DNA from: a virus | DNA length: 34,415 nt | Virus record (IMG/VR): IMGVR_UViG_3300034418_007855 | Coordinates: 1-34,415 of that record | Strand: one strand, 5' to 3' | Part shown: piece by piece, positions 1-34,415 of the stretch | Numbering within the stretch: the stretch's first letter is position 1 | Layout: every line of letters starts with the position of its first letter | Notes under the pieces: model-generated | What the model was told of the DNA's origin: nothing | The model's input: the letters and a program-made list of their open reading frames with translations, nothing else | The model's database searches: none | Program-made: the position numbers and the translations under genes

Positions 1-1163
1 CTGATGTCACAAAAAGAAACCGCAATGGACAAACTCGCAGTGGATTATATAGTTTGTTCATACCTATGGAATGGAACTACGAAGGATTCATTGATGCTTA
101 TGGAATACCTGTATTCGATACGCCAGAACAACCGGTTGAAGGACCGATGGGAGAGATTATTGATATTGGCGTAATAGAACATTGGGAAAACGAAGTAGCG
201 GGTTTAAAACAAGACCAAGATGCTTTAAATGAATTCTATAGGCAGTTTCCAAGAACAGAAGAACACGCTTTTAGAGATGAAACAAAAAGCAGTATATTTA
301 ATTTAACAAAAATATACGATCAAATAGATTTCAACGAAGAAGCAAAATACCAAGGCTTAGTTACACAAGGTAGTTTTTATTGGGAAAATGGTATCAAAGA
401 TTCAAGGGTAATATTTACGCCAGATCAAAATGGAAGGTTTAATATTTCTTGGGTACCATCAGTAAATCTTCAAAACAAAATAGAAATAAGAAACGGTATT
501 AAATATCCTGGTAATGAACATATTGGAGCATTTGGATGTGATAGTTATGATATATCTGGCACAGTCGACGGTAGAGGATCTAAGGGTGCACTACATGGGC
601 TTACAAAGTTTTCTATGGAAAACGCGCCGCCAAATACTTTTTTCTTAGAATATATAGCTAGACCTCAAACGGCTGAAATGTTTTTTGAAGACGTTTTGAT
701 GGCATTAGTATTTTACGGCATGCCATTACTTGCTGAAAACAACAAACCAAGACTGCTGTATTATTTAAAACGCAGAGGTTATAGAGGATATTCAATGAAT
801 AGACCAGATAAAACGTACAATAAATTATCAGCGACTGAAAAAGAAATAGGTGGTATACCAAATAGTGGCGAAGATATTAAACAAGCGCACGCTGCTGCAA
901 TAGAAAGCTATATACAAAGGCATGTTGGGCAGAAAGATAACGGAGACTATGGTAACATGTATTTTAACAAAACATTAAACGATTGGGCTAGGTTTGATAT
1001 AAATAAAAGAACACTGTACGATGCTGCTATTTCATCTGGTTTAGCTATTATGGCATGTAACAGGCATTTATACACACCAACACAAGAAAGAACAACTAAA
1101 GTTTTAGACTTCGGATTTAAAAAATACAATAACAACGGATATACTTCAAAAATAATAGAATAA
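1..1163 (+). CDS. terL: Terminase large subunit, C-terminal part (5' end outside window)
   Basis: The open frame begins at base 3 with no stop before 1161 and no convincing start, so the gene enters from the left edge; the TTG at 54 is internal. What remains is the end of the ATPase/linker region and the RNase H-like nuclease domain, which cuts concatemeric DNA during packaging. Three likely metal-binding acids are visible: Asp at 540-542 (GCDSYD), Glu at 735-737 (LLAEN) and Asp at 1020-1022 (LYDAA). The segment around RSGLYSLFIPMEW is typical of the ATPase-nuclease junction in phage large terminases. The Walker motifs would lie upstream of the window. The stop codon abuts the portal ATG with no gap, and terL-portal is the normal order of a packaging module. 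Confidence 0.9.
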   Translation, partial: DVTKRNRNGQTRSGLYSLFIPMEWNYEGFIDAYGIPVFDTPEQPVEGPMGEIIDIGVIEHWENEVAGLKQDQDALNEFYRQFPRTEEHAFRDETKSSIFNLTKIYDQIDFNEEAKYQGLVTQGSFYWENGIKDSRVIFTPDQNGRFNISWVPSVNLQNKIEIRNGIKYPGNEHIGAFGCDSYDISGTVDGRGSKGALHGLTKFSMENAPPNTFFLEYIARPQTAEMFFEDVLMALVFYGMPLLAENNKPRLLYYLKRRGYRGYSMNRPDKTYNKLSATEKEIGGIPNSGEDIKQAHAAAIESYIQRHVGQKDNGDYGNMYFNKTLNDWARFDINKRTLYDAAISSGLAIMACNRHLYTPTQERTTKVLDFGFKKYNNNGYTSKIIE

Positions 1164-3581
1164 ATGTCGAAAAAATTACCAAGAGGCATATTTCCTAGCC
1201 AAGCAGTTAGCGACGCCGAAAAAGCAAGTCTGCAATACGGTCTTGAGATTGCTAAAGCTATAGAAGGCGAGTGGTTTAAAAGAGACTCTGGAAGTGTTAA
1301 GTATTATGCTAATAGAGACAACTACCATAGACTAAGACTTTATGCAAGAGGTGAACAATCTATACAAAAATATAAAGATGAATTATCTATTAACGGTGAT
1401 TTGTCTTATCTTAATTTAGACTGGAAACCTGTACCTATTATTCCAAAGTTCGTTGATATTGTTGTAAATGGTATTGGCGAAAGAACATTTGATATTAAAG
1501 CATATTCGCAAGATCCTAGCTCTATAAAACAAAAAACTGATTACGCGCAAAAAATAATAACAGACATGCGTAACAAAGAGGTTTATAGTGTTGTAGAGCG
1601 AGAGTTGGGTATAAAAATGTTTAACACCGATACCTCAAAATTACCAGAAAATACAGAAGAACTTCAACTGCACATGCAATTAGACTATAAGCAGTCTATA
1701 GAAATAGCAGAAGAAGAAGCAATAAATAATGTTCTTGATTATAATAAATACCATTTACTTAAAAAACGACTTGATTATGATTTAACAGTATGTGGTATCG
1801 CTTGTGTTAAAAATAGTTTTAATACTTCTGAAGGTATTAAGATAGAATATGTAGATCCCGCTGACATTGTTTATTCGTACACTGAATCACCATACTTTGA
1901 TGATTTATATTATGTAGGTGAAATACGCAGGGTAAGTTTAGTTGAACTTAAAAAGCAATACCCAGAATTAACAGATGAAGATGTTAAGCAAATAGAAGGA
2001 TCGGGCGCCAATGCAATGCTTTATAATAAAAGTTTTGCTTCTTCTGATGCTGAAGATACAAACCATGTTTATGTACTTTATTTTGAATATAAAACATTTC
2101 AGAACCAAGTATATAAAATAAAAGAAACTGCAAGCGGCGCTGATAAAGCACTTAAAAAAGACGATACATTTAATCCTCCAACTGATTCAAGGGCGAGATT
2201 TGAAAAAGTAAATAGATCTATTGAAGTTATTTATACAGGTGCTAAAATTATAGGTAGCGAAAAAATACTAAAGTGGGAACTTGCTAAAAATATGATAAGA
2301 CCTAAATCTGACACTACAAAAGTGCAATTGTCTTATAATATTGTGGCACCAAGAATGTATAAGGGTAAAATTGAATCACTTGTTAGCCGTATGACTACGT
2401 TTGCTGATATGATTCAGTTAACACATCTTAAACTACAACAAGTACTTTCTCGTATGGTGCCCGACGGTGTTTATCTTGATGCCGATGGTATTGCGGAAAT
2501 TGATTTGGGTAATGGTACAAATTATAACCCGCAGGAAGCATTAAATATGTACTTCCAAACAGGATCTGTAATTGGTAGGTCAATGACGCAAGATGGCGAG
2601 TTTAACCACAGCCGTATGCCTATTCAAGAGTTACAGTCAGGTGCGGGTGGAAATAAAATATCTGCTTTAATAAACTCATACAATTACTATTTACAAATGA
2701 TACGTGATGTTACGGGTCTTAATGAAGCAAGAGATGGTAGTTTACCAGATGAAAAAGCTTTAGTTGGCTTACAAAAACTAGCTGCAGCAAATTCAAACAC
2801 GGCTACGCGTCATATATTACAATCTGGATTATATCTTACACTTAAAACCGCAGAAGCTATTTCTTTAAGAATATCAGATGTATTAGAATATGGAAATACA
2901 AAGCAAGCGTTTATAGCTGGAATAGGTAAATTTAATGTTGGTACGTTAGAAGAAATAAATAAACTTCATTTACATGATTTTGGTATTTATTTAGAATTAA
3001 TGCCAGATGATGAAGAAAAACAATTACTTGAAAACAATATTCAAGTAGCGCTACAAAGAGATCAGATATATCTTGAAGACGCAATTGATATTAGAGAAAT
3101 TAAAAATATCAAACTCGCAAATCAACTTTTGAAATTAAGAAGAAAAAGAAAATCAGAAGAAGATAGAGCAATGCAATTGCAGAACATTCAAGCACAATCT
3201 AAATCTAATGCTAGAGCAGCACAAGAAGCGGCGGCTGCTGAAATGCAAAAAGAACAAGCACTTACAGAAGGTAAAGCTCAATTAGAGCAAATTAAGTCTA
3301 ATTTAGATATTCAAAAGCTTGAAAGAGAAGCACAAATTAAAAAAGAACTAATGGTTCATGAGTTTGAATTGAATGTAAGACTTAAACAACTTGAAATGCA
3401 AGTGATTAATGGTAAAGAAGCTTATAAAGAAGATAGAAAAGATAAGCGTACTAAAATTCAGGCGTCACAACAGTCTGAACTTATAGAACAAAGAAAAGGA
3501 AATACTGGTCCAAAAGATTTTGAATCTGCAGGATTTGATACACTAGGCGGTTTTGGATTAGAACAATTTGAGCCTAGATAA
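1164..3581 (+). CDS. Portal protein
   Basis: An 805-residue protein immediately after terL. It should form the dodecameric ring at the capsid vertex through which DNA is packaged and ejected. Support comes from position, length and a central portal-like region including RDVTGLNEARDGSLPDEKA near residues 515-535, a segment I recognise from crAss-like and marine Bacteroidota podophage portals. From about residue 635 to 775 the chain is Lys/Glu/Gln/Ala-rich and predicted to be a long helical or coiled-coil region, consistent with an extended portal barrel. The C-terminal tail is Gly-rich (GGFGLEQFEPR). The start is the ATG directly after the terL stop. Function is inferred from family resemblance and synteny. 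Confidence 0.88.
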   Translation: MSKKLPRGIFPSQAVSDAEKASLQYGLEIAKAIEGEWFKRDSGSVKYYANRDNYHRLRLYARGEQSIQKYKDELSINGDLSYLNLDWKPVPIIPKFVDIVVNGIGERTFDIKAYSQDPSSIKQKTDYAQKIITDMRNKEVYSVVERELGIKMFNTDTSKLPENTEELQLHMQLDYKQSIEIAEEEAINNVLDYNKYHLLKKRLDYDLTVCGIACVKNSFNTSEGIKIEYVDPADIVYSYTESPYFDDLYYVGEIRRVSLVELKKQYPELTDEDVKQIEGSGANAMLYNKSFASSDAEDTNHVYVLYFEYKTFQNQVYKIKETASGADKALKKDDTFNPPTDSRARFEKVNRSIEVIYTGAKIIGSEKILKWELAKNMIRPKSDTTKVQLSYNIVAPRMYKGKIESLVSRMTTFADMIQLTHLKLQQVLSRMVPDGVYLDADGIAEIDLGNGTNYNPQEALNMYFQTGSVIGRSMTQDGEFNHSRMPIQELQSGAGGNKISALINSYNYYLQMIRDVTGLNEARDGSLPDEKALVGLQKLAAANSNTATRHILQSGLYLTLKTAEAISLRISDVLEYGNTKQAFIAGIGKFNVGTLEEINKLHLHDFGIYLELMPDDEEKQLLENNIQVALQRDQIYLEDAIDIREIKNIKLANQLLKLRRKRKSEEDRAMQLQNIQAQSKSNARAAQEAAAAEMQKEQALTEGKAQLEQIKSNLDIQKLEREAQIKKELMVHEFELNVRLKQLEMQVINGKEAYKEDRKDKRTKIQASQQSELIEQRKGNTGPKDFESAGFDTLGGFGLEQFEPR

Positions 3582-3610
3582 TAAACAAAAAATTTTTATA
3601 ATATTTTATT

Positions 3611-4813
3611 ATGGCTGATTACAAAGTTAATTTGGTAAATGAAGAAGAATCTTCTATTGCCGAAAGAGAACAAAAAGTTTTAGAAAACGCCGGTGTTGAG
3701 GTAGACAATAACAATGGTAATTATAAAATTGATTTAAGCAAACAAAAAGATGCCGTTCAAGAGCAAAGCACAAATGAGGTACCTGTTTCTGAAGGAACCG
3801 AAACTAGCGAAGAAGTGGGTGAAGAAGTACGGAGTGCCGAAGAACCTACCGAACAAAAAGAAGAAGTCTTAGAACTAATTAAAGAAGATCAAAATGCCGA
3901 GCTGCAACAAACCCAAGAGCAAGGGCAACATGAAGCCCAAAGCCAAGAAACAAAGTTACAAAAAGAAGAAGTAACTCAACAAATAGAACTTCCTGAAAAT
4001 ATACAGAAACTTGTTGATTTTATGCAAGAAACTGGTGGAAGTTTGGAAGATTATGTTCGTCTTAACACAGATTACTCATCTGTTGACGAGCAAACATTAT
4101 TAAGAGAATACTACAAGCAAACTAAATCTCATTTAGATAATGATGAGATTAGCTTTTTAATTGAAGATAGCTTTGCTTTTGATGAAGATATAGATGAAGA
4201 GCGAGACATCCGTAGAAAAAAACTTGCTTACAAAGAAGAAATTGCTAAGGCTCGAAATTTTCTTACTGATTTAAAAGGTAAATATTACGATGAAGTAAAG
4301 CTTACTTCTCGTTTAGCCCCACAACAAAAAGAAGCAATTGAGTTTTATAACAATTATAAAAAAGAGCAGGAAGAACTAACTGCTCAACAGCAAAAAGCGT
4401 CAGAGCATTTTGTAAAACAAACCAATACTGTTTTTAACGAAGAATTCAAAGGTTTTGATTTTAAAGTAGGTGAAAACAAATACAGGTTTAAAGTACAAGA
4501 TGTTCAACAAACAAAACAAGTGCAAAGCGATATTTTAAATTCATTTGGGACGTTCTTAGATGAAAACAATATGCTAAAAGATGCGCAAGGTTACCACAAA
4601 GCTTTATTCGCTGCAAGAAATGCTGATAAAATAGCGAATCACTTTTATGAACAAGGCAGGGCTGATGCAATTAAGCAATTAGAAGCAGAGGCAAAAAACA
4701 TTAACATGGATCCTCGTAAAGTTGAATCTGGCTTTGTTGATGCTGGCGGTATAAAAGTAAGAGCTGTTTCAGGCGACAATAGTTCAAAACTTAGAGTTAA
4801 AATTAAAAACTAA
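3611..4813 (+). CDS. Acidic scaffold-like head-assembly protein
   Basis: A 400-residue protein between portal and major capsid protein, the usual place for a scaffold. Residues about 10-130 are strongly Glu/Gln-rich and low in complexity; the remainder is mostly charged helix (for example residues 190-260), ending in a short basic tail (KLRVKIKN). High charge, predicted coiled coil and a basic C-terminus fit a scaffolding protein that binds capsid subunits and is lost on maturation, but no protease or catalytic motif is visible. The ATG follows an A/T-rich leader of 29 bases with no purine-rich Shine-Dalgarno, as is common in Bacteroidota phages. The role is inferred from position and composition; an internal cargo protein is an alternative. 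Confidence 0.65.
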   Translation: MADYKVNLVNEEESSIAEREQKVLENAGVEVDNNNGNYKIDLSKQKDAVQEQSTNEVPVSEGTETSEEVGEEVRSAEEPTEQKEEVLELIKEDQNAELQQTQEQGQHEAQSQETKLQKEEVTQQIELPENIQKLVDFMQETGGSLEDYVRLNTDYSSVDEQTLLREYYKQTKSHLDNDEISFLIEDSFAFDEDIDEERDIRRKKLAYKEEIAKARNFLTDLKGKYYDEVKLTSRLAPQQKEAIEFYNNYKKEQEELTAQQQKASEHFVKQTNTVFNEEFKGFDFKVGENKYRFKVQDVQQTKQVQSDILNSFGTFLDENNMLKDAQGYHKALFAARNADKIANHFYEQGRADAIKQLEAEAKNINMDPRKVESGFVDAGGIKVRAVSGDNSSKLRVKIKN

Positions 4814-4835
4814 AAACAAACTAAATTTTTAAAAA

Positions 4836-6227
4836 ATGGCAACTGCAACTTACACTGCAGGGGGAAGTTTGATTCTATCAAATGCTGCTCCTGTAAAACA
4901 AACGCTTGCTACCAACTACATAGACTTTACCGCTTCTGGTACTGCTGGTTGGGCGCAACAATACTTACCAGAGCTTTACGAGGCTGAAATCGAAAGATAC
5001 GGCGATCGTTCATTAGCTGGTTTCTTACAAATGGTTGGCGCTGAAATGCCAATGACTTCAGATCAAGTTATTTGGTCAGAGCAAGGACGTTTACACCTTT
5101 CTTACTCAAGTGTTTCTTCTGCTGCTGATTCAGGTAGTGCTGGTTCTCAAGTAAACGTTGTTACTCTTGGTTCTGGTCACGCTGTACGCGTTAACCAAAC
5201 TGTAGTTGTAACTGACGGAACTACTATCTGGAAAGCTTTAGTTTCGGCTACTACTGATACTACTGTTACTCTTCAAAGCTACAGCTCAGATGGTTTCGGA
5301 TTCTCTGGAGCTACTGACGTAGATCTTTTTGTTTACGGTTCTGAGTTTGCTAAAGGACAAGCCGCTATGGCTGGTGCTGTTGAGCCAGATTTCGTATCTC
5401 TAACTAACAAGCCTATCATCCTTAAAGATCACTATGAAATTTCTGGATCTGATGCTTCTCAAATTGGTTGGATTGAAGTAACTGGTGAAGCTGGTCAAAC
5501 AGGTTACCTATGGTACATCAAAGCTGAGGGTGATACCCGTAAGCGTTTCGAAGACTACGCTGAAATGGCGCTAGTTGAGGCTGAGAAAAAAGGTGCTTCT
5601 GGTGTTGTCGCTGTAGATGGTACTGAAGGTCTTTTCTCTGCTATTGAAACTCGTGGTCACCAATTCGACGGATTTGTTGGAGGTACAGCTACTGAGTCTT
5701 TGACTGATTTTGATACTCTTCTTAAGAAACTTGACAAAGAGGGTGCTATTGAAGAAAACATGCTTTTCGTTAACCGCGACATTGCTCTTTCTATCGATGA
5801 CATGCTTGCCGCTCAAAACTCTTACGGAGCTGGTGGTACTTCTTATGGAGTATTCAACAACTCAGAAGATATGGCACTTAACCTAGGATTCTCAGGTTTC
5901 CGTAGAGGTTCTTACGATTTCTATAAAACTGACTGGAAATACCTTAACGATGCTACCACTCGTGGTCTTATCGGAGGCGTTGAAGGTGTACTTGTACCTG
6001 CTGGTACTTCAAGTGTTTATGACCAAATTCTTGGTAAAAACATCAAGCGTCCTTTCCTACACGTACGATACAGAGCTTCTGAAGCTGATGATCGTCGCAT
6101 GAAGTCTTGGATCACTGGCTCTGTTGGTGGTGCTGCTACTTCAGGAGATGACAAAATGGAAGTACACTACCTAACTGAAAGATGTTTGGTTGTACAAGGA
6201 GCTAACAACTTCGTTATTTTTAATTAA
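4836..6227 (+). CDS. Major capsid protein (HK97-fold expected)
   Basis: A 463-residue protein expected to form the capsid shell. Its place after portal and scaffold, its length and its sequence (WAQQYLPELYEAEIERYGD near residues 38-56; KRPFLHVRYRASEADDRRMK near the end) fit capsid proteins of marine Bacteroidota podophages. Residues about 95-170 are Val/Thr/Ser/Gly-rich and predicted beta, suggesting an inserted surface domain. Codon use stands apart from the neighbours: Arg is mostly CGT/CGC rather than AGA, and Asn mostly AAC rather than AAT, as expected for the most abundant virion protein. The A-rich leader (TTTTTAAAAA just before the ATG) and the terminator downstream also fit high, discrete expression. 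Confidence 0.9.
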   Translation: MATATYTAGGSLILSNAAPVKQTLATNYIDFTASGTAGWAQQYLPELYEAEIERYGDRSLAGFLQMVGAEMPMTSDQVIWSEQGRLHLSYSSVSSAADSGSAGSQVNVVTLGSGHAVRVNQTVVVTDGTTIWKALVSATTDTTVTLQSYSSDGFGFSGATDVDLFVYGSEFAKGQAAMAGAVEPDFVSLTNKPIILKDHYEISGSDASQIGWIEVTGEAGQTGYLWYIKAEGDTRKRFEDYAEMALVEAEKKGASGVVAVDGTEGLFSAIETRGHQFDGFVGGTATESLTDFDTLLKKLDKEGAIEENMLFVNRDIALSIDDMLAAQNSYGAGGTSYGVFNNSEDMALNLGFSGFRRGSYDFYKTDWKYLNDATTRGLIGGVEGVLVPAGTSSVYDQILGKNIKRPFLHVRYRASEADDRRMKSWITGSVGGAATSGDDKMEVHYLTERCLVVQGANNFVIFN

Positions 6228-6244
6228 TAACTAACACGTGAGAG

Positions 6245-6300
6245 TTACCCCTGGCAATAGCGCTGGGGGTAAATTCTTACTTTTTATTTTTATATTTTAT
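6245..6300 (+). terminator. Hairpin terminator after the capsid gene
   Basis: The sequence TTACCCCTGGC (6245-6255) pairs with GCTGGGGGTAA (6262-6272) over 11 positions including two G-T wobbles, closing a six-base loop. A T-rich run follows from 6274. It lies 17 bases after the capsid stop codon and before the next ATG. Partial read-through would give capsid mRNA in excess of the downstream genes. Confidence 0.75.
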
Positions 6301-6306
6301 TTTATC

Positions 6307-7053
6307 ATGGCTAAACAAACAGTTAAATTAGAGAACTGGGTAATGAAGGATAGACTTTATATGCTCAGAAGTGGTAAAAAACCACTAACATACACAATTA
6401 GATCAAAAAATATATTTTGGTTTGATGAAGAAAAAGGGTATGAGCGAGAGCTTAAATACACTGTAAATCAAAAAACACCGTTCGTTGACGAATTTAACGG
6501 AAACGCAAGATTAGAACACATCGTGTTTGAAAACGGTATTCTACTTGTACCAAAAGAAAAACAAGTACTTCAAAAAATGCTTTCTATTTATCATCCTGAT
6601 AAAGATAAAGTTTTTGTAGAATATGATGCTGAAGTTGAAGCGCAAGAAGATCTTGATATTATTGAAGCAGAAGTTGATGCTTTAATTCTTGCTAGACAAA
6701 TGGATATTGATCAAGCAGAAGCAATTATGCGTGTTGAGGTTGGTTCTAAGGTATCTGAGATGACTTCTAAGGAACTTAAACGTGATTTATTAATATTTGC
6801 ACGTAAACAACCCAAGCTATTTGTAGAGCTTGCTAATGATGAAAATGTAAATGTTAGAAATATTGGCGTAAAAGCTGCTGAACAAGGTATTATTAAATTA
6901 TCTGATGATCAGCGTTCATTTAAATGGGCAAGCAATGGCAGATTACTAATGACCGTGCCATTTGATGAAAACCCATATTCTGCACTAGCAGCATGGTTTA
7001 AAACTGATGAAGGTGTAGAAGTTTATCAAACAATTGAAAAACGATTAAAATAA
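6307..7053 (+). CDS. Conserved head-module protein of unknown function
   Basis: A 248-residue soluble protein with no signal peptide or membrane segment. I chose the ATG at 6307 (MAKQTVKLENW); the longer frame from a GTG at 6238 would run through the capsid terminator hairpin. The sequence, with the stretches YWFDEEKG-like FWFDEEKGYEREL near residue 38 and ENPYSALAAWFKTDEGVEVY near the C-terminus, resembles a protein I recognise as conserved beside capsid genes in marine Bacteroidota phages. I know of no assigned function. It is mostly alpha-helical and acidic. Its place between capsid and connector genes suggests a structural or assembly role, possibly a head-interior or decoration protein. 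No enzymatic motif was seen. Confidence 0.8.
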   Translation: MAKQTVKLENWVMKDRLYMLRSGKKPLTYTIRSKNIFWFDEEKGYERELKYTVNQKTPFVDEFNGNARLEHIVFENGILLVPKEKQVLQKMLSIYHPDKDKVFVEYDAEVEAQEDLDIIEAEVDALILARQMDIDQAEAIMRVEVGSKVSEMTSKELKRDLLIFARKQPKLFVELANDENVNVRNIGVKAAEQGIIKLSDDQRSFKWASNGRLLMTVPFDENPYSALAAWFKTDEGVEVYQTIEKRLK

Positions 7054-7088
7054 AAAAGCTCGGGCGCCTTCGGGCGCCTTAACTTTTA
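7054..7088 (+). terminator. GGCGCC-TTCG-GGCGCC hairpin, probable terminator
   Basis: A perfect six-base-pair stem, GGCGCC (7063-7068) with GGCGCC (7073-7078), closes a TTCG tetraloop. Outer A-rich (7054-7059) and T-rich (7084-7087) flanks can extend the pairing with mismatches. It begins directly after the stop codon of the preceding gene. The stem is written as two copies of the ten-base unit CGGGCGCCTT, so it is both a tandem and an inverted repeat. Confidence 0.7.
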
Positions 7089-7101
7089 ATAACTATAACT
7101 A

Positions 7102-7818
7102 ATGGCTATAAATGTAAATAAAGTTTACAGAGTTGTTCTTTCAATACTCAACAAAGAGCAGCGCGGTTATTTAACACCAGATCAATTCAATAGACTTGGA
7201 AGACAGGCTCAACTAGACTTGTTTGAAAAGTCTTTTTATGATTATAATAGGCAATTGACAAAAAGAAATGTTCAAGGTGTTAATAGCGAATATGGAGATA
7301 TAGCCGATAATATTGAAGAAAAAATTGACTTGTTTGCTAAGTCCGCAGGATTAACTTTAGTTAGCAGTGGTACATATTCTGCGCCCGCTGATTTATACAG
7401 AACGATACAAATTACTACATCAAATGGGCTTACCGAAATTGAAAAGATAAAAAAATCTGAATATTCTTATTACAGTTCTTCACAATTAAGCGCGCCTTCT
7501 ACATCTTATCCTGTTTACTATTTTGATAATAATGTATTTAAGGTTTTCCCTTCAAGTATATCAAGTCCTGTAATAAATTATATTAGGATACCAGCTGATC
7601 CTATTTGGGGATATACAGTACCTGGAGTTGGTGAAACAAACGCGGGCGCTTATATATATGCGTCAGGCGCCTCAACAGATTTTGAACTACATCCCTCAGA
7701 CGAAACAGATTTAGTAATTAAAATACTTGCTTATGCTGGTGTTGTTATAAAAGATCCTACAGTTATACAAGTAGCACAGCAACAAGAAGCAAATAACGTA
7801 ACTTTAGAAAATTCTTAA
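7102..7818 (+). CDS. Head-tail connector / ring protein
   Basis: A 238-residue protein, the first of two consecutive connector-like genes. The N-terminal half is helical (residues 1-85, including QRGYLTPDQFNRLGRQAQ), the centre is Ser/Tyr-rich beta (about 90-165), and the C-terminus ends in a helix (FELHPSDETDLVIKILAYAG near residue 195) of the kind found in head-tail adaptor proteins of crAss-like and related podophages. It would sit below the portal and prolong the DNA channel. The assignment rests on gene order and resemblance; exactly which ring it forms cannot be decided here. The next gene starts four bases after its stop. Confidence 0.65.
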   Translation: MAINVNKVYRVVLSILNKEQRGYLTPDQFNRLGRQAQLDLFEKSFYDYNRQLTKRNVQGVNSEYGDIADNIEEKIDLFAKSAGLTLVSSGTYSAPADLYRTIQITTSNGLTEIEKIKKSEYSYYSSSQLSAPSTSYPVYYFDNNVFKVFPSSISSPVINYIRIPADPIWGYTVPGVGETNAGAYIYASGASTDFELHPSDETDLVIKILAYAGVVIKDPTVIQVAQQQEANNVTLENS

Positions 7819-7821
7819 TAA

Positions 7822-8919
7822 ATGGGACTTATAACTGACAACGCTTATAATTATTATGCTGGTAGTCAAAACTTCATTGGCGATGGCAGTACGGTTGCGT
7901 TTACCATAGATTTATCACCTCAACCAACAGATGAGCTTGATTTCTTTGTATATATAGACGACGATCTTCAAGCTGAAAATACTTATGGCTATAGTGGAAC
8001 AACTTTAACATTTGTTACCGCCCCGGCTAATAATGCGCAAATAATCGTAACGCTTAAAGAAAAGGTATACGGCGATTACAGGTACACTTCTTTGGCTGAT
8101 ATCGTTACTAACTTTATGGTTGGCTATGTTGGCGACGGTAAAATTATTAACCGCGCCAAAAGAAGGGATGTTGTTTTCCACGCTAAAAGAGCACTTCAAG
8201 AATTTTCGTACGATATCACGAAAGTAGAAAAGATACAAGAGATGGAGATTGGCCCAAGCTTGTCAATTCCAATGCCACAAGACTATGTTAATTATGTGGC
8301 TATTTCTTATGTAGATAAATACGGTATTGAAAGACCTATACCAAGAGGAACAATTACATCTAAGCCATCTGAAGCAATCTTGCAAGATGACCAGTTTAAC
8401 TATCAGTTTGACAGTGATGATGAACTTGCTACTACATCTCCTTTAACAGACGAAAGATTCAAAAGCCTTGACTATAAAAATTTAGCAGGTTCTTTTGCGG
8501 ATGATGATTACTTCTACAACTCTGATTACCCAGCTGAAAAAATGCTTGAAGTGGGTAAACGTTTTGGCGGCGATCCCGTACTTATGAATAACAATGGATT
8601 TTTTGTTATTGATGAAAAAAATGGTACAATAAATTTTACAAGTAATTTATCTGGATACTTAGTTACATTAAAGTATATTTCAGATAGCATGGGTACTGAT
8701 GATGAAATGAAGGTGCATAAATTTGCTGAAGAGGCTATTTATAAGCACGTAGCGCACGCTTTATTATCTTCTATGGCACAAGTACCAGAATATATTGTAA
8801 ACCGTTTTAGAAGAGAACGTAGAGCTTCTATGCGTAATGCTAAACTTCGCTTATACGATTTAAAACTACCGGAACTTACTCAAGTTATGCGTGGTAAATC
8901 TAAACAAATCAAACACTAA
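7822..8919 (+). CDS. Tail adaptor/ring protein with an N-terminal fibre-type beta domain
   Basis: A 365-residue protein. Residues about 15-75 (FIGDGSTVAFTID, then YGYSGTTLTFVTAPANNAQI) match the short beta-sandwich repeat often found in phage tail fibres and receptor-binding proteins. From about 85 onward it becomes a connector-like protein (NRAKRRDVVFHAKRALQEFS near residue 110; SIPMPQDYVNYVAISYVDKY near 150), as in tail adaptor or ring proteins of crAss-like phages. The C-terminus is basic and helical (RFRRERRASMRNAKLRLYDL). The expected role is to join portal and tail hub and perhaps to dock fibres through the N-terminal domain. Function is inferred; the two-part architecture is visible. 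Confidence 0.65.
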   Translation: MGLITDNAYNYYAGSQNFIGDGSTVAFTIDLSPQPTDELDFFVYIDDDLQAENTYGYSGTTLTFVTAPANNAQIIVTLKEKVYGDYRYTSLADIVTNFMVGYVGDGKIINRAKRRDVVFHAKRALQEFSYDITKVEKIQEMEIGPSLSIPMPQDYVNYVAISYVDKYGIERPIPRGTITSKPSEAILQDDQFNYQFDSDDELATTSPLTDERFKSLDYKNLAGSFADDDYFYNSDYPAEKMLEVGKRFGGDPVLMNNNGFFVIDEKNGTINFTSNLSGYLVTLKYISDSMGTDDEMKVHKFAEEAIYKHVAHALLSSMAQVPEYIVNRFRRERRASMRNAKLRLYDLKLPELTQVMRGKSKQIKH

Positions 8920-8923
8920 TTAA

Positions 8924-11900
8924 ATGCCAGAGATTAAAAACACTTTCCTTGCTGGAAAGATGAATAAAAGTCTTGATGACCGGTTATTGCCAGAAGGTGA
9001 ATACCGAGATGCGTTAAATATACAAGTTACAAAAAATGATGCTGACGATGGCGAAAACGTTGGTGTTGTACATAATATTAGGGGTAATTCATTAGAAGCT
9101 TCTGTTTCTGGATACACTAATCCAAAAATTATAGGTAGTTTTTTTAACGATCAAAATAATACTATTTATTTTTTTGTAACAGACAACACGAACCATGGTA
9201 TTTATAGCTGGCAAGTGGGTGATGAAAATCCAACAGCTATTAATACAGGTTCTTTTTTAAATTTTAACAAATCAAGACTTATAACTGGAATAAATGTTAT
9301 TGAGAATGTTTTGTTTTGGACAGACAACTATAACGAACCAAGAAAAATATATTTAGATAATAACGATATAAATTACAATATAAATGTTAATTTATCTATA
9401 TTAAAACCAGCTCCATTTAAAGCTCCAGAAATAACTTCTTCTTCTTATAATTCAAACAACAGTGATTTTATAAAAGAAAAATTTGCAAGATTTGCTTATC
9501 GTTATAAATTTAAAGACGGTTCTTATTCTGTGTTTTCTCCTTTTTCACAAATAGCCTTTACTATTGATACAGGAGAAACGATAACAAATGAATTAACAGA
9601 TGATCAATTAAGTGCCATATACAAAAAAGGTATTATTGATCAAATGGTTAATAGCAGTAACGAGTTTGAATTAAAAATATACCTTCCTTCTAATTCTTTA
9701 AAAAATTCTGGTGAATTAACTATTGACGATATAAACATAGATAGCATCGATGTTTTAATGAAAACATCTGATTCGCCAGCGGTTAATATTATAGATACAT
9801 TATCCAATTTAACAGCCACTACAAGTGCTGGAAATATAAGTTATATAACATATACATACAAATCTACAAAACCAAAATCTACACTTCCAGAGCAACAATT
9901 AACTAGAGTGTATGATGATGGTCCAACAAAAGCTTTAGCGCAGGAAATTGTTGGAAATAGAGTTGTTTATGGAAACTTTACATTAAATATTCCTACGCCA
10001 GCTGACAATAAACTTAGTTTTACAGTGTCTACGGCAACAAATTCAAGCCAGGCATTAGGTTTAAAATTAAAAAGATCTTATGAAGTTGGTATTGTATTAT
10101 CTGATGCCTACGGTAGAACTTCCACTGTTTTAACTTCAAGAGAAAATAATGGTATTATTTATTTAGATACAGATGCTTCTCCTGAATATGATGCTGATTT
10201 ACTCAAAAAACTAACAATAACTTTTACTGATTTATCAGAAATACAAAGTTTAAACCCTAAATGGTTATACTATAGCGTTGTAGTAAAACAAGCAAGTCAA
10301 GAGTATTATAATATATATTTGCCTGGTTTTGGAAGTTATCAAGGCAAAACTTATGCGACACTGTTTGGAGATAATATAAACAAACTACCAATAGATACTT
10401 CTACGTATAATACGGAAACAAGCATAAGCAGTACTAACGTTAAAGTTTATTTATCTTTAGAAAATAAAAGTTATTTTATAAGAACAATACAGTCTGGACT
10501 TGGGCAACAAGTATATGCCGTTGGATATAGAATACAAAATTCTAGTGGCTCTAATTCTACTATAAGTAATTATACGCCAAAAGATAAAAGCAATTTTACT
10601 GTAGGATCTGGTGGACAACAAGATTTTATTATAACAAGAACATTTGATTCTTATTTTGGCGATATGGGCGCTAGCGGTGTCACAATGGCGAGTAGTCCAA
10701 TAGTTTATGTAAATGGCATATTATCATCAGCAACAGCAAATAATAGTACAAATACAGTCAGTTTAACGACAGCAGCCGTAGAAGGAGATATTGTAGAAAT
10801 ATTTCCAACATATAACAACGTTATTGTTTATCCATACGCAAACAGGGTTGGTTATTCTTTAACTCAGCCAACGGCTGGTGCGAATGTTTCAGTTGCTCAA
10901 TCTGGAGATAGTTTAAGTGTAGATATCTATGTAGAAGGCGTGGACGCTTTAAATGAAGATTATATATATGATATATATACGGAAAATCCAGAACAAAAAC
11001 AATTAAATGAGGTAAAAGTAACTGGTATTTCTACATTAAACAATTTTAACAGTATACCTGATGAAATTAAAAATACAAGTTACGATTTATACGAAACAAC
11101 GTTTTACAAAAAACAAAATAATTATCGCATTGTAGAATTTGATAGCGAATTTGGTGTAAAATTAAAAGATGTATTTAGTGGTACTTTAAATGGTATAACT
11201 TATACTAATGATTTAAAAGGTAAAATAGCTTCATTAAGCATATTAGAGACTCAACCTTTTGAATCTTCTATTGATATATTTTTTGAAACTCCAACGCAAG
11301 GTTTAATAGAAGATATTGATTCAAATCCAATATCTATAAACTACTATAATTGTATTAATTTCAAAATAAACAATATAGATGTAGGTTTTCAAGAATCAAC
11401 AATAAAAGGAGGTTATAATGAACCTAGTATTGATAATGGCGTACAGGCTTACTTTGTAAATGAAAAATACCAAGAACAAGTAAGGTCAAGCAGTTTGATA
11501 TATTCTGGTATAATAAATCCAAGAACAGGAGTAGACAATACTAATCAATTTCCTTCAGGTGATCAAATAACTAGATCTTTAGATCCCTCCTATGGTTCAA
11601 TTCAAAAATTATACGCAGATACAGAAGATTTACTTATATTTCAAGAAGAAAAAGTATCACAAGCTTTAATTGATAAAGATATTATCTATACTGCAGAAGG
11701 CCAAGGATTAACAACTGCTGGTCAAAGAGTTATTAGTCAAATAAACAGCTATGGAACAAACTATGGTATAGGAACTAATCCAGAAAGCTTTGCGGTGTAC
11801 GCTGGTAGAAAATATTTTGTAGACAAACCAAAAGGAGCAGTTTTAAGACTTTCACGTGACGGTATTACAGAAATATCCAATTATGGCATGCGAGGTTATT

Positions 11901-12556
11901 TTAGAGATAATCTTAAAAATGCAAGCACTATAGTTGGAAGTTGGGACATGTATAACAAAGATTACATTCTCACGCTAGATGGTTCAATAAATAAAAGTAT
12001 TGCCTTTGACGAATCTTCTAATGGTTGGACGTCCTTTTTTAGCTTTGTTCCAGATTGTGGTGGAAGCTTAGACGGAAACTATTATACATTAAAGGGCGAT
12101 GAAATTTGGTTGCATAATTCAACTTCTGCTGATTTCTGTACTTTTTATGGTGGTAATTCAGATGGTTGCTATGTAGATATTGTATTTAATCAAAACCCCT
12201 CTGCAAATAAGAATTTCTTAACTATTAATTATGAAGGATCAAATACGTGGAATATAGAAGATATAATCACAGATTCTGATTTTGCGGAAGATATAGTGGC
12301 TTATAATATTCTAAACGAAGATCTTATTATATCTGGTTTTAAAAAATATGACAACAAGTATTACGCTAATATATTTAATAAAAACGTATATAATGACGAA
12401 GACGAAAACACGGTGCCATACGGAAATGAAATAAATTTTGGCGGCGATGTTTCTGGAATAAAAGGTTATTTTGCAAAAATGAGAATAAAAACAGACGCTA
12501 CAGATTACAAAGAATTATTTAGCGTTTCAACTAATTATAATATAAATAGTTATTAA
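8924..12556 (+). CDS. Large tail hub / stabilisation protein
   Basis: A 1210-residue virion protein. Its N-terminus (IKNTFLAGKMNKSLDDRLLP, then GEYRDALNIQV) is a signature I recognise from large tail proteins of crAss-like and marine podophages, often compared with the P22 gp10 tail stabilisation family. Much of the remainder is Asn/Ser/Thr/Tyr/Ile-rich with regular short hydrophobic strands, consistent with beta-propeller or stacked beta domains. Towards the C-terminus lie Gly/Asp-rich loops (CGGSLDGNYYTLKGDEIWLH near residue 1045). There is no signal peptide or membrane segment. It would cap the tail and hold the DNA until ejection. No glycanase or lyase motif was recognised, so depolymerase activity cannot be claimed. 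Confidence 0.75.
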   Translation: MPEIKNTFLAGKMNKSLDDRLLPEGEYRDALNIQVTKNDADDGENVGVVHNIRGNSLEASVSGYTNPKIIGSFFNDQNNTIYFFVTDNTNHGIYSWQVGDENPTAINTGSFLNFNKSRLITGINVIENVLFWTDNYNEPRKIYLDNNDINYNINVNLSILKPAPFKAPEITSSSYNSNNSDFIKEKFARFAYRYKFKDGSYSVFSPFSQIAFTIDTGETITNELTDDQLSAIYKKGIIDQMVNSSNEFELKIYLPSNSLKNSGELTIDDINIDSIDVLMKTSDSPAVNIIDTLSNLTATTSAGNISYITYTYKSTKPKSTLPEQQLTRVYDDGPTKALAQEIVGNRVVYGNFTLNIPTPADNKLSFTVSTATNSSQALGLKLKRSYEVGIVLSDAYGRTSTVLTSRENNGIIYLDTDASPEYDADLLKKLTITFTDLSEIQSLNPKWLYYSVVVKQASQEYYNIYLPGFGSYQGKTYATLFGDNINKLPIDTSTYNTETSISSTNVKVYLSLENKSYFIRTIQSGLGQQVYAVGYRIQNSSGSNSTISNYTPKDKSNFTVGSGGQQDFIITRTFDSYFGDMGASGVTMASSPIVYVNGILSSATANNSTNTVSLTTAAVEGDIVEIFPTYNNVIVYPYANRVGYSLTQPTAGANVSVAQSGDSLSVDIYVEGVDALNEDYIYDIYTENPEQKQLNEVKVTGISTLNNFNSIPDEIKNTSYDLYETTFYKKQNNYRIVEFDSEFGVKLKDVFSGTLNGITYTNDLKGKIASLSILETQPFESSIDIFFETPTQGLIEDIDSNPISINYYNCINFKINNIDVGFQESTIKGGYNEPSIDNGVQAYFVNEKYQEQVRSSSLIYSGIINPRTGVDNTNQFPSGDQITRSLDPSYGSIQKLYADTEDLLIFQEEKVSQALIDKDIIYTAEGQGLTTAGQRVISQINSYGTNYGIGTNPESFAVYAGRKYFVDKPKGAVLRLSRDGITEISNYGMRGYFRDNLKNASTIVGSWDMYNKDYILTLDGSINKSIAFDESSNGWTSFFSFVPDCGGSLDGNYYTLKGDEIWLHNSTSADFCTFYGGNSDGCYVDIVFNQNPSANKNFLTINYEGSNTWNIEDIITDSDFAEDIVAYNILNEDLIISGFKKYDNKYYANIFNKNVYNDEDENTVPYGNEINFGGDVSGIKGYFAKMRIKTDATDYKELFSVSTNYNINSY

Positions 12557-12557
12557 T

Positions 12558-13271
12558 ATGGAACCAATTTCTGCTTTAATTGGACTTGGATCTAGTCTTA
12601 TAGGTGGTATAACTCAAGCAATAGGAGCTGGTAGTGCTAGAAAAAGAGCCGCATCTGATATGCAAAGGTATGATTTAAAACTTAAAGGATTAGAAGCTAG
12701 TAGACAACAAATTATAGATCCTTATGCGGCAATAACCGATTTGTCTTCTATGATATCAAATCCTTTTGCAAATATTCAAGTGGCAACTAAGCAAGCAGAA
12801 ATGCAAGCTGCTGAAACAGATATATCTTTAGCTTCTACGTTAGATGTATTAAGAGAAACAGGTGCGGGTGCTGGAGGAGCTACGGCTCTTGCGCAGGCAG
12901 CAGCTAGATCTAAACAAGGCATTGCAGCAAGCATTGAGCAACAAGAAGCTGAAAATTCTAGATTAAGAGCGCAAGGTGAAGCTCAAATGCAGCAAATGCG
13001 CTTACAAGAAATGTCTAGAGTTCAACAGGCTAGAGCTGCTGGGCAACAATTTATGTTTGGCGCTAGAGAAACAAGAGAAACGCAACAATTAGAAAGAGCG
13101 CAAGCGCAGCTTGATCAAGCAACACAGCAAGAAGCAGCTTATAGACAACAACAAATGGCTGGATTAGGATCTGCCATAGGAAGTTTAGGAGCTATAGGTG
13201 GTTTAGCTGCTGGCGGTGCTTTTGGTAAAGGTGACAATGGTATTTTTTCTGGCATTTTTAACAATAATTAA
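12558..13271 (+). CDS. Small internal virion / ejection protein (T7 gp14-like position)
   Basis: A 237-residue protein with a Gly/Ala/Ile-rich hydrophobic N-terminus (LIGLGSSLIGGITQAIGAGS, residues 7-26), a long Gln/Ala/Glu/Arg helical centre (about 60-195) and a second Gly-rich hydrophobic segment at about 200-225 (GLGSAIGSLGAIGGLAAGGA). This pattern is typical of small podophage ejection proteins that leave the capsid and form a channel in the outer membrane. It begins a trio of growing size (237, 581 and 2095 residues) matching T7 genes 14, 15 and 16. It begins one base after the preceding stop codon. The function is inferred from composition and gene order. Confidence 0.65.
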   Translation: MEPISALIGLGSSLIGGITQAIGAGSARKRAASDMQRYDLKLKGLEASRQQIIDPYAAITDLSSMISNPFANIQVATKQAEMQAAETDISLASTLDVLRETGAGAGGATALAQAAARSKQGIAASIEQQEAENSRLRAQGEAQMQQMRLQEMSRVQQARAAGQQFMFGARETRETQQLERAQAQLDQATQQEAAYRQQQMAGLGSAIGSLGAIGGLAAGGAFGKGDNGIFSGIFNNN

Positions 13272-13276
13272 ATAAA

Positions 13277-15022
13277 ATGAGTTACACTAATCCACAGCAA
13301 AATAGCGTAATACAAGACTATACAGCTTTTTCAAAGTCTTTTGAAAATTCTATGGCAAAGTTTATTGGTATTATTGAACAGGCGGCAGAAAAAAAACGAC
13401 TAGTAGAAACCAATAATGCTAAAAATAAAGTAGGTTATATTCAAGACAGCGAAAAACAAGTAAACCAAGTAAAAACAATAAATAAAGAAGAAAGAGATTT
13501 ATTTTATAACATGTATTCTGCACCTACTTCTGAAAAAGGTTTTTTTGACGAAGAAAATGCTGATGCTAGACGCGAGATTATTTCTACAATATCTTTAAAT
13601 AAAAACCTGTATAATACCTTTAAGGATCAAGCAGATGATAGTAATACGCTTTACAGTCCTAATGACAGATTACTTATACAAAAATACAAAGCTGGAAAAG
13701 CAAAATTAAAATCAGATAAATATGAATTATATCTTGAAGATGATGAAGGTAAAAAACATAATTTAGGTACTTTAGTAAATAGACTAAATACATCTTCAAC
13801 AAGGTATAATGATAGAGATTTTTTTGATCAAAGCGCTAATAGAGTTTTACTGTCCGCACAAAGAGAAATAGATAGTAGAATTGCTGCTGGAGAAATAACT
13901 GATGAAAATAAAGAAGAAGCTGTAAAAAGTATTATAAGTAATAATATTTCTTTATATGGAAATGTTGTTGACGAAAGAATGAAGGCTTATTTTGCTTTAG
14001 ATATGAAACCAGAAGAAAGAGCATATAACGGTTCTGATCTTTTAGATTTAGGTTTAGATTATGAAAATTTGCCAGCTGAAAAAATAAATATAGAAGATAT
14101 AAAAGTTTTTGATCAAGCTAGAGCATTTTCTATAGAAACAAAAATGAGTGATCTAATTAGAAAAAATATTGTTGTTGATATTCCTAAACAAGAAATTGCT
14201 GTTGAAAAAGAGTTATATGATAAAAATTATTTACAGTCAAATGTAAATGATACTTTTTCTAATTTAATATCAGCAGTATATAGTGGTACTGGACAAGAAG
14301 GTGCTTATGATCCTTTAAAAGGCACGTTTAATTATCAAGTGTTAGATGAAGCTTCTGGACAATCTATTATCAAAACAGTTGATTTTAAAAACGAACCAAC
14401 AAGAGCACAAGTAGCATTTGGTGAAATATTTGATAATGTTTACGCTAAAAATTATCCACCAACTGAAAGATATAACGCTAGAAGAGATTATATCAAACTT
14501 TCGATGGATAAAATAAAAGAAGATGTTGACACAGCAAATGCAAAACTTCAACAACAACAACAAAGTGCTCAACAAAAACAATCGCAAAAAGAAACTGTTA
14601 ATGCAGATAAAAACATTATAGATGCATTACAAAATTCTGGCTTACAAGTTAATCAAAAAAATGCTGATGAACTTATTAGTATAATAAAAAGTGGTTCTAA
14701 AACTGGTAGTATACAGGAAATAGCTAATGCTTTAAAACAAGAAAAAGATCAGCAAGTTGAAAAACAGAACCAAGTGCCTGGTAGTTTTAAAGATTCTAAA
14801 GGCAGTCTTGTAAAATTTAATATGAACTCAAGTGCTAGTACTACATCTAATCTAACAGAGGTTCAAAAAAGATTTTTTGAAAAACACAATATACCAAAAA
14901 CTTTAGAGAATAAACAAATTTTTGTAAATTATTACAAAACTGGCGGAAAAGTAGGTGATCTTTCTATATTAGATAAAAGAGACGACTTAGCCAATGTTGT
15001 TAATAGAGAATTTTCTAGCTAA
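13277..15022 (+). CDS. Middle internal virion / ejection protein (T7 gp15-like position)
   Basis: A 581-residue, highly charged, mainly helical protein without signal peptide or membrane segments. A Gln-rich run lies near residues 420-440 (LQQQQQSAQQKQSQKE), followed by predicted helices and a folded C-terminal part (VQKRFFEKHNIPKTLENKQI near residue 530). I recognise no catalytic motif. It lies between a small Gly-rich ejection protein and a giant polyvalent protein, the place T7 gp15 takes in the internal core, so a periplasmic tunnel or core component is the best inference. Its stop codon shares one base with the ATG of the next gene (TAATG), indicating translational coupling. Confidence 0.6.
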   Translation: MSYTNPQQNSVIQDYTAFSKSFENSMAKFIGIIEQAAEKKRLVETNNAKNKVGYIQDSEKQVNQVKTINKEERDLFYNMYSAPTSEKGFFDEENADARREIISTISLNKNLYNTFKDQADDSNTLYSPNDRLLIQKYKAGKAKLKSDKYELYLEDDEGKKHNLGTLVNRLNTSSTRYNDRDFFDQSANRVLLSAQREIDSRIAAGEITDENKEEAVKSIISNNISLYGNVVDERMKAYFALDMKPEERAYNGSDLLDLGLDYENLPAEKINIEDIKVFDQARAFSIETKMSDLIRKNIVVDIPKQEIAVEKELYDKNYLQSNVNDTFSNLISAVYSGTGQEGAYDPLKGTFNYQVLDEASGQSIIKTVDFKNEPTRAQVAFGEIFDNVYAKNYPPTERYNARRDYIKLSMDKIKEDVDTANAKLQQQQQSAQQKQSQKETVNADKNIIDALQNSGLQVNQKNADELISIIKSGSKTGSIQEIANALKQEKDQQVEKQNQVPGSFKDSKGSLVKFNMNSSASTTSNLTEVQKRFFEKHNIPKTLENKQIFVNYYKTGGKVGDLSILDKRDDLANVVNREFSS

Positions 15023-18000
15023 TGAATGAATTTTATATAGTTGATGGTCAGACCTATGAGGTTGCCCCAAACAGAAAACAGGAGTTTTTATCTAAATTTC
15101 CCAACGCGATCTTAAAACAAGAAGCAAAGACGACAGGAGTAGAAATGGGTGCGACTGCTCCCCCAAGTCAAGCGCCCACTACGGAATTAGTTTCGGAACC
15201 TGGTTTATTGGAATCACAAAAAACTGAAACGCAAGAAGAAGATACGTGGCTAGAAGATACTTTTGGTAAAAACTTTTTAACCGACTATGTTGGTGATTTA
15301 TATCGTGGTTTTAAATCAGGGTACAGACAGTCTACATCTATAGATGAGGCATTTGATATCATGTCTAAAGGAAGTTCATCTTCTTATGAGGACATAGAAA
15401 AATTTATAAAAGCTTCAGAGTACTCTCAACAAGCTCCTATGTCTGATGAAATGAAAAAATTTCAGGAGATATACGAACAAGAGGGTGGCGGAGCTTTTGG
15501 CTTTTTAAAAGGCATGGTTAAAACTAGATTCCAAGTAGTACCCCAGGTAATGGCTTCTAGTATTGCAACAATGATTGGTTCTGCTTTAAATGCAGATGAA
15601 GTGGCTAAGGCTGGTCTAGCTGGAGCAACTGGCGGTGCGGCATTAGGTTTAGCTGGTGGAGTTTTTGCACCAATAACTTCTACCGCGGCTGGTATATCTG
15701 GTTTAGTAACAGGTGTAACAGGGGCAATGGAGTCTGGATTAACTTTTTCTGAGTTAATTCAAGAAGAACTTTCAAAACAAGGTAAAGATTTTACAAAAGA
15801 AAATGTAAAAGAACTTTTATCTAATGAAGAAAAATTTAGAAGTTTAAAAAATAAATCTATAGGTAGAGGCGCTACAATTGGCGTTATAGAAGGTTTAGGT
15901 ACAGCTTTGACTGGCGGTGCTATAAAAGCATTAAAACCAACAACTGCTTTGGGTAGAGTTGGTAGAACGGCGGCCGCGTTTGGTTTAGAGGGAACTGTTG
16001 GTGGTTTAGGGGAAGCTGCCGGTAGAGCTGTTGCTGGTCAAGAAATGGATGCGGCAGAAATTGGTTTAGAAGCTGTTGGTGGTATGACTGGCGCCCCTTT
16101 AGCTTTTGTAAAAGCAGCTACTGCAAAGCAAGAATACAAGATCAATGGAGAAACTGTAACTAGACAGCAGGTAGAAGAATTTATTAATTCTGATGATGGA
16201 AAAAATATAGCTACATCTAAAATACAAATTAAAAACGATGATGAGCTTTTAAAAAAAGGTTTAGAAAAAATAAACAAAGCAAGAGCCAAAGAAGCTTCTT
16301 CTGTATTTATAAAGGATGAGAAAGACTTAGAAACCTTTGTTGATTTAGAATTAGAAAGAAAAAATTTAGATACGTCTAGTTTTATTGGCAAAGAAAGAGC
16401 AAAAGAAATAGACGTTCAATTAAAAGACATATACAACAAGTATTCTATTAGCGAAAAAGAAATAAATGTTGAAAAAGGTAAACTTGGAGCTAAATCAATA
16501 ATAAGAGAAGAAATTGGCAATGTAAGAGCTATAGGTGGAAATATCAGAGTTTTAAACAAAGAAGATATATTAAATGAATTTTCTGAAAAAGAAGCCGAAG
16601 CTAATGCGTTTGTAAATAACAAAACAAACGAGATAATTATCAACGCCGACAATGCTGAAAAAACTTTTTATGCTACTAGCGCATCTCACGAGATGCTTCA
16701 TAATATAATTAGATCTAGTTTTTCTGTAAGAAAAGACGAAAACGGCCAAGCAATAACTGCTGATGTAGAAAGAGTTGAAAAAATTATAGACAGTTTAAAG
16801 CAAAAACTAGATAAAAATATTATTGATCAAATACAAGATCGCATAGATACTCAGTATAGATACAATGAGGATGGTTCAGAAAAACAACTTTATGAATACG
16901 CAGAAGAGTATGTAACATCATTAAGCGATATAATAAACAATCCAACTTCAAGGGTTAGTCTGTCTACATCTACAATAGAAAAAATACAAAACTTTTTTAA
17001 AGAAATACTAGCTGCTTTTGGTTTAACAGATGTTAGATTTAAGAATGGTGACGATGTTGTTTCTTTTGTTAAAGATTATAGGAAAAACTTAGCAGAAGGC
17101 AAGATTTCTAAAAGAGCAAAAGCAATGATGGATTTAGATAATTCTAATGATATTAGGGCTGAAAAAGTTTCTTTCTCAAAAAGTCAACAACAACTAAATG
17201 ATAGAGTAGATAATTTAGTTGGTCAAAAAAATCAAGAAGGAAAATACAATTGGAAATCAAAAGAAGAATTTCAATCTTCTCAAGAGTTTGTAAACACTTA
17301 CGATACTATTATTAATGGAACAATTATTGATCCGTTAATTAGAAGAGGCATTGAAGGTGATGCTGTTTATGGTTTACCAATAGAAGACTTTGTAGCACAA
17401 GTTAAGGATGAATTAACAGGTGTTTTAATGCGTTTTGATCCTACTAAAAACAATAGTTTGATAGGTTTTATTAATACGCAGCTTGGTTACAGAAAACAAG
17501 ATATAATAAAGAAAAGGGCGCAAGAGGGTAGAAGTGAATCTATTGATATAGAAGAAGGTGAAATTGGTTCTGTGTCAAGAGATGAATATTCTGTAGAAGC
17601 AGACTTTGATGAACGCATCGACATATTTGATGAAGAAGTAAACCAAGAATCTTCCTTAATCGATCCTACAACTTTTTTAGGAGTTGACGGAGAGCAAGAA
17701 GCAAGAGATATAGTTTTAGAAGCCATGTCAGCTTTAGATGAAGAAAAAATATCTTCGTTTAAAAACGTCCCTGGTTTACTTACAGAACAATTTGCGTATG
17801 CTGCCGGTGTTCCGGTTTCAAAAATATCTGATCCAAAAAAGAACTTGAGCAGTTCTGAAGCTTTATCTGCTCAACAGTATTTATTGGGAATAGCTGATCA
17901 AATAATTAAAGTGCTCCCACAAGGAGCTGTTACTGGCGCGGCAACTCAAAATTTAATAGGTACTTCTACCGGCGTAAGAAGAAACTTGTTGAAAGAGTTT

Positions 18001-21000
18001 TATGAAAAAGATACGACAAGAAGAACAGAGGCACAAGGATTGTTTGAATTTAAGTTAAGAGATAATATAACAAGAGAAGATGTCTTAGATTTCATAGGAT
18101 TGCAACCTGACGGCACGCAGGAAAAAGGTTTTAGTCCAAGAAGTCCAAAAGGTCAAAATATAAAAGCTTTGTTGGCCCAACTAGATCAACTTGCTACCAA
18201 CACTACTTACAGAAAAATACTTCAAGATAACGGGGCTAATGCTAATAAAATACAAGACATTGCATCCGGTAAAAGTATATACCAATATAGCGAAGGTCAA
18301 AAACTTACAAGCAAATCACAAATTGACGACTTTTTCTTAAGAATAAATAAAATACAAGATTTAATCTATTTAGGTTACGATCCTCAGTCAGGCAGTATAC
18401 AGAAAATAGTAAATTCTGCTAAAACAAATAATGTAAGAAACATATTAAATAATGTTCTTGACTCTGAAGATACAGATTTTAAAATCGCATCTCTTGTAAG
18501 TGCTGGCCAAAGAGGCTATGCTTATGAAAAATTAGTTTTAGAAAACCTCAAAAGGTTTGAAAAACAAATAGAAGGTTTAAAAATCACTCAAAAAACAATA
18601 CAAAAAGACAATAGAAAAGTAGACTTAACTGTTTTTTACAAAGGTGAGAACTTTAATATAGAGCTAAAATTAAATTCTCTAGCGCAAATAGGTAGCATTG
18701 GAACTAGCTCTTATGTGGACGGAATAACACAGAATATTGAGCAAACTAGTTTTGAAGGACAGTTAAATCAAAAAGCTAGAGAATCAAAAGCTTTTGCTGA
18801 CTTTATAGAAAAATATAAAGAGTTTATTGTTGATGGAAAAATAGAGCTTACAGAAGAACAAATAGAAGCAGAAAAAGAATTAAATGCGTTTGCGGAAATA
18901 AGAAATAGTCTAACAATTGAAACAGACGAGTCTCCTATAAAAGATGTTTATATAACCTCTAAAAATACTAACTATATAAATTTTGGAGACGCAGGTACAT
19001 TTGCTTTAGATGAAAATAATAATCCATTAGGTTTACCAGTACTAAAAGCAAATGTTAAAATAGTTACAAGATTGGTTCCTGGATCCACAAAAGCAAATGG
19101 AAAAAGAACAATGTATCTTAGAAGTTTTCCTTTGTTAGAAGAAACTTGGGCCAAAGAAAACAAAAGTAGCGCGAACTTTAATGACAAGAATGGTATAGAA
19201 AATCACTTTGTAAATTATTCTATGCCGACGGAAGAAACTATACAGCAAATGGAAGATCGTATGGCCGCTATACTTTCTAACATGGATAAAAGATACACAG
19301 CTGGTCAAACCTTAGATAGAGCCACTGCTAAAAACTTAGCAGCAACAAGATCTAAACGTAGAGATATTCTAGCTCCATCAGCTGATGATTTTGTTGGTTT
19401 GCTTTATAGATTTTTAGACAAAGGAAAATTAGGAGAAGAGCAATATAAGTTTTTTGAAGACAATTTAATAAAACCTTTTTCTAAGGCATACTATGCGCTT
19501 AATGCTACTAGGCAACAAATAAGCAAAAGCTATAAATCTATAAATAGAGCCAACCCTGAAGTGGTCAAAAAACTTAAAAAAGATTCTGGCTTTGCAGGTT
19601 TTACATTTGAACAGGCTTTAAGGGTTTGGTTGTTTAATAAAATTGGTGTAACACCTAACGGTTTAAACGAGGAAACTAAAGATGCTTTATTAAAAATAGT
19701 TAAAAATAATCCGGATATACAGTCTTATGGTGAGCAGCTTTCGGCTATATTACCAATGACAGAGTATTGGGTTGATCCTGATGCTAGAAACTGGCAGGTT
19801 GACACCATAAAGTCTGACATGGTTACGGCTGTTGAAAAAGTTTCAAGAAAAGCTCAGCTAGAGCAGTGGATACAAAATAAAAAAGCTATTTTTTCTGATA
19901 ACAATATGAATAAAATTGAGGCCACCTATGGTCCTGATTTTAGAGCTGCTCTTGAAGATATGCTTTACCGTATGGAAAACGGTACGGCTAGACCAGAAGG
20001 AACTAATAAGCAAATGAATCAGTTTTTAAACTGGATTAGAGGTTCTGTGGCAGTAACAATGTTCTTCAATACTAGATCTGCAATATTACAGCAAGTTTCT
20101 TTGGTTAACTTTATTAATTGGGGAGATAATAATCCAATTAAAGCCGCTATGGCTTTAGCGAACGTTGATCAATATGCTAAGGATTGGGCGTTTATATTTA
20201 ACTCTGATTATTTGAAAGAAAGACGTGGCGGTCTTAAAACAGATGTTAATGCTGCTGATTTAGCTGATGCCATTAAAAAAGGTGGAGTTAAAGGATTACA
20301 TGCAAAACTATTACAATTAGGTTTTAGTTTGACACAAATAGGTGATAGTGTTGCAATTGCAACGGGTGGCGCTACGTTTTTAAGAAATAGAACTAATACT
20401 TATATTTCACAAGGTCTTTCTTTACAAGAGGCAGAACAAAAAGCTTTTCTTGACTTTCAAGAAATATCTGAAGAAAGCCAACAATCTGCCAGACCTGATC
20501 GCTTAGCAAAACAACAGACAGACGTTGTTGGTCGAGTGTTTTTAGCTTTTCAAAATACGCCGATGCAGTACACAAGGATAATTGTTAAAGCTGCCAAAGA
20601 TTTAGCCGCTGGAAGAGGTGATAGAAAAACAAATATAAGCAAAATTGTCCACTACATGGTCGTACAAAATATAGTATTCTCAGCAATGCAACAAGCATTA
20701 TTTAGTATGCTATTTGATGACGAAGAAGATGAAAAAGAAGCTGAAGCAAATCAAAAGAAAGTCGAAAGAATAATTAATAACTCTGTAGACACTGTTTTAA
20801 GAGGTACTGGTATGTATGGAGCAATACTAGCAACCGCCAAGAATACAATACTTAAGTTTGCGGAGCAGGAGGCTAGACAAGAAGAGGGTAGAGGTAGAGC
20901 TGATCACGCGTACACGATGATCGAAGCATTTAATATTTCCCCAGCAATAGGAATTAAATCAAGAGAACTTTATGGATCTATACAAAATTATAGATATAAT

Positions 21001-21309
21001 AAAGATATTATAGATGACATGGGCGTAAGCATAAATAATCCTGCGTTAGATATAGCCGGATCAGCCTCAGCTTTTGCATTAAATATTCCATTAGACCGTG
21101 CAATATCAAAAGTAAGAAATTTAAAAGCCGCATCTGATGCTGAAACAGAAACTTGGGCTAAAATAGCATTAGCTCTTGGATGGAACACGTGGAACGTTGG
21201 TATCGAAAATAAAGAACTTGAAGAAGTAAAAACGCAAGCAAAAAAACAAAGAAAAACAACAACTAAAAAAAGGGAGGCGTTTGTTCCCAAGACAAAAAAA
21301 TCATTCTAA
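15022..21309 (+). CDS. Giant polyvalent ejection protein with zincin, sigma-2-like and PD-(D/E)XK-like segments
   Basis: A 2095-residue protein, the largest in the window. In order: an N-terminal tag (FYIVDGQTYEVAPNRKQEFL, residues 4-23) of a type seen at the start of large phage virion proteins; Gly/Ala-rich hydrophobic helices (about 175-240 and 280-365); a zinc-metallopeptidase motif HEMLH (His556, Glu557, His560) with possible third ligands at Glu628/Glu629; a stretch resembling sigma-70 region 2 (about 785-840, FDPTKNNSLIGFINTQLGYR); a nuclease-like pattern Glu1169, Asp1201, Glu1214-x-Lys1216; and a C-terminal region with membrane-active helices (about 1660-1700 and 1874-1900). The position corresponds to T7 gp16, which is ejected into the cell. 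Domain calls are from motifs only; activities are inferred. Confidence 0.75.
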   Translation: MNEFYIVDGQTYEVAPNRKQEFLSKFPNAILKQEAKTTGVEMGATAPPSQAPTTELVSEPGLLESQKTETQEEDTWLEDTFGKNFLTDYVGDLYRGFKSGYRQSTSIDEAFDIMSKGSSSSYEDIEKFIKASEYSQQAPMSDEMKKFQEIYEQEGGGAFGFLKGMVKTRFQVVPQVMASSIATMIGSALNADEVAKAGLAGATGGAALGLAGGVFAPITSTAAGISGLVTGVTGAMESGLTFSELIQEELSKQGKDFTKENVKELLSNEEKFRSLKNKSIGRGATIGVIEGLGTALTGGAIKALKPTTALGRVGRTAAAFGLEGTVGGLGEAAGRAVAGQEMDAAEIGLEAVGGMTGAPLAFVKAATAKQEYKINGETVTRQQVEEFINSDDGKNIATSKIQIKNDDELLKKGLEKINKARAKEASSVFIKDEKDLETFVDLELERKNLDTSSFIGKERAKEIDVQLKDIYNKYSISEKEINVEKGKLGAKSIIREEIGNVRAIGGNIRVLNKEDILNEFSEKEAEANAFVNNKTNEIIINADNAEKTFYATSASHEMLHNIIRSSFSVRKDENGQAITADVERVEKIIDSLKQKLDKNIIDQIQDRIDTQYRYNEDGSEKQLYEYAEEYVTSLSDIINNPTSRVSLSTSTIEKIQNFFKEILAAFGLTDVRFKNGDDVVSFVKDYRKNLAEGKISKRAKAMMDLDNSNDIRAEKVSFSKSQQQLNDRVDNLVGQKNQEGKYNWKSKEEFQSSQEFVNTYDTIINGTIIDPLIRRGIEGDAVYGLPIEDFVAQVKDELTGVLMRFDPTKNNSLIGFINTQLGYRKQDIIKKRAQEGRSESIDIEEGEIGSVSRDEYSVEADFDERIDIFDEEVNQESSLIDPTTFLGVDGEQEARDIVLEAMSALDEEKISSFKNVPGLLTEQFAYAAGVPVSKISDPKKNLSSSEALSAQQYLLGIADQIIKVLPQGAVTGAATQNLIGTSTGVRRNLLKEFYEKDTTRRTEAQGLFEFKLRDNITREDVLDFIGLQPDGTQEKGFSPRSPKGQNIKALLAQLDQLATNTTYRKILQDNGANANKIQDIASGKSIYQYSEGQKLTSKSQIDDFFLRINKIQDLIYLGYDPQSGSIQKIVNSAKTNNVRNILNNVLDSEDTDFKIASLVSAGQRGYAYEKLVLENLKRFEKQIEGLKITQKTIQKDNRKVDLTVFYKGENFNIELKLNSLAQIGSIGTSSYVDGITQNIEQTSFEGQLNQKARESKAFADFIEKYKEFIVDGKIELTEEQIEAEKELNAFAEIRNSLTIETDESPIKDVYITSKNTNYINFGDAGTFALDENNNPLGLPVLKANVKIVTRLVPGSTKANGKRTMYLRSFPLLEETWAKENKSSANFNDKNGIENHFVNYSMPTEETIQQMEDRMAAILSNMDKRYTAGQTLDRATAKNLAATRSKRRDILAPSADDFVGLLYRFLDKGKLGEEQYKFFEDNLIKPFSKAYYALNATRQQISKSYKSINRANPEVVKKLKKDSGFAGFTFEQALRVWLFNKIGVTPNGLNEETKDALLKIVKNNPDIQSYGEQLSAILPMTEYWVDPDARNWQVDTIKSDMVTAVEKVSRKAQLEQWIQNKKAIFSDNNMNKIEATYGPDFRAALEDMLYRMENGTARPEGTNKQMNQFLNWIRGSVAVTMFFNTRSAILQQVSLVNFINWGDNNPIKAAMALANVDQYAKDWAFIFNSDYLKERRGGLKTDVNAADLADAIKKGGVKGLHAKLLQLGFSLTQIGDSVAIATGGATFLRNRTNTYISQGLSLQEAEQKAFLDFQEISEESQQSARPDRLAKQQTDVVGRVFLAFQNTPMQYTRIIVKAAKDLAAGRGDRKTNISKIVHYMVVQNIVFSAMQQALFSMLFDDEEDEKEAEANQKKVERIINNSVDTVLRGTGMYGAILATAKNTILKFAEQEARQEEGRGRADHAYTMIEAFNISPAIGIKSRELYGSIQNYRYNKDIIDDMGVSINNPALDIAGSASAFALNIPLDRAISKVRNLKAASDAETETWAKIALALGWNTWNVGIENKELEEVKTQAKKQRKTTTKKREAFVPKTKKSF

Positions 21310-21464
21310 TGGATTTACAAGATTTAAAAATATACCTACTTAATGGCTTTTCTTTAGTAATGTCTTTTACGGCTATAGAAATGACCTTAAAAATATTACT
21401 ATTAGTCGTCTCTATAGGTTATACAATACATAAGTGGTATGAAATGGCTAATAAGCGTAAGTAG
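21309..21464 (+). CDS. Small one-helix membrane protein, candidate holin or envelope factor
   Basis: A 51-residue protein whose ATG overlaps the stop of the giant ejection protein by one base (TAATG). It begins MDLQDLKIYLLNGFSLVMSF and carries one strong hydrophobic segment at about residues 24-40 (MTLKILLLVVSIGYTI), perhaps a weaker one at 9-22, and a short basic tail ending KWYEMANKRK. The next gene starts inside its 3' end (26-base overlap, another frame). Size, topology and place at the virion/late boundary fit a small holin or a membrane protein serving the exported-protein cassette downstream. It is too short for many gene callers, but the intact frame, coupled start and clear membrane segment support it. 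Confidence 0.75.
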   Translation: MDLQDLKIYLLNGFSLVMSFTAIEMTLKILLLVVSIGYTIHKWYEMANKRK

Positions 21465-21894
21465 TTTATTATTAAGTCTTTGTGTTTATTCCCAAGAAAT
21501 AACCATCGGCAAGATTAGCAATAAAATAGTACATGGAGATTTAATTGGAAATAGAAACCTGGAATTTGGTATTAAGAACATATTAGAAGAGCTCGTACAA
21601 GATCAAGGTTATGATCTAGTTGAAAATAGTGAATCGATCCTAGAGGTCGATTTATTATATTTTGACGTTAAAAGAACCAGTACCAACGCGGCTGTTTTTA
21701 CAAAAACAAACAACCAAGTTGAGATAATAGCTGAAGGTCGGTTCAATGGCAAAAAAGTAAAAGTAAAAGCTACAGCCGATAATATTATTACGTCTACAAT
21801 CATATTAAATAATCAAGGAACGTTCAATCAGCAGAGCGTTTCAACAGCTTTAAAAAGATTATGTAATCAGATTATAGACAAACTAAAACTATGA
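21439..21894 (+). CDS. Small secreted protein of unknown function
   Basis: A 151-residue protein with a Sec-type signal peptide (MKWLISVSSLLLSLCVYSQE; likely cleavage after Ser18 or Gln19). The Cys at residue 15 does not fit a lipobox well because Leu precedes it. The mature part of about 130 residues is alpha/beta with a segment near 45-75 (FGIKNILEELVQDQGYDLVE) that loosely recalls the TolB-N/CsgG-type fold, where a helix is followed by strands for envelope assembly. I do not recognise a named family. It opens a run of exported proteins on the same strand; its stop overlaps the start of the next gene by four bases (ATGA). A periplasmic or outer-membrane role with its neighbours is inferred. 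Confidence 0.75.
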   Translation: MKWLISVSSLLLSLCVYSQEITIGKISNKIVHGDLIGNRNLEFGIKNILEELVQDQGYDLVENSESILEVDLLYFDVKRTSTNAAVFTKTNNQVEIIAEGRFNGKKVKVKATADNIITSTIILNNQGTFNQQSVSTALKRLCNQIIDKLKL

Positions 21895-23606
21895 AAAAAC
21901 TATTGTTTCTACTTTTGTTTCCAGTATTAACCTTTGGACAAAGTTTTAACCTAAAACATGAAATACTAGAACAGGGACCATTTGTAGTAGGAGACACAAT
22001 AACAATAAAATACCAATTAATAGACAACACCAATTCCGTCACAGCAAGGCTGCTTCAGTTTGATATAGGATGGGATTTAGATAAACTAACTAGATTAGGA
22101 ACACCTAACTGGCAACTTACAACCCCAGACAATAAGAGTTTTACTCACAATTATTGGTCTGGATATACATACGTTAGCGCTCCTGGTTACGACTGGAGTG
22201 AACTAACTCAACAGCATGAAAATGGATGGACGTACACTGGAGGAGGAAATGAAGGCGTAGCTAGATTTACAATCCAAAGTGTAGACGATATTGGTCCTGA
22301 ATTATTTTTACAGCAATTTACTATAAAAGATATTACTGGTACTAACGCTACAGACTACACTGACGCTGTTAGATTTAACTGGGCGTATCTTATAGATTCA
22401 AATAACGTTAATACTTACGACGTGTTTCCAGATCCATCAAGAGAACTGGATCTTAATGCTAGCAACTCTACCCCAGCTGGCACAGTAACGTTTCAGTTAC
22501 AAACTCCAAACGCGACAAATATATCAGACTACATGATTGTTATTGAAACTTTAGAGCAATACCAATCAATACAAGAAGGTACTCAACAATCATATAATTA
22601 TGTTCAAGGTAATTTTAATGCTTCTGCTCAGTTTATAACAACAGAACTAAAACAAGATACACCTTATATAGTAAATGTTTTTATAGCTGGTACGTACAAT
22701 CAAGAAAATCAAACAAACGTATATCCTCAATGGCTAGATGATGTTGTAACTGTTTCTGACGTAATGCAGACATTTAAGCAAGCTATAGGTACTGAGCCAG
22801 ATGGTACAGGAAATGTTTTTCAATACAATATACAAAAACGCCTAGCAAACGTAGATCAACAAGGTCCTAACGACCCTGTAGATTTTAAAGACAGTTATGC
22901 TTTACTAGCGCACATAGCTGGAGTACTAGATAATGCCGCGGATCAAAACAACAATGAAGCTCAGGAATTTTATCCTATAACTTCGTTTGCAAATGGATCA
23001 ATGAATACGTCTGGTTTTTTTGACACATTTGGTACACCTATAAATTCAGAAGAAGAATGGTTGGCATCTCGAACATTTACTTTAGAAGATGATCAACCTG
23101 TTACGTTTAATTTTGCGCATGGATTAATGGGTGATGCAGATCTTTCTCATTCGACAACACCAAACCTAAATGCAGACACTGAAATATCAGCCTTGGCTAA
23201 ATCAAGAAGGATGCCAAATATACTTATGGCTGCACCACAAGAAACAATCGATTTGGATATTGTATCAGAACTTGTAAACGGCGAGGTGGTATTAGAAATA
23301 AACTTAACAAAAGAAGATTTAGCTGGCATGCAATTTAACATAAGCTATGACAAGTCTATTCTAATGTTTAAAGATATAATTTTTGACACTGGAAATACTA
23401 TGACAAATTTTGCCAAACATTTTGATGACGGCAGAATAAATCTTGGTACAATAAATATAAAAGAAGAAAACGTTAAAACAGGCAAACCATTCAAACTCGT
23501 GTTTGTTCCTAAAGTATCAATTCAAAACACAGCTGGTCTTGTAACATTTAAAGTCACTGACGCTGTAAAACACAATGGAACAAAAGTAAACCTAAACATA
23601 CAATAA
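21891..23606 (+). CDS. Secreted multidomain protein with cohesin-like and dockerin-like segments
   Basis: A 571-residue exported protein (signal peptide MKKLLFLLLFPVLTFGQ). The N-terminal domain (about 18-185) has cohesin-like beta features (VVGDTITIKYQLID; LLQFDIGWDLDKL). A second beta domain spans about 195-270. Residues about 275-350 contain two dockerin-like half repeats (VTVSDVMQTFKQAIG, and VDQQGPNDPVDFKDSYALL with Asp/Asn ligands). A loop GDADLSHS follows near 413, then a C-terminal cohesin-like domain (about 455-571; VVLEINLTKEDLAGMQFNIS). Dockerin-cohesin pairs usually assemble extracellular complexes, so intra- or intermolecular docking is possible. There is no sorting domain or membrane anchor. 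Domain names are from pattern recognition and need profile confirmation. Confidence 0.7.
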   Translation: MKKLLFLLLFPVLTFGQSFNLKHEILEQGPFVVGDTITIKYQLIDNTNSVTARLLQFDIGWDLDKLTRLGTPNWQLTTPDNKSFTHNYWSGYTYVSAPGYDWSELTQQHENGWTYTGGGNEGVARFTIQSVDDIGPELFLQQFTIKDITGTNATDYTDAVRFNWAYLIDSNNVNTYDVFPDPSRELDLNASNSTPAGTVTFQLQTPNATNISDYMIVIETLEQYQSIQEGTQQSYNYVQGNFNASAQFITTELKQDTPYIVNVFIAGTYNQENQTNVYPQWLDDVVTVSDVMQTFKQAIGTEPDGTGNVFQYNIQKRLANVDQQGPNDPVDFKDSYALLAHIAGVLDNAADQNNNEAQEFYPITSFANGSMNTSGFFDTFGTPINSEEEWLASRTFTLEDDQPVTFNFAHGLMGDADLSHSTTPNLNADTEISALAKSRRMPNILMAAPQETIDLDIVSELVNGEVVLEINLTKEDLAGMQFNISYDKSILMFKDIIFDTGNTMTNFAKHFDDGRINLGTINIKEENVKTGKPFKLVFVPKVSIQNTAGLVTFKVTDAVKHNGTKVNLNIQ

Positions 23607-23607
23607 C

Positions 23608-23985
23608 ATGAAAAAACATTTGCTATACACGTTGTTTGCCTTAATTGCTATAACATCTTGCGCTAAAGACGAGTTTTACGTTGGTGATATTTATAATCTT
23701 GTACCAGAATCTTTAGTTATTAAAGAAAACGCTGGATTAAAACTTGAGAACTATATCGTCAAAGATCAAGTAAACGTCAATGTTAAATTACCTTCTCAAG
23801 GCGTTTATAGAATTAGAATAGAAGATATTTCTGGCAAAGTTGTTTCTCAAGAAAAAATAACTGCGGCACAAGGAGACAATATGCTTAAAGTATACGTAAA
23901 TGCCTTGCCTAAGTCTTCTTATACGTTAAAAGTTACAACAGAGTTTAATCAAAAAATAGGTGATCAAATATTCTCAAAAATATAA
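23608..23985 (+). CDS. Lipoprotein with Bacteroidota surface-export signal and sorting-domain-like fold
   Basis: A 125-residue lipoprotein: the signal peptide ends in the lipobox ITSC with Cys18. The residues after the Cys (AKDE) fit the K-(D/E)2 lipoprotein export signal described in Bacteroidota, which sends lipoproteins to the cell surface. The C-terminal 70 residues (GVYRIRIEDISGKVVSQEKI, then SYTLKV) resemble the beta-sandwich of type A C-terminal sorting domains or fibronectin-like modules, but here they form nearly the whole mature protein. The gene lies one base after the cohesin/dockerin-like gene and three bases before the next. It could anchor that secreted protein to the cell surface. 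The lipobox is clear; surface location and partner are inferred. Confidence 0.8.
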   Translation: MKKHLLYTLFALIAITSCAKDEFYVGDIYNLVPESLVIKENAGLKLENYIVKDQVNVNVKLPSQGVYRIRIEDISGKVVSQEKITAAQGDNMLKVYVNALPKSSYTLKVTTEFNQKIGDQIFSKI

Positions 23986-23988
23986 ATT

Positions 23989-24282
23989 ATGAGCGAAGAA
24001 AGTGGTGGGGGATTTTTAACCCAAATAAAAAATCAAGTAATAGCTGGTGTTGGTGTAGTGGTGACTACTCTTTCAACTGTTTTTATAGATGAAATAAAAT
24101 CTTTAGTTGGTATAAAAGATGAAGTAGAAGAAGTTGCGACACAAGAACAAGTTACGCAACCAGAGATTATTATTAATATACCTGAACAAAAGAAAGACAC
24201 TGTAGTTAAAAAGGTTTATGTAGAACCTAAAAAAGAAAAAACAGAAACTGAAAAACGCAAAGATGAAGGGCTTGATTGGTAA
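23989..24282 (+). CDS. Small single-span membrane protein with charged tail
   Basis: A 97-residue protein with one hydrophobic segment at about residues 17-34 (VIAGVGVVVTTLSTVFID), then an acidic stretch, a short Ile-rich strand (PEIIINIPEQ) and a Lys/Glu-rich end (KKEKTETEKRKDEGLDW). There is no cleavable signal or lipobox. The topology resembles small inner-membrane accessory proteins, including i-spanin-like proteins, but the coiled coil is short. Its 3' end overlaps the start of the CsgG-like gene by 20 bases, so the two are probably co-translated. The function is unknown; linking the exported cassette to the inner membrane is a guess from context. Confidence 0.7.
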   Translation: MSEESGGGFLTQIKNQVIAGVGVVVTTLSTVFIDEIKSLVGIKDEVEEVATQEQVTQPEIIINIPEQKKDTVVKKVYVEPKKEKTETEKRKDEGLDW

Positions 24283-24988
24283 ATTTCTATTTTTATGGTT
24301 GGCTTCAATAGGAGCTCTCTATGGACAGGTTTTAGGTAAAACCGTAACAGAAGATTATACTGCAGATTTCGAATCAAGAGAATCAATCTGGGACATCCCA
24401 GAATACAACGGGGATCCAACGACCGTGGCTTTGTTGAGTATCGGTGTTAATGACGAAGTATTAAGTCAATACCCAGAGCTCGGAGACTACAGAGTTGGAC
24501 TTGGACTTACAAATATTACTACAGCATTTTTAGAAGAAACATTTCGTTTTGAATTTGTAGAAACAAAAGATGAAATAAAAGACCGTATGGTTAAGCAGTA
24601 TAAAGCTAGCCAACGAGGCTTAACGGCTAATGAGATCAACATCGTAGGTAATATTATGCTTGCGAAGTATTTTTGTTATATAGAAGTGTATGATTTTTCT
24701 ATATCAGAAGATGAAACACTTAATTTAAAAGATGGTGTAAAGAATACGCTTGTAACAAGATTAGGCTTACAAGTTAAAATGGTTGATGCTGAGACTGGTT
24801 TATACATGACTGGCTCAGGATTAGGAAAAGCAACCACAACAAGAGAGCTAACATTACTTAATGATGAAAACCTAGAAGACGTTAAATTCAACCAATCGTC
24901 AATAGGTACGTCTACAAAAAAGGCATTAGAAACTGCAGTTGCGAAAGTTGTAAAACGCATGATTCGCAAAGGCATATTTGATCACTAA
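24263..24988 (+). CDS. CsgG-like outer-membrane secretion/pore protein
   Basis: A 241-residue exported protein (signal peptide to about residue 22, ending ALYGQ). The mature sequence follows the CsgG pattern: an N-terminal strand with VALLSIGVNDEV, helix LTNITTAFLEETFRFEFVET, central YIEVYDFSISE and LQVKMVDAETGLYMTGSG, and the late helix KKALETAVAKVVKRM. CsgG forms a nonameric outer-membrane channel that exports curli subunits. Unlike CsgG, the signal here has no lipobox Cys, so the protein is probably not lipidated. No curlin repeat protein is in the window, so a curli function is not supported. Its last base is the first base of the next gene's ATG. Family assignment is from motif resemblance; pore formation is inferred. 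Confidence 0.7.
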   Translation: MKGLIGKFLFLWLASIGALYGQVLGKTVTEDYTADFESRESIWDIPEYNGDPTTVALLSIGVNDEVLSQYPELGDYRVGLGLTNITTAFLEETFRFEFVETKDEIKDRMVKQYKASQRGLTANEINIVGNIMLAKYFCYIEVYDFSISEDETLNLKDGVKNTLVTRLGLQVKMVDAETGLYMTGSGLGKATTTRELTLLNDENLEDVKFNQSSIGTSTKKALETAVAKVVKRMIRKGIFDH

Positions 24989-26331
24989 TGAAATGGTGGT
25001 ATACTTTATATTTATTTTTTCTATTTATTTTATCGGCGCACTCGCAATCTTTAGTTCAGACATTTGTAGATCGCTGCACTGGAGAAATAAAAACAATAGT
25101 CATACCACTTGAAGGTTCTACAGTTGTGGTTTTTTACAACAGATCAAGATCGTTTACTTTTAACGATGTAAGATCTGGTGAATTACAGGCTTGGTTAGAA
25201 GAAACATATGCTTGGTGGCAGTCATTGTCACCTTGCTCTACGAATCAAGCCGCACAAACAGCAACTCAAACAACTACACAAAATGCAACACAAAGCACGG
25301 CCTCTACAGCGGCTAGTTCAGTTAGCCCGCCAACTCAAGGAACGAATACAACAAGTCAAAGCAGTGATACAGCGACTCAAAGCGGTAATACTGAATCTAG
25401 CTCATCAACAGGAACAGGGGAAACCTCTAACTCCAGTGGAAGCAACGATTCAGGAGGTGACGGAGGCAGCCAAGAGTCTCAGGGAGAAACCAGTGAAGGA
25501 GAAAGTCAAGAGGGGAACGATAGTTCAGGAGATGACTCCGAGTCAACAGAAGAAAGCTCAGAAGGAGAAGAAAGTGAGAATGAAGAGGATTCAAATGATG
25601 ATGATGATGGAGAAGAATCTGAAGATGAAGAAGACAGTGGGTCGGGATCAAAAAAATCAAATCCTGTAATTGTAGCCGCTAACATAGCTACAATGTCTGC
25701 TTTAGATGGCTCTATAAACTTAGTAACAAATGTGGGTTTATCTCAAGCGAGTTTATCTGGTGATACTAGTAATTCCTTGAATATTATGATATGGGATAAC
25801 CTACAGCAATTTAATCTCAATATAGCCACTTCTTTTATGAATAAAGAACAACAGGTGATTATTAGAGATGGAAACAAAACAAAAACTACGGGTGGAAATG
25901 TAAAAAGCGTAGTTACTACATCATTAAACGCAATGTATTCATTTGGTACTTTGAACGCGGCTTTTGGAAAAAGCAAGGTTTATTTGATGAAAAACAACTT
26001 AGCGGCTGGTTGGGCTTCTAATATTATGGCGATGAAAATCAAAAAAGATTTTATGTTCATGCCGACAATAGTAGGATTTGCTACTAAGCCTTATGTTTTT
26101 TACAAGTATACTATTTCACCTATGCTGGCTACAGCTTTAAATCCGGTTATGTATTCTACGAGTACAAAACAATTTACTTATAACACAAACGCTATGTTTA
26201 TTATAGGTTCAAGCGGAAGTTTTAATCTTACTAAAAACTTTTATGTAAACTTAGGATTTAATATTATAGAAAGTACGGCTAATCTACCCATGACATGGGC
26301 GGCAACTATAGGAAGCAGATTCCAATTTTAA
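24988..26331 (+). CDS. Outer-membrane beta-barrel protein with acidic Ser-rich linker
   Basis: A 447-residue exported protein with signal peptide (about residues 1-20, ending SAHSQ). A small N-terminal domain (about 21-83) contains Cys29 and Cys83, which could form a disulfide. Residues 84-222 are a low-complexity Thr/Gln/Ser then Asp/Glu/Ser/Gly linker. From about 225 to the end, alternating hydrophobic strands, Gly/Asn turns and a terminal Phe (TIGSRFQF) match an outer-membrane beta-barrel inserted by the BAM machinery. The initiation codon shares a base with the CsgG-like stop. A phage-encoded barrel with a long acidic linker might shield receptors, block later phages or serve lysis. The barrel call is good; the purpose is unknown. 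Confidence 0.75.
   Translation: MKWWYTLYLFFLFILSAHSQSLVQTFVDRCTGEIKTIVIPLEGSTVVVFYNRSRSFTFNDVRSGELQAWLEETYAWWQSLSPCSTNQAAQTATQTTTQNATQSTASTAASSVSPPTQGTNTTSQSSDTATQSGNTESSSSTGTGETSNSSGSNDSGGDGGSQESQGETSEGESQEGNDSSGDDSESTEESSEGEESENEEDSNDDDDGEESEDEEDSGSGSKKSNPVIVAANIATMSALDGSINLVTNVGLSQASLSGDTSNSLNIMIWDNLQQFNLNIATSFMNKEQQVIIRDGNKTKTTGGNVKSVVTTSLNAMYSFGTLNAAFGKSKVYLMKNNLAAGWASNIMAMKIKKDFMFMPTIVGFATKPYVFYKYTISPMLATALNPVMYSTSTKQFTYNTNAMFIIGSSGSFNLTKNFYVNLGFNIIESTANLPMTWAATIGSRFQF
25237..25650 (+). repeat. Low-complexity coding tract (Thr/Gln/Ser then Asp/Glu/Ser)
   Basis: This part of the barrel gene encodes the flexible linker. It starts with ACA/CAA-rich codons and passes into GAA/GAT/AGT-rich codons, with a GATGATGATGATG run near 25596-25610. 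The skewed composition leaves a spurious open frame on both strands. Such tracts vary in length between related phages and could tune how far the N-terminal domain reaches from the membrane. Confidence 0.7.
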
Positions 26332-26353
26332 AACTAACTAACTAAACTAAACT
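26332..26353 (+). promoter_or_regulatory. AACT-repeat leader before the holin gene
   Basis: The 22 bases between the barrel stop and the holin ATG consist of AACT/AAACT units only. They contain no Shine-Dalgarno site and should be unstructured. In Bacteroidota such A-rich leaders favour initiation, so this may set strong translation of the holin candidate. A regulatory role is inferred from composition alone. Confidence 0.35.
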
Positions 26354-26581
26354 ATGGCTTTTAAAGACATTTTTAAAGACGAAAACGAAATCAACGAAAA
26401 ATCAGTTGTTGGTTTTGCTTCATTTGCAATTATGGTAATATTTGCTCTTGCAGATATTGTTACAGGATTTATTGGTAAAGATCTTGTGGTACAAGAATTT
26501 ATTTATAACAGTTTTGTTATAATCACGCTTGGATCTTTTGGTATTGGTGAAGCAGGTAAAATATTTGGTAAAAAAGAATAA
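26354..26581 (+). CDS. Holin candidate with two membrane helices
   Basis: A 75-residue protein with a charged N-terminus (MAFKDIFKDENEINEKS), two hydrophobic segments at about residues 19-40 and 48-68, and a basic end (KIFGKKE). This fits a two-helix (class II type) holin that opens the inner membrane for the endolysin. The next gene, one base after its stop, encodes an amidase endolysin, the strongest support. A second small membrane gene at 21309 is an alternative or a partner (antiholin or pinholin). The identification is by topology and neighbourhood, since holins share little sequence. Confidence 0.75.
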   Translation: MAFKDIFKDENEINEKSVVGFASFAIMVIFALADIVTGFIGKDLVVQEFIYNSFVIITLGSFGIGEAGKIFGKKE

Positions 26582-26582
26582 T

Positions 26583-27077
26583 ATGGCATTTATAAAACCT
26601 AAAGGTATTATCGTACACTCAATGGCGGAATATTTAAAAATGCCTGAGGGTCCAATGGGAGCGCATGACTTTTTAAAGTCTGTAAATTTATCAGTACATG
26701 GTTTCATTCACCCAAATGGAACTTACGAAAAAATGATTGAAACACCTAATAAAGCTGCACATGCTGGTAAATCTAAATGGGGTGATTTAGAAATGTTAAA
26801 CGGGCATTTTCTAGGTTTTGAACTATTAGTGCCAGGTGAACATGACTTCGGTACATTCTCAAAAGCTATTGAAACAGCTGATACTTATACTCAGGCTCAA
26901 TTTGACAAGGCTGTTGAGGTATGCCAATGGTGGATTAAAGAATATAATATTCCTGTAGAAAACGTAGTTAGACACTCAGACTGTTCTGGTGACGACGTAA
27001 GAGGTAAAGGTCAAGGCAAAACAGATCCAGGCTCTGCGTTTGATTGGGATGCTTTTAAAAAAGCTTTAGTAGCATAA
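26583..27077 (+). CDS. Endolysin, N-acetylmuramoyl-L-alanine amidase (Amidase_2)
   Basis: A 164-residue single-domain protein that would cut the amide bond between N-acetylmuramic acid and the stem peptide at lysis. Zinc ligands are visible: His12 (IIVHSM), His131 (VRHSDCSG) and Asp148 (GKTDPGSAFDW), the typical Amidase_2/T7 lysozyme-type arrangement with the late KTDPG motif. There is no signal peptide, so it needs a holin, which lies directly upstream. The ATG at 26583 is preferred because it is one base after the holin stop; a longer frame starting at 26529 would add an unrelated basic stretch lying inside the holin gene. No wall-binding domain is present. Confidence 0.9.
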   Translation: MAFIKPKGIIVHSMAEYLKMPEGPMGAHDFLKSVNLSVHGFIHPNGTYEKMIETPNKAAHAGKSKWGDLEMLNGHFLGFELLVPGEHDFGTFSKAIETADTYTQAQFDKAVEVCQWWIKEYNIPVENVVRHSDCSGDDVRGKGQGKTDPGSAFDWDAFKKALVA

Positions 27078-27080
27078 AAT

Positions 27081-27419
27081 ATGAATAGAGCAAGTATTAT
27101 ATTGCTCTGTATTACGACTTTAGTTATATTTTTTATTTTAAAAGAACAACCTAAGCTTGATATACAGAAGTATGAGGATCAGATCAATATGCTTCAATCT
27201 GAAATAAATCTATTAGAAACAGCTAATGATAGCTTAATAGTTAAAGCTGCTATTTTAAGTGAAAAAGTAACTGAGTATGATAATACTATAGAACAACTTA
27301 ATAATAAAATAGATGTTATACAAGATGAAACTAAAAAGAAACTTGATTCTATTGATCGTTACAACAATGATCAGCTTCAAAAGTTTTTCGCAAATAGATA
27401 CAAAGATACTATTAAGTGA
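27081..27419 (+). CDS. i-spanin-like membrane coiled-coil protein
   Basis: A 112-residue protein with an N-terminal membrane anchor (residues 4-20, ASIILLCITTLVIFFIL) followed by a long predicted coiled coil (about 28-105, Leu/Ile-spaced with many Asn, Asp, Glu and Lys). This is the layout of an inner-membrane spanin (Rz type), which joins inner and outer membranes at the last step of lysis in Gram-negative hosts. It starts three bases after the endolysin stop. Its last 95 bases overlap the next gene, which carries a signal peptide in another frame, recalling Rz/Rz1. The function is inferred from topology and context. Confidence 0.65.
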   Translation: MNRASIILLCITTLVIFFILKEQPKLDIQKYEDQINMLQSEINLLETANDSLIVKAAILSEKVTEYDNTIEQLNNKIDVIQDETKKKLDSIDRYNNDQLQKFFANRYKDTIK

Positions 27420-27735
27420 AAACGTAGCTAGACTTGTCGTAAAAGATCTAGTAACATACGATGGTCTTCTTGTACAGTATGATGTAACAAGGCAGCAAAT
27501 AAAAACCCTTGAAGATAAATCATTGACGCTACAAGAGGTTATTGAAAACTTAAGATCACAGATAGAAAATAGAAACCAAGTTATAAAGCAAAAAGACGAG
27601 CAAATACTAAACTACCAGTCAATATCTGATGATCTTAAAAAAGCTTTGAAAAAAGAAAGAAGAACTAAAAAGCTTTATAAAATAGGTTCGGCTATAGGCG
27701 TTTCACTGCTACTATCAAATATATTAACCAAATAA
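27325..27735 (+). CDS. Secreted/anchored coiled-coil protein, possible spanin partner
   Basis: A 136-residue protein starting at ATG 27325 inside the i-spanin-like gene in another frame. It has a Sec signal (MKLKRNLILLIVTTMISFKS, followed by FSQ), a helical coiled-coil middle (about 45-110) and a short C-terminal hydrophobic stretch (IGSAIGVSLLLSNIL). There is no lipobox Cys, so it is not a classical outer-membrane lipoprotein o-spanin. Signal or anchor at one end and a membrane stretch at the other could also make it a one-protein spanin. An upstream in-frame ATG at 27313 is possible but adds nothing useful. It is the last gene before the convergent terminator. Confidence 0.6.
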   Translation: MKLKRNLILLIVTTMISFKSFSQIDTKILLSENVARLVVKDLVTYDGLLVQYDVTRQQIKTLEDKSLTLQEVIENLRSQIENRNQVIKQKDEQILNYQSISDDLKKALKKERRTKKLYKIGSAIGVSLLLSNILTK

Positions 27736-27736
27736 A

Positions 27737-27769
27737 AAAGGGAGATCGAAAGATCCCCCTTTATTTTTT
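27737..27769. terminator. Bidirectional hairpin terminator between convergent units
   Basis: AAAGGG (27737-27742) and GATC (27744-27747) pair with GATC (27752-27755) and CCCTTT (27757-27762) around a GAAA tetraloop, with one A/C mismatch. Six T follow on the + strand (27764-27769), and an A run before the stem (27734-27739) gives a U tract for - strand transcripts. It begins right after the last + strand gene, and its T tract overlaps the nrdA stop codon. Confidence 0.85.
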
Positions 27770-29537
27770 ATCCGTCACACGATAAGCAATCCGGATCCAT
27801 TGCCTTTGTAGCAATATCTCCCCTTAACACCGATTCGGTTCGCATGTAATACAATGTTTTAATTCCTTTTTTCCAAGCTTCCAAATGAACTTGATTTATC
27901 CATTTAGGCGTAGCCACAGAAGGAAACGCGAGATTCAAAGAAACAGACTGATCAACATACTGCTGGCGAATACCAGCTTGGTTAACGAGCTCGAGCTGAT
28001 TTATCTCTTTGAATGTTTTAAATACATCTTTTATTGTATCAAATCCATACTTCTCAATATCTTCAGCAGACTCAGATAGCTTTACAAGTTTACCTTGTAC
28101 ATATCCGTAATCTTCAAGCTCTGCAATATCTTGAACAGATCCTTTATCTTCTAGTATCTTGTTCCAAGTTTCAATGGTATTAATACCTATCTTTTTGAAG
28201 ACTTTTTCTAACTCTTTATTTTTTCTAATAAATGTTCCTTTAGCAGACTGCTCCGTGAACACGTTCGCAGCCCAAGGTTCTATACCCGGCGATACGTTTC
28301 CAGAAAGTTTTGAATTAGATACCGTGGGTGCAATAGCTCTAAGGTGTGTATTTCTAAACCCTGTATCCCTACACCATAATGGTTCTCCATATACCTCAGC
28401 AAGGTCACGGGAAGCTCTCTCTGATTCAATTTTAAGTTGACTAAAAACGCGTCTTGTTTCAAACTGTGCCTGCATACCCTCAAATGGTATTCCTTTTTGC
28501 TGTAAATAAGTGTGCCATCCCAAAACTCCCAAACCAAGAGCCCTTCCTTTTTCGGCACTACGCACACTATTTTCAAAACCTTTAAGCCCTTTCGCCCGCT
28601 GAATAAACTCTTCAAGTACGCCATCCAAAAACCAAATACTGTGGTATATAAGGTTAGTGTCTTTCCATTCATCATATTTAGCTATATTAACTGAACTAAG
28701 ACAACATACAAAACTATGGTTTTCATCTGTATGTAATGTTATCTCAGAACATATATTTGTCATATGAACTTTAAGTCCGTTGTCTTTGTATGCTCTTGGA
28801 TTACTTTTATTTGTATTTCCTTTAAAAAGGATATAAGGTTCTCCAGTTGCTTTACGTTTTTGTAATAGCTTTCCCCATCGCGTCCTAGCATCAATATCTC
28901 CTTGTTCAAGTCTTCGCATAAACTTATCACCGACCACAGCGCACTGGTGGAGATTGAGCGACTGTCTATTAACGTCACCTTTTGGCTCTCTAATCTCAAG
29001 CCAGTCCAAGAAATCGGGGTGGTCAATATTGATATTAACTGATGCTGCTCCTCGTCGGACAGATCCTTGATTAGTGGCAAGTATAGTTGAATCGTAAATC
29101 TTGCAAAACGGCACCACTCCGTCAGATGTTCCATTGTTTGTTATTTTAGCTCCGGCAGGACGAATCATATTGATGCCTATACCAACTCCCCCACCGTGTT
29201 TAGCTAGTAGCATCATTTCTAAGTTTTTAGCACCAATCTCTTGAATACTATCGCCCACATCAATACCAAAGCATGATATAGGTAATCCTCGATCAGTACC
29301 TGTATTTGAAAGAACTGGCGAAGCTAGATTTAGCCAACCCTTCCATATATAGTCAAAAAATACTTCAGCAAGTTCCGGTTTGTACAACCTTCTAGCAACA
29401 GTTGACGCAACTCGCATATATGCATCTCTTGGGGTTTCCCATGGTAACAAATAACCTCCTATTATCGTTTTTTTATATACATCGGTATCACCCCAAACAG
29501 GATAATCCTCTCCTTTAATCCAATCGTTATTCCACAT
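27768..29537 (-). CDS. nrdA: Ribonucleotide reductase class I, large (alpha) subunit
   Basis: A 589-residue catalytic subunit that reduces ribonucleoside diphosphates to deoxyribonucleotides. Visible catalytic residues: Cys89 (LPISCFG) and Cys278 (VCCLSSVN) as the active-site redox pair, Asn261/Cys263/Glu265 (TNICSEI) as the radical-site triad, the Tyr563/Tyr564 radical-transfer pair (TLYYMRT) and the C-terminal Cys584/Cys587 (CLSC) for re-reduction. The first redox Cys lies far nearer the start than in E. coli NrdA (Cys225), so the N-terminal ATP cone is absent and overall dATP inhibition is probably lost. I chose ATG 29537, four bases after the nrdB stop; in-frame ATGs at 29555 and 29573 are alternatives. 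It is the last gene of the - strand operon. Confidence 0.93.
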   Translation of the reverse strand: MWNNDWIKGEDYPVWGDTDVYKKTIIGGYLLPWETPRDAYMRVASTVARRLYKPELAEVFFDYIWKGWLNLASPVLSNTGTDRGLPISCFGIDVGDSIQEIGAKNLEMMLLAKHGGGVGIGINMIRPAGAKITNNGTSDGVVPFCKIYDSTILATNQGSVRRGAASVNINIDHPDFLDWLEIREPKGDVNRQSLNLHQCAVVGDKFMRRLEQGDIDARTRWGKLLQKRKATGEPYILFKGNTNKSNPRAYKDNGLKVHMTNICSEITLHTDENHSFVCCLSSVNIAKYDEWKDTNLIYHSIWFLDGVLEEFIQRAKGLKGFENSVRSAEKGRALGLGVLGWHTYLQQKGIPFEGMQAQFETRRVFSQLKIESERASRDLAEVYGEPLWCRDTGFRNTHLRAIAPTVSNSKLSGNVSPGIEPWAANVFTEQSAKGTFIRKNKELEKVFKKIGINTIETWNKILEDKGSVQDIAELEDYGYVQGKLVKLSESAEDIEKYGFDTIKDVFKTFKEINQLELVNQAGIRQQYVDQSVSLNLAFPSVATPKWINQVHLEAWKKGIKTLYYMRTESVLRGDIATKAMDPDCLSCDG

Positions 29538-29541
29538 ATTT

Positions 29542-30510
29542 TTAAAATAAATCATCCCAGTCTTCTCCTTCATTTGCTTTAGAATAATCTGTAGGTCTAA
29601 TAGCAAAAAAGTCAGTATGTGTTACTCCTCCAGTTAAATGATAAAACCACTCAAGATTGTCTGCTGCTTTTGAATCGTAATCAAAATATGAGCCAAGACC
29701 ATTGTAGCCTAATTCAACTAATTTTTCATTTAAACGCTTTTTAATAAATTGTTTTAGATCGTATGCTTTTAGGTTTTCGATATCACCCATTTCAAACATC
29801 TTATCTATATAATTCATTTCAGCATCGTGCATAGTTTCAGCAGCCTTTACTACATCGTCATAACATTTAGTTAAAAGTGTAGGATCTTCTTCGCACATGT
29901 GTCTAAATAATTGGCAACCCATTTTACTGTGTAAGCTTTCGTCTCTCACACTCCATTTCATTTGTTGACCAATACCTTTAAGAAGATTACGAAGCTGAAA
30001 ACTATATAACACGGCAAACGCACTATATAAAGAAACACCTTCTGCAAACGCAGAAAATATAGCTAAACTTTTACCAATACCAACACGGTCGTTGTCTTCA
30101 CATGCTACAAGGTTTTCAAATCTTTCCATTGTTGCTGGATCATGTAAGAAAGCCTCAAAGTCATCAAGCCCTAGTGTTTCGTTTAAGTATGAGTAAGCTA
30201 CAGCATGAATAGTTTCTTGACTACCAAACATCATAGCCATTTGTTGTATTTCGTGTTTAGGAAACCAACTAACTACATTTTGTGTCCAGTAATCAGATAC
30301 CGCACACTCTGTCTGCGCAAAACCAAGCAGTATATTACCGACTAAATTCTTTTCAGATTTATTTAATTTTTCGTTCCAGTCTTTAACATCACCAGACATT
30401 GGTATCTCAGTATGCAACCAAAATGCTTGTGCTTGTTTTAGCCAACCTTCTGTATAATAAACTGGATACTCAAAAGGTTTATAGGCTACGCGTTCATCAA
30501 ATAATCCCAT
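29542..30510 (-). CDS. nrdB: Ribonucleotide reductase class I, small (beta) subunit
   Basis: A 322-residue subunit that holds the diiron-tyrosyl radical used by NrdA. The expected metal ligands are present: Asp44 (VKDW), Glu99 and His102 (QETIHAVAY), Glu157 (AEGVSLYS), Glu191 and His194 (RDESLHSK). The radical Tyr is conserved as Tyr106, spaced from Glu99 and His102 exactly as Tyr122 is in E. coli R2, so this is a normal tyrosyl-radical enzyme and not a Tyr-less variant. The C-terminus is acidic (NEGEDWDDLF), as needed for docking to NrdA. The start is two bases after the preceding small gene, and nrdA follows at once, so the two subunits should be made together. Confidence 0.95.
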   Translation of the reverse strand: MGLFDERVAYKPFEYPVYYTEGWLKQAQAFWLHTEIPMSGDVKDWNEKLNKSEKNLVGNILLGFAQTECAVSDYWTQNVVSWFPKHEIQQMAMMFGSQETIHAVAYSYLNETLGLDDFEAFLHDPATMERFENLVACEDNDRVGIGKSLAIFSAFAEGVSLYSAFAVLYSFQLRNLLKGIGQQMKWSVRDESLHSKMGCQLFRHMCEEDPTLLTKCYDDVVKAAETMHDAEMNYIDKMFEMGDIENLKAYDLKQFIKKRLNEKLVELGYNGLGSYFDYDSKAADNLEWFYHLTGGVTHTDFFAIRPTDYSKANEGEDWDDLF

Positions 30511-30512
30511 AT

Positions 30513-30674
30513 TTATTTTTCAATAATTAAAGCGATATCTACAAATGGTAAATAGAAAACCCAGGTATCATACTCTGGCTCTTCATAAACTCTAGATCCA
30601 AATAATATACCTGGATAAAAGCCTATACTAATCTCCCATTCTCTACCTCCCTTGTCCTCTGTATCTTTTGACAT
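30513..30674 (-). CDS. Small conserved phage protein of unknown function
   Basis: A 53-residue protein beginning MSKDTEDKGGREWEISIGFY and continuing PGILFGSRVYEEPEYDTWVF, then YLPFVDIALIIEK. The pattern WEI-x-I-GFYPGILFG-x-R-x-Y followed by YLPFVD is one I recognise from small unnamed proteins in marine phages and cyanophages, so it is probably a real conserved gene. It has aromatic and aliphatic strands but no convincing membrane helix. It overlaps the preceding small gene by 32 bases and ends two bases before nrdB, so it is embedded in the nucleotide-metabolism operon. The function is unknown. Confidence 0.75.
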   Translation of the reverse strand: MSKDTEDKGGREWEISIGFYPGILFGSRVYEEPEYDTWVFYLPFVDIALIIEK

Positions 30675-30786
30675 AATTTTTGCTTGTTTTAAGTTTGCTT
30701 GATTTAGTTTTTGCGTTTATATTTTTTCTTCTTTTTTTAGGCTTAGGTATAAACACGACCAGATTTGCCTTTTTTGCTTTAACCAT
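30643..30786 (-). CDS. Small basic protein of unknown function
   Basis: A 47-residue, strongly Lys/Arg-rich protein (MVKAKKANLVVFIPKPKKRR at the start, ending YVKRYRGQGR). It contains no acidic residue, so it would bind nucleic acid or an acidic partner. The combination of a KAKKAN-x-VV start, PKPKK and a terminal RGQGR/RQGR-like end matches a tiny protein I have seen in marine phage genomes. It overlaps the gene before it by eight bases and the gene after it by 32 bases, in different frames. Codon use is AAA/AGA-rich like its neighbours. The function is not known. Confidence 0.65.
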   Translation of the reverse strand: MVKAKKANLVVFIPKPKKRRKNINAKTKSSKLKTSKNYVKRYRGQGR

Positions 30787-30952
30787 ACACTTTTATGTTA
30801 TAATAATTTTGAACTTCAACTAACTCTTTAAATTTTAAATAGCCTTTTTGATCAATAGAAGACTTAATAAACTTGTCTATTTGTCTTCCTACATAACGAA
30901 GTTTAGCTACTTGTTTTTCGCGTTGAGGATTAGCTCTATTACTCTGTGACAT
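30779..30952 (-). CDS. Small helical protein of unknown function
   Basis: A 57-residue protein (MSQSNRANPQREKQVAKLRY, ending QNYYNIKVYG). It is rich in Lys, Arg and Gln in its first half with a helical centre (VGRQIDKFIKSSIDQKGYLK), no membrane segment and no signal. It starts inside the 3' end of the resolvase gene (46-base overlap, other frame) and its end overlaps the next small gene by eight bases. The full-length open frame filling an otherwise empty stretch, plus the tight overlaps on both sides, support a true gene. Function unknown; a small DNA-binding or regulatory protein is possible. Confidence 0.55.
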   Translation of the reverse strand: MSQSNRANPQREKQVAKLRYVGRQIDKFIKSSIDQKGYLKFKELVEVQNYYNIKVYG

Positions 30953-31359
30953 TCGTCTTGATTTTGTGGTTTGTACAATGTAATATTCGGCATATTTTCT
31001 TGTATATACCTTTTAAATAACTTCCAACGCATAGGAAAAGATTCGTTAGCACGCCCTTTACACTCAATAATAAAGCCATCGCCAACAAAGTCTGGAGTGT
31101 ACTTAACAGGAAGTACACGCTTATTACCGCGATTAGCAAAATCACCTTTACCATTTGACTGCCTTTCATAGCATTTAGACGTAAAATCAAAACCGTTAAG
31201 TAGCGTGTAAGTTTCACCTTCGTATTGTGCGTTTATTTTTGCTGCTTTCAAAGCCATGTACATGTGCCTTTCAAGGCCAGATGCAAAATTAATTCCATCA
31301 TATTTTATCTTTTTAGCTTGTACAGGACCTTTTTTTCTTTGTCTCACTCGTTTCCCCAT
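30907..31359 (-). CDS. T7 endonuclease I-like Holliday junction resolvase
   Basis: A 150-residue PD-(D/E)XK nuclease. The catalytic set matches T7 gp3: Glu30 (FASGLER), Asp90 (KYTPDFVGDG), Glu99 and Lys101 (IIECKGR). The N-terminus is very basic (MGKRVRQRKKGPVQAKKIKY), as expected for DNA binding. T7 endonuclease I resolves branched recombination and replication intermediates before packaging and helps break down host DNA. A DUF1064-type phage nuclease is a close alternative because it shares the motifs. The start overlaps the upstream gene by 16 bases. Motif recognition is firm; substrate choice is inferred from the family. Confidence 0.82.
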   Translation of the reverse strand: MGKRVRQRKKGPVQAKKIKYDGINFASGLERHMYMALKAAKINAQYEGETYTLLNGFDFTSKCYERQSNGKGDFANRGNKRVLPVKYTPDFVGDGFIIECKGRANESFPMRWKLFKRYIQENMPNITLYKPQNQDECHRVIELILNAKNK

Positions 31360-31733
31360 ATTTTGTCATTATCTAGCATATATCCATCATGACTTTCATC
31401 ATAATGCAATCCATCATTTCCATTCTGACCTATAATATCCATACGTTCGTCGTCTTCTTCAAAAGCGTGATTTGAACAAGGGTTGCTGCGTCTTATAATT
31501 TCTTCTTGCCCAAGCTCCGTCAACTCTTCTCTTGCAGCTTGAATATATAAGATTGCATCCATAAGTTCTTCCTGTACATCATTTAAATAACCTAATAAAT
31601 CTTTTTTACCTGATGTACGTTCGTCGTGTAACGTGCTTTTGTATTTTTTAAAACCAACATCAGAACGCTCGACAAATTTATCTACTACACGTTCTACAAC
31701 TGGGTCTCTAAAAGCTATTTCTTTTTTATTCAT
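31344..31733 (-). CDS. Alpha-helical phage protein, MazG-like possible
   Basis: A 129-residue protein. Residues about 9-70 (DPVVERVVDKFVERSDVGFK, then LLGYLNDVQEELMDAILYIQ) match a family widespread in phages and often noted as distantly like all-alpha NTP pyrophosphatases; EELMDA supplies an ExxxD-like acidic helix, but the full MazG motif is not present. The C-terminal 55 residues are acidic and His/Asn/Asp-rich, probably disordered. Its start overlaps the stop of the MazG fusion gene by four bases (ATGA), which suggests coupled translation and perhaps joint work in nucleotide control. No enzymatic activity can be claimed. Confidence 0.6.
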   Translation of the reverse strand: MNKKEIAFRDPVVERVVDKFVERSDVGFKKYKSTLHDERTSGKKDLLGYLNDVQEELMDAILYIQAAREELTELGQEEIIRRSNPCSNHAFEEDDERMDIIGQNGNDGLHYDESHDGYMLDNDKIWGNE

Positions 31734-32569
31734 AATTGCTTTACAAATGTTCCGTTAGACATTTTACCTTTTCTACTTTTAATCACGTTATAAGCTGATG
31801 TGACACAATCCTCAATATCAACACCAACGAATACTGCAAGGTTAGTAAGCACAACAACCATATCGCCAATTGCATCAACGGCTTCTTCTTTGTTTTGTTT
31901 AAGTATAGCTTGAGCAAGCTCTCCGGCTTCTTCCATAAGTTTAACATACTGCGTTTTTTCATCTCCTTTGTCATATATACCACGTTCATCTGCCCATTGT
32001 CTGATTAATGGAAATATATCCCTCATCGACGGGCCAATAGTAGACTTATCCGGCATCGTTAGACCCCCTATAAGGGACTTTTCATCATTGAACTGATCCA
32101 TAAGAGTTCCCTGAATAAAAGCCTCATAAAAAGCCTTATTATATATGTAGCAACGATCTGGTGTATATTGTGATCTGAATATATTGCTTATTATCCAGCG
32201 ATTAGCTTCTTCTGTTAACTCAAAATGACCTAGATGCGTTGTCCAGGTATGACCTAAGTTTTCTTGTAAGAAAGCAGGAAGATCATCTATTGAAACAGGA
32301 AACGTCGTTGTTTGTTCTGTTGCATTTAATTTCATTTCTTTATTATTTAGATTTTTATATAGTTTACGATCTACTTTATAACCATACATCTGTTGAAGCT
32401 CTATTTCTTTAACTGAAACCTCATCTATATCTTCTGTTGTAAGAAGTATTTCATATTGGTTAGGTTTATATCCTTGCTGCTGCTCAACTCTCAACCTGGG
32501 GTTGGTTGTCACACCAACTTTCTGGCCTGGTATATGGTAAATATAATATTTTTTATTAGAGTCTGTCAT
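31730..32569 (-). CDS. GIY-YIG-like / MazG pyrophosphohydrolase fusion protein
   Basis: A 279-residue protein with three parts. Residues 5-70 look like a GIY-YIG domain: YYIYH (8-12), KVGVT (17-21), Arg25/Arg27 and Glu55/Glu57. Residues about 85-180 form a linker domain I do not recognise. Residues about 205-275 are a MazG-type all-alpha NTP pyrophosphohydrolase with EEAGE (213-217) and EAVDAIGD (229-236), the EExxE...ExxD magnesium site. MazG enzymes cut (d)NTPs to monophosphates. I chose ATG 32569 (MTDSNKKYYIYH); a longer TTG frame from 32617 lies inside the preceding gene. It overlaps the neighbours by 14 and 4 bases. The MazG call is firm; nuclease activity of the first domain is inferred. 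Confidence 0.75.
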   Translation of the reverse strand: MTDSNKKYYIYHIPGQKVGVTTNPRLRVEQQQGYKPNQYEILLTTEDIDEVSVKEIELQQMYGYKVDRKLYKNLNNKEMKLNATEQTTTFPVSIDDLPAFLQENLGHTWTTHLGHFELTEEANRWIISNIFRSQYTPDRCYIYNKAFYEAFIQGTLMDQFNDEKSLIGGLTMPDKSTIGPSMRDIFPLIRQWADERGIYDKGDEKTQYVKLMEEAGELAQAILKQNKEEAVDAIGDMVVVLTNLAVFVGVDIEDCVTSAYNVIKSRKGKMSNGTFVKQL

Positions 32570-33215
32570 TGTATAGGTGTAAATTGTTAACAAAGTGATA
32601 GTATTGACCAACGTCAATAGACAGCCTCTGAGCTACAAGTTGTTGTAGCTTTGAAAAGCAATACTGGTCATTAGGAAAACCGTACCATAAATCATTGGAA
32701 CGCATCATAACGGACATGTAGAGTTTATTGTCCATTATATAAAAATTCACGGCATAAGTACAGGGCGTATCAAAAGCATAATCAATATTTTCTTTGGCAT
32801 CATAGATGCTTATAGAGGCTTGCCGTGTTTGCGGATCGCGTTCAAGAAGATTAATTACATATTCAAGTTGATTATTACGTCTCCATTGTGATCCGTAATT
32901 AGAATTTACGCGCCCATTTTCGTCAGCCATACGCTGCCAAATAGCTGGCACTTTTCCGTATATTTCACCAAGAGTAGAAAGCCTATTGTCACCCGATAAA
33001 TACCACTTCCATTCAGCGTCAGCATACTTTTGGTTCCAAGGTCTATTGCGATGATAAACAACATTGTCCAATGGATTTTCAATCCAAAAACCTATATTAA
33101 ATAAAGCTTTTGTGTTTTGAAATTCAATACCGCTGTGTTTAATAATTTCAAGCCAGTATTCAAACGCGTGAGTTGCATTTTCAAAGTTCGTCCTCAGGTC
33201 TATATTTGTTTGCAT
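32556..33215 (-). CDS. Thymidylate synthase-family enzyme, possibly dCMP hydroxymethylase
   Basis: A 219-residue protein of the thymidylate synthase/dCMP hydroxymethylase family, which transfers a one-carbon unit from methylene-tetrahydrofolate to C5 of a pyrimidine nucleotide. Visible: YGSQWR (equivalent of E. coli YGKQWR), catalytic Cys152 in DTPCT, Arg172-Ser173-Asn174-Asp175 of the phosphate site, and HLY at 213-215. The position of the uracil-reading Asn (E. coli Asn177, in GLPFN) aligns with Asp183 in GFPND; T4 dCMP hydroxymethylase also has Asp there. dCMP is therefore a plausible substrate. The chain is shorter than bacterial ThyA (264). I chose ATG 33215; the longer frame starts at a TTG. 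It overlaps the upstream gene by 35 bases. Confidence 0.78.
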   Translation of the reverse strand: MQTNIDLRTNFENATHAFEYWLEIIKHSGIEFQNTKALFNIGFWIENPLDNVVYHRNRPWNQKYADAEWKWYLSGDNRLSTLGEIYGKVPAIWQRMADENGRVNSNYGSQWRRNNQLEYVINLLERDPQTRQASISIYDAKENIDYAFDTPCTYAVNFYIMDNKLYMSVMMRSNDLWYGFPNDQYCFSKLQQLVAQRLSIDVGQYYHFVNNLHLYNDRL

Positions 33216-33462
33216 AGTATAAATAAAATTCAAATATTTTTTTAATTACTTCGTCTCTGGTGTATTTTTCTGGAGACTTATGTATTTTCTCTTTGATTTT
33301 GATATTAATGTGCCATGGTCCATTTTCGTTACTGTCAGCATATATAATGATTTTATTGTCTGTACACCAGTACAATGCAAATCGTTCTTCTTTGTTTGGT
33401 TCGTATTCTCCATAATCGGGCGCTAATAAACTGCTAGTTGTCCAGTGTTTTTTCTTGGCCAT
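33181..33462 (-). CDS. Small unknown protein in the replication operon
   Basis: A 93-residue protein beginning MAKKKHWTTSSLLAPDYGEY. It is Lys/Glu/Tyr-rich with alternating beta segments (RFALYWCTDNKIIIYADSNE) and a C-terminal helix (VIKKIFEFYLYYANKYRPED). No signal peptide, membrane helix or known motif is visible. It starts one base after the stop of the primase-helicase and overlaps the TS-family gene, so it is translated within the replication/nucleotide operon. I cannot name a function; an accessory protein of the replisome or of nucleotide synthesis is only a contextual guess. Confidence 0.75.
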   Translation of the reverse strand: MAKKKHWTTSSLLAPDYGEYEPNKEERFALYWCTDNKIIIYADSNENGPWHINIKIKEKIHKSPEKYTRDEVIKKIFEFYLYYANKYRPEDEL

Positions 33463-33463
33463 A

Positions 33464-34415
33464 TTATTCCCAAGGCATTGCTTCGTTTTCTATTAATACA
33501 GGTTCATGCGGTATAAAACATCCAGACTTAGGTTCCCATTTGAAATGAGCTTCAGCTCCGTTCTCACCTAAGTTTTGAAACTTAACTTTAAGCACTTTTG
33601 CTTTAACGGTTTTAGCTTCATAGTCACGATGAACCAGTATACCGTGGTAAGATGCGTCGTACCATTCACCTCCACCCTTGATGTTATACATTGTGGGCTC
33701 TTCAATTTGGCCATCTTTGTCTTTGTACATTTTAGTTGGGTGTGCTACTACTATAACTAAAACATCGTATTTCTTGCAGAAGGTTTCAATTTTAGTTAAG
33801 TATTCCATTGTATACCTGTTAACGTCTTCTGTTTTAGCATCAACGTCTCTTATTTTGTTGAAGGGATCAATAACTAAGCATTTGATACCTTTTCGTTTTA
33901 CGAGTTCAGCTCCTTTTCTAAGGACCGCTTCCAACGAATAACGGTCCATATCAATGAAATAAAAATTATCATTTATATGTGTTTTTACCTGTTCCCATTT
34001 ATCATTTCCAATATCTGCTTTGCTTGGCATTCCTTCCCACAGTTTTCTAAAGAGCTTGTGTGCGTGTAAGTAAGTAGGTGCATTTTCTGGAGAAGCAAAC
34101 GCTGTTTTCCAACCATATAGTTTATTATACCCAACAACCATCTGATCGACAAAATCACTTTTACCGGAAGAAGGAATACCAGTGACAGTAATAAACTGAC
34201 CAGTATAAGTCGAAAAGATACGATCAAAGTTATCAAGACCAACTTGATATCCAGGCTTAAAACCGTTATTGACGAAATCAACGATCTCGTGCTCGATGTC
34301 TTTAAATGTTGTAACATTCTCAAGCGGGACTGGTTTGGCGGTTGATATATGCTCTGCCAGTTTTTGTTTTCCATACTTTTGTAAATAATCGTTTGCGTCT
34401 TTGACGTCGTCGAAA
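33464..34415 (-). CDS. Primase-helicase (T7 gp4/Twinkle-like), C-terminal part (5' end outside window)
   Basis: A partial gene of at least 317 residues entering from the right edge. The first residues (FDDVKDANDYLQKYG) resemble the end of a Toprim primase domain, so the full protein is probably primase plus helicase. The RecA-like helicase core follows: a glycine loop Walker A, GIPSSGKS, at 34157-34180; Walker B-like CLVIDPFNKI near 33853-33880; and VLVIVVAHPTK as a later core strand. It would unwind DNA at the phage fork as a hexamer. The ATG at 34141 is internal, since the frame stays open to the window edge and the Walker A motif lies before it. It heads the visible - strand operon. Confidence 0.85.
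   Translation of the reverse strand, partial: FDDVKDANDYLQKYGKQKLAEHISTAKPVPLENVTTFKDIEHEIVDFVNNGFKPGYQVGLDNFDRIFSTYTGQFITVTGIPSSGKSDFVDQMVVGYNKLYGWKTAFASPENAPTYLHAHKLFRKLWEGMPSKADIGNDKWEQVKTHINDNFYFIDMDRYSLEAVLRKGAELVKRKGIKCLVIDPFNKIRDVDAKTEDVNRYTMEYLTKIETFCKKYDVLVIVVAHPTKMYKDKDGQIEEPTMYNIKGGGEWYDASYHGILVHRDYEAKTVKAKVLKVKFQNLGENGAEAHFKWEPKSGCFIPHEPVLIENEAMPWE

Follow-up and report, generated by a model that had tools for sequence, protein, structure and literature searches.

Gene content and likely host

The window, by which we mean the whole stretch of 34,415 bases analysed here, is an IMG/VR virus record. The carrier of the gene at the centre of this analysis, a thymidylate synthase (TS)-fold gene termed dCH below, is a virus of marine or aquatic bacteria. 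The first 20 kb of the window showed no match to named phages at the DNA level. At the protein level, the relatives of the portal protein are all phages of Flavobacterium, Cellulophaga, Maribacter and Tenacibaculum, together with one metagenomic podovirus, and a flavobacterial host is therefore likely. The gene run around dCH reads as follows.

27768..30510, minus strand: presumed ribonucleotide reductase genes, large subunit 27768-29606 and small subunit 29542-30510 (read from sequence)
30907..31359, minus strand: DUF1064 / phage endonuclease I-like nuclease, same gene run (PF06356 4e-8; phrog_190 Holliday junction resolvase 2e-12)
31344..31733, minus strand: phrog_11184 protein, a conserved gene after the fusion gene (profile match, conservation)
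31730..32569, minus strand: GIY-YIG-MazG fusion protein, 279 aa from the ATG, start at 32569 (Pfam, conserved residues, predicted secondary structure)
32556..33215, minus strand: probable dCMP hydroxymethylase (dCH) of the TS superfamily, 219 aa from the ATG (PF00303, residue signature, predicted model)
33464..34414, minus strand: primase-helicase, C-terminal part, continuing beyond the window edge; upstream neighbour of dCH (phrog_239 3e-44)

We take the genes at 27768..30510 (minus strand) to be the two ribonucleotide reductase subunits, likely serving dNTP supply. The long relatives that we examined are G002 (68.5 kb, near-identical to the window), G004 (68.7 kb), G006 (70.2 kb) and G007 (59.3 kb); reductase orthologues are present in G004, G006 and G007. 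The conserved phrog_11184 protein (31344-31733, minus strand), whose gene adjoins the fusion gene, has 95-129 aa across relatives, and its KKYG...QEEhMDA motifs resemble a second MazG-like pyrophosphatase, for which it is a candidate only.

The active site of the TS-fold protein

The dCH reading frame matches the Pfam family Thymidylat_synt (PF00303) with an E-value of 9e-26. The ternary structure of T4 dCH has provided marks of a dCMP hydroxymethylase, namely Asp179, the lack of the C-terminal tail, an acidic residue (Asp or Glu) at position -3 relative to the catalytic Cys and a Ser or Thr two residues before a Tyr (PMC6400193). The corresponding codons in the window are the following.

32667..32669, minus strand: Asp183 (T4 Asp179, E. 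coli TS Asn177), the cytosine-reading residue (alignments; role PMC6400193, PMC8670742)
32760..32771, minus strand: Asp149-Thr-Pro-Cys152, with the water-activating Asp (T4 Asp145) and the catalytic Cys (T4 Cys148) (residue alignment; role PMC6400193)
32895..32903, minus strand: Ser105-Asn-Tyr107 (T4 Ser94-Asn-Tyr96), hydroxymethylase signature (residue alignment; role PMC6400193)

As the initial annotation had stated, Asp183 stands where TS has Asn (Asn177 of the E. coli enzyme, 2tsc), and T4 dCMP hydroxymethylase shows the same change at Asp179 of gp42. The Asp at this position is found in 26 of 26 distinct IMG/VR homologues, across which Asp149, Cys152, Ser105-x-Tyr107, Trp93 and Asp175 are also invariant wherever covered, and the catalytic Glu68 is kept in all 25 that are long enough to include its position. 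The window protein further has the folate-site residues Glu68, Trp93 and Asp175, and it stops at HLYNDRL, just before the C-terminal tail of TS, which is absent.

With T4 gp42 (PDB 1b49/6a9a) it shares the fold, the Cys nucleophile, the short C-terminus and the counterparts of Asp179, Asp145, Ser94-x-Tyr96, Glu60, Trp82 and Asp171; in these alignments, its active site is a residue-for-residue match to that of the T4 enzyme. The two proteins are 34% identical over 172 aa and differ at T4 Arg177, which is Pro in the window, and at T4 Arg124, the second phosphate-binding Arg, which is Gln132 in the window and His or Arg in other homologues. The CMP hydroxymethylase MilA (PDB 5jnh/5b6d) is among the nearest PDB folds and has the same Asp and Thr around the Cys, but it acts on CMP and carries Lys133 and Ala176, whereas the window protein has Arg131 and Ser173, the pair of the dCMP type (Arg/Ser versus Lys/Ala; PMC6400193). 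Judged by these residues, the window gene very probably encodes a folate-dependent dCMP 5-hydroxymethylase. The initial annotation had spoken more broadly of a cytosine-type (Asp) enzyme, which holds with greater precision than was claimed, as the residues point to hydroxymethylation and not to methylation.

The closest named relatives, at about 46-47% identity and with the full signature, are the proteins annotated as "deoxycytidylate 5-hydroxymethyltransferase" in the Bacteroides fragilis phages BF503P2 and BF486P2. Their gene cluster includes a carbamoyltransferase, an AAA_28 nucleotide kinase-like gene, a dUTPase, PolA and a second dCH-like gene, and is without PRA-PH.

A probable GIY-YIG-MazG fusion protein adjoins dCH

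Of the MazG and GIY-YIG domains that the initial annotation had placed next to dCH, the former is present and the latter is probable, with weaker matches; they are not two proteins but lie in a single open reading frame from the ATG at 32569, and this gene (31730-32569) shares 14 nt with dCH.

32345..32551, minus strand: GIY-YIG-like (T5orf172/MUG113) N-terminal domain, residues ~7-75 (weak Pfam matches, invariant residues, predicted fold)
31733..32020, minus strand: MazG / all-alpha NTP pyrophosphohydrolase C-terminal domain, residues ~184-279 (PRA-PH and MazG above cut-off; invariant motif)

The MazG domain matches PRA-PH (4e-7) and MazG (6e-5) above the curated cut-offs in the window protein, is detected in 19 of 19 homologues, and has an invariant metal-binding motif (ExxE...ExxD) formed by E214xxE217 and E229xxD232. 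Its best sequence match is the Sulfolobus MazG 1vmg. A Foldseek search with the fusion model placed mammalian dCTP pyrophosphatase (DCTPP1) on top, at a weak E-value of 6e-3; further MazG proteins and HisE proteins scored nearly as well. In a VIA search with the same model, DCTPP1 was not among the top rows, which were filled by unrelated helical proteins and gave no information on the GIY-YIG half. Profile comparison with T4 gp56 gave no similarity.

The gene pair is conserved well beyond the window's own group. All 16 related IMG/VR contigs in the search have PRA-PH/MazG, and a MazG gene comes after dCH in 27 of the 28 loci in which the sequence extends far enough (26 directly and one, L007, by way of its parent contig, in which the gene is broken into two frames); L012 is without MazG beside dCH, and L017, whose sequence ends too early, was left out of the count. 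In many distant relatives, ~290 nt lie between the two genes, enough for one small ORF. The MazG gene stands alone, without GIY-YIG, in L011, L014, L015 and L016, which makes MazG the constant and GIY-YIG the optional part of the arrangement.

The initial annotation had MazG supplying dCMP from dCTP. This is plausible in the light of the near-universal adjacency to dCH, with dCTP as substrate being a prediction, and we regard a role of the MazG domain as dCMP supplier of dCH as reasonably likely on these sequence data. Its competitor, to which we give a smaller but real chance, is a general house-cleaning dNTP pyrophosphatase that sits beside dCH for operon convenience and not as part of a pathway: MazG-like domains occur widely in phages, with matches in 1030 phage records, and the MazG substrate residues are not diagnostic. 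Against house-cleaning stand the adjacency in the 27 of 28 loci, which holds for dCH proteins down to 46-48% identity, and the co-occurrence of TS and PRA-PH in cytosine-modified contigs (PMC8670742).

That co-occurrence, together with TS carrying Asp177, was found associated with cytosine-modified contigs in sewage and coastal phage DNA (PMC8670742), so that the connection of this gene pair with modified cytosine is on record in the literature. The MetaGPA network of that study and the window share the PF00303-PF01503 pair, Asp177 and the connection to cytosine-modified phage DNA; the network is joined to carbamoyltransferase and dCMP deaminase, whereas in the window MazG is fused to GIY-YIG and no carbamoyltransferase was found. 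Thus neither the kind of enzyme, nor its residue logic, nor the pairing of TS with PRA-PH is new, and the reading of the window's dCH and MazG genes as a member of a known anti-restriction strategy is well supported by the sequence comparisons.

For the GIY-YIG half, the T5orf172 match of the window protein (0.002-0.006) is under the Pfam cut-off, and 13 of 19 homologues match T5orf172 and 11 of 19 MUG113. Y9, Y11, G19, R27 and E55 are invariant and the predicted secondary structure is beta-beta-alpha-beta-alpha; a nuclease is probable. The initial annotation had likened the domain to T4 endonuclease II (DenA). This comparison gained no support: the two have at most the GIY-YIG superfamily in common, no profile similarity was detected (hhalign probability 0.4%, not significant), the window domain is fused to MazG, and some relatives have MazG without GIY-YIG. 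That the domain would be a nuclease directed against cytosine-containing DNA is accordingly doubtful. Equally speculative is the more ambitious proposal that both halves of the chain work together as one discrimination enzyme, in which the nuclease would destroy C-containing host DNA and the pyrophosphatase would make dCMP from dCTP for the overlapping dCH, the 5-hydroxymethylcytosine (5hmC) of the window lineage being bare or decorated by an enzyme yet to be recognised. If true, one two-gene unit would cover the functions of T4 denA, gene 56 and gene 42. A limited literature search found no description of the GIY-YIG-MazG fusion or of the swap pairs described below.

A swappable glycosyltransferase slot in distant relatives

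Distant relatives (46-57% identity) differ in the gene immediately upstream of dCH, which falls into several unrelated transferase-like types. The occupants of this slot in L022 and L017 match the DNA alpha-glucosyltransferase family PF11440 (E 1e-16 and 3e-15), and that of L029 matches the phage beta-glucosyltransferase phrog_7922 (1e-16). Three more types of 345, 440 and 713 aa belong to no family of known function and have no Pfam match; the 345-aa gene showed no significant similarity to the beta-glucosyltransferase (beta-GT) profile. These three types are candidate new DNA-decorating enzymes.

Two pairs of contigs are near-identical except at the slot. L022 and L032 have flanks of 98.3% and 96.2% identity and a different gene upstream of dCH (L022:3088-4290, alpha-glucosyltransferase (AGT)-like, versus L032:8822-9856, 345-aa type). 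L023 and L024 have flanks of 95.1% and 97.8% and an identical dCH protein, and their upstream genes differ (L023:7290-8612, 440-aa type, versus L024:7260-8303, beta-GT-like). As read from these sequences, the position directly upstream of dCH in the distant relatives is a swappable glycosyltransferase slot. A portable dCH-MazG pair is thereby defined together with its exchangeable neighbour, and near-identical genomes that differ only at the slot could offer a way to study the role of the 5hmC sugar against host defences.

Beyond these contigs, beta-GT genes adjoin dCH homologues in Enterococcus phage VPE25 and Lactobacillus phage ATCCB, and the B. fragilis phages have theirs in a cluster with a carbamoyltransferase. 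In T4, glucosyl decorations use 5hmC as acceptor. Carbamoyltransferase is the known route to 5hmC carbamoylation, and glucosyl and carbamoyl decorations both require a 5hmC acceptor (PMC8670742). Because decoration genes adjoin dCH in relatives, the slot strongly supports 5hmC as the predicted product of dCH.

Alternative chemistries of the TS-fold protein

The predicted dCH model (pLDDT 86) finds MilA, T4 dCH, TS and the flavin-dependent dCMP hydroxylase 9iqc in the PDB, with nearly equal similarity to each. Aligned to T4 dCH it gives Z 21.0, rmsd 2.3 and 201 aligned residues (VIA), and the top VIA matches are 9iqc/9iqu (Z 24.7/24.3), with which MilA (Z 23.9) is tied. The fold ranking thus does not separate hydroxymethylase from flavin hydroxylase, and the residues have to decide.

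Improbable, but the best placed of the alternatives, is a dCMP methylase that would use the same Asp to make 5-methyl-dCMP, with 5mC in the DNA as in phage Xp12. The change of Asn177 to Asp alone converts TS into a dCMP methylase, according to the citation of Liu and Santi 1992 in PMC8670742. The window protein, however, has the water-activating Asp149 and Ser105-x-Tyr107, which are the hydroxymethylation signature of PMC6400193; it replaces Trp83 and Leu143 of E. coli TS by Met96 and Asp149; and its C-terminal tail is missing. Moreover, the DNA glucosyltransferases that adjoin dCH in relatives require a hydroxyl acceptor.

Still less probable is an enzyme of the kind of the RB69/Mosigvirus 5-hydroxy-dCMP synthase, a dCMP 5-hydroxylase that depends on flavin and would give 5-hydroxycytosine. 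The Mosigvirus route to 5-hydroxy-dCMP employs a TS-superfamily homologue of the hydroxymethylase (PMC13390438), and the common TS fold, the Asp that reads dCMP and the best VIA match, tied with MilA, are in keeping with such an enzyme. In the one flavin enzyme compared, RB69 ORF048 (near-identical to 9iqc), Phe replaces the catalytic Glu, the folate-site Trp is missing, and Thr, Glu and Asn stand for Ser94, Asp145 and the pterin Asp, whereas all folate residues are retained in the window protein. Sequence similarity is also lower to RB69 ORF048 (26%, E 3e-15) than to T4 dCH (34%, E 2e-18). A second, divergent TS-fold protein is encoded by gene 36 of Bacteroides phage BF503P2 (L002:34973-35779); it has the Asp179 and Asp145 equivalents, shares with the RB69 5-hydroxy-dCMP synthase the lack of the catalytic Glu and the folate-site Trp, and adjoins the carbamoyltransferase and AAA_28 kinase-like genes.

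The slimmest chance falls to an ordinary TS or dUMP hydroxymethylase in which Asp183 is irrelevant and which serves dTMP supply beside ribonucleotide reductase, as the generic annotation of many homologues as thymidylate synthase and the nearby reductase genes might suggest, because the Asp and the rest of the dCH signature are invariant in 26 of 26 homologues, the Asn177 and folate-sealing C-terminal tail of TS are both lacking in the window protein, and a MazG gene is the constant neighbour.

A putative route to 5-hydroxymethylcytosine

From the sequence, the signature residues, the synteny and the slot swapping we infer the following enzyme activities and DNA state, preferring dCMP hydroxymethylation. 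By analogy with the T4 mechanism, Cys152 would attack C6 of dCMP, with Asp183 as the residue that reads the cytosine and donates a proton to it; methylene-THF would provide the carbon, and water activated by Asp149 would complete 5-hydroxymethyl-dCMP. The adjoining MazG domain would most likely convert dCTP, and possibly other dNTPs, to dCMP, thereby both feeding dCH and draining the pool of unmodified dCTP. A kinase of the host, or an unrecognised one, would then phosphorylate the 5-hydroxymethyl-dCMP, and a host or likewise unrecognised polymerase would incorporate it, yielding phage DNA with 5hmC and resistance to restriction. In distant relatives, the DNA glycosyltransferase encoded immediately upstream of dCH would act on this base, and in the window group 5hmC may carry no decoration, or one added by an unrecognised enzyme. 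Taken as a whole, a pathway in which dCH makes 5-hydroxymethyl-dCMP, MazG feeds it with dCMP and the phage DNA carries 5hmC appears likely.

The description of the locus as a compact counterpart of the T4 system, given in the initial annotation, is incomplete for the window's own group; glucosyltransferases adjoin dCH in relatives. A DNMK-type dNMP kinase (gp1, PF21448) was found in none of 18 records, which include near-full-length relatives of 68-70 kb; the contigs may be incomplete, and the search addressed the PF21448 type, so that other kinases may be present. The contigs of the window group, possibly incomplete, also contain no family A DNA polymerase (PolA), no recognisable T4-type alpha- or beta-glucosyltransferase (AGT, beta-GT), no GT2 and no carbamoyltransferase, and their only cytidylyltransferase is a CMP-sugar gene in G006. 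With neither a DNMK kinase nor a family A polymerase found, the phage would need the host, or enzymes that escaped recognition, for phosphorylation and incorporation. The slot upstream of dCH is taken in this group by the primase-helicase and a 93-aa ORF; dCH thus has no beta-GT neighbour but a MazG neighbour, in place of which T4 has the distant gene 56. The primase-helicase and an exonuclease are common to G002, G004, G006 and G007, and an Erf-like annealing protein and an ATP-dependent ligase-like protein are present in G004, G006 and G007.

A limited literature search for 5hmC in Bacteroidetes phages returned no report. 5hmC-type modification is best known from T4-like coliphages; with this pathway it would reach phages whose closest named relatives, by portal protein, infect Flavobacteriia.

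Two further gene groups were observed in the long relatives. Among the tail-region genes of G002, the window's near-identical longer contig, lies a gene for a protein with a 2OG-Fe(II) oxygenase domain (L033:8892-9698). By the ribonucleotide reductase of G006, and in this one relative only, runs a series of genes (L039:15136-19960) for a KdsA-like DAHP synthetase-family enzyme, a CMP-sugar cytidylyltransferase, a cupin, a JmjC-like protein, a methyltransferase and two unassigned proteins, possibly transferases; this run could decorate either 5hmC or the host surface.
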